Shown here: positions 1-64,000 of the stretch, in pieces
Layout of the letters: each line of letters begins with the position of its first letter
How positions within the stretch are numbered: position 1 is the first letter of the stretch
NCBI RefSeq assembly: GCF_030538695.1
Contig: NZ_JAUNTN010000016.1
Location: 31,385-95,384, forward strand
Direction: 5' to 3'
Source of the DNA: Paracoccus sp. (in: a-proteobacteria)
Lineage (GTDB): Bacteria; Pseudomonadota; Alphaproteobacteria; Rhodobacterales; Rhodobacteraceae
Length of the DNA: 64,000 nt
The notes under the pieces: generated by a model
Database searches by the model: none
Seen by the model: only the letters and a program-made list of their open reading frames with translations
Told to the model about the DNA's origin: nothing
Program-made: the position numbers and the translations under genes

Positions 1-43
1 CCCGCAGTTTTTCAATAGAAACAAGTGGTTGTTGGTCAAGCAT
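1..43 (-). CDS. Peptide ABC transporter ATPase, N-terminal fragment (runs off window)
   Basis: Reading leftwards from an ATG at 43 the frame stays open to the window edge and gives MLDQQPLVSIEKLR. This matches the start of DppD/OppD-type ATPases, where a short leader precedes the first beta strand (LLSIxxLxV). A GGCAGGG Shine-Dalgarno sequence lies just upstream on the minus strand. The rightward binding-protein and permease genes that follow have no ATPase of their own, so a divergent ATPase gene here would complete the importer. Only 14 codons are visible, so the call rests on context. Positions 44-214 hold no other gene that I can support; they are the shared upstream region of this gene and the rightward operon. 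Confidence 0.5.
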   Translation of the reverse strand, partial: MLDQQPLVSIEKLR

Positions 44-214
44 CTGACGCCCTGCCGGTTAGAACAGCGCCTAGGCTAGAAAATCCGCCGCCCCGCGCCA
101 AGCGAAAAATCCCGACAGGTCAAGTAAACTGACACTTGCACTTGGCCCTGCCTTACGCTGAACATGCAGGCAGAAATCCGGCACAGGCCGGGCAACAAAG
201 AACAGGGATGAACC

Positions 215-1921
215 ATGAAACTGAAAACGACGATGCTTGGTGCGGTCGCCGCCATTGCGCTGGCCCCCGCCGCCTTTGCCGAGCGCGGCAGCGATGGCAA
301 TGTGAACATCATCTATTGGCAGGCGGTTTCGACGATGAACCCCTACCTTTCGGGCGGCACCAAGGAAATCGAGGTCTCCTCGCTGGTGATCGAACCGCTG
401 GCCGGTTACGATGAAAACGGTACGCTGATCCCGCGTCTGGTGACGGAAATCCCGACGCTGGAAAATGGTGGTGTGTCCGAGGATCTGACCACGATCACCT
501 GGAAGCTGAAGCCCGACCTGAAATGGTCCGACGGCACCCCGGTGACGGCGGAAGATGCTGTTTTTACCGCGAATTACTGCATGGACCCGAACGGCGGCTG
601 CGCACAGCTTGCGCGTTACGAAGGCGTGCAGAAGGTCGAGGCCGTGGACCCGCTGACCGTCCGCATCACCTTTAACGCGCCCAAGCCGAACCCCTATCTG
701 CCGTTCACCGGCGCGACCTCGCCGCTGCTGCAAAAGGCGCAGTTTGAAAACTGCACCGGGGCGGCGGCCTCGACCTGCACGGATCAGAACTTCAACCCGA
801 TCGGCACCGGCCCGTTCCGCGTCACCAGCTTCCGCACCAATGACGTGGTGACGATGGAGGCCAACCCGAATTACCGCGACCCGGCCAAGCCCGCCTTTGC
901 AACCGCGACCGTCAAGGGTGGTGGCGATGCGGCGGCAGCGGCGCGTTCAGTTCTGGAAACCGGCGAATATGATTTCGCATGGAACACCCAGATTTCCCCC
1001 GAGGTTCAGGCACAGATGGAAGCCGGCGGCAAGGGCGAATTCGTCGTGGCCTTTGGCAGCCTTGTCGAGCGGATCGAGATGAACCTGTCCAACCCCTCGC
1101 CCTCGCTGCCCGCCGATGTCCGCTCGACCCCGGCCGAACCGCACCCGATCCTGTCGGATGAGCGTGTGCGCCGCGCCCTGTCGATGGCGATTGACCGCAA
1201 CATCCTGAACGAGTTGGGTTATGGTAAATCGGGCCGCCCGACCTGTAACCTTGTCCCCGCCCCGGCGATCTATGTCGATGAGACCAACACCGACTGTCTG
1301 ACGCAGGACATCGAAGGCGCCAAGGCTCTGCTGGAAGAGGCCGGCTGGACCGTCGGCAGCGACGGCATCCGCGAGAAAGACGGGATGAAGCTGCGCCTGC
1401 TGTATCAGACCAGCGTCAACGCCGTGCGTCAGGACACGCAGGCCGTGGTCAAGCAATGGTGGTCGGAAATCGGCGTGGATACCGAGCTGAAACAGGTCGA
1501 TGGCTCGGTCTTCTTTGGCGGTGACGCGGGTTCACCCGACACCATCCAGAAATTCTATGCCGATGTCGAAATGTATGCCAACAACTTTGACGGCACCGAC
1601 CCGGAAGCCTATCTGGCCGAACATACCTGCGAAAAGATCCCGACCCCCGCGACCCAGTGGCAGGGCGAGAATTACAACCGCTATTGCGACCCGGAATATG
1701 ACAAGCTGATGGCAGAGCTGTCCTCGACCGCCGACCCGGAAGAACGCGGCGCGCTGGCGGCCCGGCTGAACAACATGCTGACCAAAGACAGCATGGTGGT
1801 GGTGCCGCTGATCGACCGCGGCCGTCTGTCGGCCAAATCGAACACGCTTGGCGGCCATGTGATGAACGCCTGGGACAGCGAATTGTGGAACGCCTCGGAC
1901 TGGTTCCGCATCAAGCAATAA
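215..1921 (+). CDS. Peptide ABC transporter substrate-binding protein (SBP family 5), first copy
   Basis: The 568-residue product begins with a Sec signal peptide (hydrophobic core about residues 7-20, AFA-E cleavage site) and continues as a periplasmic DppA/OppA-type binding protein. Family signs are the early IIYWQAVSTMNPYLSGG segment, the WKLKPDLKWSDGTPVTAEDAVFT region and the SMAIDRN segment near residue 325. It would capture oligopeptides or a similar ligand for the permeases at 3689-5672. The start at 215 follows AGGGATGAACC. A close paralog follows directly (1979-3673), and a hairpin separates the two. The ligand cannot be read from the sequence. Confidence 0.9.
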   Translation: MKLKTTMLGAVAAIALAPAAFAERGSDGNVNIIYWQAVSTMNPYLSGGTKEIEVSSLVIEPLAGYDENGTLIPRLVTEIPTLENGGVSEDLTTITWKLKPDLKWSDGTPVTAEDAVFTANYCMDPNGGCAQLARYEGVQKVEAVDPLTVRITFNAPKPNPYLPFTGATSPLLQKAQFENCTGAAASTCTDQNFNPIGTGPFRVTSFRTNDVVTMEANPNYRDPAKPAFATATVKGGGDAAAAARSVLETGEYDFAWNTQISPEVQAQMEAGGKGEFVVAFGSLVERIEMNLSNPSPSLPADVRSTPAEPHPILSDERVRRALSMAIDRNILNELGYGKSGRPTCNLVPAPAIYVDETNTDCLTQDIEGAKALLEEAGWTVGSDGIREKDGMKLRLLYQTSVNAVRQDTQAVVKQWWSEIGVDTELKQVDGSVFFGGDAGSPDTIQKFYADVEMYANNFDGTDPEAYLAEHTCEKIPTPATQWQGENYNRYCDPEYDKLMAELSSTADPEERGALAARLNNMLTKDSMVVVPLIDRGRLSAKSNTLGGHVMNAWDSELWNASDWFRIKQ

Positions 1922-1934
1922 CTAACGCTGACGA

Positions 1935-1961
1935 CCGGCCCCGCACGGGGCCGGTTCCTTT
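1935..1961 (+). terminator. Intergenic hairpin, probable attenuating terminator
   Basis: A perfect 8-bp stem (CCGGCCCC at 1935-1942, GCAC loop, GGGGCCGG at 1947-1954) is followed by TTCCTTT. It lies between the two binding-protein genes. It probably stabilises the upstream message or reduces read-through, so that binding protein is made in excess over permease. The U-tract is weak. Confidence 0.6.
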
Positions 1962-1978
1962 GAAAGAAAGAACCCCTC

Positions 1979-3673
1979 ATGCGACATCTTGGGCTTTTGC
2001 TGGGTGCGGCCTGCGCCCTATCAGCGGTTCCCGCCTTGGCCCAACGCGGCGACAAGGGCGACCTGCGCATCATCTATTGGCAGGCGGCCTCGACGCTGAA
2101 CCCCTATCTGTCCACCTCGGGCAAGGACGTGGACCCCGCCTCGCTGGTGCTGGAGCCGCTGGCCGGGATCGACGGCGACGGCAACCTGTTCCCGCGTCTG
2201 GCGGCGGAAATCCCAACAGTCGCAAATGGCGGTATCCCCGAGGATCATTCCTCGATCACATGGCGGCTGAAACCGGGGCTGGTCTGGTCTGACGGCAGCC
2301 CGGTAACGGCGCAGGATGTCAAGTTCAGCGCCGATTATTGCATGGCCGAGGGGTTCGGCTGCGCCGTTGCCGCGCGGTTTGAGGGCGTCGCCTCGGTCGA
2401 GGTGCTGGACGATCTGACCGTGCGCATCAATTTCGACAGCCCCAAGTTCGCGCCCTATCAGGCGTTTGTCGGGTCGCGCGTGCCCGTCATTCAGGCCGCG
2501 CAATTCGCGGATTGCCTTGGCCCCGCAGGCCCGACCTGCACCGCGCAGAACTTTGCCCCGATCGGCACCGGCGCCTTTGTCGTGACCGATTTCCGCCCGA
2601 ATGACGTGTCCACCTATGCGCCGAACCCGCACTACCGTGACCCGGCCCTGCCGCATTTCGCCCGCGTGACCGTCAAGGGCGGCGGCGATGCGGCGGGTGC
2701 TGCCCGTGCGGTTCTGGAAACCGGCGAATACGATTATGGCTGGAATCTGATGCTGGCCCCCGAGGTGCTGGAGCAGATGCAATCTGCTGGCCGCGGCAAG
2801 ATCTTTGCCAGCTTCGGCACCATGGTGGAACGGATCGAGCTGAACCAGACCGACCCTGCGGCCAGCCTTGGCGCGGAACGGTCCACGCTGGCGCATCCGC
2901 ATCCGTTCCTGACCGATCCGGCGGTGCGGGCGGCGCTGTCCATGGCGATTGACCGCAACCTGCTGGTTCAGATCGGTTATGGCATGGCCGGTCAGCCCAC
3001 CTGCAACATCGTCCCCGCCCCTGCCGCCTTTGTGTCCGATAACACCGGCTGTCTGACACAGGACATCGAGGGGGCCAAGGCCCTGCTGGATCAGGCTGGC
3101 TGGCTGCCCGGCCCGGACGGTATCCGGCAGAAAGACGGGGTGCGGCTGCATCTTCTGTTCCAGTCCTCGGTCAATCAGGTGCGGCAGGACATTCAGGCCA
3201 TCGTCAAGCAATGGTGGTCCGAAATCGGCGTCGAAACCGATCTGAAGGTCGTGGATGGCAGCGTGTTCTTTGGCGGCGATCCCGGCAGCCCGGATACGAT
3301 CCAAAAGCTGTTTGCCGATGCGCAGATGTATACCAACAGCTTCGACAACCCCGACCCCGAAGCCTTTATGGGCAACCTGACCTGCGCCCGTATCCCCAGC
3401 CCGGAAAACCAGTGGCAAGGCAACAATTTCGCCCGCTTCTGCGAGAGTGCCTATGACGAAGGTGTGGCAAAGCTGCGCCAGACCGCCGATCCGGCGGAAC
3501 GCGCCGCACTGGTCAAGCAGTTGCAGGACATGCCGACCAAGGACAGCAACATCCTGCTGCCGCTGGTCTATCGCGGCATGGTCGGTGGTCATGTCGATTC
3601 CCTGACCGGCGTGCTGCCGAACGCATGGGAAAGCGACTTGTGGAACATTCAGGAATGGAGCCGGGCCGAATGA
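1979..3673 (+). CDS. Peptide ABC transporter substrate-binding protein (SBP family 5), second copy
   Basis: This 564-residue product is colinear with the preceding gene. It shares the IIYWQAxSTxNPYLS opening, VKGGGDAAxAARxVLETGEYD, KQWWSEIGVxT and GSPDTIQK segments, so it is a tandem duplicate. The signal peptide is MRHLGLLLGAACALSAVPALA. The start at 1979 follows GAAAGAAAG. The permease gene begins 15 bp after the stop, so this copy is part of the transporter operon. The residues that differ between the copies may give different ligand ranges; that is inference. Confidence 0.9.
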   Translation: MRHLGLLLGAACALSAVPALAQRGDKGDLRIIYWQAASTLNPYLSTSGKDVDPASLVLEPLAGIDGDGNLFPRLAAEIPTVANGGIPEDHSSITWRLKPGLVWSDGSPVTAQDVKFSADYCMAEGFGCAVAARFEGVASVEVLDDLTVRINFDSPKFAPYQAFVGSRVPVIQAAQFADCLGPAGPTCTAQNFAPIGTGAFVVTDFRPNDVSTYAPNPHYRDPALPHFARVTVKGGGDAAGAARAVLETGEYDYGWNLMLAPEVLEQMQSAGRGKIFASFGTMVERIELNQTDPAASLGAERSTLAHPHPFLTDPAVRAALSMAIDRNLLVQIGYGMAGQPTCNIVPAPAAFVSDNTGCLTQDIEGAKALLDQAGWLPGPDGIRQKDGVRLHLLFQSSVNQVRQDIQAIVKQWWSEIGVETDLKVVDGSVFFGGDPGSPDTIQKLFADAQMYTNSFDNPDPEAFMGNLTCARIPSPENQWQGNNFARFCESAYDEGVAKLRQTADPAERAALVKQLQDMPTKDSNILLPLVYRGMVGGHVDSLTGVLPNAWESDLWNIQEWSRAE

Positions 3674-3688
3674 CCGGGCGGAACTAAG

Positions 3689-4696
3689 ATGCTGACCTTT
3701 GCCCTGCGCCGGATTCTGCTGGCGATTCCGACGCTGCTGTTCATCTCGCTGGTCATCTTCATGCTGCTGGAGCTGTCGCCCGGCGACCCGATGGCCAATG
3801 TTCCGCTGACCGTCCCGCCCGAGGTCAAGGAACGGATGCGCGTCGCGCTTGGTCTCGATCAGGCGTGGTATATCCGCTATGTCCTGTGGCTGAAGCAGTT
3901 TTTCTGGGTCGAGCCGCTTTACACCATCGACAAGATCTTCGGCACGCATTTCGCGGACGGGATGCAGCGGATCATCAGCTTTCAGTCGCGCAGCCCGGTG
4001 TTCGACATCATCGCACAGCGCCTGCCGCAAACGCTGACTGTGGTGGGGATGTCCTATGTGATCGGCGTGGCCATCGCCATCCCCATCGGGATCATCTCGG
4101 CCTATAAGCAATATAGCTGGTTCGACCAGATCGGCACCTTTATCAGCATGGTTGGCTTTTCCATGCCGACGTTCTTCACCGGCGTGGTGCTGATTATCGT
4201 CTTTGCCGTGAAGCTCCAGTGGTTTCCGTCGATCTATGACACCACGCTGGTGGTGCGCGACTGGGACAGTTTTCTGATGCAGGTGCGCCAGATGGTGATG
4301 CCGGTGACGGTTCTGGCACTGTATAACGCGGCGCAGATCAGCCGGTTCATGCGGGCCTCGATGCTGGACAATCTGAAACAGGATTACGTCCGCACCGCCC
4401 GCGCCAAAGGCGTCAGCGAGCGCAAGGTGGTGATGAAACACGTCCTGCGCAACTCGCTGATCCCGGTGGTAACGGTGATTGCGCTTGGCTTACCGACGGT
4501 ATTTTCCGGCGCGATCATCACCGAACAGGTGTTCAAGGTGAACGGGCTGGGCCAATTGCTGATTACCGCGATTGTCGGGAATGACATGCCGATGGTGCTG
4601 ACACTGACCTTCATCTTTGCCATCCTGATTGTCACCTTTACCCTGATTGCTGACATCCTTTACGGTATTCTGGACCCGAGGATCCGCTATGACTGA
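3689..4696 (+). CDS. ABC transporter permease, DppB type
   Basis: This 335-residue inner-membrane protein opens with the DppB/OppB pattern: a first TM helix (ILLAIPTLLFISLVIFMLLEL) followed by SPGDP. The EAA coupling motif is visible around residues 233-250 (DYVRTARAKGVSERKVVMKH). It contains roughly six membrane segments. Its stop overlaps the start of the next permease by 8 bp, which indicates translational coupling and a heterodimeric channel. It imports the ligand delivered by the two upstream binding proteins, presumably powered by the divergent ATPase at the left edge. Confidence 0.92.
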   Translation: MLTFALRRILLAIPTLLFISLVIFMLLELSPGDPMANVPLTVPPEVKERMRVALGLDQAWYIRYVLWLKQFFWVEPLYTIDKIFGTHFADGMQRIISFQSRSPVFDIIAQRLPQTLTVVGMSYVIGVAIAIPIGIISAYKQYSWFDQIGTFISMVGFSMPTFFTGVVLIIVFAVKLQWFPSIYDTTLVVRDWDSFLMQVRQMVMPVTVLALYNAAQISRFMRASMLDNLKQDYVRTARAKGVSERKVVMKHVLRNSLIPVVTVIALGLPTVFSGAIITEQVFKVNGLGQLLITAIVGNDMPMVLTLTFIFAILIVTFTLIADILYGILDPRIRYD

Positions 4697-5672
4697 CCAG
4701 AACCGCGAAACCGTGCAACTGGTCACGGAATCCGCCAGCCCCGCCGCCGTGACCGAGGCCCTGCCACCCGACAATCCGGTGGCCGACGCGGGTGCCACCC
4801 GCAGCCAGTGGCGCGATGTCTGGCGCCAGTTCCGCCGCAGCCGGGGCGCGATGATCGCGCTGGTGCTGTTCGTCACCATCCTGCTGTTCGTTTCGGTCGG
4901 GCCGTATATCTGGACCGTAGACCCGACCAAGGTGGATATTCTGGCCCGCAACAAGGGCTTCTCGGCCGCGCATCCGCTTGGCACCGACCAGCTTGGCCGC
5001 GACATGCTGGCCCGGCTGATGTCGGGCGGGCGCGTGTCCATCGCGGTTGGGCTGACAGCGATGCTGCTGGCGATTACGCTTGGTTCGCTGATCGGGGTGC
5101 TGTCAGGCTATTTCCGCCGCCTCGACGCACCGCTGATGCGCATGACCGAGCTGTTTCTGGCGCTGCCACTGCTGCCCTTGCTGCTGCTGATGGTGACGCT
5201 GTTTCGCGACCCGCTGGCGAAATCCTTTGGTCCGGCGCTGGGGATCTTTCTGCTGATCGTGACCGCCATCGGCGCGACAAGCTGGATGCAGGCGGCCCGC
5301 ATCGTGCGTGGCGACGTGCTGGGCCTCAAGGAACGAGAGTTCATTCTGGCCGCCAAATCCATCGGCACCCCGCCCCGCCGGATGATCCTGAAACACGTCC
5401 TGCCGAACGTGCTGTCCCCGATCATGGTCGCCGCAACGCTGGGCATCGCCACGGCGATCATCACTGAATCGGCGCTGAGCTTCCTTGGCCTCGGCTTCCC
5501 GCCGGACTTCCCGACATGGGGCCGGTTGCTGTTCGACGCCATCGACCAGATGCAGCTTTTCCCGTGGCGGGTCATCATGCCCGGCGCGCTGATCTCGCTG
5601 ACGGTGCTTTGCGTGAACTACATCGGCGACGGCCTGCGTGACGCGCTGGACCCCCGCATCCGCGGGAGGTGA
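4689..5672 (+). CDS. ABC transporter permease, DppC type
   Basis: This is a 327-residue inner-membrane protein. It has the DppC hallmarks: a long N-terminal tail, then WRQFRRSRGAMIAL, the HPLGTDQLGRDMLARLMSGGR signature (about residues 99-119), an EAA loop (EFILAAKSIGTPPRRMILKHVLPN) and a C-terminal DGLRDALDPR. The ATG at 4689 overlaps the stop of the DppB-type gene. A longer frame starting at 4647 would lie inside that gene and is unlikely. It is the last gene of the rightward operon; a repeat element and tRNA-Thr follow. Confidence 0.92.
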   Translation: MTDQNRETVQLVTESASPAAVTEALPPDNPVADAGATRSQWRDVWRQFRRSRGAMIALVLFVTILLFVSVGPYIWTVDPTKVDILARNKGFSAAHPLGTDQLGRDMLARLMSGGRVSIAVGLTAMLLAITLGSLIGVLSGYFRRLDAPLMRMTELFLALPLLPLLLLMVTLFRDPLAKSFGPALGIFLLIVTAIGATSWMQAARIVRGDVLGLKEREFILAAKSIGTPPRRMILKHVLPNVLSPIMVAATLGIATAIITESALSFLGLGFPPDFPTWGRLLFDAIDQMQLFPWRVIMPGALISLTVLCVNYIGDGLRDALDPRIRGR

Positions 5673-5736
5673 TCTTTTGCCCTGAAATATCCTCGGGGGA
5701 ATCGTCGCAGACGATGGGGGGCAGACAGCCCCCCAT
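5671..5736. repeat. Intergenic repeat, copy a (inverted orientation) with two hairpins
   Basis: Read on the minus strand this stretch gives ..CCCCCGAGGATATTTCAGGGCAAAAGATC, one copy of the intergenic family also seen at 6838, 10479, 15796 and 23893. It is followed by two hairpins: ATCGTC/GACGAT (5701-5715) and ATGGGGGG/CCCCCCAT (5714-5736). It sits just after the permease stop and may also act as transcription terminator for the operon. Confidence 0.6.
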
Positions 5737-5755
5737 ACCAACCTGTCAGAGAATC

Positions 5756-5831
5756 TGGTGCCGGCAGAGGGACTTGAACCCCCGACCCCCTGATTACAAA
5801 TCAGACGCTCTACCAACTGAGCTATGCCGGC
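5756..5831 (-). tRNA. tRNA-Thr (anticodon TGT)
   Basis: The minus strand folds as a 76-nt tRNA with the CCA encoded. The acceptor stem is GCCGGCA/TGCCGGC, the D arm AGCTCAGTTGGTAGAGC, the anticodon stem CTGAT/ATCAG around loop TTTGTAA (anticodon TGT, reading ACA), and the T arm has GTTCAAGTC. The 5' end is at 5831 and the CCA at 5756-5758. Confidence 0.96.
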
Positions 5832-5954
5832 CTGCCCCTGCGATAACGCCGCCGCGCCGGGACCGCAAGCGTCCAAGGCTCAGAAAGCCGTTGGACCTTG
5901 CGCGGCAATGGCGTTATCTTGCGTCATCTTGCCGGGATTTCAACGAGGTGGCGA

Positions 5955-6836
5955 ATGAAAGCGGTGTTCCATCTGGGCGCGCATGATACCGATGGCGAGG
6001 CGCTGATCGAGAGCCTGACCGTCAATGGCAAGATCCTGCGCGAGCATCGCGTCGAGGCCGTCGAAAACCGCCGCCATCAGGGGATTTTCAGCGAGGCGCT
6101 GAATGCGCTGCAAGGCGGCACCTCGACCCACGAAATGGAACAGATGATGCTGGATGCGGTGCTGGAAAGCGACCGCACGCCTGACCGCGTGATCTTCAGC
6201 AGCCCCGGTTTTCTGGGCCTGCCGCACCGGATGCTGTCTGCGAACGGGCTGTATTACTCGGCACCCGAGCGGATTTTGCGGCTGATCAACCTGCTGCCCT
6301 CGGCCGAGGTTGAATTCGCCATCGGGCTGAAAAACCCGGCCTTGCTGATCGCCCATGTGCAGGAGCGTCAGCCGAACACGCCCTATGAGCAATTGATGTT
6401 CAACATCGACCCGCTGGCGCTGCGCTGGAATGAGGCTTTCCGCCGGATGCTGCAAGCCGCGGGGTCACGCCCGATCACCGTCTGGGCGCATGAGGATACG
6501 CCGCTGATCTGGCCCGAACTTCTGCGCCGCATCGCTGGTCTGGACGCAAGCGAGGTGATGATCGACCAGATGAAAATGGCGCAACTTCTGCTGCCACATG
6601 CAGCAGTCCAGCAGGTGCGGGCCAAAATGCGCGAATACGGCCCCGCCATCACCGTCAGCCAGCGGCGTGAGCTGATCGAAGCTGCACTGGTCAGCCATGC
6701 CGATCCGGCGGCGCTGACCGCGCCCGTCGATCTGCCCGGCTGGTCACAGGATCTGGTGGATGAGATTACCGCGCTTTATCACGCCGATCTGGCCGAGATT
6801 GCCGCCCTGCCGGGGGTCGAGTTCATCAGCGCCTGA
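5955..6836 (+). CDS. Conserved hypothetical protein
   Basis: This is a soluble 293-residue protein with no signal peptide or membrane segment. It opens MKAVFHLGAHDTDGEALIESL, resembling the first strand and helix of sulfotransferase-like P-loop folds, but without a GxxxxGKS/T loop, so nucleotide binding is doubtful. The start at 5955 is set by ACGAGGTG upstream; a frame starting at 5898 is less likely. It is monocistronic and followed by a repeat/hairpin. I cannot assign a function. Confidence 0.75.
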   Translation: MKAVFHLGAHDTDGEALIESLTVNGKILREHRVEAVENRRHQGIFSEALNALQGGTSTHEMEQMMLDAVLESDRTPDRVIFSSPGFLGLPHRMLSANGLYYSAPERILRLINLLPSAEVEFAIGLKNPALLIAHVQERQPNTPYEQLMFNIDPLALRWNEAFRRMLQAAGSRPITVWAHEDTPLIWPELLRRIAGLDASEVMIDQMKMAQLLLPHAAVQQVRAKMREYGPAITVSQRRELIEAALVSHADPAALTAPVDLPGWSQDLVDEITALYHADLAEIAALPGVEFISA

Positions 6837-6837
6837 A

Positions 6838-6871
6838 CCGGGGCGCTGCCCCGGACCCCGGGATATTTAAG
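6838..6871 (+). repeat. Intergenic repeat, copy b, with hairpin
   Basis: The 34-nt block begins with a perfect hairpin (CCGGGGC GCT GCCCCGG) and continues ACCCCGGGATATTTAAG. It appears identical to the block at 23893-23926. It lies between the hypothetical gene ending at 6836 and the convergent GapR-like gene, so it could serve as a terminator. Confidence 0.7.
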
Positions 6872-6914
6872 TGAAGAAGAAACCCCGCGCAGCCTAGACC
6901 GGCGGGGTATTCGT

Positions 6915-7166
6915 TCAGGCCATGCCAAGCGCGGCCTTATACATTTCCAGAATCGCTTCTTCTTCCGCGATGTCGTCGCGGTCGCGTTTGCGCAGACCGA
7001 TGATTTTCTTCATCACCTTGGTGTCATAGCCGCGGGCCTTGGCCTCGGACATGATTTCCTTTTGACGCTCAGTAATGTCTTTCTTTTCGGCTTCGAGCTG
7101 CTCGTATTGCTCGATGAACTGGCGAAGCTCGTCGGCGGCGACGCCATAGCTGCGGTCGTCTTGCAT
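6915..7166 (-). CDS. DUF2312 / GapR-like nucleoid-associated protein
   Basis: This 83-residue protein matches the DUF2312 family, whose Caulobacter member GapR binds overtwisted AT-rich DNA and helps replication and chromosome organisation. Visible features are the coiled-coil run around residues 8-45 (ELRQFIEQYEQLEAEKKDI), the KARGYDTKVMKKIIGLRKRD segment and the closing EEEAILEMYKAALG. The start at 7166 follows AGAGG; a longer frame reaching 7226 lacks family similarity upstream. Family assignment is firm; the role in this organism is inferred. Confidence 0.88.
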   Translation of the reverse strand: MQDDRSYGVAADELRQFIEQYEQLEAEKKDITERQKEIMSEAKARGYDTKVMKKIIGLRKRDRDDIAEEEAILEMYKAALGMA

Positions 7167-7260
7167 GGTTCTGCCTCTTTGCGGTTTGTCTGGTCGCTGT
7201 CTAGGCGGTCTTGCCCCGCCGCGCAATCGCCGCTAGGCCCGGCGCAAACGGAGAAGCACA

Positions 7261-7488
7261 ATGACCCTTTCCCAAAGCCTGATCCTTGGCGGCACCTTGC
7301 TGACCGCGCTTGGCCTTGCCGCGATTGTCTGGTGCATGATCACGGTCTGGCGCGCCCGCCGCGCGGGGTTAGAGGGTGACGCCCTGCGCGCCCGGCTGCA
7401 AAACGTGATCCCGGTCAACATGGCGGCACTGGCGGCGTCTTTCCTTGGCCTTGGGCTGGTGATCGCGGGAATCTTGCTGCGCGGTTGA
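7261..7488 (+). CDS. Small conserved membrane protein
   Basis: This 75-residue protein has two hydrophobic helices (about residues 7-29 and 50-72) joined by a basic loop (RARRAGLEGDALRARLQ). The start at 7261 follows GGAGAAGCACA. Its stop codon overlaps the -35 box of the YeeE/YedE promoter, so the gene to its right has its own promoter. Function unknown. Confidence 0.7.
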   Translation: MTLSQSLILGGTLLTALGLAAIVWCMITVWRARRAGLEGDALRARLQNVIPVNMAALAASFLGLGLVIAGILLRG

Positions 7489-7512
7489 CATATTCCGTAA
7501 TTGGAATACAAA
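7485..7512 (+). promoter_or_regulatory. Sigma-70-type promoter with SqrR/BigR-type operator
   Basis: A TTGACA box (7485-7490) and a TACAAA -10 (7507-7512) are 16 bp apart. The spacer contains the dyad ATTC-N8-GAAT (7492-7507). SqrR/BigR-family persulfide-sensing ArsR repressors of alphaproteobacteria bind such sites, and YeeE/YedE-type membrane proteins are known members of BigR-controlled operons. A repressor bound here would block RNA polymerase directly. The match is seen in the sequence; regulation by a SqrR homolog is inference. Confidence 0.6.
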
Positions 7513-7538
7513 TCTGCTGAACAGCAGAGGAAGATGTC

Positions 7539-7970
7539 ATGCCTTCAGAATGGATTTACGGGCTGATCGGCGGGCTGATGATCGGCGGTGCGGCGGCAAT
7601 GCTGTTGCTGCTGAACGGGCGGATCATGGGGGCCAGCGGGATCATAGGCGGGCTGGTCGATGCCGCGCTTGGCCGCCGGGACAGCCAGACGGCGGAACGT
7701 GCCGCGCTGGTTGCCGGGTTGCTGGCGGGACCGCTGGTGCTGATTGGCCTTGACTGGCCAGCGCAGACAGCACCCGTCGCCGGTCCGGGGCTGCTGGTTC
7801 TGGCCGGGCTGCTGGTCGGGTTCGGCACGCGGCTGGCGAATGGCTGCACCTCGGGCCACGGGGTCTGCGGCATCTCGCGGCTGTCATGGCGCGGGATCAT
7901 GGCGACAATGACCTATCTGCTGGCAGGCGGCGTTGCCGTTATCGCCGCTCGTGCATTGGGTGCCGCATGA
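7539..7970 (+). CDS. YeeE/YedE family membrane protein (N-terminal half)
   Basis: This 143-residue membrane protein has about four TM helices. It carries the family signature [21 protein letters not shown] with a conserved Cys in NGCTSGHG, which in this family is linked to thiosulfate or sulfur-species transport. The next gene encodes the other half (DUF6691), overlapping by ATGA, so the two probably form one split transporter. A SqrR/BigR-type operator lies upstream, consistent with sulfide or persulfide response. Confidence 0.9.
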
Positions 7971-8380
7971 AGCGCCTGATCGCCGCTTTTGCCGTAGGAT
8001 TGCTGTTCGGCATGGGGCTGCTGGTCTCGGGCATGACGCAACCCGCCCGCGTGCGCGGCTGGCTGGATGTATTCGGCGCATGGGACCCGACGCTTGGCTT
8101 TGTGCTTGGCGGGGCGCTGATCCCGATGGCGCTGGCCTGGCGCATCGCTGCCCAGCGGGCCGCGCCGGTAAATTGCGGGCGCTTTCCTGCACCAGCCGTG
8201 CCGCTGATCGACGCACGATTGCTGGCCGGGTCGGTGCTGTTCGGCCTTGGCTGGGGCCTGTCGGGACTTTGCCCCGCGCCTGCCGTGGCCAGCCTTGGCT
8301 TTGGCGGGGCTTCCTTCTGGATCTTTTTTACCGCTATGGTCGCAGGCATGGCCGGGTTTGGCCTGCTGCGGAGGCCGTGA
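7967..8380 (+). CDS. DUF6691 family protein (YeeE/YedE C-terminal half)
   Basis: This 137-residue membrane protein has about four TM helices. The [20 protein letters not shown] motif and the later [14 protein letters not shown] motif (with a Cys) are typical of the second half of YeeE/YedE proteins. The start overlaps the preceding stop in ATGA, and its own TGA shares a base with the dtd start. Expected to act with the upstream protein as a sulfur-compound transporter. Confidence 0.9.
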
Positions 8381-8829
8381 TGCGCGCATTGATACAACGG
8401 GTTCGTCATGCCTCGGTTCAGGTTGGCGATGAAACCACCGGCCAGATCGGGCCGGGGTTACTGGTGCTGGTCTGCGCCATGCAAGGCGACGGGCCAGAAG
8501 CCGCCGCAAAACTGGCCGCCCGTGTGGCCAAGCTGCGTATTTTTCGGGACGACGCGGGCAAAATGAACCGCTCGGTCCTTGATACAGGCGGCGCGGCGCT
8601 TGTGGTCAGCCAGTTCACTCTGGCCGCCGACACCAGCACCGGCAACCGCCCCGGCTTTTCCACCGCCGCGCCCCCGAATCAGGGCGAGGCGCTGTATCTG
8701 GCCTTTGCCGAGGCCCTGCGCGGTCATGGCATCCCGGTCGAAACCGGGCGCTTTGGGGCGGATATGGCGGTCAGCCTGCTGAATGACGGGCCGGTGACAA
8801 TCTGGATGGACAGCGCCGACCGGGCTTGA
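8380..8829 (+). CDS. dtd: D-aminoacyl-tRNA deacylase
   Basis: This 149-residue protein matches Dtd over its whole length. It starts [15 protein letters not shown], contains [17 protein letters not shown] (the active-site SQxT motif) and ends with the [11 protein letters not shown] segment carrying the cross-subunit Gly-cisPro motif. It frees D-amino acids (and glycine mis-attached to tRNA-Ala) from tRNA. TGATG coupling to the upstream gene places it in the same transcript as the YeeE/YedE pair. Confidence 0.96.
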
Positions 8830-9047
8830 CTTTCACAGCGCAAGCGCCCATCTGCCCCTTAGTCGCCGCCCGCTGCCGCGTGAGCAGCCGCGAGATTTCG
8901 CATCGGCCGTGACAGCATTTTATTCAAGTTCCCATGTCACGCGGGGTTCTTGCGGGTTCCGTAAAGGCCCGCCGACCGACGTTGACCGCGGCCCTTGTGC
9001 CGCCACTGGCCGCGCACCGTTACGGGGCTGCCCGGCATGGAAATGAT

Positions 9048-10442
9048 ATGACGACCGAAAACAGCCGCCCGCAGCGTGCGGGCAAGCCGCGTTTCAACCG
9101 TGGCCCCAAACCCGGCGCAAAGCCCGGCAAACCCGGCGGCAATCACCGCCGCCGCGACACCGCGTCCGAAGAAAAGTTCATCCGTCGCGCCATCCCGGAT
9201 ATGGACACCGAGTTCACCCGCATGGGCATTGACCCGCGTGTGGCCATCAACCTGCCCGCCATCGGGATCGAGACTCCCAGCCCGATCCAGCGTGATGCCA
9301 TCCCGGCCATCGTCAAAGGCCGCGATGTGCTTGGCCTTGCGCAGACCGGCACCGGCAAGACGGCGGCCTTTGGCCTGCCGATGCTGACCCGGCTGCTGAA
9401 TATCGGCACACGCGCACAGCCGAAATCCTGCCGGGCGCTGATCCTTGCACCCACGCGCGAACTGGCGACGCAGATCGCACAGAACATCGACGCCTATGCC
9501 CATGGCACGCCGGTCACGCATGTGCGCGTGGTTGGCGGCGCCTCGATCAACACGCAGGCGCAGCGGCTGGAACGCGGCACCGATGTGCTGATCGCCACGC
9601 CGGGCCGGCTGATGGACCTGATCGAGCGCGGCGCGGTCAGCCTGAACCAGACCAGCTATCTGGTGCTGGACGAGGCCGATCAGATGCTGGACATCGGCTT
9701 TATTCACACCCTGCGCCGCATCGCCAAGATGCTGCCCAAGGAACGCCAGACCTTGCTGTTCAGCGCCACCATGCCCAAGCTGATGGCGGAACTGGCCGAC
9801 AGCTACCTGACCGATCCGGTCAAGGTCGCGGTGAACCCTCCGGGCAAGGCCGCCGACAAGATCGAACAGGGCGTGCATTTCGTCAATCAGGGCGACAAGG
9901 CGGCGCTGCTGGCCGAATATCTGGCCAAACATCCGGGCGAGTTGGCGATCGTCTTTGGCCGCACCAAATACGGCAGCGAAAAACTGGCTCGGCTGCTGGA
10001 CAAATGGGGGTTCAAGACCGGCGCGATCCACGGCAATAAATCGCAGGGCCAGCGCGAACGGGCGCTGGAAGCCTTCCGCAAGGGCGATGTGCATGTGCTG
10101 GTGGCCACCGATGTGGCGGCGCGCGGGCTGGACATCCCCGAGGTGGCGCATGTCTATAACTATGACCTGCCCAATGTCGCGGAAAACTATGTCCACCGTA
10201 TCGGCCGCACCGCCCGCGCCGGGCGTGATGGCCGCGCGGTGGCCTTCTGCTCGCCGGCCGAGCTTGGCGAATTGCGCGACATCGAAAAGGCGATGAAAGC
10301 CGAGATCCCGCATATCGGCGGCGACCGCCCTGCCCCCGCACCGGCGCAGCGCCCGGCGAAAGGCGCAAAACCCGGCACCCCGGCCCGCAAGCGCCCCGCC
10401 CGCCGTCCCTCACGCCAGCCCAAGGCAAAGCAAGGGGCGTAA
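9048..10442 (+). CDS. DEAD-box ATP-dependent RNA helicase (RhlE/DeaD type)
   Basis: This 464-residue protein has the full DEAD-box set: Q motif (GIETPSPIQRDAIP), motif I AQTGTGKT, PTRELA, TPGR, DEAD in VLDEADQMLD, SAT, ATDVAARGLD and HRIGRTARAG. It has a basic N-terminal extension (about residues 1-45, rich in G, K, P, R) and a basic C-terminal tail (RPAKGAKPGTPARKRPARR) likely to bind RNA. The start at 9048 follows GGAAATGAT; an in-frame upstream start at 8934 lacks family similarity. The 218-bp gap before it shows no gene. Confidence 0.94.
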   Translation: MTTENSRPQRAGKPRFNRGPKPGAKPGKPGGNHRRRDTASEEKFIRRAIPDMDTEFTRMGIDPRVAINLPAIGIETPSPIQRDAIPAIVKGRDVLGLAQTGTGKTAAFGLPMLTRLLNIGTRAQPKSCRALILAPTRELATQIAQNIDAYAHGTPVTHVRVVGGASINTQAQRLERGTDVLIATPGRLMDLIERGAVSLNQTSYLVLDEADQMLDIGFIHTLRRIAKMLPKERQTLLFSATMPKLMAELADSYLTDPVKVAVNPPGKAADKIEQGVHFVNQGDKAALLAEYLAKHPGELAIVFGRTKYGSEKLARLLDKWGFKTGAIHGNKSQGQRERALEAFRKGDVHVLVATDVAARGLDIPEVAHVYNYDLPNVAENYVHRIGRTARAGRDGRAVAFCSPAELGELRDIEKAMKAEIPHIGGDRPAPAPAQRPAKGAKPGTPARKRPARRPSRQPKAKQGA

Positions 10443-10478
10443 CGACCTGAAGCGGGGGGCGTCTGCCCCTCGCTCGCT

Positions 10479-10524
10479 GATATTTCCAGACAAAAGATAG
10501 CAGCATCTTTTGTCCGCAAATATC
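10479..10524. repeat. Intergenic repeat, copy c, head-to-head pair forming a long hairpin
   Basis: Two copies of the repeat face each other: GATATTT-cca-GACAAAAGAT, a 6-nt loop, then ATCTTTTGTC-cgc-AAATATC. The arms pair over 10 + 7 bp. It lies after the helicase gene and before tdk and could terminate transcription in either direction. Confidence 0.65.
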
Positions 10525-10609
10525 CTCAGGGGGTGAATTGAGCATCGCTCAAGAGGGGGCGCGAGCGCCCCCTTGCGGCGGTCTGGATGGCGGCTTATCC
10601 GTCACCCTT

Positions 10610-11182
10610 ATGGCCAAGCTCTACTTTCATTATTCCACCATGAACGCTGGCAAAAGCACGCTTTTGCTGCAAGCCTCCTATAACTACCGCGAGCGTGGGA
10701 TGGATACGCTTTTGCTGACTGCGGCGCTGGATGACCGCGCGGGGCAAGGGCGCATCGCCAGCCGGATTGGCATTGCCGATGACGCGCTTGGCTTTGATGC
10801 TGAAACCGACCTGTTCGCGCTGGTGCAGGAAAAAGGCGCGGGTTGCGCCTGTATTTTCGTGGATGAGGCGCAATTTCTGACCCCGGAACAGGTTTGGCAA
10901 CTGGCGCGGGTGGCCGATGATCTTGGTCAGCCGGTCATGTGCTATGGGTTGCGCGTCGATTTTCGGGGCGAGCTGTTCCCCGGCAGCGCCGCCCTGCTGG
11001 CCGTGGCAGATGACCTGCGCGAAGTCCGCACCATCTGCCATTGCGGGCGCAAGGCCACCATGGTCATTCGCATGGATGGCAAAGGCCGCGCCATCACGAC
11101 CGGCGCGCAGGTGCAGGTGGGCGGCAACGAAACCTATGTGGCCCTGTGCCGCCGCCATTGGCGCGAAGCCACCGAAGGTTAA
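10610..11182 (+). CDS. tdk: Thymidine kinase (type II)
   Basis: This 190-residue enzyme phosphorylates thymidine to dTMP in the salvage pathway. The P-loop is STMNAGKSTLLLQASYNY, the metal/base region is VDEAQFL and the zinc ribbon is CHCGRKA ... CRRHW at the C terminus. The start at 10610 (MAKLYFHYS) fits the family; an upstream start at 10538 would add unrelated residues. It is monocistronic. Confidence 0.95.
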   Translation: MAKLYFHYSTMNAGKSTLLLQASYNYRERGMDTLLLTAALDDRAGQGRIASRIGIADDALGFDAETDLFALVQEKGAGCACIFVDEAQFLTPEQVWQLARVADDLGQPVMCYGLRVDFRGELFPGSAALLAVADDLREVRTICHCGRKATMVIRMDGKGRAITTGAQVQVGGNETYVALCRRHWREATEG

Positions 11183-11257
11183 TCACAATACGCGGGGCCG
11201 CGTTGCGGGGCGGGCGGGTCTGATGTAACCATTCGTCAAACAGGCAAAGGATACCCC

Positions 11258-12433
11258 ATGCGCGCTTTCGGTTTTCGCATCTCGGCGCTTTTGATGCTGG
11301 CTGCGGCCCTGCCCGCCCATGCTTTCGACACCAACGCCCGCGCGGCATGGGTCTATGACATGACCACCGGCACCGTGCTGATGGAAAAGAGCCCCGACGA
11401 GGCCCTGCCGCCCGCCAGCATGTCCAAGCTGATGACGCTGTATATGCTGTTCGAGGCGCTGAAAGAGGGCCGTGTTCAGATGGATACCCGCCTGCCCGTC
11501 TCGACCAAGGCGCGGCAGATGCAGGGTTCCACCATGTTCCTCAACGAACGCGACCGCCCCACGGTCGAGGAACTGATCAAGGGCATTGTCGTTCTGTCCG
11601 GCAATGACGCCTGCGTGGTGGTGGCCGAAGGGCTGGCCGGGACCGAGGAAGCCTTTGCCCGCCAGATGACCGAACGCGCCAAGACCCTTGGCCTGACCAA
11701 TTCGCATTTCGCCAATTCCAGCGGCTGGCCCGCACCGGGGCAATTGATGTCCACCGAGGATCTTGGCCTGCTGGGTGTGCATCTGATTCGGGATTTTCCG
11801 GAATATTACCACTATTTCGCCATGACCGAGTTTGCCTTTGACAACCGCGCTCCGTCGAACCGGCATAACCGCAACCCGCTGTTGCGGCTGGGGATTGGCG
11901 CGGACGGGCTGAAAACCGGCCACACGCAAGAGGCCGGTTATGGGCTGGTCGGTTCCGCCAAGCAGGGCGAGCGGCGCGTGGTGTTCGTTGTGACGGGGCT
12001 GGACACCGACCGCGCCCGCGCCGAGGAATCAGAACGCATCACCAACTGGGCCTTTCGCCAGTTCACCATGAAAACCGTGGTTCCGCAGGGCGAGATCGTG
12101 GCCCGCGCTCCGGTCTGGCTTGGCACGCAATCCAGCGTCGGGCTGACCACGCCCGAGGGGCTGAACGTGCTGATCCCGGCTGGCGAACAGGATAACATCA
12201 CCGCTGAAGCCGTGTTCAACGGCCCGATCCCCGCCCCCATCGCCAAGGGCCAGAAGGTCGGTGATCTGGTGCTGAACATCCCCGGCGTCGGCGCATCGCG
12301 CACGCCGCTTCTGGCCGCCGATAACGTGGACGAGGCCGGGCCACTCGGCCGCCTGAAAGGCGCGGTGCTGCGGCTGGGCGGCAAGGCGGTGGATGCGGCC
12401 AGCGGCTCGGATACGGAAACGGCGGTGCAATGA
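11258..12433 (+). CDS. D-alanyl-D-alanine carboxypeptidase (PBP5/6 class, S11)
   Basis: This 391-residue exported penicillin-binding protein trims the terminal D-Ala from peptidoglycan stems. It has a signal peptide (MRAFGFRISALLMLAAALPAHA), the active-site SxxK in PPASMSKLMTLY, SGN in LSGNDACVVVAE and KTG in DGLKTGHTQEAGYGL. The C-terminal PBP5 beta domain follows, and the hydrophilic tail could help membrane association. RBS AAAGGA. The stop overlaps the tmk start (ATGA), so they share a transcript. Confidence 0.94.
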   Translation: MRAFGFRISALLMLAAALPAHAFDTNARAAWVYDMTTGTVLMEKSPDEALPPASMSKLMTLYMLFEALKEGRVQMDTRLPVSTKARQMQGSTMFLNERDRPTVEELIKGIVVLSGNDACVVVAEGLAGTEEAFARQMTERAKTLGLTNSHFANSSGWPAPGQLMSTEDLGLLGVHLIRDFPEYYHYFAMTEFAFDNRAPSNRHNRNPLLRLGIGADGLKTGHTQEAGYGLVGSAKQGERRVVFVVTGLDTDRARAEESERITNWAFRQFTMKTVVPQGEIVARAPVWLGTQSSVGLTTPEGLNVLIPAGEQDNITAEAVFNGPIPAPIAKGQKVGDLVLNIPGVGASRTPLLAADNVDEAGPLGRLKGAVLRLGGKAVDAASGSDTETAVQ

Positions 12434-13041
12434 GGGCGCCGCTGTTCATCAGCTTCGAGGGCATTGACGGGTCCGGCAAAAGCACGCAGGCCCGGATGTT
12501 GGCCGACCACCTGACCGCACAGGGCCGCAAGGTCGTGCTGACCCGCGAACCGGGCGGATCAGAGGGGGCCGAGGAAATCCGGCGGCTGCTGGTCGAGGGC
12601 GGCGGCGACCGCTGGTCGCCCGAGACCGAGGCGCTGCTGTTCACCGCCGCACGACGCGACCATCTGGAACGGATCATCCGCCCCGCTCTGGCCCGTGCGC
12701 AGGCGGTGATTACCGACCGTTTCGCCGATTCCACCCGCGTCTATCAGGGCGCAACCCGCGGCGAATTGCGCGGCGTGGTGGATCAGTTGCACCAGTTGAT
12801 GATCGGCACCGAACCCGACATCACCTTTGTGATCGACCTTGACCCGGCCACTGCGCTGAAACGCGGGGCAGAGCGGGGCGGGATCGAGGATCGCTTTGAA
12901 AACATGGGATTGGTGTTCCAGACCCGGCTGCGCAAAGGCTTTCGGGATCTGGCCCGCGACTATCCCGACCGGGTGCGGCTGATCGACGGCGAGGGCAGCC
13001 CGCATGCTGTCGCAACCCGCGTTCGCGCCGCACTGGCATGA
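12430..13041 (+). CDS. tmk: Thymidylate kinase
   Basis: This 203-residue enzyme converts dTMP to dTDP. The P-loop is FEGIDGSGKSTQARML (about residues 7-22), the DR(Y/F/H) motif is TDRFADSTRVYQG, and the lid lies around RGAERGGIEDRFENMG. It starts inside the stop of the carboxypeptidase gene, and holB begins 7 bp after it. The tdk gene nearby feeds the same dTTP route. Confidence 0.96.
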   Translation: MRAPLFISFEGIDGSGKSTQARMLADHLTAQGRKVVLTREPGGSEGAEEIRRLLVEGGGDRWSPETEALLFTAARRDHLERIIRPALARAQAVITDRFADSTRVYQGATRGELRGVVDQLHQLMIGTEPDITFVIDLDPATALKRGAERGGIEDRFENMGLVFQTRLRKGFRDLARDYPDRVRLIDGEGSPHAVATRVRAALA

Positions 13042-13048
13042 CCGGCAG

Positions 13049-14149
13049 ATGAGCGAGGCCGACGACATCCCCGAGGCCGACCGCGTTGCCGGTGCGCCGC
13101 ATCCGCGCATGGCGGAACGGGTGATCGGACAGGATGCCGCCATCCACAGCTTTACCGACGCTGCGGCCTCGGGGCGGATGCATCACGCATGGCTGCTGAC
13201 CGGCCCGCGCGGCACGGGCAAGGCGACTCTGGCCTGGGCGATGGCCCGCTGGCTGCTGTCGGATCAGCCCGGCCCCGGCCTTTCGGTGCCGGATGACGAC
13301 CCGGTGGCGCGGCGCATCCGGGCCTTGTCGGAACCGCGCCTGACCCTGATCCGCCGCCCGTGGGACGACAAGGCCAAGCGTCTGTCCGCACAAATCACGG
13401 TCGAGGAAATCCGCCGCCTGCTGTCGTTTTTTCATATGTCCGCGGCCGAGGGCGGCCATCGCATCGCCATCATTGACGCCGCCGATGAGATGAACACCGC
13501 CGCCGCCAACGCCCTGCTGAAGATGCTGGAAGAACCGCCGAAAGGCGCAATGATCCTGATGGTGGCACATCAGCCCGCGCGGCTGTTGCCAACAATCCGG
13601 TCCCGCTGCCGGGAATTGCGGCTGTCACCGCTTGGCCACGACGATATGGGCCGGGTGCTGGCCGGGCTTGGGGTCGAGGGCGACCATGAGGCACTGACCG
13701 AACTGTCCGGTGGTTCGGCGGGCGAGGCGCTGCGGCTGATCGGGCAGGACGGGCTGGCGGTTTATCAGCACATTACGGACCTGTTCGCCAGCCTGCCCCG
13801 GATGGATCGCGGGCTGGCGCTGAAACTGGCGGAAAAAGCCGCAGGCCGGGCGGGGGCGGATGGCGACCCGTTCGATCTGGTGGTGACGGTGCTGGACCGT
13901 TTCCTGACGCGCGCGGCACGGGCCGGGCTGATGGGTGCGCCCTTGGTGCAGGCTGCAAAGGGCGAGGCCGAAGTGCTGGTCCGCATTGCCCCCGACGACC
14001 GCGCCGCGCGGCATTGGGCGGCGGCGCAGCAGGAACTCTCGGCACGGGCGCGGGCAGGACGTGCGGTGAACCTTGACCCTTCCGCGCTGGTCATGGATAT
14101 GCTGACCCGGCTGGCGCAACATGGCGCGGGCGACGACTTCCCGAGGTAA
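13049..14149 (+). CDS. holB: DNA polymerase III subunit delta'
   Basis: This 366-residue clamp-loader subunit shows the AAA+ layout: VIGQDAAIHSFTDA, a P-loop in LLTGPRGTGKATLAWAMA (about residues 49-66), the EMNTAAANALLKMLEEPP sensor region and the SRC motif in TIRSRCRELRL. It lacks an obvious zinc-binding cysteine cluster. The tmk-holB-tatD arrangement is common in bacteria. The start at 13049 (MSEADD) is the first in-frame ATG after the tmk stop. Confidence 0.94.
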   Translation: MSEADDIPEADRVAGAPHPRMAERVIGQDAAIHSFTDAAASGRMHHAWLLTGPRGTGKATLAWAMARWLLSDQPGPGLSVPDDDPVARRIRALSEPRLTLIRRPWDDKAKRLSAQITVEEIRRLLSFFHMSAAEGGHRIAIIDAADEMNTAAANALLKMLEEPPKGAMILMVAHQPARLLPTIRSRCRELRLSPLGHDDMGRVLAGLGVEGDHEALTELSGGSAGEALRLIGQDGLAVYQHITDLFASLPRMDRGLALKLAEKAAGRAGADGDPFDLVVTVLDRFLTRAARAGLMGAPLVQAAKGEAEVLVRIAPDDRAARHWAAAQQELSARARAGRAVNLDPSALVMDMLTRLAQHGAGDDFPR

Positions 14150-14151
14150 AG

Positions 14152-14967
14152 ATGACCCTTCCCGACATCGTGGACAGCCATTGCCATCTGGATTTTCCTG
14201 ATTTCGACGGTGAGCATGACGCGCTGATCGCACGCGCGGCGGCGGCTGGTGTCCGGCGCATGGTCACGATCTGCACCAAGCTGCGGACCGAACCCACGGT
14301 GCGGGCGCTGGCGGAACGCTGGCCGGGCGTCTTTTACGCGGCCGGCACCCACCCGATGAGCGTGGCCGAAGAACCCATGGTCTCGGTCGATGATCTGGTC
14401 GCGCTGGCCGCACACCCCAAAATGGTCGGGATCGGGGAAACCGGGCTGGATTACCACTATACCGCCGACAGCGCGGCGGCGCAGGCGGACAGCCTGCGTA
14501 TCCATATCGCCGCGGCGCGGGAAACCGGCCTGCCGCTGATTATCCATTCCCGCGATGCCGATGCCGATATGGCCCGGATTTTGACCGAGGAACACCGCAA
14601 CGGCGCTTATTCCTGCGTCATGCATTGTTTCACCAGCAGTCCCGCCTTGGCCCGCGCGGCACTGGATCTTGGCTTTTACCTGTCGATGTCGGGGATTGCG
14701 GCCTTCCCCCGGTCCGACGATCTGCGCGAGATTTTTGCCGCCGCGCCACTGGATCGCGTGCTGGTCGAGACCGACAGCCCCTATCTGGCCCCGCCCCCGC
14801 ATCGCGGGCGCCGGAACGAGCCTGCCTATACCGCGCTGACCGCGCAGGTCGGGGCGAATGTCTTTGGCCTGTCGCTGGCAGATTTCGCCGCCACCACCAC
14901 CGCCAATTTTGACCGACTGTTCTGGAAAGCTGCCGCGCATGGCGGCATCAACGAGGCTGCCACATGA
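14152..14967 (+). CDS. TatD family metal-dependent hydrolase (YcfH type)
   Basis: This 271-residue TIM-barrel hydrolase has the family metal ligands HCHLD (about residues 11-15), GIGETGLDYHY, HSRDAD, MHCFTSSP and ETDSPYLAPPPHRGRRNEP. YcfH/TatD proteins are 3'-5' DNA exonucleases or related phosphoesterases. It starts 2 bp after holB with GAGG upstream, and its stop overlaps the next start (ATGA). Confidence 0.94.
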   Translation: MTLPDIVDSHCHLDFPDFDGEHDALIARAAAAGVRRMVTICTKLRTEPTVRALAERWPGVFYAAGTHPMSVAEEPMVSVDDLVALAAHPKMVGIGETGLDYHYTADSAAAQADSLRIHIAAARETGLPLIIHSRDADADMARILTEEHRNGAYSCVMHCFTSSPALARAALDLGFYLSMSGIAAFPRSDDLREIFAAAPLDRVLVETDSPYLAPPPHRGRRNEPAYTALTAQVGANVFGLSLADFAATTTANFDRLFWKAAAHGGINEAAT

Positions 14968-15767
14968 TCGCGGCACGGATATTGGGCTGCGGATCGTCGG
15001 GGGGGATTCCCCGGCTTGGCGGAAATTGGGGCGATTGCGACCCTCTGAACCCGAAAAACCGCCGCCGCCGCTGTTCCTTGCTGGTCCGGCGCGAGGGGCC
15101 GGATGGGATCACGCAAGTGCTGATCGACACCGGCCCGGATATGGTGCCGCAACTGCTGGATGCGGGCGTTGGACGGCTGGACGGGGTGGTCTATACCCAC
15201 GGCCATGCCGATCATGTCCATGGTATCGACGACCTGCGCCAGATCGTGTTCAACATGCGCCGTAAGATCGCCATATGGGCCGATCCCGTGACGGGCGCGC
15301 AGTTGCAGGACCGTTTCGGCTATATTTTTCAGACGCCGGAAGGCTCGGGCTATCCGCCGATCGGGGAATTGCACCGGATCGACGGCCCGTTCCTCATCGA
15401 CGGTCCCGGCGGGGCGCTGACCCTGACACCCTTTACCGTGCGCCATGGCGAGATCGACGCGCTCGGCTTCCGCATCAGCGAGGATATAACCGGCGGGCTG
15501 GTCTATCTGCCCGATGTCAGCGCCATTCCCGATGCGGCATGGCCCGCCATCGAGGGGGCCGAGCTGTTTATCTGCGACGCCCTGCGCCGCACCCCGCATC
15601 CCAGCCATTCGCATCTGGAACAAACCATCGGCTGGATCAACCGCGCGGGCGTGGAACGCGGGATTATCACCAATATGCATCTGGACATGGATTACGAAGC
15701 CGTCCTGCGCGACACCCCCGACCATATCCTGCCTGCTTTCGATGGAATGGAACTGACCTGCCGTTAG
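14964..15767 (+). CDS. MBL-fold metallo-hydrolase (PhnP-like)
   Basis: This 267-residue protein shows the metallo-beta-lactamase core: LGCGSSGGIPR at the N terminus, IDTGPDM, then THGHADHVHGIDDLR (HxHxDH metal site), and distal His ligands in VRHGEI and the NMHLDMDY segment. It resembles PhnP cyclic phosphodiesterases. Here there are no phn genes and it is coupled to tatD, so a housekeeping phosphodiesterase role is more likely than phosphonate use. Confidence 0.9.
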   Translation: MIAARILGCGSSGGIPRLGGNWGDCDPLNPKNRRRRCSLLVRREGPDGITQVLIDTGPDMVPQLLDAGVGRLDGVVYTHGHADHVHGIDDLRQIVFNMRRKIAIWADPVTGAQLQDRFGYIFQTPEGSGYPPIGELHRIDGPFLIDGPGGALTLTPFTVRHGEIDALGFRISEDITGGLVYLPDVSAIPDAAWPAIEGAELFICDALRRTPHPSHSHLEQTIGWINRAGVERGIITNMHLDMDYEAVLRDTPDHILPAFDGMELTCR

Positions 15768-15795
15768 GATCACGGCGCGGGCGGGAGCCTCCGGC

Positions 15796-15819
15796 GGGGA
15801 TATTTTGAGACAAAAGATG
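15796..15819 (+). repeat. Intergenic repeat, copy d
   Basis: GGGGATATTTTGAGACAAAAGATG: the core of the family found also at 5671, 6838, 10479 and 23893, here without the perfect GC hairpin. The AEC transporter start lies about 8 bp further right. Confidence 0.6.
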
Positions 15820-15827
15820 AGCCGGGT

Positions 15828-16772
15828 ATGAGTATTCTTTTTGACGTGATCCTGCCGGTTTTTCTGGTCATCGGCTTTGGCTATGCGGTCAGTTGGAAAG
15901 GCTGGTTCGGCGCAAGCGCGACCGATGGGGTTATGGCCTTTGCGCAGAACTTTGCCGTGCCTTGCCTGCTGTTCCGGTCGATGGCCAATCTGGATTTGGG
16001 GGCCGAGTTTCATTTCGGCCTGCTCGGGTCATTCTATGCCGGGGCACTGGCCTGTTTCGGCATCGGCTGGTGGGCGGCCCTGCGCCTGTTCAAGCGCAGC
16101 CCCGAAGAAGCCGCGGCCATTGGCTTTGCCTGTTTGTTTTCCAATTCGCTGTTGCTTGGGGTGCCGATCACGCAGCGCGCCTATGGCGAGGCGGCGCTGG
16201 CGGGCAATTTTATGATTATCGCCCTGCATTCGCCGCTGCTTTATACGTTCGGCATTACGGTGATGGAGTTCACCCGCGCCCGTGGCATGAATATCAGCGC
16301 CGGGCGGGTGATGCTGCGCGCGCTGAAAGGGGTGCTACGCACGCCGTTGGTGATCGGGATTCTGTCCGGCATTGCAATGAACCTGGCGCAACAGGCCGGG
16401 CTGGTCATGCCGGAAGGATTCTGGGGTGCCGTGAACATGATGGCGCAGGCGGCCCTGCCCGCCGCACTGTTCGGGCTTGGCGGTGTGCTGTTTCGTTACA
16501 AACCGGAAGGCGAGATCGGCGCGATTGCCATGGTCTGCGCCCTGTCGCTGTTATTGCATCCGGCCATCACCTTTGGGCTGACACATCTGCTGGGGGTAAA
16601 TGTGGCCGGAACCCGCTCGGCCGTGATGACGGCGGCGATGGCACCGGGGGTCAATGCCTATCTGTTTGCGAATATGTATGGCGTGGCCCGGCGGGTGGCT
16701 GCGTCCAGCGTGCTGGTCGCAACCGCCCTGTCGATGCTGTCGGTCTGGTTCTGGCTGACGGTTCTGCCTTAG
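15828..16772 (+). CDS. AEC (auxin efflux carrier) family transporter
   Basis: This 314-residue membrane protein has about ten hydrophobic helices in two repeats. The first repeat has MAFAQNFAVPCLLFRSMA and the second ALPAALFGLGGVLFRYKPEGE, typical of AEC carriers for malonate, malate or other small acids. The substrate is unknown. The gene is convergent with the polyamine-type permease gene and the two stop codons share bases (TTAG at 16769-16772). Confidence 0.88.
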   Translation: MSILFDVILPVFLVIGFGYAVSWKGWFGASATDGVMAFAQNFAVPCLLFRSMANLDLGAEFHFGLLGSFYAGALACFGIGWWAALRLFKRSPEEAAAIGFACLFSNSLLLGVPITQRAYGEAALAGNFMIIALHSPLLYTFGITVMEFTRARGMNISAGRVMLRALKGVLRTPLVIGILSGIAMNLAQQAGLVMPEGFWGAVNMMAQAALPAALFGLGGVLFRYKPEGEIGAIAMVCALSLLLHPAITFGLTHLLGVNVAGTRSAVMTAAMAPGVNAYLFANMYGVARRVAASSVLVATALSMLSVWFWLTVLP

Positions 16773-17737
16773 GCCGGGGTCAGGCCGCGCAGCCTTTCCG
16801 AGCGGCGGCGCAGCAGCTCAACCACCGTCAGCAACCCGATCGAAAAGATCACCAGAATCGTGGCGACCGCCAGAATGGCCGGGCTGATCTGCTCGCGGAT
16901 GCCGTTCCACATCTGGCGCGGAATGGTGTATTGATCCGGTCCGGCGATGAACAGCACCGCCACCACCTCATCGAACGAGGTCACAAAGGCGAACAGCGCC
17001 CCCGACACCACCCCCGGCAGGATCAGCGGCATGGTCACGCGGAAAAACGTCGTGCGCGGGTTGGCACCAAGGCTGGCGGCAGCACGGTTCAGGGATTGGT
17101 CAAACCCGATCAGCGTCGCCGTTACCGTGATGATGACAAAGGGAATCCCCAGCGTGGCATGGGCCAGAATGATCCCCAGATAGGTGTTGGCCAGACAGCC
17201 TTGCCGCGACAACACCGGCGACAGAAGTTGCCCGAACAGGCTGTCCGTCGGCACACAGGCCGAGCTGTAAAAGAAAAACAGCCCCGTCGCGGTAATGATA
17301 ACCGGCACGATCATGGGCGAGATCAGCGCCGCCATGATGATCCGGCGGAAGGGCATTTCCGGTCGCGCCAGACCCAGCGCCGCCAGCGTGCCAAGCACCG
17401 TCGCAATCAATGTCGAGAACACCCCCACCAGCACCGAGTTCTTGGCCGCCTGCACCCAGCGGGCATTTTGCCAGACATCCTGCCACCACGCCGCACCGCT
17501 GGCATCGGGATTTTGCGCACCAAAGCTGAACAGGGTTTGATACCAGCGCGTTGAATACCCCTCGGGGTCCAGCGCCAGCATCTTTTCGTTAAAGGTGAAA
17601 TAAGGCTCGGCGTTGAAGGACAACGGAATGATAACCAGAATCGGGGCGATCAGGAACAGAAAGATCAGCCCGCAAATCACCAGATAGGTGTAATGCCAGA
17701 CCCGTTCCAGCGGCGTTGCATAAGTCGGAAGTGCCAT
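16769..17737 (-). CDS. Polyamine-type ABC transporter permease (PotC/PotI-like)
   Basis: This 322-residue inner-membrane protein has about six helices. It has the EAA coupling loop (SLNRAAASLGANPRTTFFRVTMPLILPG, about residues 216-243). PotI-like order is clear: a cytoplasmic N terminus, the first helix at residues 17-39, a periplasmic stretch, then the BPD-type core. It is the last gene of the leftward operon and starts 3 bp after the previous stop. The substrate is inferred from the binding-protein family. Confidence 0.9.
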   Translation of the reverse strand: MALPTYATPLERVWHYTYLVICGLIFLFLIAPILVIIPLSFNAEPYFTFNEKMLALDPEGYSTRWYQTLFSFGAQNPDASGAAWWQDVWQNARWVQAAKNSVLVGVFSTLIATVLGTLAALGLARPEMPFRRIIMAALISPMIVPVIITATGLFFFYSSACVPTDSLFGQLLSPVLSRQGCLANTYLGIILAHATLGIPFVIITVTATLIGFDQSLNRAAASLGANPRTTFFRVTMPLILPGVVSGALFAFVTSFDEVVAVLFIAGPDQYTIPRQMWNGIREQISPAILAVATILVIFSIGLLTVVELLRRRSERLRGLTPA

Positions 17738-17740
17738 GGC

Positions 17741-19039
17741 TTACCCCAGTTTCAGATTATCAATGCCAACCAGCCGGTCATACAGCCAGTAAAGCGCCAG
17801 AACCCCACCCAGCAGCAACGCAGCCAGGGCCGCGGCCATGGACCAGTTCAGCGTCTCGGACATATGCACGGCGATCATGTTCGAGATCAGTTGCCCGGAC
17901 GAACCACCGACCAGCGCCGGGGTGATATAATACCCGACCGCAAGGATGAACACCAACAGCGCCCCGGCACCGAAGCCCGGCAAGGTCTGCGGAAAATAGA
18001 TGCGGCGGAAGGCCGTCCAGCTTGTCGCGCCAAGGCTGCGGGCGGCGCGGATATAGGACGGGTTAATGGTGCGCATCACCGAATACAGCGGCAGCACCAT
18101 GAACGGCAGCAGGATATGCGTCATAGCGATAATCGTGCCGGTCTGGTTATAGATCATCTGCAACCGCTGATTATCCGAGATCACCCCCGCCCATACCAGA
18201 AGGCTGTTGATAACCCCCTGCTCTTGCAGCAAAACCATCCAGCTTGTCGTACGCACCAGCAGCGAGGTCCAGAACGGCAGCAGCACAAGAATCATCAGCA
18301 GGTTGGACTTGCGCATCGGCAAGGTCGCCAGCAGATGCGCAATCGGGAAACCAAGCACAAAGGTCAGCCCCGTGACCAGCAGCGACAGCCAGAGGGTGCG
18401 CAGAAACAACGTCTGATAGATGCGGCGGTTCTCATCGACCTGCTGGATCTGACCTTCAGCGTCACGCTGATAGTCCAGCGCCGACAGATAGAAATTGCCG
18501 GTGTAGGGGGTTGATGCCTCGCGCATGACGGACCACAGCCGCAGATCACCCCATTTGCGGTCGATCTCCAGCAGCGCCTCCCGGTAAGGCGGCTCGACCC
18601 CGCCGCGCACCGCCCGTCCGGTCGAGGTAAACAGCGACCGCGACCCCGACAGGTCATAGTTGATCCGGGTGCCGACCGTGCCAAGTGTGCGATCCGCCGC
18701 CGCCTGTTCCAGATCAGCGGCCAGCGCGGCAAAGGCGGTCTCATCCGGGTCAGTGCCGCGCTCGGTCTGTGCAAACCATGCCGAAACCTGCGGCATATTC
18801 GTGGCAAAACCGTCGTTATAGATCGAACGATGCAGCATCTGCCCGATTGGCACGATGAACGTCACCACGACAAACAACAGCAGCGGCACCACCAGCATCA
18901 GCGCCCGCATCCGCAAGCGGCGCTGCGACCGGGCCAGCGCACGATGCAGCGGACGCCCATCGGCGGTGGTCAGGATGCCATCCCCCTGCCCCGAGGCGGT
19001 GGTGACGATGGCGGCATGAGGGTCAAGCGCGCTGGACAT
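17741..19039 (-). CDS. Polyamine-type ABC transporter permease (PotB/PotH-like) with long periplasmic insert
   Basis: This 432-residue membrane protein is longer than usual PotB proteins (about 280-320). An N-terminal cytoplasmic tail (about residues 1-45) is followed by TM1 and then an insert of roughly 130 residues (about 68-200) before the permease core. The core carries the EAA loop (SYIRAARSLGATSWTAFRRIYFPQTLPG). Inserts of this kind occur in related alphaproteobacterial permeases and may dock the binding protein. Start 19039 follows AAAAGGAACC. Confidence 0.9.
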   Translation of the reverse strand: MSSALDPHAAIVTTASGQGDGILTTADGRPLHRALARSQRRLRMRALMLVVPLLLFVVVTFIVPIGQMLHRSIYNDGFATNMPQVSAWFAQTERGTDPDETAFAALAADLEQAAADRTLGTVGTRINYDLSGSRSLFTSTGRAVRGGVEPPYREALLEIDRKWGDLRLWSVMREASTPYTGNFYLSALDYQRDAEGQIQQVDENRRIYQTLFLRTLWLSLLVTGLTFVLGFPIAHLLATLPMRKSNLLMILVLLPFWTSLLVRTTSWMVLLQEQGVINSLLVWAGVISDNQRLQMIYNQTGTIIAMTHILLPFMVLPLYSVMRTINPSYIRAARSLGATSWTAFRRIYFPQTLPGFGAGALLVFILAVGYYITPALVGGSSGQLISNMIAVHMSETLNWSMAAALAALLLGGVLALYWLYDRLVGIDNLKLG

Positions 19040-19091
19040 GACGGTTCCTTTTCTTCGATTGCCCCGCCCCGTCGGGGACAGGGCCGGACGC

Positions 19092-20171
19092 TTATTGCAT
19101 CAGCCAGGCGTTGAAACGCTCGGTCAGTTCGGCATCGTGATCAGCCCAGAACTCCGGGTCGTCATAGACGGCGGTTTTCAGGTTTTCGGGGTTGGTCGGC
19201 ATATAGGGGGCCATCTCGGTTTTGCCGTCTTTGTAAAGCCCGACCAGCGCCGCCGAGGATTTACGGGGTGGGCCATAGGCGATATATTGCGTCAGATTGG
19301 CCAGTTGCTGCGTGTCCGTGGCATATTTGACATATTCCATCGCCGCATCGGCATGTGGCGCATCTTTGGGAATTACGAACAGGTCGTAATCCACATATTG
19401 CCCGTCCCAGATCACCTCGAACGGCTTTCCTTCGGCCACCTGCGCATCAAAAATCCGGCCGTTGTAAGAGGTCGTCATCACCACCTCGCCATCGGCCAGC
19501 AGTTGCGGCGGCTGCGCACCGGCCTCCCACCAGACAACCTGCGGCTTGATCGTATCCAGCTTGGCAAAGGCGCGGGTCACGCCTTCAGGCGTGGAAAGCG
19601 TATCATAGATTGCATCAGGGGCCACGCCATCAGCCAGCAGCGCCAGATAGAGCGTGCGCTTGGCCGTCTTGGGCAAGCCGCGTTTGCCGGGGAAAGCCTC
19701 CAGATCAAAGAAATCCGCGACCGTCTGCGGTGGATTGTCCGGGAACCGCGTCCGGTCATAGGCGATCACCGTGCCAAAGGTCAGGTTCCCGACCCCGCAA
19801 TCACTCAGCGCACCGGGCAGAAAGTCATCCGCCGCCGGGGTGCCATCGGGTGCGGGCGGCAGGGTGGCAGGGTCAATCAGCATCAGACCGCCCTCGTCAC
19901 AAAGCTGGATGGCCGAAGCCAGCTCCAGATCGAAAACATCACCAATCACGTTCCCCGCCTCGATCTGCGCTTTAAGCGGAGTCGCCGGATCATCCGCATC
20001 AGTCACATTCACCCGGATGCCAGTTGCAGCAGTAAAAGGCTTGTTGAACGCCTCGTTTATCGCGGCGGCACCCGCCCCGCCCCACCCCGTCAGGTTGATC
20101 TCATTGGTTTGCGCGGCAACGGCACCGCCAAAGGCAACAAGGGCAGTCGTCAGAATAAAGCTGGTTTTCAT
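19092..20171 (-). CDS. Polyamine-type ABC transporter substrate-binding protein, copy 1
   Basis: This 359-residue periplasmic protein (PotD/PotF-like, SBP family 1-type fold) has a signal peptide (MKTSFILTTALVAFGGAVAAQ) and the TGWGGA opening. It includes DNPPQTVADFFDLEAFPGKRG, the KTAKRTLYLALLADGVAPD stretch and VVWWEAGAQPPQLLADGEVVM. It is very close to copy 2 (20214-21293), above all in the last 50 residues. The ligand could be polyamine, amine or amino acid. Confidence 0.9.
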   Translation of the reverse strand: MKTSFILTTALVAFGGAVAAQTNEINLTGWGGAGAAAINEAFNKPFTAATGIRVNVTDADDPATPLKAQIEAGNVIGDVFDLELASAIQLCDEGGLMLIDPATLPPAPDGTPAADDFLPGALSDCGVGNLTFGTVIAYDRTRFPDNPPQTVADFFDLEAFPGKRGLPKTAKRTLYLALLADGVAPDAIYDTLSTPEGVTRAFAKLDTIKPQVVWWEAGAQPPQLLADGEVVMTTSYNGRIFDAQVAEGKPFEVIWDGQYVDYDLFVIPKDAPHADAAMEYVKYATDTQQLANLTQYIAYGPPRKSSAALVGLYKDGKTEMAPYMPTNPENLKTAVYDDPEFWADHDAELTERFNAWLMQ

Positions 20172-20213
20172 CGGCTTTCCCTTTCGTTTGTGCGACCGGA
20201 CAGGGCCGCACGC

Positions 20214-21293
20214 CTATTGCATCAACCAGGCGCTGAAACGCTCGGTCAGTTCGGCATCGTGATCGGCCCAAAACTCTGGATCGTCATAGACGGCGGTTTT
20301 CAGGTTTTCCGGGTTGGTCGGCATATAGGGGGCCATCTCGGTTTTGCCGTCCTGATACAGCCCGACCAGCGCCGCCGAGGATTTCCGCGCGGGACCATAG
20401 GCGATATATTTCGACTGATCCGCCAACCGCTGCGTGTCGGTGGCAAAGCGAATATATTCCATCGCCGCCTCGGGATTGCGCGAGCCTTTTGGCACCGCGA
20501 ACACATCATAATCCAGATACTGCCCGTCCCAGATGACGCCAAAAGGTTTGCCCTCGGCCACCTGCGCGTCGAAAATCCGGCCGCTATAGGCGGTGGTCAT
20601 CACCACTTCGCCATCCGCCAGAAGCTGCGGCGCCTGTGCGCCGGCCTCCCACCAGACGACATCGCGCTTGATCGTGTCCAGCTTGGCAAAGGCGCGGGCC
20701 ACACCTTCGGGCGTGGACAGCACGTCAAACACCTGATCCGGCGCGACACCATCGGCCAGCAGCGCCAGATACAGCGTGCGTTTGGCCGTCTTGGGCAGGC
20801 CACGCTTGCCGGGGAAAGCCTCCAGATCAAAGAAATCTGCGACCGTCTGCGGCGGATTGTCGGGATAGCGGGTGGTGTCATAGGAAATCACCGTCCCCCA
20901 CAAGATATTGCCCACCGCACATTCGCGCAAAGCGCCGGGCAGGAAATCCTCTTCGGCCGGGGTGCCGTCGGGCGCGGGCGGCAGGGTTGCGGGGTCAATC
21001 TCCATCAGCGCGCCTTCCGCACAAAGCTGAACCGCCGCTGTGACCTCAAGATCGACCAGATCATAGGTGACATTCCCCGCCTCGATCATCGCTTTCAGCG
21101 GCGTGGCCGGATTGTCGCTGTCCACCATGGTCACGCGGATTCCGGTCTTGGCGGTAAAGGGCTTGCTATAGGCCTCGGTCTGGCTATGCGCATAAGCCCC
21201 GCCAAAAGACGCCAGCGTCAGATCACCGCTTTGCGCCAGTGCGGACCCGGCCAGCACCACCAGCACTGACGTCAGACTCAGCTTGGTTGTCAT
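20214..21293 (-). CDS. Polyamine-type ABC transporter substrate-binding protein, copy 2
   Basis: This 359-residue protein is a tandem duplicate of copy 1: same length, same central DNPPQTVADFFDLEAFPGKR block, and a C terminus (TNPENLKTAVYDDPEFWADHD) identical in stretch. Differences concentrate in the first third (TLASFGGAYAHSQTEAYSKP), where PotD-type proteins contribute to ligand binding. Signal peptide MTTKLSLTSVLVVLAGSALAQ. Confidence 0.9.
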   Translation of the reverse strand: MTTKLSLTSVLVVLAGSALAQSGDLTLASFGGAYAHSQTEAYSKPFTAKTGIRVTMVDSDNPATPLKAMIEAGNVTYDLVDLEVTAAVQLCAEGALMEIDPATLPPAPDGTPAEEDFLPGALRECAVGNILWGTVISYDTTRYPDNPPQTVADFFDLEAFPGKRGLPKTAKRTLYLALLADGVAPDQVFDVLSTPEGVARAFAKLDTIKRDVVWWEAGAQAPQLLADGEVVMTTAYSGRIFDAQVAEGKPFGVIWDGQYLDYDVFAVPKGSRNPEAAMEYIRFATDTQRLADQSKYIAYGPARKSSAALVGLYQDGKTEMAPYMPTNPENLKTAVYDDPEFWADHDAELTERFSAWLMQ

Positions 21294-21371
21294 CGCATCT
21301 CTCCTGTTGGGCGGGGTCTTTTGCCCCTTTGGCCCGCAGCCAGGTTGATCCCGGCTGCGGGAAGGGCTGGC

Positions 21372-22448
21372 TTAGCTGGCCAGCCAGGCGTTAAAACGCT
21401 CGGTCAGTTCGCTGTCGTGATCGACCCAGAAGCCGACATCCGACAGCAGCGCATTGCTCATGTTTTCGGGCGAAGTCGGCAGGTTCGGCTGCATTGCAAT
21501 GTCGGTGTCCTTATAGTTGCCGACCAGCGATTGCGACGAGGCGCGGGGCGGGCCATAGCTGATCTGTTCAGCAGCACGGGCCAGCGGTTCCGAGCCGGTC
21601 GAGAACGTGATGAAATCCATCGCCACATCCTTGTTCGGCGCACCTTTCGGGACGACCCAGCCTTCAAATTCGTAAACCTGACCATCCCAAACGATCTTGA
21701 AGGGCTTATTCTCATCCACAGCGGCGTTGAAGATCCGGCCGTTATAGGCAATCGTCATCTGCACTTCGCCATCGGCCAGAAGCTGCGGCGGCTGCGCGCC
21801 AGCTTCCCACCACACGATCTGCGACTTGATCGTGTCCAGCTTGGCGAAGGCGCGGTCCAGACCTTCAGGCGTGGACAGGGTTTCATAGACCTCATCCACA
21901 GGAACACCATCGGCAATCAGCGCCATTTCAAGGTTGACCTTTGGCCCTTTGCGCATCCCGCGCTTGCCGGGGAACTTGTCCAGATCAAAGAAATCCGCCA
22001 GTTTTTCGGGCTTGGCTTCGGGGAAGCGGCTGTCATCATAGGCCAGAATCGTGGTGAACACGTCGGTTGCCACGAAACATTCCGACAGGGTGCCTTCAAA
22101 GAAATCATCCTCGGCAGCTACCCCATCCGAGCCGGGGGCAAGAATCGACAGGTCGATTTCCTCCAGCAAGCCCTCGTCACACAGCCGTACCGCATCGGCA
22201 TATTCGACCGAAGCAATATCCGCCGTCACATTGCCCGATTCGACCTGCGCCTTGATCGGCGTGGCCGGGTTATCCGCATCCGCAACCGAGATTTTCGTGC
22301 CGGTCGCCGCCTCATAGGGCTTGATATAGGCTACCTGATGCGAGGCACCATAGGCCCCGCCCCAGTCCAGAATGTTCAGCTCCTGCGCCTGCGCGGCCAT
22401 GGCAAAGCCACTGATGGCCGTCGTCAGGATAAGGGTTTTCTTCAGCAT
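21372..22448 (-). CDS. Polyamine-type ABC transporter substrate-binding protein, copy 3
   Basis: This 358-residue protein is the more divergent third member, with signal peptide MLKKTLILTTAISGFAMAAQAQ and the opening LNILDWGGAYGASHQVAYIKP. It keeps PEKLADFFDLDKFPGKRGMRKG and IVWWEAGAQPPQLLADGEVQM. The start at 22448 is preceded by AGGACGACCCGAA; an upstream frame from 22574 would run into the ATPase gene. It lies first after the ATPase and is probably the ancestral binding protein of the operon. Confidence 0.9.
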   Translation of the reverse strand: MLKKTLILTTAISGFAMAAQAQELNILDWGGAYGASHQVAYIKPYEAATGTKISVADADNPATPIKAQVESGNVTADIASVEYADAVRLCDEGLLEEIDLSILAPGSDGVAAEDDFFEGTLSECFVATDVFTTILAYDDSRFPEAKPEKLADFFDLDKFPGKRGMRKGPKVNLEMALIADGVPVDEVYETLSTPEGLDRAFAKLDTIKSQIVWWEAGAQPPQLLADGEVQMTIAYNGRIFNAAVDENKPFKIVWDGQVYEFEGWVVPKGAPNKDVAMDFITFSTGSEPLARAAEQISYGPPRASSQSLVGNYKDTDIAMQPNLPTSPENMSNALLSDVGFWVDHDSELTERFNAWLAS

Positions 22449-22477
22449 TTCGGGTCGTCCTCCACTGTTATTATAGG

Positions 22478-23581
22478 TCAGATCGGGTCCAGCGCCCGCG
22501 CATCCTGCGGGTGCCAGCCGATGCTGAGTTTCTGGCCCGGTTCCAGCCGGGTCTGATCCAGCGTATTGCGGCATTTCATCACGAAATCATCGCTTCCCGC
22601 GACACGCAGCCGGGTGCGCAGGATGTCGCCCATATAGATGACCTCCAGCACCTCGGCGTCGATACGATGGGCATGGGCGGGCATCATCTCGGTCTTGAAC
22701 TCGACCCGCTCGGGCCGGATCGAAACGGTAGTTTTTTGCCCGACCTCACGCAGATTGACGGCCGTGGCGTCAATCAGCCCGCCATCGGCCAGCCGGACGA
22801 GAGCCGTGCTGCCCTCCAGCTTTTCAATGGTACCGGGCAGCGCGTTGTTTTCACCGATAAAGGCGGCAACAAAGCTGTTTTCCGGCTGTTCATACAGCAC
22901 CGCGGGCGGCGCAAGCTGCTGGATGCGGCCATCGTTGAACACGGCGATACGGTCAGACATGGTTAATGCCTCGCCCTGATCGTGGGTCACATAAACCACG
23001 GTGATGCCAAGCCGTTCGTGCAGGTGCTTGATTTCAAACTGCATATGTTCGCGCAACTGCTTGTCCAGCGCGCCAAGCGGTTCATCCATCAGCACCAGTT
23101 GCGGGTCAAAGACCAGCGCACGGGCCAGGGCAATGCGCTGCTGCTGACCGCCCGAAAGCTGCGCCGGGCGGCGGCTGGCAAAGGCGCCCATCTGCACCAT
23201 GTCCAGCGCCCGCCTGATACGCTCCTCCCGCTCGGCCTTGCCAAGCCCGCGCACCTCTAGCGGAAAGGCCAGATTCTCGCCCACCGTCATATGCGGAAAC
23301 AGCGCGTAATTCTGGAACACCATGCCGATGCCGCGCCGGTGCGGCGGCACGTCGTTGATGTTGCGCCCATCCAGACGAATCTCGCCATGAGTGGCGGTCT
23401 CGAACCCCGCCAGCATCATCAGACAGGTGGTCTTGCCCGACCCCGAGGGGCCAAGCATGGTCAGAAACTCGCCCTTGGCGATGTTCAGATTCAGGTCTTT
23501 GACGACCAATGTGCGACCATCATAGCTTTTCTGCACATGGTCGAAGACGACGAAGCCGTCGTTACGTTCCGCTGTAGCCAA
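22478..23581 (-). CDS. Polyamine-type ABC transporter ATP-binding protein (PotA/PotG-like)
   Basis: This ATPase powers the operon's importer. Walker A is LGPSGSGKTTCLMML, the Q-loop VFQNYALFPHMTV, the signature LSGGQQQRIALARALVFDP, Walker B LVLMDEPLGALD, the H-loop THDQGEAL, and a C-terminal TOBE regulatory domain follows (about the last 120 residues). No ATG lies close to the family start. The best start is TTG at 23581, behind CAGGGGGGCGCA, giving 367 residues; the ATG at 23659 would add 26 residues unlike the family. It heads the leftward operon. Confidence 0.9.
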   Translation of the reverse strand: MATAERNDGFVVFDHVQKSYDGRTLVVKDLNLNIAKGEFLTMLGPSGSGKTTCLMMLAGFETATHGEIRLDGRNINDVPPHRRGIGMVFQNYALFPHMTVGENLAFPLEVRGLGKAEREERIRRALDMVQMGAFASRRPAQLSGGQQQRIALARALVFDPQLVLMDEPLGALDKQLREHMQFEIKHLHERLGITVVYVTHDQGEALTMSDRIAVFNDGRIQQLAPPAVLYEQPENSFVAAFIGENNALPGTIEKLEGSTALVRLADGGLIDATAVNLREVGQKTTVSIRPERVEFKTEMMPAHAHRIDAEVLEVIYMGDILRTRLRVAGSDDFVMKCRNTLDQTRLEPGQKLSIGWHPQDARALDPI

Positions 23582-23733
23582 TGCGCCCCCCTGAAGGCTT
23601 TTATCGTTCTTGCGCACGCCAAGGCTATGCAGGGGAAGGCCGGTTTGGCAACAGGGCAAAATGCGGGAACGTCAAATATCCGCGCATCGCCCGGATTTCA
23701 GGCAACCTGTCCGAAAGTATAAAAGAAGGAAAA

Positions 23734-23820
23734 TGGTGCGGCCGAAAAGACTCGAACTTTCACTCCGGTTAAGGAACAGCGACCTCAACGCTGCGCGTCT
23801 ACCAATTCCGCCACGGCCGC
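23734..23820 (-). tRNA. tRNA-Leu (anticodon GAG)
   Basis: The minus strand gives an 87-nt class II tRNA. The acceptor is GCGGCCG/CGGCCGC, the D arm GGCGGAATTGGTAGACGCGC, the anticodon stem CAGCG/CGCTG with loop TTGAGGT (GAG, reading CTC), a long variable arm, and a T arm with GTTCGAGTC. CCA is encoded at 23734-23736. Confidence 0.96.
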
Positions 23821-23892
23821 ATCCGGGGCAGTCGCGGCGTCATAGACGAGGGCGCGCCGAATGAAAAGGGGTAATTTTCGGCAAGAGCAGAA

Positions 23893-23937
23893 CCGGGGCG
23901 CTGCCCCGGACCCCGGGATATTTAAGGACAAAAGATG
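23893..23937 (+). repeat. Intergenic repeat, copy e, with hairpin
   Basis: It begins with a 34-nt block that appears identical to 6838-6871 (CCGGGGC GCT GCCCCGG hairpin, then ACCCCGGGATATTTAAG) and continues GACAAAAGATG, the full form of the family core. It lies between tRNA-Leu and lipB; the lipB start is 40 bp further on. Confidence 0.7.
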
Positions 23938-23977
23938 CGGCCTTGCAGGGCAGGCGCGAAGCTGGCAGATCAGCACC

Positions 23978-24622
23978 ATGGTGGAATGGATCACAGCGCC
24001 GGGGCTGACCGGCTATGACGAGGCGGTGACCTTTATGGAAGCCCGCGTGGCCGCGATTTCGGCGGGGCAGGCAGATGAGCTGATCTGGTTGGTCGAGCAT
24101 CCGCCGCTGTATACCGCAGGCACCAGCGCACAGGCAAAAGACCTGCTGGATGCGCGTTTCCCTGTGCATCAGGCCGGGCGCGGCGGGCAATACACCTATC
24201 ACGGGCCGGGTCAGCGGGTGATTTATGTGATGCTGGACCTGAACCGGCGCGGGCGTGACGTGCGCGCCTTTGTCGCCGCGCTTGAGGCTTGGGTGATCGC
24301 CGCGCTGGCCGAGTTCGGCCTGAAGGGCGAGATCCGCGAGGGCCGCGTCGGCGTCTGGATCGCGCGGCCCGACCTGCCTCCCCTGCCCGATGGCCAGATG
24401 CGCGAGGACAAGATTGCCGCCATTGGCGTCAAGCTGCGCCGTTGGGTCAGCTTCCACGGCATTTCGATCAATGTCGAACCCGATCTGTCGCATTTCGGCG
24501 GCATCGTCCCCTGCGGAATCAGCGGCCACGGCGTCACTAGCCTTGTGGATATGGGCCTTCCGGTCGGTATGGGTGATCTGGACGATGCGCTGATTCGCAC
24601 GTTCCCAAGGGTATTTGTCTGA
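23978..24622 (+). CDS. lipB: Octanoyl-[acyl-carrier-protein]:protein octanoyltransferase
   Basis: This 214-residue enzyme transfers octanoyl groups from ACP to lipoyl domains. The family motifs are clear: [31 protein letters not shown], the Lys in [17 protein letters not shown] and the catalytic Cys in [14 protein letters not shown]. The start at 23978 ([13 protein letters not shown]) fits the family; an in-frame start at 23861 would run through the repeat element. It is monocistronic. Confidence 0.95.
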
Positions 24623-24757
24623 AATGCGACATTTCATCCCAGTGCTGAAACTCATGCAGATTTGAGGTGTTACCTCTGCGATGTGCTGATAACGTGCCGG
24701 GACATGAGTCGTTCTGGCACCGCCAGCCGACTGACTGGGCCTAAAAGGAGTAGCCAG

Positions 24758-27047
<2,290 letters not shown>

Positions 27048-27052
27048 CCATC

Positions 27053-27080
27053 AAGGCCCCGGTTCACCGGGGCCTTTTCT
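27053..27080 (+). terminator. Rho-independent terminator of ctaD
   Basis: Perfect 10-bp stem AAGGCCCCGG / CCGGGGCCTT with a TTCA loop, followed by TTCTT. It starts 5 bp after the ctaD stop. Confidence 0.92.
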
Positions 27081-27092
27081 TGCGGAGGGGGT

Positions 27093-27530
27093 ATGCCCGC
27101 TTTGGTGCCGGAACTGTCGGTGGTGAATTTTGACGCATCGCTGCGGTTTTACCGCGATCTTTTGGGCTGGCAGGTGGTTTACGACCGCCCGGAAGAAGGC
27201 TTCGCCTATCTGCGCATTGGCGAAGCTGATCTGATGATCGACGCGCTCGCCACCGGACGCAATTTCAACGAAACGCTTACCCTGGCGAATCGTCCCTTTG
27301 GTCGCGGGATGAATCTGGAAATCACCTTGCCTGATATTCAGCCCCTTCTGGATGCGCTGAGGGCCGCAGGCTGGCCGCTGATCTTGCCGCCAGAGGAGAA
27401 ATGGTATCGCGCGGGTAACCATCAGACCGGCCAGCACCAGTTTATCGTGGCTGACCCTGACGGCTATTTCCTGCGGTTTTGTCAGCATATCGGCATCCGC
27501 CCGATACCCACACAGACCGATGCCCTATGA
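27093..27530 (+). CDS. VOC family protein (glyoxalase / bleomycin-resistance-like)
   Basis: This 145-residue protein shows the vicinal-oxygen-chelate pattern. The first module is VPELSVVNFDASLRFYRDLLGWQVVYDRP and the second ends HQFIVADPDGYFLRFCQHIG. Such proteins bind or modify small molecules, for example antibiotic-sequestering bleomycin-resistance-type proteins. The substrate is unknown. Its end overlaps the start of the DUF2244 gene by 11 bp. Confidence 0.85.
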   Translation: MPALVPELSVVNFDASLRFYRDLLGWQVVYDRPEEGFAYLRIGEADLMIDALATGRNFNETLTLANRPFGRGMNLEITLPDIQPLLDALRAAGWPLILPPEEKWYRAGNHQTGQHQFIVADPDGYFLRFCQHIGIRPIPTQTDAL

Positions 27531-27996
27531 ATGGCAGGATCAGCCCGGCAAGGCAGAATTGCGGGTATGGCCGTACCATGCCCTGACGGCGGGCGGCTTT
27601 GTCTGGTTCATCGGCCTGACCACCGCCGCCATATCCTTGCCGCTGCTGGCCTTGCTGGGGCGAGCGGCGCTGTGGGTCACGCTGCCCTTTGCCGCGCTGG
27701 CGGTTGGTCTGCCATGGCTGGCCCTGACCCGCAATCGCAGCAAAGGGCCGTTTGAGGTTCTGACGCTGACAGCCGATCAACTGGCCCTGACCCACCACGA
27801 TCCGCACCGCCCGGCGCGGCATTGGCAGGCGAACCCCTATTGGGTGCGTGCCAGCCTGTGCCACGGCCCGATCGAAGCCTATCTGACCCTGACCGACGGC
27901 CAGCGCGAGGTTGAGCTTGGCGCTTTTCTGACCCCAGATGAGCGCCGGACGCTGCACGCCGAAATAACCCACCGCCTGCGTAAGCCGCCTGTTTAG
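27520..27996 (+). CDS. DUF2244 domain-containing membrane protein
   Basis: This 158-residue protein carries the DUF2244 pattern: MPYEWQDQPGKAELRVWPYHALTAGGFVWF, two TM helices (about residues 24-44 and 47-68), then PFEVLTLTADQLALTHHDP, ANPYWVRASLC and VELGAFLTPDERRTLHAEI. DUF2244 genes commonly lie near respiratory genes in alphaproteobacteria; the function is unknown. It converges with the cytochrome b561 gene through TTAG. Confidence 0.85.
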   Translation: MPYEWQDQPGKAELRVWPYHALTAGGFVWFIGLTTAAISLPLLALLGRAALWVTLPFAALAVGLPWLALTRNRSKGPFEVLTLTADQLALTHHDPHRPARHWQANPYWVRASLCHGPIEAYLTLTDGQREVELGAFLTPDERRTLHAEITHRLRKPPV

Positions 27997-28538
27997 CCCG
28001 CCATTTTGGCCATCGTATCATCGCGCAGCACCAGCCGGTGCCAGAGTACCGCCGCAATATGCCCCAGAATCAGCGCCCCAAGCAGCCATCCGATTTCGCC
28101 GTGCCAGTCATTGCCAAGGTTCACCGCCCAAGTGACCGCCTGCCCCTCTGGCCTCGGAACAAACACCTCCCAGCCAAAGACATTATAGGCACGTTCATTT
28201 CCCCAAGCCCGAATCAGCCCGACGGCGGGGACAAAAACCATCAGCACATAGAGCGCCAGATGCCCGGCCTTTGCCGCAAGGCCCATCAGCCCGGCCCCAT
28301 GCGCAGGGCGACGGCCAGTGTTCACCAGCGCCCAGACCACCCGCAACAGAATCAGGACAAACAACACGAAACCAAGGCTTTGGTGCGTGCCAACCATCAT
28401 GCTGGCCAATCCGCTTTCGCGGCCCAGCACCACCTTGGTCACCATGCCCAAAAGCTGCCAGATCATCAGCAGGGCAATGCCCCAATGCAGCAGCCGCGTC
28501 ACCGCCCCATAACGCGCCGAGGAATCATAAACCTGCAT
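27993..28538 (-). CDS. Cytochrome b561 family protein
   Basis: This 181-residue membrane protein has four helices and the b561 heme His residues: RLLHWGIALL, GTHQSLGFVLF and HGEIGWLLGALILGHIAAVLWHRLV. It probably transfers electrons between quinol and a small donor or acceptor. The start is the ATG at 28538, 7 bp after AGGAAAGG; a TTG at 28544 is too close to that site. Confidence 0.9.
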   Translation of the reverse strand: MQVYDSSARYGAVTRLLHWGIALLMIWQLLGMVTKVVLGRESGLASMMVGTHQSLGFVLFVLILLRVVWALVNTGRRPAHGAGLMGLAAKAGHLALYVLMVFVPAVGLIRAWGNERAYNVFGWEVFVPRPEGQAVTWAVNLGNDWHGEIGWLLGALILGHIAAVLWHRLVLRDDTMAKMAG

Positions 28539-28644
28539 ATCCAAACCTTTCCTTCATGCCGCAGCCATAGCACAGTCCGACCTAACAAAACGTAAACGGC
28601 GGCAAGGTTTCCCTTACCGCCGCACAAAACCATACCGAATAGCC

Positions 28645-29106
28645 TCAGCCCATCAGCTTTTCCTTGACCATCGGGCCGACCGCGCCAAAGTCCATCTGGC
28701 CGGTATAGCGGGCCTTCAGTTCCGCCATCACCCGCCCCATGTCGCGGATGGATTCCGCACCAAGATCGGCCACGACCCCGGCCACCGCCTCACGGGTTTC
28801 ATCGGCACTCAGTTGCTTGGGCAGAAACTCTTGAATGATCCCGATTTCATCGGTTTCCTTCTCTGCCAGCTCCAGCCGTCCGCCTTCCTCATAGGCACGC
28901 GCCGATTCCTGACGCTGCTTGACCATACGCGACAGGATCGCCAGCAGGTCGTCATCGGACAGGCCCTTGTCGTCGCCGTCGCCCCGCGCAGCAATTTCGC
29001 GGTCCTTGATCGCTGCCGAGATCAGCCGCAGCGTGGACAGCCGTGCCGTTTCCTTGGCTTTCATTGCGTCCTTTGTTGCCGCCGCAATACGCGCTTTCAG
29101 GTCCAT
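28645..29106 (-). CDS. GatB/YqeY domain-containing protein
   Basis: This 153-residue protein is a stand-alone YqeY domain (MDLKARIAAATKDAMKAKETARLSTLRLISAAIKDREIA). The C-terminal part is like the GatB tail (IGIIQEFLPKQLSADE ... VMAELKARYTGQMDFGAVGPMVKEKL). It may bind tRNA or tRNA-dependent amidotransferase partners; the role is uncertain. It is divergent from carA across 137 bp, an arrangement frequent in alphaproteobacteria. Confidence 0.92.
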   Translation of the reverse strand: MDLKARIAAATKDAMKAKETARLSTLRLISAAIKDREIAARGDGDDKGLSDDDLLAILSRMVKQRQESARAYEEGGRLELAEKETDEIGIIQEFLPKQLSADETREAVAGVVADLGAESIRDMGRVMAELKARYTGQMDFGAVGPMVKEKLMG

Positions 29107-29243
29107 GACCTCATCCTTTCAAACCGAGACAGCCGATCTAATGTGTCGAACCCTTCCGTTCAAGCCTGCATCCGCCGGTTCCGGCCTTGACCCGCGCGGC
29201 GCAGGTCTTTAGGGTCCGGCCAATTTCAGATTTCAGGTGCTTC

Positions 29244-30392
29244 ATGGCCGATAAACCCACCGCCTGCCTGGCGCTTGCCGATGGCACGATCTTTTATGGC
29301 CGGGGCTTCGGCGCCACCGGCGATTGCGTGGCCGAACTGGTGTTCAACACCGCCATGACCGGCTATCAGGAAATCATGACCGACCCCTCCTATGCCGGGC
29401 AGGTCGTGACCTTTACCTTTCCCCATATCGGCAACACCGGCATCACCCCCGAGGATGATGAGGCGCCCGAGCCTGTCGCCGCTGGTATCGTGGTCAAATG
29501 GGACCCGACCGAGCCGTCGAACTGGCGCGCCAGTGCCGATCTGATCGACTGGATGACCCGGCGCGGGCGCATCGGGATCGGCGGCGTGGACACCCGCCGC
29601 CTGACCCGCGCGATTCGCCAGCAAGGCGCGCCGCATGTGGTGCTGGCGCATGACCCGAACGGCAATTTCGACATTGAAGCGATGGTTGCAAAGGCGCGTG
29701 GCTGGTCGGGATTGGTCGGCCTTGATCTGGCGAAAACCGTGACCTGCGCACAAAGCTATCATTGGGACGAAGGCCAATGGAACTGGCCCGGCGGCTTCTC
29801 GCGGCCCGCCACGGACCGCCCGTTCAAGGTCGTGGCGGTGGATTACGGCGCGAAACGCAACATCCTGCGCTCGCTGGCGCAGGTGGGCGCGGATGTGACC
29901 GTTCTGCCCGCCACCGCCACCGCCGAAGATGTGCTGGCCCATAACCCCGAAGGTGTGTTCCTGTCCAACGGTCCCGGCGATCCTGCGGCGACCGGCGAAT
30001 ACGCGGTGCCGATGATCCGTGACTTGCTGAACAGCGACCTGCCAATCTTTGGGATTTGCCTTGGCCATCAAATGCTTGCACTGGCGCTTGGGGCGTCTAC
30101 CGTCAAGATGGGCCACGGCCATCATGGCGCGAATCATCCGGTGCGGAACAATGAAACCGGCAAGGTCGAGATCACCTCGATGAACCACGGTTTCGCCGTT
30201 GATGCACAAACCCTGCCCGAAGGTGTGGCTGAAACCCATGTCAGCCTGTTCGACGGCAGCAATTGCGGTATCCGCATCACCGGCCGTCCGGTGTTTTCGG
30301 TGCAATACCACCCCGAGGCCAGCCCCGGCCCGCAGGACAGCGCCTATCTGTTTCAGGACTTTGCCGATGCCATGCAGGTACGGCGGGGATAA
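29244..30392 (+). CDS. carA: Carbamoyl-phosphate synthase small chain
   Basis: This 382-residue glutaminase subunit feeds ammonia to CarB for arginine and pyrimidine synthesis. The N-terminal CPSase domain has ALADGTIFYGRGFGA and EIMTDPSYAGQVVTFT. The class I amidotransferase domain has FLSNGPGDP, the catalytic Cys in FGICLGHQMLALAL and the His/Glu pair in VQYHPEASPGP. The start at 29244 (MADKPTACLAL) is the family start. carB is not in the window. Confidence 0.96.
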   Translation: MADKPTACLALADGTIFYGRGFGATGDCVAELVFNTAMTGYQEIMTDPSYAGQVVTFTFPHIGNTGITPEDDEAPEPVAAGIVVKWDPTEPSNWRASADLIDWMTRRGRIGIGGVDTRRLTRAIRQQGAPHVVLAHDPNGNFDIEAMVAKARGWSGLVGLDLAKTVTCAQSYHWDEGQWNWPGGFSRPATDRPFKVVAVDYGAKRNILRSLAQVGADVTVLPATATAEDVLAHNPEGVFLSNGPGDPAATGEYAVPMIRDLLNSDLPIFGICLGHQMLALALGASTVKMGHGHHGANHPVRNNETGKVEITSMNHGFAVDAQTLPEGVAETHVSLFDGSNCGIRITGRPVFSVQYHPEASPGPQDSAYLFQDFADAMQVRRG

Positions 30393-30404
30393 AATCTGCG
30401 GGCG

Positions 30405-30420
30405 TTAACCTCGTTTTAAC
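30405..30420. promoter_or_regulatory. CtrA-type binding site upstream of the glycosyltransferase gene
   Basis: TTAA-CCTCGTT-TTAAC matches the alphaproteobacterial CtrA consensus TTAA-N7-TTAAC exactly. It lies 45 bp before the start of the glycosyltransferase gene, close to a suitable promoter position. CtrA in Rhodobacterales controls motility, GTA and some surface functions. Binding is inferred from the motif. Confidence 0.55.
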
Positions 30421-30464
30421 GATTGTTGTGCGATCCCTGTCCGTAACAGGACAGGAAACGCCCG

Positions 30465-31514
30465 ATGACCGCCATCGCCTTTGCACGGCCGCCTATAGAT
30501 GAGACCCCGATCAGGCCGCAGGATGTCACCTCGGCACTGACCGATCTGCGCCAGCGTGACCAGCGTATCCTTGGGCAAATCCTGCTGGATCAGGGCGCAG
30601 TTGACCCCGGCAACCTGTTCCGGGCCGTCCTGCTGCGCGAGCATGAGGCCGTCCGTCTGGGTGAGATTCTGCTTGCCCACGGCTGGGTTGCGCCCGAGGC
30701 GCTGACCCGTGCGCTTTGCGTGCAATGGCGGACGACCTCGGTTGATCTGGCGACGCTGCCACCCGATCCACGGCTGATCGACGCGGCCGGGGCGGACCTG
30801 TGCCTGACGCTGGGGCTGGTGCCATGGCGGCGGGTGGGGGGCGTAACCTATGTTGCAACCTCGCGCCCCGACGGGTTCGAGGCTGCCCGCGACCGCCTGC
30901 CCGCCGATTTCGGCCAGTTGCGGATGCTGCTTTGCACCGAGAATCAGGCGCAACAGGCGGTGCTGAACACCCGCCGCACCTTCCTGATCCGGCAGGCCGA
31001 AAACCGGGTGCCGGACGATCAAAGCTGCCGCACCCGCAATGAACGCCGGGTGGCAAATCTGGCGCTGGCGGTCATGCTGATCGTGGCCGCCTCGGCGGTG
31101 CTTGTGCCGGTCTGGCTGATGCTGGCACTGACCTTTTGGGTGGTGCTGACGCTGATCGGGCTGACCGCGCTCAAGCTGACAGCCTTTATTGCCAATGTCC
31201 GCGCTGACGCCCACCGCCGCCGAAGCCCCGCACTCGCCCCGTTCAAGGGACAACTGCCGCTGATTTCGGTGATGGTGCCGCTGTTTGGCGAAAGCGATAT
31301 TGCGGGCAAGCTGGTCGGGCGGCTGTCCAAACTGCGCTATCCGCGTGAGCTGACCGACATCCTGCTGGTGATCGAGGAAACCGACCAGATGACCCGAACC
31401 GCGCTGGAAGGGGCTGTTCTGCCTGACTGGATGCGCGTTGTGATCGTGCCGGACGGGCCGATCAAGACCAAACCACGGGCGCTGAACTATGCGCTGGACC
31501 AAAAAGCCGCTTAA
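30465..31514 (+). CDS. Glycosyltransferase family 2 protein with MshEN-like N terminus, truncated by the prophage
   Basis: The visible 349 residues have an MshEN/GspE-N-like region (about 35-165, with RLGEILLAHGWVAPEALTRALCVQ), a type that can bind c-di-GMP. Two TM helices follow (about 200-245), then the first part of a GT2 domain (QLPLISVMVPLFGE, LRYPRELTDILLVIEE, KTKPRALNYALD). GT2 domains of this type continue after PRALNYAL with a D-x-D-containing segment; here it is replaced by QKAA and a stop, so the C-terminal half is missing. The break coincides with the prophage start. Probably non-functional in this lysogen. Confidence 0.85.
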   Translation: MTAIAFARPPIDETPIRPQDVTSALTDLRQRDQRILGQILLDQGAVDPGNLFRAVLLREHEAVRLGEILLAHGWVAPEALTRALCVQWRTTSVDLATLPPDPRLIDAAGADLCLTLGLVPWRRVGGVTYVATSRPDGFEAARDRLPADFGQLRMLLCTENQAQQAVLNTRRTFLIRQAENRVPDDQSCRTRNERRVANLALAVMLIVAASAVLVPVWLMLALTFWVVLTLIGLTALKLTAFIANVRADAHRRRSPALAPFKGQLPLISVMVPLFGESDIAGKLVGRLSKLRYPRELTDILLVIEETDQMTRTALEGAVLPDWMRVVIVPDGPIKTKPRALNYALDQKAA

Positions 31515-31618
31515 AAATCAGCCGCGAAGCTGCCAATTTGATACAAACCGCCCCTATTGTTTTATAATAATTTTTGCCGGAAATTGTATCACCCAAACCC
31601 GCCAGAATCGGAATAATC

Positions 31619-31954
31619 ATGCTGACCATCATCGCCACCGCCCTGACCCTGACCGGCTACACAATCGTTGACGGCGACACGCTGCGTCACGATGGCCGCG
31701 ACCTGCGGCTTTGGGGGATCGACGCGCCAGAGCGTCAACGGCCCGGCGGTCAGGCAGCCCGGCGAATGCTGGATCGGATCACGGACGGCCAGCCGCTGAC
31801 CTGCGACACCATCCACATCGACCGATACAACCGCCCGGTTGTGCGCTGCGCGACCCCAGCCGGGGTTGATCCGGCCTGTGAGATGGTGCGCAGCGGCCAC
31901 GCCCGCGACTGGCCCCGCTACAGCGGCGGGCATTATGCAGGCTGCGGGCGGTAA
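31619..31954 (+). CDS. Thermonuclease (SNase-like) family protein
   Basis: This 111-residue protein carries the staphylococcal nuclease-like core: TIVDGDTLRHDGRDLRLWGIDAPE (the Asp residues bind metal in the family), then QAARRMLDRI and the Arg of DRYNRPVVRCAT. It is short for SNase (about 140-150), ending soon after RYSGGHYAGCGR, which is also seen in alphaproteobacterial phage members. A TTGATA/TATAAT pair at 31538-31568 (19-bp spacing) could drive it. It is the leftmost phage gene. Confidence 0.8.
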   Translation: MLTIIATALTLTGYTIVDGDTLRHDGRDLRLWGIDAPERQRPGGQAARRMLDRITDGQPLTCDTIHIDRYNRPVVRCATPAGVDPACEMVRSGHARDWPRYSGGHYAGCGR

Positions 31955-31960
31955 AAAAAA

Positions 31961-32078
31961 ATCGCATCAGGTGCATTTTCTCACTTGCATTACTAACATT
32001 GTGCAAGTATAACTAATTTATCAGCAGAGAGCTGATACGGGACGCACCGCCGCACGGGTGCAGGAGACTAAGACCATG
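31961..32078 (+). promoter_or_regulatory. Promoter/leader module, copy 1 (direct repeat of 34881-34998)
   Basis: This 118-bp block aligns without gaps to 34881-34998 with about nine mismatches. It holds a GTGCATTTT element (31971-31979), a -35 TTGCAT (31985-31990) and a -10 TATAAC 17 bp later (32008-32013). The dyad CTTGCA-N12-TGCAAG (31984-32007) spans -35 and spacer. In the leader are a hairpin TATCAGC-AGAGA-GCTGATA (32019-32037), a GCACC/GGGTGC hairpin and an RBS AGGAG before the ATG at 32076. Confidence 0.75.
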
Positions 32079-32429
32079 GACATCAAGATCATCGCCCCTG
32101 CCTTTGCAACCGTCCAGTTTGAAACCACCTGCGACACCCCGGCCCTGACCGGATCGGAAAAGCAGATCGCGTGGGCCGAAAAAATCCGGGCCAAGCGGAC
32201 CGAGGAACTGAATACGCTGGTCAGCGACACGATTCACGGGATGGTCAAAACCAAGATGATTTTTTCGGACGACGCCGCGCGGATCGCCGCCGCCGAAGCC
32301 GCTATCGCTAAGTTTTTGGACCTCGCTGGCGCCGCCATCAACCGCGTTATGACCGAAACCAGCGCCGCCGCTTGGATTGACCAGCGCGACACCCCGACCC
32401 GCAAAGTGTTCGGAGCGCCCGGCCAATGA
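32076..32429 (+). CDS. Hypothetical phage protein (left-arm operon, first gene)
   Basis: This 117-residue soluble protein is not recognised. Residues 27-45 (GSEKQIAWAEKIRAKRTEE) resemble the start of small phage proteins that read KQ..WA.KIR. The rest is helical (AAEAAIAKFLDLAGAAINRVM) with a C-terminal WIDQRDTPTRKV. It is translated from leader copy 1, and its stop overlaps the next start (ATGA). Confidence 0.7.
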   Translation: MDIKIIAPAFATVQFETTCDTPALTGSEKQIAWAEKIRAKRTEELNTLVSDTIHGMVKTKMIFSDDAARIAAAEAAIAKFLDLAGAAINRVMTETSAAAWIDQRDTPTRKVFGAPGQ

Positions 32430-33133
32430 TTAAGACCATCGCAACCATCGCTGATCGGCAGGCCATGCCGATCAGCACCATTACGGTCGCCGCCCCGCTG
32501 GGGGCTGCCATTGGAAATATTGTGATCCAATGGGCAGGGATGCAACCGGCCAGCGCCAACGAGGCCGACAACCTGCCCAATAGCGTGACGGCCATCGAGA
32601 TGGAAAAGCCCGCGCCAGCGATCCAGACCACCACCATGACCGCCGCCACCGAATCAGAGATCATCGCCGCCGCATGGGCGCTTGGTGCCTGGGACATCAG
32701 CCGCACCGCAATCCCGGCTGGATACCAAGGCCCGCTGCCCCCGCACCTGGGCGATCTGGCGGATGCCGCCCGCGAATCCGGCTATGTAACGTGGATGTTT
32801 AAGCCGATCTTGGGCGGTCCAGAGTTGCGAGCTAAGGCCAATGCGGCCAAGGACGCCAGCCTGACCCCGATCATGCTTGGCCGGTCAGGGCCAGCGCCGG
32901 ACATCACGATCCCCGCAATCACCCCCGGTCGCCAACACCTGATCCGACTGGGAGAGCCAGTCGAGGCCAAGGCGCGGCTACCACGCCCCTGCCCACGAGC
33001 CACCCGCAAACAGCGATGGGCGATCATCTGTATGCGCCGCAAGCTGGACGAGGCCGGGGCACCACTACCCGCCAGCCTCACGCGGGCAGAGGCCAGCGCA
33101 ATCATCGCGGACCTGCAAAGGCGGCTTGCATGA
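32426..33133 (+). CDS. Hypothetical phage protein with DUF3072-like C terminus
   Basis: This 235-residue protein is not recognised as a whole. The C-terminal 42 residues (TRKQRWAIICMRRKLDEAGA, then PLPASLTRAEASAIIADLQ) fit the small DUF3072-type pattern, T..Q...I..L....G..LP..LT.AEAS..I..L, seen as an accessory module in many proteins. The N-terminal 70 residues are low in structure. It is coupled at both ends by ATGA overlaps. Confidence 0.65.
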   Translation: MIKTIATIADRQAMPISTITVAAPLGAAIGNIVIQWAGMQPASANEADNLPNSVTAIEMEKPAPAIQTTTMTAATESEIIAAAWALGAWDISRTAIPAGYQGPLPPHLGDLADAARESGYVTWMFKPILGGPELRAKANAAKDASLTPIMLGRSGPAPDITIPAITPGRQHLIRLGEPVEAKARLPRPCPRATRKQRWAIICMRRKLDEAGAPLPASLTRAEASAIIADLQRRLA

Positions 33134-33567
33134 GATACCTCAACCACATCACGATGACGACTGGCCACCTGATGCAGCAGCATCGACGGGACGCCGACGC
33201 CGATGCTATCGCACGGGTGTCCGCCATGCTGGACTCTGCCCTGATCGGCGGACGGCCCGAGGTGCTGGACGGCACAATCCTCAAAGCAACGCACTTTGGC
33301 CCGCACCTGCTGGCCACCCTCTGCCTTGGGGTCGCGCCGATCATAACCACCGGCGTTGCCAAGCGCCCACGCGCTGCACGGCGGTTTTGGGGCGACCTCA
33401 TCACCACCGCAACGGTGCCGGTTACTGTTACCGCCGACGATATGCCCGCGCCGCCATGGATCGCCGACCGGATCGAGGCGGGCGCAATGCACCGCCCGGA
33501 CATCTTGCAATGGACAGGCAGTTGGGCGGCGGTCCTTGGATGGGCCTGGATGGAGTATGCACGATGA
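33130..33567 (+). CDS. Hypothetical phage protein (left-arm operon)
   Basis: This 145-residue soluble protein is not recognised. It begins MRYLNHITMTTGHLMQQHRRD and has a Trp-rich C terminus (PPWIADRIEAG ... WTGSWAAVLGWAWMEYAR). The start overlaps the previous stop (ATGA) and the end overlaps the HTH gene (ATGA), so all four genes 32076-33767 are translationally coupled. Confidence 0.65.
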   Translation: MRYLNHITMTTGHLMQQHRRDADADAIARVSAMLDSALIGGRPEVLDGTILKATHFGPHLLATLCLGVAPIITTGVAKRPRAARRFWGDLITTATVPVTVTADDMPAPPWIADRIEAGAMHRPDILQWTGSWAAVLGWAWMEYAR

Positions 33568-33767
33568 CCCCGATCACTGACCCCCGCCCCTTTGCCGAGG
33601 TGCTGCGCGACTGGCTGGACCGCAACGGCCTGACGGCTTACGCCGCCGCCCCGGTCCTTGGCACCACCGAAAGTAGCATCGGGCGCTGGCTGGCTGGACG
33701 CCCCTGCGCCCACGAACGGGCCTATCGCGGGCTGATTACCCTGATTGACGGCAACCCCGCAAAATAA
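33564..33767 (+). CDS. Small HTH DNA-binding protein
   Basis: This 67-residue protein consists almost wholly of one helix-turn-helix: FAEVLRDWLDRNGLTAYAAAPVLGTTESSIGRWLAGR, similar to Cro/XRE-type domains. It is the last gene of the first left-arm operon and is followed by another promoter of the same family (33778). It may regulate that operon; inference only. Confidence 0.72.
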   Translation: MTPITDPRPFAEVLRDWLDRNGLTAYAAAPVLGTTESSIGRWLAGRPCAHERAYRGLITLIDGNPAK

Positions 33768-33777
33768 TTTCGAGGCG

Positions 33778-33820
33778 GTGCAATTTTCTGCTTGCACCCC
33801 GCAATTTCCCACTGTAAGAA
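33778..33820 (+). promoter_or_regulatory. Left-arm promoter of the shared phage type
   Basis: GTGCAATTTTCTGCTTGCAC (33778-33797) matches the element in the two leader copies (GTGCATTTT..CTTGCAT). TTGCAC would be the -35; the best -10 17 bp later is TAAGAA (33815-33820). The leader also ends in AAGGAGCGCAGACC-ATG, like AGGAGACTAAGACC-ATG of the copies. Confidence 0.55.
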
Positions 33821-33869
33821 ATATGTAAGGGCAGACAGAGGGTCAGCCCGAGCTTAAGGAGCGCAGACC

Positions 33870-34154
33870 ATGACCACCTATATTTGCATCGCCGCCGCCA
33901 ACGCCACCACCGAAATGCACGAAGGTGCTGATCTCGTGCAGGCTATTCAAGCCGCGCTGGTCGCTCGCGACATCACCGTCACCGCCACCGAAGTGCTGCC
34001 CCTCGGCGGCACCCGCTATATCCGCCGGGAAACGGACCCGGAAGATTTTTGGGCCGCCCAAATGGACCACGCTATCGGTGACAACGATGAGTGGGGCTAC
34101 GGGGCCAGCGTGGACGAGGCGATGGCAATGGCCCAGCCGGAGATCGACGAATGA
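33870..34154 (+). CDS. Hypothetical phage protein
   Basis: This 94-residue acidic protein is not recognised. It starts MTTYICIAAANATTEMHEGA and continues with a predicted alpha/beta pattern (ADLVQAIQAALVARDITVTATEVLP) and an acidic end (EDFWAAQMDHAIGDNDEW). RBS AAGGAG. The stop overlaps the next start (ATGA). Confidence 0.65.
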   Translation: MTTYICIAAANATTEMHEGADLVQAIQAALVARDITVTATEVLPLGGTRYIRRETDPEDFWAAQMDHAIGDNDEWGYGASVDEAMAMAQPEIDE

Positions 34155-34855
34155 AATCACCGAAAAAAACCACCAACGCGCCCCTGTTCCGGGGCGCGTC
34201 ATCGCATGATGAGCCTCGGAAAAACGCAATCCGGCCTTGGTCGCGCCAAGGGGTGCGGCTGGGCATAAAAATGCATTACAACATCAATGACAGCAATGCG
34301 GCAATCGGATGGGTGCTGATGCGCATGGGGCCGGATGCTGTCGCCCAGGGCGAGGCCCGAGTGCCGCAGGCGGATGCGCCGCAACCGCGCCCCCTGACAC
34401 ACGCCGAACGCCGCAGTTTGCGCGAGGATTGCGGCCTGTCCCGGCGCGAGGCTGCCGAATGGCACGGCGTGAACGAGCGGACAGTAGGTTATTGGGAGGA
34501 TGGCGCGGGCACCCCCAATGAGGCGGCGGATATGGATATGATGATGCTGCGCCTGCAACTGGATGCGGCGGCGGGCCAAGTTGTCAAAACTGCAAGGGCC
34601 GTCATCAAGGCCCACCCCGAAATCGCAGGCCAGCCGGTTGAGTTGGTCAGGTATAAGCCCCACGATTACCCCCGCACACAACAGGCTCGTGAGGGCCTGC
34701 CGCACGGTGCGCACAACCGTCTTACCAACCTTTCTGCCGAGGCGCTGGCCCGCGACGGAATCGATTCGACTATCGTTTATCGGGGCGCTGGCGAATGGGA
34801 GGCCACGCCGCCGCCAGAAGGGTTTTCGGGGGCTGCGCCGGATTTCATGCGCTGA
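34151..34855 (+). CDS. HTH-containing phage protein
   Basis: This product has up to 234 residues. The recognisable part is an XRE-like helix-turn-helix: LTHAERRSLREDCGLSRREA, then AEWHGVNERTVGYWEDGAGTP (about residues 94-135). A helical segment rich in Met follows. The start at 34151 overlaps the previous stop; a start at 34271 (MHYNINDSN) is equally possible, since the first 40 codons contain a strong hairpin (34176-34199) and look unconserved. Confidence 0.65.
   Translation: MKSPKKTTNAPLFRGASSHDEPRKNAIRPWSRQGVRLGIKMHYNINDSNAAIGWVLMRMGPDAVAQGEARVPQADAPQPRPLTHAERRSLREDCGLSRREAAEWHGVNERTVGYWEDGAGTPNEAADMDMMMLRLQLDAAAGQVVKTARAVIKAHPEIAGQPVELVRYKPHDYPRTQQAREGLPHGAHNRLTNLSAEALARDGIDSTIVYRGAGEWEATPPPEGFSGAAPDFMR
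34163..34199 (-). terminator. Possible terminator for leftward transcription
   Basis: A perfect 9-bp stem (ACGCGCCCC 34176-34184, GGGGCGCGT 34191-34199) is followed on the minus strand by TGGTGG and then seven T. It could stop leftward read-through from the late operon before it crosses the left arm. The six-base gap before the T-run weakens the call. Confidence 0.4.
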
Positions 34856-34880
34856 CCGACGCGATGGGGGCGATAAAAAA

Positions 34881-34998
34881 ATCGCATCAGGTGCATTTTT
34901 ATGCTTGCATTACTAACGCTATGCAAGTATAACTAACTTATCAGCAGAGAGTTGATACGGGACGCACCGCCGCACGGGTGCAGGAGACTAAGACCATG
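34881..34998 (+). promoter_or_regulatory. Promoter/leader module, copy 2 (direct repeat of 31961-32078)
   Basis: Same architecture as copy 1: GTGCATTTT (34891), TTGCAT -35 (34905-34910), 17-bp spacer, TATAAC -10 (34928-34933), dyad CTTGCA-N12-TGCAAG, leader hairpin TATCAGC/GTTGATA, GCACC/GGGTGC hairpin, AGGAG RBS, ATG at 34996. The changes cluster between the boxes and in the dyad centre. One change turns a G-C pair of the leader hairpin into G-U, keeping the fold. Confidence 0.75.
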
Positions 34999-35328
34999 AC
35001 CACCGCAACCACCATCACCGTTCCCGCCTCGATCCGCAGCGACATTCTGGACGCGCTGTTCGTCCGCGTCGAGGACGCCGCGAAACGCTTTGTTGACGCA
35101 GAGCGCGGCGAGGCCAAGTTGCAGGCCGCCATCGATGAGGCCAAGGCAGCCGGACGGGACACTTTTTTCGAGGATGCGCTCATGACGCTGCCCGGCACGG
35201 CAGAGTTTGACCGCATCGGGCGCGACTGCGTGGATACCATCAAACAACTGGTTGCAGGCACCGACAACGATTTTGTCTGGGAGTGGGAGCGGCACGTGGA
35301 TTTTGCCCGCAACCGCGCCCAGGACTAA
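34996..35328 (+). CDS. Hypothetical phage protein (from leader copy 2)
   Basis: This 110-residue acidic protein is not recognised. It opens MTTATTITVPASIRSDILDA, then long helices (VEDAAKRFVDAERGEAKLQAA), ending VWEWERHVDFARNRAQD. The sequence differs from the other protein expressed from the same leader type (32076), so the leader has been reused for unrelated genes. It is the last rightward gene before the convergent late operon. Confidence 0.65.
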   Translation: MTTATTITVPASIRSDILDALFVRVEDAAKRFVDAERGEAKLQAAIDEAKAAGRDTFFEDALMTLPGTAEFDRIGRDCVDTIKQLVAGTDNDFVWEWERHVDFARNRAQD

Positions 35329-35357
35329 AGCAAAGGGGCGGGCCAAAGGTCCGCCCC
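35328..35357 (-). terminator. Terminator at the end of the late operon
   Basis: GGGGCGGGCC-AAA-GGTCCGCCCC (35335-35357) forms a 10-bp stem with one G-U pair, followed on the minus strand by TTTGCTTT. It lies between the convergent last left-arm gene and last late gene. The rightward side has no T-run, so it mainly serves the late transcript. Confidence 0.7.
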
Positions 35358-35362
35358 CCACC

Positions 35363-35887
35363 TTACAGCCCCGCCCGCCGCAGGGCCTCGGCCAGAGCGC
35401 CGGACAGGGCGTCACCATCCGCCAGCGCGGCCAGATCGCCGGGTGCTGCCCGCTCGATAGCCTCGATCAGCTTGGATTCGGCCATCTCACGCAGGTGCCC
35501 CCGTGCATCGCCCACGCTGTCCATGCCAAAACGCCGCAGGGCGTCACCCGCGCCTTGGTCGGCGTAGGCCAGCATCTGCTCGATCGCCAGATCAATGCGG
35601 CGGCCAATCGGGGTGTCGGCGGCAGCGGTCAGCATCCAGCGCAGCCCGACGCGGGCGGCATTTTCCATCGTCACTTGCAGGGTGTCACGGGCGGCGCGGT
35701 CCAGCGCGACCCCGGTGATCTTGGCAACCACCGCAGACAGGGCGGACACAACCACCGTCGCAACAGCGGTCACAACCCACGCCAGCGCCTGATCGGCCAG
35801 CGCCGGGATGCTGGCTGCCGCGACAGCAGCGGCAGGGGCGGTGATAACGGCGGCCATCGCCGCCACGGCTTTAGTCGTCAAACGCAT
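35363..35887 (-). CDS. Phage membrane protein, possible lysis-associated
   Basis: This 174-residue protein has two hydrophobic stretches (about residues 5-27 and 33-57, AWVVTAVATVVVSALSAVVA), followed by a helical cytoplasmic or periplasmic region (GRRIDLAIEQMLAYADQGAG, later LREMAESKLIEAIERAAPGD). The start at 35887 follows GAGGTATCAC; an ATG at 35899 overlapping the endolysin stop is an alternative. Position after the endolysin suggests a lysis or phage-surface role; not recognised as a family. Confidence 0.6.
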   Translation of the reverse strand: MRLTTKAVAAMAAVITAPAAAVAAASIPALADQALAWVVTAVATVVVSALSAVVAKITGVALDRAARDTLQVTMENAARVGLRWMLTAAADTPIGRRIDLAIEQMLAYADQGAGDALRRFGMDSVGDARGHLREMAESKLIEAIERAAPGDLAALADGDALSGALAEALRRAGL

Positions 35888-35895
35888 GTGATACC

Positions 35896-36519
35896 TCATT
35901 GATTTGCGTTGATTTCAGCGGCGACCATCACCCGCAGGCGGTCGCCAACACTGACCGGATCGCCCGGCCCGGCCATGCCGGGCAGAACGGAAATGTCCCA
36001 CTTTTGCCGCTGCCGGACGGCAAGCGACGGCTGGACCTCTGCATGTGACAGCGTGGACCAGCGACTGACCGGCACGTCATATTCCCGGCACAGCCGCGCG
36101 GTTTCGCGGGCCAGCGCGGACACCTGCGCGGGCGTGATCGGGGCGCTGCCCCACGCAAACGGGCGTTCCCGCGCCCCGGCCATCCCACAAAGCGCCAGCC
36201 CGATTGCACCGCCATTGGCGTTCAGGGTGTGCGACCGCAGCGCCGCAGGGGCGGCCAGCCAGCGCACCGTGCCATCGCCAAAGATCACCGCATGATAGGG
36301 CAGCATCGTCAGGTTGGCGGGGTTGTGACTGCCCGCCGTCCAGTGCCAATGCACCCGCGTGATCCCCGAGGGGTGCGCAAAGGGCCGCCCCCGCGCCTGC
36401 TGGCTGGCCTGCACTGCCGCAAAGGCCGCACGGGTGCGGGGACCGTCCAGCCCGTCAATCGGGCCGGGCCAAAAGCCAAGCGCCGCACACCGGGCTTGCC
36501 GGGCGCGGATCGCCGTCAT
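35896..36519 (-). CDS. Endolysin: N-acetylmuramoyl-L-alanine amidase with peptidoglycan-binding N terminus
   Basis: This 207-residue enzyme begins with a short peptidoglycan-binding-like repeat (CAALGFWPGPIDGLDGPRTRAAFAAVQ, about residues 10-37) and continues as an amidase_2/PGRP-like domain. Metal ligands are probably the His residues of VHWHWTAGS and SHAEVQ, with the fold segment YHAVIFGDGTVRWLA. No signal peptide is present, so it needs a holin. The start at 36519 is 5 bp after AGG; 36531 is possible. An intrinsic terminator lies just upstream (36545-36570). Confidence 0.82.
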   Translation of the reverse strand: MTAIRARQARCAALGFWPGPIDGLDGPRTRAAFAAVQASQQARGRPFAHPSGITRVHWHWTAGSHNPANLTMLPYHAVIFGDGTVRWLAAPAALRSHTLNANGGAIGLALCGMAGARERPFAWGSAPITPAQVSALARETARLCREYDVPVSRWSTLSHAEVQPSLAVRQRQKWDISVLPGMAGPGDPVSVGDRLRVMVAAEINANQ

Positions 36520-36544
36520 TTTACCTGTCATCTTGATTTCTCAC

Positions 36545-36570
36545 AAAAAAAGCCCGCCGGAAGGGCGGGC
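36545..36570 (-). terminator. Intrinsic terminator between tail/holin genes and endolysin
   Basis: On the minus strand GCCCGCC/GGCGGGC pair around a small loop and are followed directly by seven T. It is a textbook terminator, yet it lies inside the leftward late operon, 25 bp before the endolysin start, with no room for a new promoter after it. Confidence 0.8.
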
Positions 36571-36593
36571 GGGGAACGTGATTTGGGGATTCG

Positions 36594-36857
36594 TCAGGGC
36601 AGCTTGCGGTCGATCCGGTCCAGCATCTTTCCGGCGTGGATCAGCGATTCCTCGATCCGCGCCAGTTGCACCGCCTGCGCCCCGGCGCTGGCCTCCAGCG
36701 CCTCGACCTTGGCCTCCAGCCGCCCGATCTCACGCTCGTTACGCATCGACACGGCCTTGCCGCTGGCTAAAGCGACCTCCATCCGCGCCCAAAGCCCTGC
36801 CACCAGCGCAATCAGCGGGGCGGCCCCCCGGATCGAATCCCAGTCTGGCAACGTCAT
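36594..36857 (-). CDS. Small phage membrane/coiled-coil protein (holin-associated)
   Basis: This 87-residue protein has one TM helix (about residues 10-28, APLIALVAGLWARMEVALA), followed by a coiled coil (NEREIGRLEAKVEALEASAG) and an amphipathic end. This layout resembles XhlA-like or spanin-like lysis helpers. The start at 36857 shares one base with the stop of the upstream membrane protein. The role is inferred from layout and position. Confidence 0.65.
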   Translation of the reverse strand: MTLPDWDSIRGAAPLIALVAGLWARMEVALASGKAVSMRNEREIGRLEAKVEALEASAGAQAVQLARIEESLIHAGKMLDRIDRKLP

Positions 36858-37228
36858 TATTTTGATCTCCGATAATACCCCACCGCCGCCACGATCAGCA
36901 GCGACATCCAAGCCAGCACGGCCCCCAGCAGATCACCGGCCAGCAGGCAGGCGGCGGCATAGGCCCCGGCTGTGACGCCGATCCAGTCCACCACACCGTC
37001 AGCCAGCGCCGGGGCCAGCTTGTCACCGCGCCGCAGGGCGCTGCGCAACTGCGCCCCCTCCCAAACCAGCAGATAGCCCGCGCTGACCAGCGCCACGGCG
37101 ACCCAAGGCCCGGCCAGCGCCGCCAGTCCGCCCCACAGCACCAGCGTGATTTGCGCATGTGCCAGCAGCACCGCGCCCCAAACGTAAGGATCGCGATGAT
37201 TATCAGGGGTCAATAAATCGCGGATCAT
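36857..37228 (-). CDS. Phage membrane protein, putative holin
   Basis: This 123-residue protein has four predicted TM helices (about residues 15-35, 40-58, 75-95 and 97-117) and ends in YYRRSK. Multi-TM small proteins directly before the endolysin are usually holins, which open the inner membrane for the amidase. No specific family is recognised. The start overlaps the preceding stop (ATGA). Confidence 0.65.
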   Translation of the reverse strand: MIRDLLTPDNHRDPYVWGAVLLAHAQITLVLWGGLAALAGPWVAVALVSAGYLLVWEGAQLRSALRRGDKLAPALADGVVDWIGVTAGAYAAACLLAGDLLGAVLAWMSLLIVAAVGYYRRSK

Positions 37229-37968
37229 GCTGCACCTCTCGATTTTGCGTAAACCTCCAGCGCCGTGCGCTGCGCGTCCGACATCACCCAGCCGACCGTC
37301 AGCAGCACGTCGCGGACGATCAGGCCCTGCGGCACGGCTGCGCCGCCGCTGGACATACTACCGCCCACCACAAACCAATCCCCCGCCGCGCTGGTCGCGC
37401 GGTCAGCGGTGGTGCTGGCAGCGATGATCTGGTTGGCAACACGCACCTGCATCACCGCACTCATATTACCCGGCCCCGTTCGCGCCCAACTGTATGTGCG
37501 CGGCCCGCTGGCGGCTGGCGGGGCATAGGCCCTGACCGTGTTGCCGCTAAAGACGCCCGCATCAGACAGGCGGGTGGCAAACGATACCGGGTTGTTGCTG
37601 TAGACCTGCGGGCCGTTGTAAAACTGCCGACCAATCAGCGCATTTGGCTGACACAGCGCCCATAATTCAAAGGGCGTGTCAGCGGGCCACGCCTCACGGT
37701 CAGCGGTGTAACACCCCGCCGCACAGTCCAGCCAACCGTCAGCCAGCACCGGATCACCCGCCCGATCCATCACCAGCGGCAGGCCGTGACGGGCCGTCCA
37801 GGTCGCGCCCGCATCCTCGGCTGCATAATGGGCGTAGGGTGCATCACCCAACAATGCCGCCGGGAACGGGTCAACAGGTTCGGGCGTGACTGGATCGCCG
37901 CCAGATGCGGCGCGGATCCGCAACATCGGCCAGCCCTGCCAGATCGGGCCAGACAGCGCCGCCATCAC
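37225..37968 (-). CDS. Phage tail-associated protein with concanavalin/LamG-like C terminus
   Basis: This 247-residue protein is not a recognised family. Its C-terminal half (ELWALCQPNALIGRQFYNGP ... VLLTVGWVMSDAQRTALEVYA) looks like the beta-sandwich and closing helix of LamG/concanavalin domains common in phage fibre or head-decoration proteins. The last motif (SDAQRTALEVYAKSRG) is typical of such ends. It is coupled by ATGA to the previous gene. Confidence 0.6.
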   Translation of the reverse strand: MMAALSGPIWQGWPMLRIRAASGGDPVTPEPVDPFPAALLGDAPYAHYAAEDAGATWTARHGLPLVMDRAGDPVLADGWLDCAAGCYTADREAWPADTPFELWALCQPNALIGRQFYNGPQVYSNNPVSFATRLSDAGVFSGNTVRAYAPPAASGPRTYSWARTGPGNMSAVMQVRVANQIIAASTTADRATSAAGDWFVVGGSMSSGGAAVPQGLIVRDVLLTVGWVMSDAQRTALEVYAKSRGAA

Positions 37969-38207
37969 AGCCCCCGCAGAATGCTGGCCGCGCCCGTCGA
38001 TGATACCGAGCGCAGCCAGATTTGCGTTGCCCGATCAATCACCACCGCCGCCCCAATATCCAGATGCAGGGTGGCGGTATCCGCTGCCGGGGCCGCTGTG
38101 GCAAGCTCAACCACCCCCAGCCAGCCGGATTGATTTTGCACCACATCACCGGATTGCACCGCCAGCGGCCCGGTCCAGTCTTGCGTCAATTTGTGGATTT
38201 TTGGCAT
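37965..38207 (-). CDS. Small phage structural protein (unrecognised)
   Basis: This 80-residue protein begins MPKIHKLTQDWTGPLAVQSGDVVQNQSGWL and has a beta-rich pattern. Such short proteins often cap or decorate fibres. It precedes and overlaps the LamG-like protein gene. No family recognised. Confidence 0.55.
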   Translation of the reverse strand: MPKIHKLTQDWTGPLAVQSGDVVQNQSGWLGVVELATAAPAADTATLHLDIGAAVVIDRATQIWLRSVSSTGAASILRGL

Positions 38208-38231
38208 GTCTGCCCCCTTTTTAAGATTAAA

Positions 38232-38975
38232 TTAAAAACCGCTAACCGTTCGCAACGTCAGCGCCCCGCCCATACCCGCCCCTGACCAGTTACTGACCGG
38301 CGCGATATATGGATACCCAAGCCACGGATCGACCGTGACCGCCTTAAATTGCGCCGCAGTTGCGCCCGTGCGGACCCACCAAAACGCATAAACATCGCCG
38401 TTGTCGAAATTCTCGAAATAGCCCCGATAACCAAGCTGGATAAATCCGCAATCTGCGGAAACGGAAACCGGGCTGGAAATCACGTTTTCGGGTCGGACAG
38501 TAATCCCCCCGATGTTTGAAACATATCTCGAAACATCGAAAGAAATATAATCACGGATTTCAACCGGGCGGCGACGGCTGTCGTAAATAACTCCACCCGC
38601 CGCATTATTAAGGATCAGCCCGTAACCTGACCCATCCAGCGGGCAGGATTGCATCGGCCCGATTGCCAGCCATTTAACCGATGCCCGCGCCGCCAGAAAC
38701 GTCACATTGGCACCTGACAAGGCATCACCGACCCGGCAGCACCACGGCTGATCCGTTGTAAACTCAACGTAAAATGACAGCCCGGACATACCCGCAAAAC
38801 GCGCTTTCGGAACCCGATGAACCCAGCCATAGCGCCCGTCATGGGCATTTGCCCCGCCCGAATTGGCTGGCTCGGATGATGTGGAGGTGCCAAAGGCATA
38901 GACCCCGTAAGCTTGCGTTCCCGCATCAATGATTTTTTGCACACCGCTATTTGCGGAAAACAGCCCGTAACTCAT
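38232..38975 (-). CDS. DUF6453-like phage tail protein, long paralog
   Basis: This 247-residue beta-rich protein starts MSYGLFSANSGVQKIID, the N terminus typical of DUF6453-type tail proteins. Its start overlaps the end of a shorter protein that also begins MSYGL (38972-39265). The C terminus (FWWVRTGATAAQFKAVTVDPWLGYPYI) is rich in aromatics. Probably a fibre or tip accessory protein that meets the host surface. Confidence 0.6.
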   Translation of the reverse strand: MSYGLFSANSGVQKIIDAGTQAYGVYAFGTSTSSEPANSGGANAHDGRYGWVHRVPKARFAGMSGLSFYVEFTTDQPWCCRVGDALSGANVTFLAARASVKWLAIGPMQSCPLDGSGYGLILNNAAGGVIYDSRRRPVEIRDYISFDVSRYVSNIGGITVRPENVISSPVSVSADCGFIQLGYRGYFENFDNGDVYAFWWVRTGATAAQFKAVTVDPWLGYPYIAPVSNWSGAGMGGALTLRTVSGF

Positions 38976-39265
38976 TTTTTAAGCCAGATCACGGTAAAAG
39001 TTTCTGCGCGGCGTTCCTGATCCAGCCCCCGCGCAATCGCCCATGTGCCGCGTGATGGAAAAATCCCGAACTCTGGAACAGACCCAAGCGAGCCGATGCA
39101 AAACGAATGCGGATCAGCCTGCGTTTTAGGCGTCGGCATCGGGGCGGATTTTTCGTATTCCCCCGCTGCCAAAGTCATTGTCCAGACCTCATCCACGACC
39201 CACGGGGTAAACGCCAGATCACCAACCCCGCCGCTGGCAGACCAGACTTGCAGACCATAGCTCAT
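38972..39265 (-). CDS. DUF6453-like phage tail protein, short paralog
   Basis: This 97-residue protein begins MSYGLQVWSASGGVGDLAF and ends FTVIWLKK. It shares the N-terminal pattern and probably fold of the next gene but lacks most of its length. ATGA overlaps on both sides couple it to the zinc-ribbon protein and the long paralog. Confidence 0.58.
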   Translation of the reverse strand: MSYGLQVWSASGGVGDLAFTPWVVDEVWTMTLAAGEYEKSAPMPTPKTQADPHSFCIGSLGSVPEFGIFPSRGTWAIARGLDQERRAETFTVIWLKK

Positions 39266-39513
39266 TCTGCCGCCTCATCCGCGCCGCCCCACGCGCTGAT
39301 CTGTATGCGGGTTGCAGCCCGGATAACCGGGGCGCAAGCGGGGCAAAAACAAAGCGGCATCTGCCGATCCTCTGCCAGACTGATGTCAACCCAAAGCTGA
39401 CCCGACCCCCATCCATCCACGATCACGCCATTCGCGCGGTCGGTTGCCCCGACCGTGCCGCAGCGGTCACATTCGCAAATCGTCTGATTGCCGTCCTGAT
39501 CCAGATAAATCAT
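39262..39513 (-). CDS. Small zinc-ribbon-like phage protein
   Basis: This 83-residue protein has two cysteine pairs, CECDRC near residues 13-18 and CFCPAC near residues 55-60, spaced like a zinc ribbon. It lies directly after the tail-tip protein gene. No family recognised; a structural or assembly role is possible. Confidence 0.6.
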   Translation of the reverse strand: MIYLDQDGNQTICECDRCGTVGATDRANGVIVDGWGSGQLWVDISLAEDRQMPLCFCPACAPVIRAATRIQISAWGGADEAAE

Positions 39514-39522
39514 TGATAACCC

Positions 39523-42500
39523 TTACGCTAAATTGCCCATGCGGACGCGCAACACATTGCTGGCGTCGTAAACAAGGATGCGGTCATTACGGATTTCCAT
39601 CCGCGCCCCAGTGGTGGCGGTGCGCAACACCCCGACCGTGGCGGTCAGCGCCGAAAGCTCGGCTACGTTGATCTTGTCAGCGGTCAGGCTTTTGGTGATC
39701 GTCCGGCCGCCATGAATGGCTGTGCTACCCGCCGGCGCCCATGGCGACGGCAAAGTGGCGGCGGCGTGGACCTCCTCAAGCTGCGGCTTCCAGACCCACA
39801 ACCAGCTATCCGCCGCCCCCGCATCCGCGGTTTGTTTTTGGAACAGCACTTCGGCATAGGCCGCGCCGGCCGGGGCAAGCGCCTTGATGAACACCCGCTC
39901 CCATTGGTCCGGGATGTTATGCACCCCCCGCGCCGCCGCAGCCCAAGGTGTGTTAAACGTGCTGCCCGGCATCAGCGCCCCAGCCGCATCGTAAAACCGC
40001 ACCACCAACCGGGCGTCGCCCCGCGCCGTGCGGTAATAGCCGCTGGCAATATAGTGCTGGTTGGGACTGACCGGGACGCCGACAGCGCGGCTGCCCGACG
40101 CCAGCAGCGGCTTGGCCACGATAAAGGCGTTGATCCCGGTAATCCCAATCTCGCGGATAAACAGCGTTGGCCAAGCCGGGTGCGCGTAGCTTTCACCGGG
40201 GTTTCGGACCCCGAAGGCAAAGGCCGAATTGCCGCCATGCGACGCCGCATAATGCGCAAAACCATCATCAAACGACGGGTCAACCAACAGGTTTTTGCCC
40301 ATGCCGACCGTCAGCAGGTTGGCTCCGACCGAACCATCCATGACAAGTTGCTCGGCCTGAAACTTGATGATGGATTTCGGGACGCCACCCTTGCCGTCTG
40401 CCGCGATCAGGTCGATCAGCGACACCGCATCACCGGCCTGCGCCCGGATCAGATAGCCGGATTTCGCACCTTTTTCGAGGTCGGAAATGGCGGTCGCCTG
40501 CGTCGTCACGCTGGCATCCAGCTTGGTCAGGTCCGCATCCTTGACCTCGACCCAAGCCGACCCATTCCAGCGGTGCATCCGGTTATCCGCTGTCCGCACC
40601 CACAAATCGCCAGCCGCCAGCCCGGACGCAGCAGGTGCCGCCGCCTGCCGGAACGTCCGGTTTTTAGCCGCCGCATTGGCTCCGACGGTGTTGATCTGGC
40701 TGGCCAGCGCCTGATCCTGCGCCGCGCGGGTCGCGGCCTCCGACTGGATCGCGGCCTCGGCATCTGCAAACCGCGATTCGGTGCGGGTTTGCAGCGCCGT
40801 CAGCGCCTGATCGGTGGTCGCGCTGGCGACCTCAACCGCCTGAATCCGGGCAATCACCTGCTGGTCAATCTTGGTCGCCGCCGCGTTGTCGATCCAAACC
40901 GGATCGGTCGGGACCACCCGCCACCGGAATCGGGTCGCGCCGTCAGGCGGGGCGTGTTGGCCGCTGATGACCTTGGGCGCGGCGGACGCCTCAAACCGGG
41001 TCGCAAACTCGGTCCCCAGCGCCGCGCCGTCTGCACCGTAAAACAGCACCCGGACAGTCCCGGCCCCGCCGCTGATCTCGACCCGCCATTGCAGCAACTC
41101 CGCCACGTCAAAACTGGCGTCAACAAACTGCCCGAAATGGCCCGCCGACACCCGCGCACCGCCATTTTCCGGGGTTGCCGCACCAACAGTCCAGCCGGTG
41201 ATCCCATCGGCAAAATCCGGGTTGACCAGCAGGTTGTTGCTGGTGTTTGCCGCCGTGATCTCATTGATCCGGCCCGCCAGTTGGCCAAGCTCGGTCTCAA
41301 ACACCCCGGCATATTGCTGCAATCCGGTATCGGTGTAATCCCGCGCCGCCCCCAGCCCGTCGCGCAACTGACCGGCCAGCGTCTGCACCTGCCCCGACAG
41401 ATCGGCGGTGGCGTCAAACAATTCTTCGCGGGCTGCCGTCGCATCCGCCCGCGCCGCCAGCGCATCCGCCGCCGCCGCTGCCGCCTGCTCCTGCCCGCGT
41501 TCCAGATCGGCCCGGAGCTGCTCCTCGAAATCCTCTGCCGTGATCCCGACCGTTGGCGCGACAAAGCCGGTCCAGTCAGTCCATGCCCGCGCACGGCCCG
41601 TCAGCATCACCCGCGCCCGGACCTCCATCCGCGCCCCGGAAATTACCCCCGCCGTGATGATGTGATCGCCCCGCTCGATGGCCGGGGTGCTGCCCTGACC
41701 GGCCAGCGCGGATGCGCCCTGCGCCCGCAACTCCCACTCGACACCCAACCCCGGAATCGGCGTCCATTTGATCCGCACAGCCGAGCGGCGGCTGCGGCCC
41801 TGATCGTCCTGGACAATCACCGGCTCGACCGCCCAACCGGGCAGCACCTGCGGCGCAGGCGGCGTGGTGACGACCGAGACAGTCGGCAGGGGTGCCACCT
41901 GCGGCGCGGTGTAATCTGCCGGGTCGACCTCACGGACGTGGACGCGCTGGACCATGGTCACGGGGTCACGATAGACCGCCTGCACCTCGACCAACTTGCC
42001 CGCGTAGCCGTCATAATCCAGCGAGAGCGTCAGCGTGTCCAGCACCTCGACCGCCGCATAATCGGGCGGCAGGGACAATTCGTGCTGGCGCTGGCGGCGA
42101 CCATCGGCCAGCGCAAAGGCGACCAGCTTTTGCACCTGCTCGCTGTCCGTGACCGCGTGATAGGTGATCGCAACCACGTTGCGGCCCCCGTCGCGGGCGG
42201 CAAAAGCCTGATCCAGCACCAGCGGCGCGGCTTTGGACTGCCAGCGTTCGGCAGGCTCGGGATACTGCGCAGCAATACCGTTGTAGACCTCACGCGGGCC
42301 TTGATGCGGGGTAAAGACCTGATTTTCGCTGATAATCACATCGGGATTGGTGACGGTCGCCACCGGCAGGCCCGGCCCGCCGATGCGGATGCGCCAGACG
42401 CCGCCGTCCTCGGCAATGTTGCCCGCACAGGCTTGCAGCAGATGCTCGATCACGTCTGCCGGGGTGTCGCCGCCGTAATCTGCCGGGCCGATCTCGACCT

Positions 42501-43356
42501 CAAGGCCCGCCGTCCAGCCCTGCGTCTCTGCCTCGGTGATCGCGCTGGCCCAGTTTGCGGCGGGCAGATCGGCAGCATCCAGACCGCCGCCCCAAACCGA
42601 CCCGTCCGGCAGGGTGATGCCGCGCATGACATTCCAGATCATCAGCGCCGCGTTCCGGCTGTATCCGGCCCGACCGGTGCGCGGGTCGGTCAGCGGGATG
42701 CCGTCCACCTCAAAAATCAGGTCCGGGATCGACGAAAACAACTCCTGATCCCGCTTAAGCTCGACAATGACGTAAGCCACGCCGCGCAACACCATGTCCG
42801 CCGTCCATGGCCGGTCCTTGTGGCTGCCGTAGCTGGCGACCAGATGCGGATCGGCCTGCATTTGGTTGCCATCGTAAAACCGCAACCGGGCTTTGCCCAC
42901 AAACTTTTCGGGCAGGTCAAACCAGCCGGTTGTGCCTGCCGGAATCTCGACCCGATCCTGACCGATCCAGACCGCCGCCAGTCCATGAACCGGCAGGTCG
43001 GACAGGTCACGGATGATCGTCAGCCACTCGTTACCCGCGCCGCGCACATATTCCGGGGCCGTCCGATGGCCCGAGACCGCGCGACGGCCAAGGATGATCC
43101 GCTGCGGGGTGTCGTCGCCCTCGGTCGCGGCCTCAAGCTGGACCGCACCCGGACCTTGCGGCTTTTGCTTGGGGGCCAGTGCCCGTGAGATCAGCGACAT
43201 CCCGGCGCTGATCGCCATGTTGACCGCAAAGCTGGCTACCGCAGACGTGGCCGCAAAGGCGCTGATCGCCGATGTGATGGCCGCCACAAAGCCCGCATGG
43301 GCCGGGGCAGCGGCCAGCACCGCCGTCGCAAAAACCGTCAGAAAAATCCGCGTCAT
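39523..43356 (-). CDS. Phage tail tip / host-specificity protein (J-like)
   Basis: This 1277-residue protein is the largest phage gene. It starts with a hydrophobic N terminus (MTRIFLTVFATAVLAAAPAHA), then a J-like core (APEYVRGAGNEWLTIIRDLSDLPVHGL; GRAGYSRNAALMIWNVMRG). A coiled-coil zone follows (about residues 615-680, with RADLERGQEQAAAAAADALA), a carbohydrate-binding-like stretch and repeats of NLLVNP/NLLVDPSFDDG. A C-terminal segment (TADKINVAELSALTATVGVL) is typical of lambda-J-type tails. It should contact the host receptor. The start overlaps the preceding stop (ATGA). Confidence 0.88.
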   Translation of the reverse strand: MTRIFLTVFATAVLAAAPAHAGFVAAITSAISAFAATSAVASFAVNMAISAGMSLISRALAPKQKPQGPGAVQLEAATEGDDTPQRIILGRRAVSGHRTAPEYVRGAGNEWLTIIRDLSDLPVHGLAAVWIGQDRVEIPAGTTGWFDLPEKFVGKARLRFYDGNQMQADPHLVASYGSHKDRPWTADMVLRGVAYVIVELKRDQELFSSIPDLIFEVDGIPLTDPRTGRAGYSRNAALMIWNVMRGITLPDGSVWGGGLDAADLPAANWASAITEAETQGWTAGLEVEIGPADYGGDTPADVIEHLLQACAGNIAEDGGVWRIRIGGPGLPVATVTNPDVIISENQVFTPHQGPREVYNGIAAQYPEPAERWQSKAAPLVLDQAFAARDGGRNVVAITYHAVTDSEQVQKLVAFALADGRRQRQHELSLPPDYAAVEVLDTLTLSLDYDGYAGKLVEVQAVYRDPVTMVQRVHVREVDPADYTAPQVAPLPTVSVVTTPPAPQVLPGWAVEPVIVQDDQGRSRRSAVRIKWTPIPGLGVEWELRAQGASALAGQGSTPAIERGDHIITAGVISGARMEVRARVMLTGRARAWTDWTGFVAPTVGITAEDFEEQLRADLERGQEQAAAAAADALAARADATAAREELFDATADLSGQVQTLAGQLRDGLGAARDYTDTGLQQYAGVFETELGQLAGRINEITAANTSNNLLVNPDFADGITGWTVGAATPENGGARVSAGHFGQFVDASFDVAELLQWRVEISGGAGTVRVLFYGADGAALGTEFATRFEASAAPKVISGQHAPPDGATRFRWRVVPTDPVWIDNAAATKIDQQVIARIQAVEVASATTDQALTALQTRTESRFADAEAAIQSEAATRAAQDQALASQINTVGANAAAKNRTFRQAAAPAASGLAAGDLWVRTADNRMHRWNGSAWVEVKDADLTKLDASVTTQATAISDLEKGAKSGYLIRAQAGDAVSLIDLIAADGKGGVPKSIIKFQAEQLVMDGSVGANLLTVGMGKNLLVDPSFDDGFAHYAASHGGNSAFAFGVRNPGESYAHPAWPTLFIREIGITGINAFIVAKPLLASGSRAVGVPVSPNQHYIASGYYRTARGDARLVVRFYDAAGALMPGSTFNTPWAAAARGVHNIPDQWERVFIKALAPAGAAYAEVLFQKQTADAGAADSWLWVWKPQLEEVHAAATLPSPWAPAGSTAIHGGRTITKSLTADKINVAELSALTATVGVLRTATTGARMEIRNDRILVYDASNVLRVRMGNLA

Positions 43357-43757
43357 ACCCGGTAAATCCCCCGCGCCTCGGTCAGCGGGATCAGCCCCCA
43401 CCCCTCGGGCGTCAGAACGTAAATCATTTCACCCTGCACCACGCCCAAGCCCACACCGTCGCTGGTATCGACCGCCGCCAGATCGCCGGGCTGCGCAAAC
43501 AGCACGGACGGTTGTTTGCGGAATCGGCGGCTGACATAGACCAGATGGCTTGCGCAGCCGGTCTTTTCCCGGCCCATCGCCAGCCCGGATTCACGGCTGT
43601 CGTAACCGCGCACCCCCGCCGTGTAATCAACCCCGGTCACGGCCTCTGCCGCGCCCATCGCAAACAGCCAGCAATCCGCCGAGCCATAGGCAAAATCCCG
43701 GCCAGCCCATTCGGCCAGATAAGCCGTGAGCCGCGCCCGCCAATCAGGTAGCCGCAT
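43353..43757 (-). CDS. DUF6950 / NlpC-P60-like phage protein
   Basis: This 134-residue protein starts MRLPDWRARLTAYLAEWAGRDFAYGSADCWLFAMGAAEAVTG. The Cys in SADCWLF is where NlpC/P60-like peptidases place their nucleophile, and a later GDLAAVD fits the family. In phage tails such proteins precede the J protein and process peptidoglycan or assist tip assembly. Catalysis is not proven. Confidence 0.75.
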   Translation of the reverse strand: MRLPDWRARLTAYLAEWAGRDFAYGSADCWLFAMGAAEAVTGVDYTAGVRGYDSRESGLAMGREKTGCASHLVYVSRRFRKQPSVLFAQPGDLAAVDTSDGVGLGVVQGEMIYVLTPEGWGLIPLTEARGIYRV

Positions 43758-44386
43758 CAGAATATCCCTAAGAACTTTTTACGTTTTTTCGGCTGCTGCT
43801 GGCTCTCGCCCCACGTCACGCTTGCATCGTGGACGTTGGAATAGCGCCGCCCCTGATCGCCGCCGCGCAACTGCTGCATCGGGGCCGATTTGGTCAGGGG
43901 CGGGATCACCGTCAGCCGCCATGCGTCCGACACCAGCCCAAGGCTGACATCCAGACCATCGCCAAAAGCGGCGGTGGTGATCGGCGCGGTTTCGATCCGC
44001 CCCCGGAACACCCGCTCTGGCGGCGCAATCAGGTTCTGATCTGCGTCAAACTCGGCCCGGTGAATCAGGATTGGCGCGTTTTGCGTGTCATAGACCCGCA
44101 CCGCCTGGACAACCGCATCACTGACGCCCATCAACGCCAATTCGGCGCGGCGCACCTGCACCCCCGCCTCTGAAAACACCGTTGGCAGCGACAGGATCGA
44201 CGTGCCGTGATACATGCGCACCACGCCGTCCGTTGTAAACTGGCGGGTGCCGCTGCCGGTCCAAAGCCCGGCAGTCTCGATCTGATCGGTCTGCCGGTTG
44301 CGGGCCTCGATCCAGACCAGATGCTCGGTATGGACGCCCCGGCGCTGGTTGCGATGCGCCGTCAGGGCGCTGGCCGTCAGCCTCAT
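43757..44386 (-). CDS. Phage tail tip protein (unrecognised family, distal tail type)
   Basis: This 209-residue beta-rich protein has a central stretch FRGRIETAPITTAAFGDGLDVSLGLVSDAWRLTVIPP and a basic tail (QQPKKRKKFLGIF). The position between the distal-tail-like gene and the NlpC-like gene matches tip proteins of siphophages and GTAs. The start at 44386 overlaps the preceding stop (ATGA). Confidence 0.68.
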   Translation of the reverse strand: MRLTASALTAHRNQRRGVHTEHLVWIEARNRQTDQIETAGLWTGSGTRQFTTDGVVRMYHGTSILSLPTVFSEAGVQVRRAELALMGVSDAVVQAVRVYDTQNAPILIHRAEFDADQNLIAPPERVFRGRIETAPITTAAFGDGLDVSLGLVSDAWRLTVIPPLTKSAPMQQLRGGDQGRRYSNVHDASVTWGESQQQPKKRKKFLGIF

Positions 44387-44970
44387 AAATGCACCTGCGT
44401 GATTGCAAAACTGGATTCGCCCGCCAGCACCCGCGTAAACTGCGCCGGTTTGATCTGATCGACCACGGCCAGCATCTTGGGCCGCCGCACCTCGACCACT
44501 GCCCCAACCACAACCGAGGGCGGCAGATGCGGCATCAGCCAGACCGTGCATTGCCCCGCAGCATTTGCAGGGTCAGCCGCCGTGACCGCGTGCAGGCTGT
44601 GACCGATTGAAACCATGTCACCAGGCGCAAACACAAAGCCCCGATCCAGCCCGGCCAGAACGACGCGCCGGTTATCCGACGCCTTGGACGCCACCGTAAC
44701 CACCCGGTCGTAGCCCCGATAATTGCGGTCACTGACCTCAATCACTGTGCCGGGCTGTTGCGCCAGCATCAGCAGGGCGCGAACGGCGCGGGCCTGCGCA
44801 GCCCGGTTGCCGTAAAGCTGGACATCGGCTTTCCACAGGTCCGCGCCAAACGACCGCGCCCGGATCACCTGACCGCCCGCCGTCTGACTGGACACCGCCG
44901 AAACCGGCGCAAACAGATCCATGCGCCGGACGCAAATCCGGCCCCAAAACTCTTCCAAAGTCAGGATCAT
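44383..44970 (-). CDS. Phage distal tail-like protein
   Basis: This 195-residue beta-rich protein begins MILTLEEFWGRICVRRMDLFAPV and has GADLWKADVQLYGN, a pattern of distal tail (Dit-like) or lambda gpL/M-type proteins found directly after the tape measure gene. Start 44970 follows AGAGGTTAAG. Not recognised more closely. Confidence 0.68.
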   Translation of the reverse strand: MILTLEEFWGRICVRRMDLFAPVSAVSSQTAGGQVIRARSFGADLWKADVQLYGNRAAQARAVRALLMLAQQPGTVIEVSDRNYRGYDRVVTVASKASDNRRVVLAGLDRGFVFAPGDMVSIGHSLHAVTAADPANAAGQCTVWLMPHLPPSVVVGAVVEVRRPKMLAVVDQIKPAQFTRVLAGESSFAITQVHL

Positions 44971-44971
44971 C

Positions 44972-47935
44972 TTAACCTCTCGGGTATTTGTTGGCGGCTT
45001 GCACCCGCGCCCCAAAGCTGCGGGCCTGCGCCGCCTCGTTCTGGCGGATCATCAAACGCACCTCGTCGCGGGTCGCATACTCGCGGATGACCTCGACACC
45101 TGGCGCGTTATTGTTGATGGTGACTTTCGGGGCCTGCCCGGCACCTGCCGGGATCGCCGCCGCGATGCTCGGCAGGCTTGGGATCGCCCGCCCGACATAA
45201 CCGCCATCGGCATAACCCCGCAGACCCCGCCGCATCGCTTCCAGCGCCGCAGGCCCGCCCGCAGCCCGGACGCTGGCTTGGTCAAACACATATTCGCCGC
45301 GATGCACCACCCCGGCAGGCTCATACTTGCCGCCCGCGCCGGTGTAACCACCGTCCGCAAATCCAAACAGGCTGCGAACACCACCCCACAGCCCGCCACC
45401 ACCAGCCGGGCCACCACCACGCGCCATCGGCCCCTCGTTAAACAGCGCCGCTTGCAACGCCGCCTTCGCCAGCGCCGCCGCGACACCGGCAAGAACGTCC
45501 TCAAAGTTTTTGCCCTCGACAATCGCATCAACAATGCCGTTCTTCAGGGCCTCGGTCTGACGCTCGGAAAAATCCTGTGCCTCCCGCAACTTATCCGCCG
45601 CCGCCTTGGCCTGTTCATCGGCCAAAATCGAATCCCGTTTGGTATCAACCAGCCGCTGAATCGCCTGCCGATAGGTCATGGCGCTGTCGATCATCTGCGC
45701 ATCCAGATCGACCCCGCGCCGCTTGGCATCCTCCAGCAGCATAAACAGCGCCTGTTGCCGCTCCATTTCGGCATTGACCGCCGCAATCGCCGCCGCCTTT
45801 TCCGGGGCGCTCATGTCGCTGGCGCTGATCTCCGCCAGCTTGGCGTTGCGTTCCGCCGCCAGCTCTGCGGATTTTTGCTCGGTCAGAAGATCCTTTGCCA
45901 ACTGCTCGGATAGCTGCTTTGCAAGCTGTAACCGCCGATCACGGTCGCGCACCTCATCTGCCAGCGCCTTTTTCCGCGCCGCCGTCGCCTCACGTTCCAA
46001 GGTCAGGGTTTCGCGCGAAATCCCGGCATTGGCGGCCAGCAACCCATCTGCCCGCGCTAAATGGGGCGCAAACTGGCTGCCCCCAACGGCATCACTGACA
46101 TTACCGACGACACCGCCAGCAGCCAAATCAGATGCGTTGATCTTTCGGGCATCACCCGCCAAAACCGCTGCATAGATGTTGGCAAGCGAATCGCCCGCCT
46201 TAACCCCGGCGTCTTGCAAATACCGACCCGCCGCCGTGACCTGCTCCGTAATGCTGGAATCGGGCGAAACACCGTATTTTTTACCCTGCGGCTGGCCGAA
46301 CTGGATCAACCCAAAATGCTGCCCCCACTTCGTCGTCGGCCCCATGGTGTCGGGCCGCAATTTACCGCCTGTCTCGAAAGACATCACCGCAATCAGATCA
46401 CGGGCAGCAACGCCAAGCTGCTCTGCAACCACGGTCGCAGCGCGCACAAGCTCCGCATCCGCACCGCCGTCACCACTCACGCGCCGGGCGATATAATGCG
46501 CTTCGAAACCGGGGGCGGATTCCGCCCACGCGGCCCCCTCGGCCCGAACTTGCGCATACTGCTGATAGCCCCGGATCATTTTCTGCAAGCCCACATCCGT
46601 CTCGCGGGCAAGCTGCTGAACCTTTGTAATTTCGTTGTCGATTTCGCGGATAACCCGGCGATACGCCTCAACACGTTCAGCATTACCCTCGGCTTCGGCC
46701 CGTTTCAGCGCATCCAGCGCCTTTATCCGCTCCTGATCCAACGCCGCCATGCGCCGGGTGGTCTGATCGTATTTACTCAAAAGCCGATCAGAATCAGCAC
46801 CCGCCGCGTCAATTTGGGTCTTCGCCTGATCCAGCACCTTACCAATCAGCAGCGCCACATCATCAAGTGATTTTCGCTGCTCTTTCGTGGACGCGCCGAT
46901 CTCGGAAATGACGGACAGAACGGCCTCACTGTCCCGCACAAGATCATCAAGATCATTGACGCGCCCAAGCCGAATGATCGCATCGGCCAGCCGCTGCGCC
47001 TCATCCGCACTTGCGCCAGTTTTTTTGCCAATCTTCTCAACAGCCTGCTCAATAAGCTGCATCCGGGCACGCTCATAACCGCGCATGACGTTACCAGACG
47101 AATCAAGATATGCCGACATGCTCGGCAGATCGAGGCCCAACTCCCCACTAACCCGCTTGGCAGCTGCCAGCGCATCCCGTCGCGCGACACCGGCGGTCAC
47201 AACCGCCATGACATCCGCCGCCCGCGCAACCTCATCCGCCAGATCACCATATTTATGACGCAACTCATCGACCGGCACCGCCGCAGCTTCTGCCGCACTC
47301 GACATGGCAGCGGTCGAATCCGCCAGCCGGTCAAGCTGTTCATCAAGCGTTTCCGCCTTTTCAGCAGCCCCAAGAAAGGCTCCAGCAAGAGGCACCAGAA
47401 TCGCCGCCGCCGTGCCAATGGCAACCCCCCAAACCCCGAAAACACTCGCCAACTGCGGAAACTGTTGCGCGAATGCGCGGGTAGCATCGGTCCCGGATGC
47501 AACCTGAACCGCGAAATCCTGAATCTGATAACCCACGTTCTGGATTTGGTGGGTCGCGATTCCAGACCCCTGCGCCGCCGCCTGAATAGCCTTACCACCA
47601 CCGGCAAATTCGGTGTTCAGCTTTGCCAGCGCATCCCGATGCACCTTGGCGCTAATCGCACCCGCACTATGCGCCCTGTTCAACCGGTTAAGCTCGGCCT
47701 CATATTTTTTTGACGCCGCATAAAGCGGATCATAAGCCCGCCGCAGCCGATCCATTTCACGGGCATTGGCTGCAACAACCTGATTATTTGTCACTGCACT
47801 TTCAGCAGTTTTATTAACTGCCGCCTGCATTTTTTTACCGGCATCCTCGAACTTTTTTGTTACCCGGTTAATTTCCTTGGTCATCTTGGCATCATTAAAT
47901 GCGGCTTCCAAAAGCAGATCAGCATCATTCGACAT
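44972..47935 (-). CDS. Tail tape measure protein with embedded lytic transglycosylase-like domain
   Basis: This 987-residue protein sets tail length. The N terminus is coiled coil (about residues 15-115), followed by a hydrophobic segment (FGVWGVAIGTAAAILVPLAGAFLGA, about 168-195), long helical arrays, and a muralytic module near 530-640. That module has IAVMSFETGGKLRPDTMGP and GLIQFGQPQ, where the Glu is the likely catalytic residue of lysozyme-like folds. The C terminus is glycine-rich with FADGGYTGAGGKYEP. The start at 47935 overlaps the chaperone stop. Confidence 0.92.
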   Translation of the reverse strand: MSNDADLLLEAAFNDAKMTKEINRVTKKFEDAGKKMQAAVNKTAESAVTNNQVVAANAREMDRLRRAYDPLYAASKKYEAELNRLNRAHSAGAISAKVHRDALAKLNTEFAGGGKAIQAAAQGSGIATHQIQNVGYQIQDFAVQVASGTDATRAFAQQFPQLASVFGVWGVAIGTAAAILVPLAGAFLGAAEKAETLDEQLDRLADSTAAMSSAAEAAAVPVDELRHKYGDLADEVARAADVMAVVTAGVARRDALAAAKRVSGELGLDLPSMSAYLDSSGNVMRGYERARMQLIEQAVEKIGKKTGASADEAQRLADAIIRLGRVNDLDDLVRDSEAVLSVISEIGASTKEQRKSLDDVALLIGKVLDQAKTQIDAAGADSDRLLSKYDQTTRRMAALDQERIKALDALKRAEAEGNAERVEAYRRVIREIDNEITKVQQLARETDVGLQKMIRGYQQYAQVRAEGAAWAESAPGFEAHYIARRVSGDGGADAELVRAATVVAEQLGVAARDLIAVMSFETGGKLRPDTMGPTTKWGQHFGLIQFGQPQGKKYGVSPDSSITEQVTAAGRYLQDAGVKAGDSLANIYAAVLAGDARKINASDLAAGGVVGNVSDAVGGSQFAPHLARADGLLAANAGISRETLTLEREATAARKKALADEVRDRDRRLQLAKQLSEQLAKDLLTEQKSAELAAERNAKLAEISASDMSAPEKAAAIAAVNAEMERQQALFMLLEDAKRRGVDLDAQMIDSAMTYRQAIQRLVDTKRDSILADEQAKAAADKLREAQDFSERQTEALKNGIVDAIVEGKNFEDVLAGVAAALAKAALQAALFNEGPMARGGGPAGGGGLWGGVRSLFGFADGGYTGAGGKYEPAGVVHRGEYVFDQASVRAAGGPAALEAMRRGLRGYADGGYVGRAIPSLPSIAAAIPAGAGQAPKVTINNNAPGVEVIREYATRDEVRLMIRQNEAAQARSFGARVQAANKYPRG

Positions 47936-48173
47936 CTTCAAAACCCTCAACCCCAAGCGCCCGCAGTTTATCGACGCTCATTGCCTCAACAGGGGCTTTC
48001 CATCCCCAATGCGCCCGCCCATGACCCTCAATAAAGGCCATGAAATGCCACATGCTCATGCCACCAATGGATTGGGGCGACATTCCTGCCGCCCCACCCA
48101 ATTCATAAAACGCACTGAATTTCAGCTTTCCGCGCTCTCGCTGCTCGGCGTTGTCTCGCCCGCCAGCGAGGGC
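47925..48173 (-). CDS. Tail assembly chaperone extension read by -1 frameshift (GT-like)
   Basis: This 82-codon open frame has no usable ATG, GTG or TTG near its front; the first ATG is 31 codons in. Read in the -1 frame after GGGAAAG it gives ALAGGRDNAEQRERGKLKFS, then AFYELGGAAGMSPQSIGGMS. It continues with an aromatic core (MWHFMAFIEGHGRAHWGWK) and ends at TGA 47925-47927, overlapping the tape measure start. It is therefore expected as the C-terminal part of a fusion with the chaperone encoded at 48122-48490, about 188 residues in total. In lambda the equivalent gpGT recruits tail tube to tape measure. Confidence 0.8.
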   Translation of the reverse strand, partial: ALAGGRDNAEQRERGKLKFSAFYELGGAAGMSPQSIGGMSMWHFMAFIEGHGRAHWGWKAPVEAMSVDKLRALGVEGFEDVE

Positions 48174-48490
48174 TTTCCCACCGGGTCATCCGCCGGGCCA
48201 TAATACCCGGCCAAAAGCACCTCCAATGCGGGTGCCTTAAAGGCAGACGGCGGCATATAATCCAACGCCCGCTCGACCAGATGCTTGGCCTTGTCCGGGG
48301 CCATGCCACCACCAATCAATCCCCAACGCAGCACATCCAGTGGATCACGGAAATGATGTTCACCCGTGCTTAGCCGCCGCGCCAGCCATTCGGGGCCGCA
48401 GTCGGTATCCCGCTGCAACCCCTCAAATTCAGCGATCCCAAGCCGGAATGAATGTTCGCCACCCGGCCAAACCACAACCGCCGCCCGCAT
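48122..48490 (-). CDS. Tail assembly chaperone (GTA gp10-like, lambda gpG analogue)
   Basis: This 122-residue protein resembles the gp10-like 'gene transfer agent family' chaperones: GGEHSFRLGIAEFEGLQRDTDCGPEWLARRLSTG and VLRWGLIGGGMAPDKA. It lies between tail tube and tape measure. Its last 16 codons follow a GGGAAAG slippery site. The start at 48490 overlaps the tube stop (TGATG). Confidence 0.85.
   Translation of the reverse strand: MRAAVVVWPGGEHSFRLGIAEFEGLQRDTDCGPEWLARRLSTGEHHFRDPLDVLRWGLIGGGMAPDKAKHLVERALDYMPPSAFKAPALEVLLAGYYGPADDPVGKPSLAGETTPSSESAES
48137..48179 (-). promoter_or_regulatory. Programmed -1 ribosomal frameshift signal
   Basis: The heptamer G-GGA-AAG (minus strand 48179-48173) is in the correct phase of the chaperone frame (codons GTG GGA AAG). 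It is the slippery sequence used for lambda gpG/gpGT. A 7-bp stem CTCGCTG/CAGCGAG with an inner GCG/CGC pair starts 2 nt later (48170-48137) and may stimulate slipping, although 5-9 nt spacing is more usual. Confidence 0.82.
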
Positions 48491-48954
48491 CACGCTTTAT
48501 CCGTAAATTCCGGGGCCTCTTTGAAACGCCCGTTCAGAGTCAGCGTGACCGCCGCCTTATCCGTATTGCCGATATTATCAACAGATAGTGACGGCAAAAT
48601 AATCGCCCCGTCGATATACTCAACCTCGCCAGATTTGACCCCAACGATATGGATACGGATCGGCAAAAGAACCTGATCTTTCGCCGCGCGCAAAATCTTG
48701 TCCCGATTCTGCCGCGCCAGCGTGGCATTGATTGCAACGGTCCACGTCTGTGCACCATATTCCGCCACATTCTGCGGCGGCAAAGTCCAATCCTCACAAT
48801 CCGCAACAGTTTCTTCCTGCACCGCGTTATCAACGGTCAGGTTGACGCTGGTCGCGCCGCAAAAATTAGTCCATGTCGCGCCGACACCATCGGTCGCGGA
48901 CCAGTCCACCATAACAACAATGTCGCCACGATAATGACGTTCAGGCAGTGCCAT
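48490..48954 (-). CDS. Major tail tube protein
   Basis: This 154-residue beta-rich protein begins MALPERHYRGDIVVMVDWSATDG and contains a tube-fold pattern: VADCEDWTLPPQNVAEYGAQTWTVAI, IIGxxx-like PIRIHIVGVKSGEVEYIDGAI, and KAAVTLTLNGRFKEAPEFTD. Position directly before the chaperones and tape measure supports a non-contractile tail tube. Confidence 0.82.
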   Translation of the reverse strand: MALPERHYRGDIVVMVDWSATDGVGATWTNFCGATSVNLTVDNAVQEETVADCEDWTLPPQNVAEYGAQTWTVAINATLARQNRDKILRAAKDQVLLPIRIHIVGVKSGEVEYIDGAIILPSLSVDNIGNTDKAAVTLTLNGRFKEAPEFTDKA

Positions 48955-49144
48955 CTTTTACCTCATTGGATTTCGCGGCCCCTGCCGCCTTGGTTTCCTC
49001 GCGCGTTGCCGCGCCTGCTTCGACGGCCAGATCAATAACCCATGCCGGGAAGGTCTGCGGGGTGCCGGTTGGCTCAATTCGCCGCGACACACCCCTTTTA
49101 ATATCGGTCGCATCAAAGCGCCGATGGAACGTAGCCTTAGCCAC
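48941..49144 (-). CDS. Small phage protein between HK97 gp10-like and tail tube genes
   Basis: The 67-residue product starts at a GTG (49144) preceded by AGGGAG at good spacing; a TTG at 49150 is too close. It reads [20 protein letters not shown] and ends with an Ala-rich acidic tail. The frame overlaps both neighbours by 8 and 14 bp, typical of real phage genes. No family recognised. Confidence 0.5.
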   Translation of the reverse strand: MAKATFHRRFDATDIKRGVSRRIEPTGTPQTFPAWVIDLAVEAGAATREETKAAGAAKSNEVKDGTA

Positions 49145-49580
49145 CTCCAAACTCCCTTTTCATTGCCTTACGAATCGCCGCCCGGACACGCCGCCGAAAT
49201 GCGGCCTTGCCTACCCTTTTGTCGCGCCAGACCGGGAAAAAGAACGCCTGCGCAGGCATCCCGGCCCGCGTTCCGAACTCGACATACCGCGCATAGAACG
49301 CATCTTTGCTGCCCGCATAAATCTTGATCGACAGGGATGCATACTGAAAGCCTTCGTTTCGACCCGACCGAATATCCTTGATGACCATCGCCCCGGCAGG
49401 CACATCACCCCACGTCCAACCGATGCTGTCCCGCAGATCGCCACTTAACACAGGCACCCGCGCCCGCATCTCCTGCACAATGGCTTCCGCGCCCTCCTCC
49501 ATCGCCTCCGCCGCAGCGGCCCGAATGACATCAGGAATCTTGGATAGACGCGCCCGCAAGTGTGGGGATAATGTCGCCAT
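49137..49580 (-). CDS. HK97 gp10-like tail completion / head-tail joining protein
   Basis: This 147-residue protein has the family pattern: [55 protein letters not shown] and [14 protein letters not shown], ending in a basic helix. The start at 49580 has GGGAG upstream; an in-frame TTG/ATG further up (49661) would overlap the divergent gene. A rightward gene starts 23 bp away, so the two RBS lie side by side. Confidence 0.85.
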
Positions 49581-49602
49581 GAACCACTCCCAAGGAACAA
49601 AA

Positions 49603-50121
49603 ATGGCACAGTGCAGCAAGTGCGGAAACCGCATAGGATTTATGAAGAATGTCAACGGCATGTGCGTTGACTGCTACAAATCGACAGCCGACCGTGCCCG
49701 CGAAATGGCAGAAAAGACCGGAAAAACCGACCATCAGGAACTGCTAACCCTCATCAGCCAAGAAGACGCCCAACAGCAGGACGAAATCGCCAAAATCACC
49801 CTGACGACCGAAACAGCCCCGAACCTCAAAATCCTCGAACGCCTCGACATCGTGACCGCCGAATGCGCCTATGGCATGAACGTATTCAAGGACTTGTTTG
49901 CCAGCACCCGCGACTTTTTCGGGGGCCGATCCGCCACCATCCAGAACACCATGCGCGACAGCAAAAACACAGTGCTCTACGAACTGCGCCGCGAAGCCCA
50001 CTGGCTTGGCGCGAATGCGGTTGTCGGGGTCGATCTCGATTACGTCGAAATCGGCTCCGGCTCATCCAGCAGCATGATTTTACTGGTCGCATCCGGCACT
50101 GCTGTAAAAGCGGACCTCTAA
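49603..50121 (+). CDS. Zinc-ribbon YbjQ/UPF0145 (DUF74) family protein, moron-like
   Basis: This 172-residue protein combines an N-terminal zinc ribbon (CSKC at residues 4-7 and CVDC at 24-27) with a C-terminal YbjQ domain (about residues 75-172: [46 protein letters not shown]). YbjQ-type proteins form pentameric rings of unknown function. It runs against the late operon and has lower G+C than neighbours. RBS AAGGA with start at 49603; no promoter is obvious. Neither structural nor recognised as defence. Confidence 0.85.
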
Positions 50122-50156
50122 CCCCTCACCATCATGTCAGCTTGAGGCCACCCACC

Positions 50157-50627
50157 ATGCGTCCAATCCTTGCAACATCAACCACAATGATGCTTTTAGC
50201 CACGCAAGCCGCTCCAGATCAGGCCCCTGCGGCTCACAACTACGAGCCTGCACAAATGCAGATTTGGCACAGCGACAGAACCTTCCAGCCATTAAGCCGC
50301 ACAGCACAAGCAATCACAGGCGCTATCACCATTACGGATATGACCATCAAATTCGGGGACGCCAAAACGATAGACTTACAGCCCATTGTTATGGCTTGGC
50401 GCGACTGGGACACTACTCCCGGCAATGAGACCGCCGAACTATTTCGGCTCCTAGCTGACCCCGGAACACTCCGAAACAGCAACACTCTCTGCGGCGATAC
50501 CCCCGCGACATTCGTCGCCCTCTACGAAACTCAATTCGGAATCGGAATGTCCGTATTCGAATCGAAAGAACACCCCTTTGATGCAAACTCTCCCGGACTT
50601 TGCGGAACCTATACCTACACAAAATAG
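50157..50627 (+). CDS. Small exported protein of unknown function, moron-like
   Basis: This 156-residue protein opens MRPILATSTTMMLLATQAAP, a probable signal peptide, and has two cysteines (LCGDTP and LCGTYTYTK) that may form a disulfide. The middle (ITITDMTIKFGDAKTIDLQP) is beta-rich. It follows the YbjQ gene after 35 bp and ends 13 bp before the convergent DUF3168-type gene. It could act at the cell envelope, for example in superinfection exclusion; there is no direct evidence. Confidence 0.72.
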   Translation: MRPILATSTTMMLLATQAAPDQAPAAHNYEPAQMQIWHSDRTFQPLSRTAQAITGAITITDMTIKFGDAKTIDLQPIVMAWRDWDTTPGNETAELFRLLADPGTLRNSNTLCGDTPATFVALYETQFGIGMSVFESKEHPFDANSPGLCGTYTYTK

Positions 50628-50640
50628 GTCCCAATAAGCC

Positions 50641-51039
50641 CTAACCCTCCAACACCGCCCGGACCGTCACAACCCCATGCGCGAACATCGGGTCAGGATC
50701 GCCCATGATCCGCCCGCCATCCGTGCCGATCTGACCAATGACCAGCGGGCCGCCCTCGGGCGGCTCCCACCCCCGGAACGCATTGATAACGGCGCTGGTC
50801 ACATCGCGGACTACTGTCCGGTCAGGCCGCGACGACGCCCAAACATGCACGGTCAGGTATTCCTCGCGGCCCTCGACGCACTCGACATCATCAAGCACAA
50901 CCTGACTGTCACCGATCACGATATAGGGCGTTTCCACGGCCTCGGGGGCCGATCCGTCAAACACCCGGCCCGCGACCGCTGGAATGGCCGCGATCAGCCG
51001 GGCAACGACCATCGCTTGCAGGTGAACCGATACCGACAT
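50641..51039 (-). CDS. DUF3168 family tail terminator protein
   Basis: This 132-residue protein has the DUF3168 pattern: VHLQAMVVARLIAAIPAVAGRVFD, TPYIVIGDSQ, VHVWASSRPDRTVVRDVTSAVINAF, and a C-terminal HGVVTVRAVLEG. Such proteins close the head-tail interface (tail completion). Its start abuts the stop of the head closure gene. The moron pair lies on its downstream side. Confidence 0.82.
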   Translation of the reverse strand: MSVSVHLQAMVVARLIAAIPAVAGRVFDGSAPEAVETPYIVIGDSQVVLDDVECVEGREEYLTVHVWASSRPDRTVVRDVTSAVINAFRGWEPPEGGPLVIGQIGTDGGRIMGDPDPMFAHGVVTVRAVLEG

Positions 51040-51360
51040 TCACCCCTCCGCCAGCATTTCCAGATAGGCCCGATCCGCCGTTGGCCGGGGGTCTTCGCGG
51101 ACCTCGAAAGCCTTACCGCCGATCACGACGCGCCATGTGCTGCTGATCCGCCGCGCCTGCCTTGACGCACGAACCGTCACAATCACCGGGTTGCGGGACG
51201 CCTGCCGCGCCTGCATCACGGCCTCGCCACCCCGCAGCCAGCGCAGGTTTGCCCAAACGGTAAACTCATCCGTCCAACCCTCCGTCCAGCCACCAGCCGG
51301 GGTTGTGACACGGGTCTTTGACTGACACACAACCCGCATGGTCAGATCACCGGCCCTCAT
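51040..51360 (-). CDS. Phage head closure protein
   Basis: This 106-residue protein reads MRAGDLTMRVVCQSKTRVTTPAGG and WTDEFTVWANLRWLRGGEAVMQARQASRNPVIVTVRAS, the pattern of SPP1 gp16 / lambda FII-like head-tail adaptors. The start at 51360 overlaps the preceding stop (ATGA). Confidence 0.82.
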   Translation of the reverse strand: MRAGDLTMRVVCQSKTRVTTPAGGWTEGWTDEFTVWANLRWLRGGEAVMQARQASRNPVIVTVRASRQARRISSTWRVVIGGKAFEVREDPRPTADRAYLEMLAEG

Positions 51361-51854
51361 GCAACCCAACCCGTCCGAAACGGCGTCAGCAGCCGCACAA
51401 CACCCAGCGGCAGCGCCAGAACCGTGCTGCCCTCCACGGACGCCTCACGCTCCGCATACCAATGCCCGACCAGCAGCAGCACCGCCATGCGCAGCGCGGG
51501 CCACGAATCCTCCGGCGTCGATGCGGTAAACTCGACCGCGCCCGCCCCGAACACATAGGTCCAACCCCCAAGACGCGTCACGCGCACATCTGCCCCATCG
51601 ACGACCTGCACATCCGTCACCCCCGGCAGATTCAGCCGTTCCGGCCCATCCAACCCCTGCAACTCCTTCCGCCACACCTGCGGCTGGATGCACCGGCCCA
51701 AAATCCCGCGCGGGCCGTCGATATGGGCCATCGCCGCCGCCGCGAGGCCAGCGATATACAAATCCTCATCGTCGTGATCGACGCGCAAATGGGCTTTCAG
51801 ATCGTCCAGATGGACAAAATCTTCCTGCGGGCCACGGATCAGCGTCAGGGTCAT
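51357..51854 (-). CDS. Head-tail connector protein (gp6-like)
   Basis: This 165-residue protein begins TLTLIRGPQEDFVHLDDLKAHLRVDHDDEDLYIAGLAAAAMAHIDG, the helical gp6/YqbG connector pattern, and ends in a helix (ALRMAVLLLVGHWYAEREAS). It docks under the portal ring. ATGA overlaps on both sides. Confidence 0.85.
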   Translation of the reverse strand: MTLTLIRGPQEDFVHLDDLKAHLRVDHDDEDLYIAGLAAAAMAHIDGPRGILGRCIQPQVWRKELQGLDGPERLNLPGVTDVQVVDGADVRVTRLGGWTYVFGAGAVEFTASTPEDSWPALRMAVLLLVGHWYAEREASVEGSTVLALPLGVVRLLTPFRTGWVA

Positions 51855-52066
51855 TTCCGCCCCTTATTGCTTGCAACCGGCTCCGCTTTATTTGCAACCG
51901 GCCGGGCCGCTTTGTTCGCGGCAGGTTCCGTCGCCTTGCCGCCCTCACGAACCGCCAGCACCCCGTCTTTGACCAGATGCGCGACCATGGCCGGATCAGC
52001 CACACGGATTGCGCCGGTCGTATAAAATTGGTCGCCAAGGTGCTCGCACAAAACATCGTATTCCAT
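51851..52066 (-). CDS. Small phage protein with Lys/Ala repeats
   Basis: This 71-residue protein starts MEYDVLCEHLGDQFYTTGAIRVADPAMVAHLVKDG, a common small protein after the capsid gene. It ends in a low-complexity tail with near repeats ANKAARPV-ANKAEPV-ASNKG. The start at 52066 follows GGGAG. It may be a head decoration or connector accessory. Confidence 0.65.
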   Translation of the reverse strand: MEYDVLCEHLGDQFYTTGAIRVADPAMVAHLVKDGVLAVREGGKATEPAANKAARPVANKAEPVASNKGRK

Positions 52067-52120
52067 GACTGCTACTCCCAAAAATGAAGGGGCGAGGTCA
52101 TCCCCGCCCCGCCTGCTCGA

Positions 52121-53338
52121 TCAGTCGCCCGCGCCAGCCGGGGCCAGATCGCCATAGACAAACGATTCCGGGCGATAGACCGCCAGCGCAATCCGTTCTT
52201 CCGCCAGCAACGTCAGCAGGTTCTTGGTAAAATCGTCATTCTCGAACCCGGTTTCGACGCGCGAATCCCACAGGTCGAACACTTCGGCCCCCTGCTGGAA
52301 TGCGCCGGTCAGAAACTTGCCCTGGGTAATCTCCTGCGTTTCCACGACCGGCAGACGCCACAGCTTCGCCACACCCTCGCCGTTCGGCTGCCCGATGATG
52401 TGCCGGCCAATATCGTCCTTAATCAACTCGATATTGGCCCAATCGGTCGGGTGCAGCACATAGCCCGTGACCGCATGTTCGGCCAGCGCCGCTTGCAGGA
52501 TCGCCAGCCGCAGCGTGTCGATGACGGTCATTTTCGTGGTGGCGGCACCGGACGGGACCGCAAACTTGGTCGCCTGCGGCACGATCCCGTGCAGGTTATT
52601 GCCCGACCCGTCACCGTGCAAAAGCTGCGCCTCCTCTTTCATCGCCAGCCCGAACAACAGCCGGTTGTCGATGTGCGAGCGCAGTTGCGACACGTCCGAA
52701 AGCGCCTGTTTGGACACTTTCATCCAGTGCGCGATGACCTTGGCGTTGGTCGATACCAAGTCCATCTTGATGTCGGATTCGGGCTTTTTCGCGCCCTCGG
52801 CCACCACATCGGCATTGTTGGTAAACCCGGTTTCGCGGACATATTCCAGCGCCGGATTGTCCATGCGCCCCGCAGAAATCAGATCGCGGACCACAAGACG
52901 ACGCTGCGGCAACTCCTGAATACCCGGCAGGCGGGTGCGATCCGTCGCGGCCCCGACCGAACCGGCAGCATCCGTGCGGGCCGTGGTGATCGTGGCCTTG
53001 ACCGCCAGATCAATGCGACCGTTGCGCGGGCGACCATCCATCCACGCCTTGACCGCCTCGGCCTCGACAAACTGCTGACCCAGCGACTTGGCCGCATCAT
53101 CGCCATGCGCCGGAACGCGGGCCATTTTCTGCGCCAACTCGGCAATCTGGCCGGACAGCTCGTTCATCTTGACCAGTGCCGCGTCCGCATCGCCCTTAAG
53201 CTGCTCGGCCATTTCCTCGCCGCGCTTGGCCCGGCCAAGCGCATCCTCGGCAATCGCCTTGACCTTATCCATCGCCTCGCTATGTGCAGCCTTGATCTCA
53301 TCGGCAAGCTGCTGTGCCGTTTTAATGTCATCCGACAT
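52121..53338 (-). CDS. Major capsid protein, HK97 fold
   Basis: This 405-residue protein has an N-terminal helical scaffold-like delta region (about residues 1-95, with LADEIKAAHSEAMDKVKAIA). The HK97 fold follows: IQELPQRRLVVRDLISAGRMDNPALEYVRE, VAEGAKKPESDI, KVIAHWMKVSKQALSDV, LLHGDGSGNNLHGI and GYVLHPTDWANIELIKD. The prohead protease next door would cleave the delta region. The start at 53338 follows GAGGTTACAA. Confidence 0.93.
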   Translation of the reverse strand: MSDDIKTAQQLADEIKAAHSEAMDKVKAIAEDALGRAKRGEEMAEQLKGDADAALVKMNELSGQIAELAQKMARVPAHGDDAAKSLGQQFVEAEAVKAWMDGRPRNGRIDLAVKATITTARTDAAGSVGAATDRTRLPGIQELPQRRLVVRDLISAGRMDNPALEYVRETGFTNNADVVAEGAKKPESDIKMDLVSTNAKVIAHWMKVSKQALSDVSQLRSHIDNRLLFGLAMKEEAQLLHGDGSGNNLHGIVPQATKFAVPSGAATTKMTVIDTLRLAILQAALAEHAVTGYVLHPTDWANIELIKDDIGRHIIGQPNGEGVAKLWRLPVVETQEITQGKFLTGAFQQGAEVFDLWDSRVETGFENDDFTKNLLTLLAEERIALAVYRPESFVYGDLAPAGAGD

Positions 53339-53371
53339 TTGTAACCTCATGTTTTCCGTTGATTATGGGCG

Positions 53372-54043
53372 TCAGCCCGCCAAAGCCCGCAAAAACGCAA
53401 GCCCATCCGCCGCTGCGGCAGGTTCCCCCCGCCCTTTCAGGTGGACGCGCACGGCCCGCTCCGCCTGTGAGTTTGAGAGGCCGAAAGCCCCTTTCAGCAA
53501 ATCCTCAAACTCCCGCTCCGTCAGCCGATCCCCGGCCCGCAGCTTTTCCATCACCTCATGCACCCGCCGTTCCGATTTCACGGCGGCAATGGTGGCATTT
53601 TCGTTCGCGCCGATGCTGACAACCGACACCTCATGCAGTGCCAGCTTGGTCAGCGTCCAGATGCCGCGATCCTCATCGACCTCGTAACCCTTGATGCGAT
53701 AGCCGATGGACAGCCCGTCAATGTCACCGGCTTTCAGCAACTCATAGGCTTCGCGCCCGCGCTGAACACCCATGTTAAGCTGACCCGTGACCGACAGCCC
53801 CTTGTCATCCTCAACTGCCGACAACCACTTGCCAATCGGCTCGCGCGGATCGTGCTGCCAGAACATTTTTGGCATGGTGCCTTTGGCCGCATGTTCGGCC
53901 AGCGACTCGGAATAGGCCCCCGGCGCGATAATGTCGCCGTATGAATCCGGCTCGCCGCCGAACGTGCTGGCATAGCCTTCAAACTGGCCCTTTTCGCCCA
54001 GCGATTTAATATCCAGCAGCGCCGCGCCGTGTTTGACCTGCAT
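53372..54043 (-). CDS. HK97-family prohead protease (S78)
   Basis: This 223-residue protease matures the capsid. The fold signs are FEGYASTFGGEPDSYGDIIAPGAY, the catalytic His in FWQHDPREPIGKW and the Ser in IDGLSIGYRIKGYE, plus HEVSVVSIGANENATIAAV. The C-terminal part (LTEREFEDLLKGAFGLSNSQAERAV) is the usual helical tail. Confidence 0.93.
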   Translation of the reverse strand: MQVKHGAALLDIKSLGEKGQFEGYASTFGGEPDSYGDIIAPGAYSESLAEHAAKGTMPKMFWQHDPREPIGKWLSAVEDDKGLSVTGQLNMGVQRGREAYELLKAGDIDGLSIGYRIKGYEVDEDRGIWTLTKLALHEVSVVSIGANENATIAAVKSERRVHEVMEKLRAGDRLTEREFEDLLKGAFGLSNSQAERAVRVHLKGRGEPAAAADGLAFLRALAG

Positions 54044-54045
54044 TA

Positions 54046-55275
54046 TCAGCCCCCATTTTCGGTTTCGCCCGCGATCAGAGCTTCCAGATCGCTGATCGGC
54101 ACATTCTGTTTCTGGATGCGCGGCACATCGCCGCCATCGACCGGGGCCAGATTCTCTTTGGCCCGGACCTCGTTAATCGTCATCCACCCATCATTCAGGG
54201 CGGACTTGTAAAACGCCGCCCGCCCGGCGCTATCGCCCCGCAACAGCCCCTCAAGGTTAAACTCGATCCGCACACCGGCCTGACGCTCGGCCAAGGTCAG
54301 CAATTGCTTTTCCATCGCCTGCTCAAACCGCTTCAACCGCCGACGAAGCGTGAACTTCTGGAAGATCAGCACCTGTTGTTCGACGCCGGTCGGCCAGCTT
54401 GTCGCCTTGGAATAATGCTGGATCAGGATCGGCGGCACCCCGAAGAACCGGCAGATTTCCTCGATGGAAAACGACCGCGTTTCCAGCATCTGCGCATCGG
54501 CGGGCGGCACGATCAGACTTTGCCACTCCACCCCACCTTCCGCGATAAACGGACGGCCATTATTCGCGGCCCCCATGAACTCGGCCAGCATATATTCGCG
54601 GGCGATCTGGCGGTTTTCGTCCGACAACCAATCCGCGAATTTCAACACGCCGCTCGGGCGCATACCGTTGCGGAAAAACCCCGATGCCGATTCATCCGCC
54701 GCCATCGCCATGGAAAATGTCCGCCGCGCAAAAGCCAGCGTGGACATTCCGCCCAAAGGATCACCGCCCGGCCCGCGCACATGCAGCATATCGGTGTCGG
54801 GCAGATCATATTGCCGCCCGTCAGCGGTCCAGCGATACCGCAACACCCCGTCCGAGGCCCGGCGAACCTGCATCCGGTTGGGCCAGACCGGCACCAGCCC
54901 GACAATCTGCCCCCCAAGCCGCTCGATACGGGCAAAGGCATTGCCCCACAATTCCAGCGACATGGTGACAAAATCCCAAAAATCCAACGCGGTCTGATCC
55001 GCGTTTGGGCTGTCATGCAGCACCGAATACAGGTTCAAATCGCGCCGAAACCGGCGCTTGCCGCCGCCCTCATCCTGATAAACTTGCAACGGCAGCGAAC
55101 TGATCGTGCCCGAAATCAGGTTGACACAGCCCCACACCGCCGCAACGGCCAGCGAGCTATCCGCCGTGACGGACGGTCCCGCATCCCCGCCCGGCAGGCG
55201 GAAAGCGGTATGATTTTGCAGGTCAACCGGACGCATTTCGTCGCGCCGCCCGAACATTTTACGCAGCAGCTTCAT
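54046..55275 (-). CDS. Phage portal protein, HK97 family
   Basis: This 409-residue protein forms the dodecameric DNA gate of the capsid. Typical stretches are VWGCVNLISGTISSLPLQVYQ, SPNADQTALDFWDFVTMSLELWGNAFARIER, LVPVWPNRMQVRR, and the C-terminal SFSIEEICRFFGVPPILIQHYSKATSWPTGVEQQ. ATGA overlap with terL. Confidence 0.94.
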   Translation of the reverse strand: MKLLRKMFGRRDEMRPVDLQNHTAFRLPGGDAGPSVTADSSLAVAAVWGCVNLISGTISSLPLQVYQDEGGGKRRFRRDLNLYSVLHDSPNADQTALDFWDFVTMSLELWGNAFARIERLGGQIVGLVPVWPNRMQVRRASDGVLRYRWTADGRQYDLPDTDMLHVRGPGGDPLGGMSTLAFARRTFSMAMAADESASGFFRNGMRPSGVLKFADWLSDENRQIAREYMLAEFMGAANNGRPFIAEGGVEWQSLIVPPADAQMLETRSFSIEEICRFFGVPPILIQHYSKATSWPTGVEQQVLIFQKFTLRRRLKRFEQAMEKQLLTLAERQAGVRIEFNLEGLLRGDSAGRAAFYKSALNDGWMTINEVRAKENLAPVDGGDVPRIQKQNVPISDLEALIAGETENGG

Positions 55276-57098
55276 GCCCCGACCAGACTCCTGAAATACG
55301 AATTTTGCCGCTGTTTGCGGCCCTCATCGACCGCCCGGCACAGCGCCACCCCGGTTGCCATCGCCAGCGACACCATGCCGTCGATCCGTCCATAGGCGTT
55401 CGGCTTGTCAAACATCCGATGCCCGGTGCGATTCTCTGCATAGACGACGCTGGCCGCCATACTGTCCAAAAGCGGATTGTGGCTGATGCCGATCCGCTCC
55501 TCATAGATCGCCGCTTCCAGCTTATTGATGCTGTCCGGCATCCACAGATAGATTTCCTGCTGACCCTCGGGGGCCTGCGGGTCTTTGCCCAGTATCCGCT
55601 TCTGAAACCCCTGCGGATGGATTTCCGCCGGGATCACCGCGCCAATATCGGCCAGATGCTCTTGCAGCCGCTCAAGACCATATTGGTCACAGCCGATTGA
55701 CTGGGGCGCAAACTCGGCATTGATGCGGGCAATCGCATCGGCCAGCCACGCATATTTCAGCCGCTCGCCCGGCACCGCCTCGATATGCCCGGCCCGGACC
55801 CAATCATCATAGGGCGTCTGATCCGCCGCCGCCCGATCCGCCAGCGTGTCTTTCGGCGTCCAGAACCATGTATGGGCTGCAAACCGTTCGGCATCCCGCG
55901 TCGCGTCCAGCAGCCAAACCAGCGTCAGCGCCGAAAAGTCCCGCGTCTGGCTAAGGTCCAACCCGCCAAAGCACGGATAACCACCGGCCACCATCGCCGC
56001 CAGATCGACCGGCTTGCGACAGGCCACCCAAGCCTCACGCCGGATTGCCGCCGTCTGCGCCTGCGTCCACTCGCAGAAGTGCAGCCGCGCGATCCCGTTG
56101 CGTTTGCCGGGTATTTTCTTTGCCAACTCGACCTGCGCCGCCAGCCAGTCGCTCGAAATCGTCACATCCAGCAGCGGGTTGGCCTTGGCCCAACAGGACG
56201 GATCGTTTTCCCAATCGTCGCCCTCGTCCAGCGAGCAGACAAAAGCAAAGGTCGTGTCATCCTCCACGATCCCGGCTGCAACCCGGATTGCGTGCTGATG
56301 CTCCTCCCAACAGATCGACTTTCTATCTGATCCGCTGTTCGTCGCCATGCACAACAGCGGCTGGCGGCGAAACTTAAAGCCCCGCTCCAGCATGTCGATG
56401 GTATCCCGGCTGGGATGCTCATGCACCTCATCACACAAGGCCCCGTGCGGACGCGGCCCCGACTGACCGCCTGATTTGGCCTCGTTTGCAATCGGCTTGA
56501 AAAACCGTGTCCCGCCATCTTTGCCGCGATAACTCAACTGCCAGACCGGATTCGCGCCCTGCTGGCCGATCTTGGCCGCCAGTCGCGGCGACTGGTCGAC
56601 CATCGCAACCGCATCCTGAAACAAGATGCGGGCCTGATCCTTTTTGGCGGCGGCAGAATAAATCTCGGCCCGCGCCTCGCCATCGGCAACCATAAGATAC
56701 AGGCCGATCCCGCCCAACATGGGCGATTTCCCATTGCCCTTTCCTTCTTCGTCATAAAATCGCCGGAACCGGCGCAATCCGTCTGCCGCCCGTTTCCAGC
56801 CGAACAGCGACCCGACCCGAAACGCCTGACTGGGATGCAGCACAAAGGGCCGCCCCTCGAACTGCCCACCATTCAGCCGCAGGTTCCGCGCGAACCAGCC
56901 AATGACCTTTTTCGCGGTCTCGACATCCCAAACCAGCCCGCGCCCCGGCCCATCGACCAGATCGCGCAAATGCCGCGCCGCCGCGTCACGCACATACGGG
57001 CCTGCAACGATCCGGCCCGCTGCCACATCTTCCGCCCATGCTGTGACCGGATCGGCCTCATAGCGGGCGGCGTGATCCCCGTCAGCTAAAATCGTCAT
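55272..57098 (-). CDS. Terminase large subunit (P27-type partner)
   Basis: This 608-residue packaging motor has an ATPase domain with a Walker A-like EEGKGNGKSPMLGG (about residues 115-128) and Walker B LCDEVHEH. A nuclease domain follows, whose acidic sites are around FGGLDLSQTRDFSALTLVW and the later Asp of NPLLDSMAASVVYAENRTG. It cuts concatemers and drives DNA into the prohead. It overlaps terS by 17 bp. Confidence 0.94.
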   Translation of the reverse strand: MTILADGDHAARYEADPVTAWAEDVAAGRIVAGPYVRDAAARHLRDLVDGPGRGLVWDVETAKKVIGWFARNLRLNGGQFEGRPFVLHPSQAFRVGSLFGWKRAADGLRRFRRFYDEEGKGNGKSPMLGGIGLYLMVADGEARAEIYSAAAKKDQARILFQDAVAMVDQSPRLAAKIGQQGANPVWQLSYRGKDGGTRFFKPIANEAKSGGQSGPRPHGALCDEVHEHPSRDTIDMLERGFKFRRQPLLCMATNSGSDRKSICWEEHQHAIRVAAGIVEDDTTFAFVCSLDEGDDWENDPSCWAKANPLLDVTISSDWLAAQVELAKKIPGKRNGIARLHFCEWTQAQTAAIRREAWVACRKPVDLAAMVAGGYPCFGGLDLSQTRDFSALTLVWLLDATRDAERFAAHTWFWTPKDTLADRAAADQTPYDDWVRAGHIEAVPGERLKYAWLADAIARINAEFAPQSIGCDQYGLERLQEHLADIGAVIPAEIHPQGFQKRILGKDPQAPEGQQEIYLWMPDSINKLEAAIYEERIGISHNPLLDSMAASVVYAENRTGHRMFDKPNAYGRIDGMVSLAMATGVALCRAVDEGRKQRQNSYFRSLVGA

Positions 57099-57558
57099 CC
57101 TGATCCGCGAACGGGAATGCCATCTGCATCTGACCCGCCAGCGCCCGTTCGGCTGTCGGGGTCATTCCAAAATCATTCGCCATCTGGCGAATCTGACCCC
57201 ATACCACATTCAGTTGCGCAGCTTCCGGGCTGCCCCGGCGCTGCTTACCGTTGCGCCCGCTGGTCTCGTAAACCTCGCCGTGCTGATCCAGCATCAATTC
57301 CAGCTTTTCAAAGCGGACGATGGCTTTGCACAGCAGGATAAACGCCGGATAAACATTGACCTCATTCAGACGGTCCTTGCTCGGATGGCACAGCGCCGGG
57401 GCCAGCTTGTCATAGACCCAGCGCACCTCGGGGGTCAGCCCCTCGGGCCGCAACTGTTCCGCCCGCGCCAAAGCCCGCGCCCTGGCATTATGGCCGGGGT
57501 CAACCCCTTCCTTCATCGGCACCACAACACCGATGCCGGGTTTACGTCCCCTTGCCAC
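57082..57558 (-). CDS. Terminase small subunit (P27 family)
   Basis: This 158-residue protein recognises packaging sites. It follows the P27 pattern: MARGRKPG start, VRWVYDKLAPALC, LLCKAIVRFEKLELMLDQHGEVYETSGRNGKQRRGSPEAAQLN and FGMTPTAERAL. It starts at GTG 57558, 5 bp after GGGGAAG. Confidence 0.9.
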   Translation of the reverse strand: MARGRKPGIGVVVPMKEGVDPGHNARARALARAEQLRPEGLTPEVRWVYDKLAPALCHPSKDRLNEVNVYPAFILLCKAIVRFEKLELMLDQHGEVYETSGRNGKQRRGSPEAAQLNVVWGQIRQMANDFGMTPTAERALAGQMQMAFPFADQDDDFS

Positions 57559-57721
57559 TATTCTTCCCCTTGTTTCCAGTGGGTTTTCTCAACCCAATTC
57601 CAACTTTGCGCACAAAAACCAGCGCCGCCGGTCCCAGCCCGACCCGGCCCGAAGTTGGAGATACCCCCCCCCTCGGGGGCCGATGTTCACCCGGCGCTCC
57701 GACTTTCGCCCCCCTCTGTGG

Positions 57722-58069
57722 TCAGCGGTTCGCCGGATGCGCCGGATCGACCGGCCACCCATCCGCCGCCCGAGCGTTGGAAAACCCCCGGACCTCCTCG
57801 CGCTGCTTTACGATGTCGTGATGATCCGGGCACAGCGTCTGCCAATTCGCCCGGTCCCAAAACAAATCCACATCACCCCGATGCGGGACGATATGATCTA
57901 CGACCAGAAACCGCCGCCGCCGATCAGGCTGCACGGCCCCGGCCAGCGTCAGCCCGCCATCGTTGACCAACCCGCGCTGCCGACACAACCGGCACACCGG
58001 CTCTGCCGCCAGATGCGCCAGCCGGGACCGCCGCCACCGCGCCGTCTTGTAAAACGGATGCCGTGACAC
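57722..58069 (-). CDS. HNH endonuclease
   Basis: This 115-residue nuclease has the HNH core VVDHIVPHRGD ... NWQTLCPDHHDIVKQ with a zinc-type Cys pair (CRLCRQRG and LC). HNH proteins next to terminase genes of cos-type HK97-like phages are needed for DNA cutting at packaging. The start is the GTG at 58069 behind GGGGG; a TTG at 58072 is possible. The 163-bp gap to terS shows no gene. Confidence 0.85.
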   Translation of the reverse strand: MSRHPFYKTARWRRSRLAHLAAEPVCRLCRQRGLVNDGGLTLAGAVQPDRRRRFLVVDHIVPHRGDVDLFWDRANWQTLCPDHHDIVKQREEVRGFSNARAADGWPVDPAHPANR

Positions 58070-58135
58070 CAAACCCCCGAATCGAAAAGCCCGCGCGGCG
58101 GGACCGAGCGGGCATAATTGTGGATGATGCCAAGA

Positions 58136-58165
58136 CTCATACGATGGTGTGACTTAAGCCGTCAA
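58136..58165 (-). promoter_or_regulatory. Possible promoter of the late operon
   Basis: On the minus strand TTGACG (58165-58160) and TATGAG (58141-58136) are separated by 18 bp, in the 104-bp gap before the HNH-terminase genes. This gap is the only gap of that size before the late genes. It lacks the CTTGCA element of the early promoters, fitting a different control. Confidence 0.4.
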
Positions 58166-58173
58166 GCCCTCTT

Positions 58174-58881
58174 TCAAACTTTTCTGCCGTATCCCTGCAT
58201 CCGGTCCAAAGCCCCCGCCAGCGCCACGCACAACCGCTGTGTGTGCAACCCACGCGACGACCAGCCATGCACCTGCAAAACCTGCCGCAGCGACAGCCCG
58301 GCCAGACAAACCGAATCAACCAACACCCGGTCCGAGATCACCCGCGCCCCGGCACCACGGGCAGAGGGCCGGACACGCCGGACCACCATCGCAACCCCGG
58401 TGCCGATCCGCGCCCGCAAGCGCCTAATCTCGTCGCCCTCGGACACAAACGCATCCATAAACTCACCACCGGCAGAGGGACCAACCCCGGCGCGAACTTC
58501 AAGGCTGGCACAGCGCATCCCGCCCGCATCGTGCCGCTCGACCAGATCGCGATACCGCCGACCCATCGCCACCTGCCCCGGCGTGAACGGCACGGGCTTG
58601 CCTGCCCGTTTGGCCCGCCGCTCTAGATCGTCGAACACATCCAGCGCCTGCACCGCCGACAGCCCGCGAAACCCGACCGCATCCGCCCGCCAGCCAGCCG
58701 CCGATCCGTCCGGCACCATCCGCACCGGCTGAAACGCCCGCGCCGGTCCACGCGCCGGGGCTGCCGGAATGTCCGGGCCGCAACCCTCTGGCACCGCAGC
58801 CGCATCCAGCACCCGCGCCAGCCGCGCCGCCTCTGCCGCCAGCCGCGCCGCGCCCGCATCCACGTCCCGCACAACGGTCAT
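58174..58881 (-). CDS. Hypothetical early/late-switch phage protein
   Basis: This 235-residue soluble protein has an N-terminal helix (AARLAAEAARLARVLD), a central domain with LSAVQALDVFDDLERRAKRAGKPVPFTPGQ and a C-terminal VDSVCLAGLSLRQVLQVHGW that looks like a helix-turn-helix. Its place just before the late genes suggests a late regulator, but no family is recognised. ATGA overlap with the next gene. Confidence 0.6.
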   Translation of the reverse strand: MTVVRDVDAGAARLAAEAARLARVLDAAAVPEGCGPDIPAAPARGPARAFQPVRMVPDGSAAGWRADAVGFRGLSAVQALDVFDDLERRAKRAGKPVPFTPGQVAMGRRYRDLVERHDAGGMRCASLEVRAGVGPSAGGEFMDAFVSEGDEIRRLRARIGTGVAMVVRRVRPSARGAGARVISDRVLVDSVCLAGLSLRQVLQVHGWSSRGLHTQRLCVALAGALDRMQGYGRKV

Positions 58882-59468
58882 TGCGCACCCCCGACCACAA
58901 TCGCCCGCGCCTCTGCCAGCGCGGACAGATAGCCCGACAACCAGCGCCGGTCATCCTCCACCGCCACGTTGCGGCTGATGCGGTCCCGGATCAGATCAGC
59001 CCTGCGCCGGTTTTCCTCGGCCTGCCCCCTGATCTGGCGCATATCCCAATCCAGCGGCGGGCGACGATGCGCGACCAGCCAGCGATACAACTCCGCCAGA
59101 TAGCCGCCCGCGTCCGCCCGAGGCCCCTCGACCGAGGCCAGCCAGCTTGACACGATCCGCGATTGCGCAGGCGGCGGCATCTGGATCGCCCGAGACTGCG
59201 TGCGCCAGATCACTTCGCCCGGCCAGACCCCATCCGGGGACAGGTCGATCAGCACCTCGGCCAGCGTCATGAGGTTTTCGGGGGCCATGTAAGCCAGCGC
59301 ATCGACCATCCGGCCCCGCAGCTTGTCAAACGCGCCCGCCGTGATCTTGCCCGGTCGCGTCAGCCCGGCCTCGTCCAGCCGCGCGATCAGATGCACACGG
59401 ACAGCCGCGCGACCGTCAGCCACACCATTCGCCGCGCGCATTTCAGTTTCAGCCTCTAAGTTACTCAT
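58878..59468 (-). CDS. Hypothetical phage early protein
   Basis: This 196-residue protein, mostly helical, has the segments LARLDEAGL-like IARLDEAGLTRPGKITAGAF, AYMAPENLMTLAEVLIDLSPDG and WDMRQIRGQAEENRRRADLI. The start at 59468 follows AAGG; a longer frame from 59618 would cover the strong hairpin at 59512-59572 and is rejected. No family recognised. Confidence 0.62.
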   Translation of the reverse strand: MSNLEAETEMRAANGVADGRAAVRVHLIARLDEAGLTRPGKITAGAFDKLRGRMVDALAYMAPENLMTLAEVLIDLSPDGVWPGEVIWRTQSRAIQMPPPAQSRIVSSWLASVEGPRADAGGYLAELYRWLVAHRRPPLDWDMRQIRGQAEENRRRADLIRDRISRNVAVEDDRRWLSGYLSALAEARAIVVGGAQ

Positions 59469-59511
59469 AACCTTAAACCTTTCTCTGCCCATTTGAGAGC
59501 CGTTGGATGGC

Positions 59512-59572
59512 AGGTCAGAAAGCGGGTTATAGCTTCCGGGGTGGTGTAAACCCCGGACCCGCTCCCTGACCT
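59512..59572. other. Three-tier inverted repeat (structured leader) in a 359-bp gene-free gap
   Basis: Nested arms pair as AGGTCAG/CTGACCT, AGCGGGT/ACCCGCT and CCGGGGT/ACCCCGG, with small internal loops and an 8-nt one-sided bulge. It lies 44 bp before the start of the 58878-59468 gene, in its leader on the minus strand. The gap 59469-59827 otherwise holds no gene that I can support. Confidence 0.75.
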
Positions 59573-59827
59573 CAACGATCTTGCCTGCCCACCCGAGCCG
59601 CCGCCGTCTGTTGGTCATGCGCCGCTGATCCAGCCCGACACATTGCCCCCCGACACTGCCGCACTGGCGCGGCTGGACTTCGGGATGAGGGGGTGGGCCG
59701 CAGCGTGGCGGCCAAAGCTTCCCGTGGGGCGGCGTCCGTTACCCAGTTGCCCCTAGACGCTGGCCCCGGCTAACCCGTGAAAGCCCATTCCAGCGCCGCG
59801 CGGTGCATCAGCCGCGCACAGATGATG

Positions 59828-60307
59828 CTAGGCCGCACCCCCACAAACCGGCACCCGCTTGAGGCGCGGAAACAACTCTGCCGCCAGCGCGGCCATTCGG
59901 GCGCGGGCGGCGGGATCGGGGTTGACGGGGCCGGGGGCAGGCGCGGGCGCGGCAGATTTGGCCGCCCGTCGTCGCGCGGCCTCGGCCTCGCCCCGCATCC
60001 GCATCAGCAGGTCCAGAATCGCGCCCGGCGTCGGGCGGCGACACGGATGCGCCCGATCCCACGCGGCGAAACCCGCGCGGACCTGACCCGGCGTCCAATC
60101 CTCCAGCGCGTCCAGCCACAGCGCCAGCGCCGCCGCCTGCACCGCAGCCGGGACCGGCGCGGCGAAATACAGACTCAACGCCGCCTCGACCTCAAAAGAG
60201 AGCCTCTCGCGGTGCTGGACGCGCTCGGGCGGCGACATGGACGCGGTTGCGCAAGGCGTCGGCGTGGCGATCTGCTGCCCCCGGACGAATCCGACCTCGG
60301 TTGTCAT
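59828..60307 (-). CDS. Hypothetical phage replication-type protein
   Basis: This 159-residue protein has AALSLYFAAPVPAAVQAAALALWLDALEDWTP and GFAAWDRAHPCRRPTPGAILD, a pattern like helicase-loader or replication accessory proteins (W..AL..W....V..AF..W...H..RPTP..I). Helix assignments are guesses. Its first 116 bp overlap the previous gene in another frame. Confidence 0.55.
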   Translation of the reverse strand: MTTEVGFVRGQQIATPTPCATASMSPPERVQHRERLSFEVEAALSLYFAAPVPAAVQAAALALWLDALEDWTPGQVRAGFAAWDRAHPCRRPTPGAILDLLMRMRGEAEAARRRAAKSAAPAPAPGPVNPDPAARARMAALAAELFPRLKRVPVCGGAA

Positions 60308-60593
60308 AATTGCCCTCCATCACCTTGATAAAATTGGCAGATTTAACCAGCCAATCAAATGCGAACCAGCCGCCGCCACCACGGCGACCGGACAGAAAAT
60401 CGGATGCCTCGGCCCGCTCGACCGCCGCGCGCCAGCCATCCAGCCCGCCGCACTCGCGCATCCGCGCCATGACCTGCGCCCGGCGCGGCCCGTTGAGGAC
60501 CACGACACGCGGCCAGCCGCAGCGACCGGCGGCGTCATTCCAGATCGCCACCGCCGCCACCGCGTCATCCAGCAATGCAACCTGCCCGCTCAT
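60192..60593 (-). CDS. Phage replication-type protein (C-terminal KVMEGNY motif)
   Basis: The 133-residue product ends with a motif common at the end of phage replication initiators: GWRAAVERAEASDFLSGRRG, then WFAFDWLVKSANFIKVMEGNYDN. The 40 residues after it are basic and lie in the overlap with the next gene (60192-60307). The usual N-terminal winged-helix domain is absent, so the protein may be shortened. Confidence 0.6.
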   Translation of the reverse strand: MSGQVALLDDAVAAVAIWNDAAGRCGWPRVVVLNGPRRAQVMARMRECGGLDGWRAAVERAEASDFLSGRRGGGGWFAFDWLVKSANFIKVMEGNYDNRGRIRPGAADRHADALRNRVHVAARARPAPREALF

Positions 60594-60847
60594 GCACCAC
60601 CCCCGGCAAGGGCGCTGCGGCCCGGCCAGATACTATCCAGCAGCAGCGCCGCATTGCGCAAGCGGGCCTCACGCGCGGCGGCAAGCTGCGCACAGGCAAA
60701 ATGGTCGTGATACCCGGCGGGCGACCATGATCCATCCGGGAACAGCACCTCGACGGCGTAATAAACGCCCTGATCCGCGCCGCCATTTGCCACGCTGTAG
60801 CGCGACACCTGCACCGACACGCGGTCAACCACAGCCCGGGCGCTCAT
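60590..60847 (-). CDS. Small phage early protein
   Basis: This 85-residue protein is not recognised. It reads MSARAVVDRVSVQVSRYSVA, then a beta segment with VYYAVEVLFPDGSWSPAGYHDHFAC and a helical end. ATGA overlaps on both sides place it firmly in the early operon. Confidence 0.6.
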   Translation of the reverse strand: MSARAVVDRVSVQVSRYSVANGGADQGVYYAVEVLFPDGSWSPAGYHDHFACAQLAAAREARLRNAALLLDSIWPGRSALAGGGA

Positions 60848-61155
60848 GCCGCCACCTGATCCAGCCATGCGGCGACGGTCGCGCCGCGCGGGCGTGGACC
60901 CACGCGCCGCATCCGCCGCCAGCTGCGCAGCGCCTTGACCGGATCGACCCCGGCCAGATCGCAGACCTCGTAAAAGCCGGGCGATCCGAACCACGCCTGC
61001 GCGTGGGCAATCTCATACAACGCCGTGTGCGACGTGTGGTGCTGCACGCTGCTGGTCGCGGTGACGTAAGCGTTGCACAACACCGCCTGCCACAAGGCGC
61101 GGCAGGCCGCAGGATCGACCTGCGAATCATCAAAGGGTGCGGGCTGTGGCATCAT
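60844..61155 (-). CDS. Small phage early protein
   Basis: This 103-residue helical protein is not recognised. It has RALWQAVLCNAYVTATSSVQHHTSHTALYEIAHAQAWFGSPGFYEV, where His and Cys residues are clustered, and ends in a basic helix (RSWRRMRRVGPRPRG). ATGA-coupled to both neighbours. Confidence 0.6.
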   Translation of the reverse strand: MMPQPAPFDDSQVDPAACRALWQAVLCNAYVTATSSVQHHTSHTALYEIAHAQAWFGSPGFYEVCDLAGVDPVKALRSWRRMRRVGPRPRGATVAAWLDQVAA

Positions 61156-61847
61156 TTACCGGCCCTCGCCACCTGATCCAGCGCCGCCAGCAGCCGCGTC
61201 CGGTGTTTGGGATCATTGGCCAGCGACAGCCCGGTAACCTTGACGATCTCGCCCAAGGTCCCGGCCATCCGCACCGGGTCCAGCCCAAGCGTCCGCGCGA
61301 CAGCCGGTGCCGGTGATCCGGCCAGCACCGACCGCAAATAATCCCGCATCAGACCGGCCCGAACGCCGTAATCATCCAGCACCTTGCCGACCGGCGCGAT
61401 CAGGTCGATCACGTCAGCCGCAGGGGTGTCAAACCCGTCCCGTTCGGCGATCATCGCGTCCAGATTGGCCCCGTTGAGGGCCGACAGAAACCGCTTTTCC
61501 GCCGCCGTGCCGGTGCGACCCAGCCGCGCGCCGATCTGGTCAAACGACGCCCCATCACGGCGCATCTGCAACAGCAAAATATCATCATCCAGCGTCCAGC
61601 GCTGGAACCGCGCTGCCTTGGGCCGGGGCGCGGCCCCATCACACCGCGCCCCGGTTTCGGCGGCCCCACGGGTCACAGCCGCCGGTTTTTCCGCAGGTGC
61701 CGGGACATGACCCCCCGGCGCTGCGGAACCCTGCGCCGGGGCAGACAGCCCGGCGATAAACTCGATCAGCGGCAGGGCGTCCGAAAAACTGACGCCAGCG
61801 GGCAAAACCCCACCAACCTGCCGCAAAAATGACAATGACACCTGCAT
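61152..61847 (-). CDS. Myb/SANT-like DNA-binding phage protein
   Basis: This 231-residue protein has a Pro/Ala-rich linker and then RWTLDDDILLLQMRRDGASFDQIGARLGRTGTAAEKRF (about residues 84-121), a SANT/Myb-like DNA-binding pattern (W at start, conserved Ile and Leu). The C-terminal 110 residues form an unrecognised helical domain. Start at 61847 shares a base with the previous stop (TGATG). Possibly an early regulator. Confidence 0.62.
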   Translation of the reverse strand: MQVSLSFLRQVGGVLPAGVSFSDALPLIEFIAGLSAPAQGSAAPGGHVPAPAEKPAAVTRGAAETGARCDGAAPRPKAARFQRWTLDDDILLLQMRRDGASFDQIGARLGRTGTAAEKRFLSALNGANLDAMIAERDGFDTPAADVIDLIAPVGKVLDDYGVRAGLMRDYLRSVLAGSPAPAVARTLGLDPVRMAGTLGEIVKVTGLSLANDPKHRTRLLAALDQVARAGK

Positions 61848-62044
61848 CACCAATACCCCAAATTGACCACAAAACTATCCTCGCCGCTCTCGGCCAGATC
61901 GGCCTTGCGCACCTCTGTTGTCCGCGCCCGCACTTGCAGCGCAGACACGCCCTCCCGATCGGCAATCTGCGCCGAGGACAGCCCGGCACAGCGCCCCGCC
62001 AGCATCCGCAGGATGCGCTCATCTGATTTCCGCGCGGCGGTCAT
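61847..62044 (-). CDS. Small HTH phage protein
   Basis: This 65-residue protein reads KSDERILRMLAGRCAGLSSA, then QIADREGVSALQVRARTTEV: one helix-turn-helix followed by a short acidic tail (DLAESGEDSFVVNLGYW). The start at 62044 overlaps the preceding stop (ATGA). Probably a DNA-binding early protein. Confidence 0.6.
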   Translation of the reverse strand: MTAARKSDERILRMLAGRCAGLSSAQIADREGVSALQVRARTTEVRKADLAESGEDSFVVNLGYW

Positions 62045-62412
62045 GCCTGCCCCCACATCTGCGCCGCCTTATCCTCGCCGTAAATCTCGACCAGCAGGGC
62101 GTATTCGCCGCCGCAGGCGTCTGCGGCCTCGACGATCAGGGCCAGCAGCTTGTCAAAGCCGGGCCGTGCCGGACCACGACGCCACAGCCGCACGGTTTCA
62201 CCGCTGACGTGCAGCAGCGTCCCGACGATCTCGTTCTGCTGGCGCGGGGACAGGCAGCGCCGCCCGGTGCAGGTGATGATCCGCACCGCCGCCGCGACAA
62301 AATGCGCCAGATCAACCGACCGCTGGACATCGAGCCACACTGACAAAGACCCTTGGCGGGTTTCTGAACTATGCTGTTCGCATGTGTGATTTGATGCAGC
62401 CCGGATTGTCAT
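62041..62412 (-). CDS. Phage early protein with HTH-like segment
   Basis: This 123-residue protein has a basic N terminus (MTIRAASNHTCEQHSSETR), then RSVDLAHFVAAAVRIITCTG and an HTH-like segment LSPRQQNEIVGTLLHVSGETVRLWRRG. The C terminus is acidic and aromatic (EYALLVEIYGEDKAAQMW). No family recognised. Confidence 0.6.
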   Translation of the reverse strand: MTIRAASNHTCEQHSSETRQGSLSVWLDVQRSVDLAHFVAAAVRIITCTGRRCLSPRQQNEIVGTLLHVSGETVRLWRRGPARPGFDKLLALIVEAADACGGEYALLVEIYGEDKAAQMWGQA

Positions 62413-62618
62413 TTGTCGCCTCCGGTGGGGGGCTGGCTCCATATGCCCGCCGCAACGGCACCGCCGGTTTCCCGCTCGATAGCAAATGCCGCATCACGCC
62501 CAGGCTTACGCCGCCCGCTGATGATACCAGTCAGGTATCCGCGAGATTTTCCGATGCGCCGCGCCAGATCGGATTGCGACACGCCGGCGCTCTTGAGGTA
62601 GTCGATAAGGTCCATCAT
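62409..62618 (-). CDS. Cro-like XRE family regulator
   Basis: This 69-residue protein is one XRE domain: MDLIDYLKSAGVSQSDLARRIGKSRGYLTGIISGRRKPGRDAAFAI. It is the first gene of the leftward early operon and is divergent from the repressor gene; two operators lie in the 84-bp gap. Two ATGs (62618 and 62615) are possible starts. Confidence 0.8.
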   Translation of the reverse strand: MMDLIDYLKSAGVSQSDLARRIGKSRGYLTGIISGRRKPGRDAAFAIERETGGAVAAGIWSQPPTGGDK

Positions 62619-62629
62619 GCGCCGTTTGT

Positions 62630-62666
62630 GCGCAAAATGCGCTCAATATGCAAGCGCAAAATGCGC
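62630..62666. promoter_or_regulatory. Paired phage operators between cro-like and repressor genes
   Basis: Two perfect copies of GCGCAAAATGCGC lie at 62630-62642 and 62654-62666, 24 bp apart (arms GCGCA/TGCGC around AAA). The minus strand reads GCGCATTTTGCGCTTGCAT, followed 17 bp after TTGCAT by CACAAA, a plausible cro promoter covered by the sites. Same sequence occurs at 63432-63469. Confidence 0.82.
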
Positions 62667-62702
62667 CCAGACACGTCAGTAATTTTGTGCCAAGGAAATG
62701 CC

Positions 62703-63095
62703 ATGGAAACACAGCCTGTTGCATACGCCCTTCGGGCGATCCGTAGAGGTGCCGGAGTCGCACAGCGCGAAATGGCGAGGCGGCTCGGCCTGCCGCCGTC
62801 AACATACAGACATTACGAGGATCCCGACCGCTTCAAGGATCCCTACCTGCCACTGGCATGGGCGCTAAAGTTTGCCGACGCGCTCGAACAAAGCGGCGTT
62901 GAGCGATCCGCAGTTATCGCCCTTGCCGGTGCGGATGCGTCATCACAAACGGATGGCGTGGATCAACGATTTTCCCGCCTTTCGCCGCGCCGCCAACAAA
63001 TGATGCTTGATCTTCTGTCGGACCTTGAGGCAGCCGAAGAAGCTGATCGAGAAGCCCAAGGAACAGATCCCGACGATGGGGTTGCAGCCTCATAA
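62703..63095 (+). CDS. Phage repressor, XRE family, without peptidase domain
   Basis: This 130-residue protein has an HTH (AIRRGAGVAQREMARRLGLPPSTYRHYED, residues 11-39), a middle helix (LPLAWALKFADALEQSGVERS) and an acidic tail (LSDLEAAEEADREAQGTDPDD). The usual C-terminal S24 self-cleaving domain is missing, so RecA-driven self-cleavage is not expected. AAGGA before the ATG at 62703. It faces the cro-like gene across the operators. Confidence 0.82.
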   Translation: METQPVAYALRAIRRGAGVAQREMARRLGLPPSTYRHYEDPDRFKDPYLPLAWALKFADALEQSGVERSAVIALAGADASSQTDGVDQRFSRLSPRRQQMMLDLLSDLEAAEEADREAQGTDPDDGVAAS

Positions 63096-63161
63096 CGCGC
63101 TTTTCAACCGACCGGCTCGATTCGCCCACTTTCAATTCCTCCCCTGCGTCGAACGGAACAT

Positions 63162-63317
63162 ATGAAGAACAGAAGTTGCGTTGTCCATATTCCTGCAGCG
63201 CTAACGGCGAATCTGGAATGTCAGTTTACATTCCGCAAGGGGGATGTTTGCGATATGTCTAAAAAGACAACCTCGCAGATCAGAGACGCAAGATCGTCCG
63301 GCGCGCGCCGCAGATAA
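63162..63317 (+). CDS. Small hypothetical protein
   Basis: This 51-codon frame gives MKNRSCVVHIPAALTANLEC and QFTFRKGDVCDMSKKTTSQI, ending RRR. It has three cysteines and a basic end. A terminator (63345-63366) follows 27 bp after the stop, which supports transcription through it. The RBS (GGAACAT) is weak and no family is recognised. Confidence 0.4.
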   Translation: MKNRSCVVHIPAALTANLECQFTFRKGDVCDMSKKTTSQIRDARSSGARRR

Positions 63318-63344
63318 CCATCGCCAACCGACCAGCCCATCCGA

Positions 63345-63366
63345 CCCGCCGTTTGGCGGGCTTTTT
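63345..63366 (+). terminator. Rho-independent terminator after the repressor
   Basis: CCCGCC-GTTT-GGCGGG followed by CTTTTT. It closes the repressor transcript and separates it from the operators at 63432. Positions 63367-63431 hold nothing else that I can support. Confidence 0.85.
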
Positions 63367-63431
63367 CATGCCGCCAGCCTGCACCGATCAGCCCCACACC
63401 TTAGCAGGATTTTCCCCGCGGCCCAAAATGA

Positions 63432-63469
63432 GCGCATTTTGCGCTTGCCTTAGTGTGCGCAAAATGCGA
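63432..63469. promoter_or_regulatory. Second pair of phage operators and rightward promoter region
   Basis: GCGCATTTTGCGC (63432-63444) and GCGCAAAATGCGA (63457-63469, one base off) are 25 bp apart. TTGCCT (63445-63450) lies between them, in the place of the TTGCAT boxes of the other phage promoters. The following gene (63557) should be under repressor control. Confidence 0.72.
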
Positions 63470-63556
63470 ACAACACCCCATCACCCGCCGAAGACGGCCA
63501 CCCGGCAAACCGCCAACAGGCCAGATCGCGGGACAACCGCCCCGAGAGGGCAGAAC

Positions 63557-63895
63557 ATGGGGAAGCACATGACCACGACCACCGACGAACAGACCTTTAC
63601 GCCGCACATTGGCAAGCGGTGCATCATCCGCACCTACGCCAGCGGCGTGCATTTCGGCACACTGACCGCACAAAGCGCGCGGCAGGTCGAATTGACCAAC
63701 GCCCGCCGCCTGTGGCGCTGGTTTGCGCTTGACGGCATCAGCCTGTCCGAGGTCGCCGCCAACGGCATCGACGCCAGCAAGAGCCGCATCTGCACCACGC
63801 TGCCCGCCATGACCATCCTTGACGCGCTGGAAATCATCCCGTGCAGCGACGAGGCCGCCGCAAGCATCGAGGCCGCCGGGGTATACAAGCCGTGA
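63557..63895 (+). CDS. DUF6948-like phage protein
   Basis: This 112-residue protein reads HIGKRCIIRTYASGVHFGTL, then ELTNARRLWRWFALDGISLSEVAANGI and DALEIIPCSDEAAASIEAAGVY, the pattern of the DUF6948 domain found in phages and plasmids. The domain's function is unknown. Start at 63557 (GAGAGGG upstream); 63569 is possible. Under the operators at 63432. Confidence 0.75.
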   Translation: MGKHMTTTTDEQTFTPHIGKRCIIRTYASGVHFGTLTAQSARQVELTNARRLWRWFALDGISLSEVAANGIDASKSRICTTLPAMTILDALEIIPCSDEAAASIEAAGVYKP

Positions 63896-64000
63896 CGCCG
63901 GATTTCGAGGACTTTGAAATCAGCGACAGCGACAGCGACGGCAGCGGCGACGGCGACGGCTTCGGCTTCGGCTTCGGCAGCGGCAGCGGCTACGGCTTCG
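63892..64000 (+). CDS. Low-complexity repeat protein, start only
   Basis: From a GTG overlapping the previous stop (GTGA) the frame is open to the window edge: VTPDFEDFEISDSDSDGSGD and then GDGFGFGFGSGSGYGF. After ten ordinary residues it becomes alternating SD, GD, GF and GS dipeptides. The codons are strictly repeated (GGC TTC, GGC AGC, GAC AGC), so it also reads as a DNA repeat. Length and function unknown. Confidence 0.55.
   Translation, partial: MTPDFEDFEISDSDSDGSGDGDGFGFGFGSGSGYGF

Follow-up and report, generated by a model that had tools for sequence, protein, structure and literature searches.

Within the window, by which we mean the whole 64,000-nucleotide stretch of Paracoccus DNA that was analysed, a prophage interrupts a glycosyltransferase gene, and the accessory strip at its left edge holds two closely similar 118-bp blocks. 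Each block, here called a module, comprises a promoter and a leader, and the two form direct repeats 2,920 bp apart (Table 1). A third, diverged promoter and leader (promoter C) lies between them and matches the profile of the two modules weakly (E = 0.15); beyond this weak relative the genome holds just the two close copies.

Table 1. Features of the duplicated module and its surroundings, in window coordinates.
Feature	Position (copy A or single)	Position (copy B)	Strand	Basis or remark
Module, promoter and leader, up to the ATG of gene A or B	31961-32078	34881-34998	+
Upstream box GTGCATTTT-N4-CTTGCA	31971-31989	34891-34909	+	host tRNA/rRNA promoter-like
-35 TTGCAT, 17-bp spacer, -10 TATAAC	31985-32013	34905-34933	+	sequence, matrix
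Dyad CTTGCA-N12-TGCAAG	31984-32007	34904-34927		possible operator (putative function)
Hairpin 1, predicted mRNA 5' end	32019-32037	34939-34957 (one G-U pair)	+	start predicted from the -10 box
Hairpin 2, directly before the ribosome-binding site (32062-32066)	32044-32061	34964-34981	+	folding
Gene A, 117 aa	32076-32429		+	phage family of unknown function (phrog_16123)
Genes 32426-33133, 33130-33567, 33564-33767	32426-33767		+	apparent single operon behind module A
Promoter C and leader: GGTGCAATTTTCTGCTTGCACC, -35 TTGCAC, 17 bp, TAAGAA; ATG at 33870	33777-33872		+	diverged relative
Genes 33870-34154 (no family) and 34151-34855 (HTH-like)	33870-34855		+	behind promoter C
Gene B, 110 aa		34996-35328	+	no relative found

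The two copies and their surroundings

The alignment of the modules has no gaps and 9 substitutions in 118 positions (109 identical), in agreement with the sequence-only reading, which had described an ungapped block with about nine differences. The substitutions fall at module positions 20-23 (four consecutive), 38, 39, 41, 57 and 72, and they are unevenly distributed: four of the nine are packed within 4 nt (p = 0.002 under random scatter), and the 57-nt promoter half carries eight while the 61-nt leader has one (p = 0.014, Fisher test). A repeat finder extends the repeat to 133 nt at 90% identity; the likeness fades upstream within a run of A and ends sharply at the start codon. The proteins that follow, which the same reading had called unrelated, are indeed so by BLASTP, which returned no match between proteins A and B at E values up to 10.

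Homologues of gene A occur in 12 of 54 candidate stretches of genome contigs. Two genes between the module copies encode proteins with faint helix-turn-helix matches to HTH_31, a small one at 33564-33767 (24.9 bits) and one at 34151-34855 (23.9 bits), both under the Pfam cut-off of 27; no family was found for the gene at 33130-33567, and PADLOC gave no match among eight proteins. For comparison with related prophages we took 10 stretches around five prophages in four genomes, with guessed stretch coordinates. Among 12 window proteins only the amidase was found there, in three of the five late-side stretches; the other two (L084 and L085) matched none of the 12, and the guessed coordinates may miss the matching region.

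The promoter half and the spacer dyad

The core of the module, GTGCATTTT-N4-CTTGCA followed by 17 bp and TATAAC, is of the type that precedes stable RNA genes in the host. The promoter boxes and their 17-bp spacing, as previously described, are present (TTGCAT-17-TATAAC), and both modules carry the arrangement GTGCATTTT-N3-5-CTTGCA that was taken to mark a promoter of this host type. Among 125 same-genus genomes the pattern GTGCATTTTN{3,5}CTTGCA occurs nine times, in 8 of them, and the reversed pattern is absent. Besides the two modules, five of these sites lie before a tRNA gene, one before a 16S rRNA gene and one near a contig end; two of these seven (L105 and L106) are near-identical. A matrix built from host tRNA promoters placed C, A and B at ranks 1, 2 and 3 of 127,908 positions, and when the three most similar tRNA promoters were omitted A and B stood at ranks 14 and 10. 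The best matrix score (20.1) does not exceed the best of 30 shuffles (up to 21.0), and only the third-best (17.8) lies above that of the same number of shuffles (up to 17.2). A scan of 31400-35400 with an E. coli-consensus promoter missed the modules and returned one site, elsewhere, where 1.1 were expected.

Promoters of tRNA and rRNA genes in the host genus share with the module the upstream box, the CTTGC of the -35 region, the 17-bp spacing and a -10 box that lacks the final T. The module differs from them in driving protein genes and in its spacer, which has a higher A+T content and contains a dyad. Judged by these likenesses, the upstream part of the module is not private to the phage and belongs to the host tRNA/rRNA promoter type, and because it does, the -35 box itself forms the left arm of the dyad. 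With such a core, the 118-bp block reads as a part that can be reused to express accessory genes and not as a new kind of RNA switch.

The dyad had been described as having conserved arms and a varying centre, and this description holds: the arms of CTTGCA-N12-TGCAAG are identical in the two copies, and 3 of the 12 centre bases have changed. The window holds 309 dyads with arms of at least 6 and a spacer of 3-14 (about 0.22 per 45 bp), and since dyads of such size are this common the module dyad alone is not unusual. A candidate operator between the -35 and -10 boxes is plausible. A looser form of the upstream-box pattern occurs at five places in the window, namely promoters A, B and C and two positions in the repressor region of the prophage. 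That region carries GCGCAAAATGCGC-type repeats (62630, 62654 and 63432), and because exact copies of these are absent from the modules, direct control of the modules by the prophage repressor was set aside.

The leader hairpins

Both leaders fold into two hairpins. The first, for which a single G-U pair had been claimed, is TATCAGC-AGAGA-GCTGATA in module A, and one G-C pair becomes G-U in module B; if transcription starts where the -10 box predicts, the stem of this hairpin begins only a few bases away. At about 0.009 per 10 nt (56 in the 64 kb), perfect stems of at least 7 with a loop of 3-8 are rarer than the dyads. Across the leader stems of the two sequences, 11 of 12 pairs are invariant and one varies on one side only (G-C to G-U). 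Folding stability relative to shuffled sequences is modest (z = -2.33 and -1.46) and falls to -0.86 and -0.41 when coding sequence is included, at which point hairpin 2 is missing from the fold of module A.

A covariance model of the leader, run on 125 genomes and also on the window and 49 of 265 collected loci, scored the source copies at 97.9 and 96.5 bits, with the next best match in the 125 genomes at 23.2 bits; some match at E values up to 1 per genome is found in 69 of the 125. The control at the RNA level that had been proposed drew no support from this search, which recovered the two source copies only, with no compensatory, two-sided change. Rfam gave no match to the leader at E values up to 1.

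Likeness to other phage systems and interpretation

The earlier reading had proposed a search of phage and plasmid genomes for further copies of the 118-bp block. Outside the window's own genome there was none by BLAST in 101 genomes (1/101), by pattern search in 295 (1/295), by covariance model in 125 or by blastn in phage and plasmid collections, and three exact module patterns had no match in IMG/VR. A pattern allowing three mismatches gave one additional match in 125 genomes. The term 'movable expression cassette' is partly borne out: the block is duplicated before two unrelated prophage genes, but no movement was seen, a third close copy being absent wherever we searched. The type of arrangement has independent support, since on contigs of another phage group a promoter/leader block that hardly varies stands in front of at least seven different genes. 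The same box also occurs with other spacer dyads (Shpa gp50, L227 and L212), and the exact box of module B is found in five IMG/VR stretches, on contigs with no host assignment, in three contexts and each time before a small ORF.

Several known systems are comparable. Promoter early stem-loops (PeSLs) of T4-like phages place a promoter and a stem-loop before different genes, as the module does, and are thought to help gene shuffling (PMC4503421, PMC5931544, PMC3950731). They belong to a different type of phage and, as described there, their stem-loop is a terminator, with dense copies in the shuffling regions; the modules are two close copies rather than many and have no terminator-like site on the coding strand, the only such site being a weak one on the - strand (32037-32019). 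In one part of its genome the archaeal virus HGTV-1 likewise has a conserved promoter-like region with an inverted repeat in front of most ORFs (PMC3950731); its motif differs in being of the archaeal TATA type and in having many copies. The SAS/ESAS of cluster K mycobacteriophages resemble the module in that their conserved sequence extends as far as the start codons of different genes; the short SAS is found at many genes and part of the SAS carry an upstream 17-bp imperfect inverted repeat (PMC3203893), whereas the module has 118 bp at two genes and dyad arms of 6 bp.

Overall, we judge the module to be a cassette-like promoter that belongs to a known kind, as a variant that mimics the host. 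Our preferred reading, to which we give a probability of roughly 0.55, is a temperate-phage promoter-leader cassette with two copies and a diverged third relative in the left-end accessory strip of the prophage. The main host RNA polymerase would transcribe genes A and B, and would probably do so in the lysogen as well, because the exact repressor-region repeats are absent at the modules. The spacer dyad would probably serve as operator of a local helix-turn-helix regulator. In E. coli, a hairpin at the 5' terminus of the ompA mRNA protects the transcript; hairpin 1 resembles it in standing at the predicted 5' end, and would most likely shield the transcript. Recombination that set a complete expression unit in front of a second gene is the most likely origin of the copies, and as direct repeats these could also delete or exchange the interval between them.

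The alternative that we consider the most serious, though clearly less probable, is a plain segmental duplication by illegitimate recombination, in which only promoter and leader remain recognisable, through ordinary constraint, and have no cassette function. That the genome has just two close copies, and the other genomes, phages and plasmids searched none, is what such an event would leave; it sits less well with identity that ends exactly at the ATG, with a leader better conserved than the promoter half, and with the repeated block before different genes in another phage group. It is improbable that both palindromes (the spacer dyad and the 19-bp sequence of the hairpin) serve a phage regulator as operators in the DNA, with no role for the hairpin as RNA. 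Conserved dyad arms around a varied centre, two HTH-like genes between the copies, and repeats around a similar box at the repressor-region promoters of the same prophage all favour this idea, but the 19-bp palindrome of module B has one arm broken as DNA and still pairs as RNA, dyads of such size are common, and the HTH matches are weak. Least probable of all, and in our judgement quite unlikely, is a regulatory RNA of riboswitch or attenuator type in which the two hairpins control the downstream gene. Both leaders do fold into two hairpins, and the sole stem change preserves pairing; the empty Rfam search, the drop from the source copies to 23.2 bits, the absence of compensatory change, the modest z-scores that weaken with coding sequence and the loss of hairpin 2 in A all argue against it.

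The cassette reading can be extended, tentatively and with the odds against it, to the temperate phages that infect this group of bacteria, and perhaps to those of other groups. Such phages may share an exchangeable copy of a host stable-RNA promoter, with a swappable spacer operator, a leader running to the ATG and sometimes a protective 5' hairpin, recombined as a unit before new genes and giving them tRNA-like, growth-rate-controlled transcription in the lysogen. If the cassette reading is right, GTGCATTTT-N4-CTTGCA before a small ORF would be a searchable signature for such genes, and a temperate phage could express accessory genes as soon as it acquires them, through the reuse of a single existing host-mimicking promoter and leader.

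The duplicated modules in their prophage setting

Modules A and B, each a promoter with its leader, agree at 109 of 118 positions in an ungapped alignment and end at the start codons of genes A and B, between whose proteins no similarity was detected, in agreement with the sequence-only reading of a near-identical block before two unrelated proteins. The mismatches are unequally spread, with eight in the 57 positions of the promoter half against one in the 61 of the leader; a run of adjacent positions accounts for four of these nine. Gene A falls in a phage protein family without an assigned function, and 43 of 62 candidate IMG/VR stretches code for a relative; for gene B, family and homologue searches found no relative. 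The closest gene A relative (55%), in locus L005, has GCATTTTCTCTCTTG upstream, just before 5001, and a dyad around its -10 that differs from the modules', ATGTCCCC...GGGGACAT.

Both modules lie in a strip transcribed rightwards, opposite to the lysis/late genes. Because tailed-phage late genes (head, protease, portal, terminase, tape measure and tail fibre proteins) adjoin this strip on the right and a cut glycosyltransferase gene on the left, it is an accessory region at the prophage edge. Aligned with homologues from 12 other genomes, the window's glycosyltransferase stops matching at residue 345 (11 genomes) or 344 (one), the homologues' open frames extend to 460-797 residues, and a separate contig of this genome holds a match to the missing C-terminal part (209 residues at 71%). 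Four further genomes of the genus encode terminase relatives that are 81-87% identical; some match is present in 49 of 125, and Paracoccus phage Shpa has a relative at 48%. The contig stops where the window stops, and the right end of the prophage is off this contig.

Coordinates of the features, in the window unless a locus or contig is named
Feature	Position	Remark
Module A	31961-32078	before gene A
Hairpin 1, module A	32019-32037	7 bp
Hairpin 2, module A	32044-32061	
Gene A	32076-32429	117 aa
Module B	34881-34998	before gene B
Gene B	34996-35328	110 aa
Promoter C	33777-33872	diverged relative
HTH-like protein genes	33564-33767; 34151-34855	between modules
Rightward strip	31.57-35.33 kb	
Lysis/late genes	from 35.36 kb	
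Glycosyltransferase interruption by prophage	about 31500	
Glycosyltransferase C-terminal match	G000:C61:93124-93750	same genome
Repressor-region repeats	62630-62666; 63432-63470	GCGCAAAATGCGC, around promoters of module box type
Direct repeat, related prophage stretch L086	4134-4220; 7753-7839	own 87-nt repeat, 84%, near amidase

A promoter core shared with host stable-RNA genes

The pattern GTGCATTTTN{3,5}CTTGCA, the box of the modules, occurs at nine sites in eight of 125 same-genus genomes, and its reversed form has no match in the same 125. Two of these sites are modules A and B; five lie before tRNA genes, one before 16S rRNA, and one near a contig end, where the sequence looks like an rRNA leader. 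Two of the five tRNA sites are almost the same in sequence, which limits their independence. tRNA promoters of the box type are also present in the genome that the window comes from, at loci L125 and L137.

A matrix built from 16 of 30 fetched tRNA upstream regions (picked by a loose CTTG...TA rule; 40 tRNAs were found) ranked promoter C, which had been spotted because it resembles A and B, at the top of 127,908 positions, followed by A and B; with three similar tRNA promoters removed, C was still first, B tenth and A 14th. The best score, 20.1, is not above the shuffled maximum (up to 21.0 in 30 shuffles), whereas the third-best, 17.8, is (up to 17.2). A scan with the E. coli consensus listed none of the three promoters. 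The module -10, TATAAC, is without the final T, a feature that in Rhodobacter sphaeroides partly coincides with a requirement for CarD (PMC8407463).

In four host tRNA promoters (L100, L103, L105 and L106, at about 1500-1525) a T-run is flanked on either side by TGCA, which L105 and L106 carry in the form GGGGTGCA...TGCACCCC; some host factor may act on stable-RNA promoters through this arrangement.

The leader hairpins

The predicted transcript start is a few bases from hairpin 1, and hairpin 2 is predicted to fold directly before the ribosome-binding site. In folds that include coding sequence hairpin 1 is retained, while hairpin 2 is gone in A and retained in B; z-scores of the leader folds are weak. 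Eleven of the 12 stem pairs are invariant and the remaining one goes from G-C in A to G-U in B, the wobble change originally described. A leader covariance model scores its two source copies 97.9 and 96.5 bits, with no other match above 23.2 bits in the 125 genomes (69 of which give a match of some kind when E is allowed up to 1 per genome) or above 17.2 bits in 50 sources, the window and 49 of 265 loci. The compensatory changes that the sequence-only reading asked of a covariance search did not emerge, for want of sequences: the model finds only its two source copies, and none of the 12 pairs differs on both sides between them. The simplest reading of hairpin 1 would be a protective 5' hairpin.

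In the way they work, the modules resemble the HGTV-1 motif and the PeSLs found in T4-like phages. Unlike PeSLs, the modules have no terminator on the coding strand and few copies, and we set aside their assignment to that class. Searches among open-licence papers turned up none that describes the cassette by title or abstract, which does not prove its absence from the literature.

Related promoter parts and possibly exchangeable dyads in phages

The proposal of a movable cassette holds in part. Nothing searched contained a third close copy of the module. Among the sites listed, however, at least ten IMG/VR phage contigs (L150, L151, L178, L187, L198, L238, L242, L246, L247 and L250), picked by a strict pattern from at least 120 sites, have the same box within a near-invariant stretch of about 75 bp; four of the ten carry a weaker second copy. 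Of the ten proteins behind this block, three belong together in a family and the others show no mutual BLASTP match (E up to 1e-3); with the start in L150 doubtful, the number of different genes is at least seven. The exact box of module B occurs in five IMG/VR stretches, in three contexts and with a small ORF after each; all five have TATG, though the pattern permitted 16 variants, and one (L179) also shares bases still further upstream. Promoter parts of this kind do stand before changing genes, and would move via recombination between copies.

In modules A and B the spacer dyad is CTTGCA-N12-TGCAAG, its left arm being the -35 box itself; the window contains dyads of comparable size at a rate of about 0.22 per 45 bp. 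The modules lack exact copies of the repeats found in the prophage repressor region, and the genes behind them are therefore likely to be expressed in the lysogen, unless one of the two nearby HTH-like proteins (both with Pfam matches under the cut-off) acts on them. Shpa gp50, L227 and L212 have the same box followed by dyads differing from those of A and B, and in L247 GTTAAC adjoins the -10 in two promoters of a single contig. Because the same box is thus combined with different dyads among phages, the comparison suggests that these phage promoters consist of a host-type core and an exchangeable putative operator.
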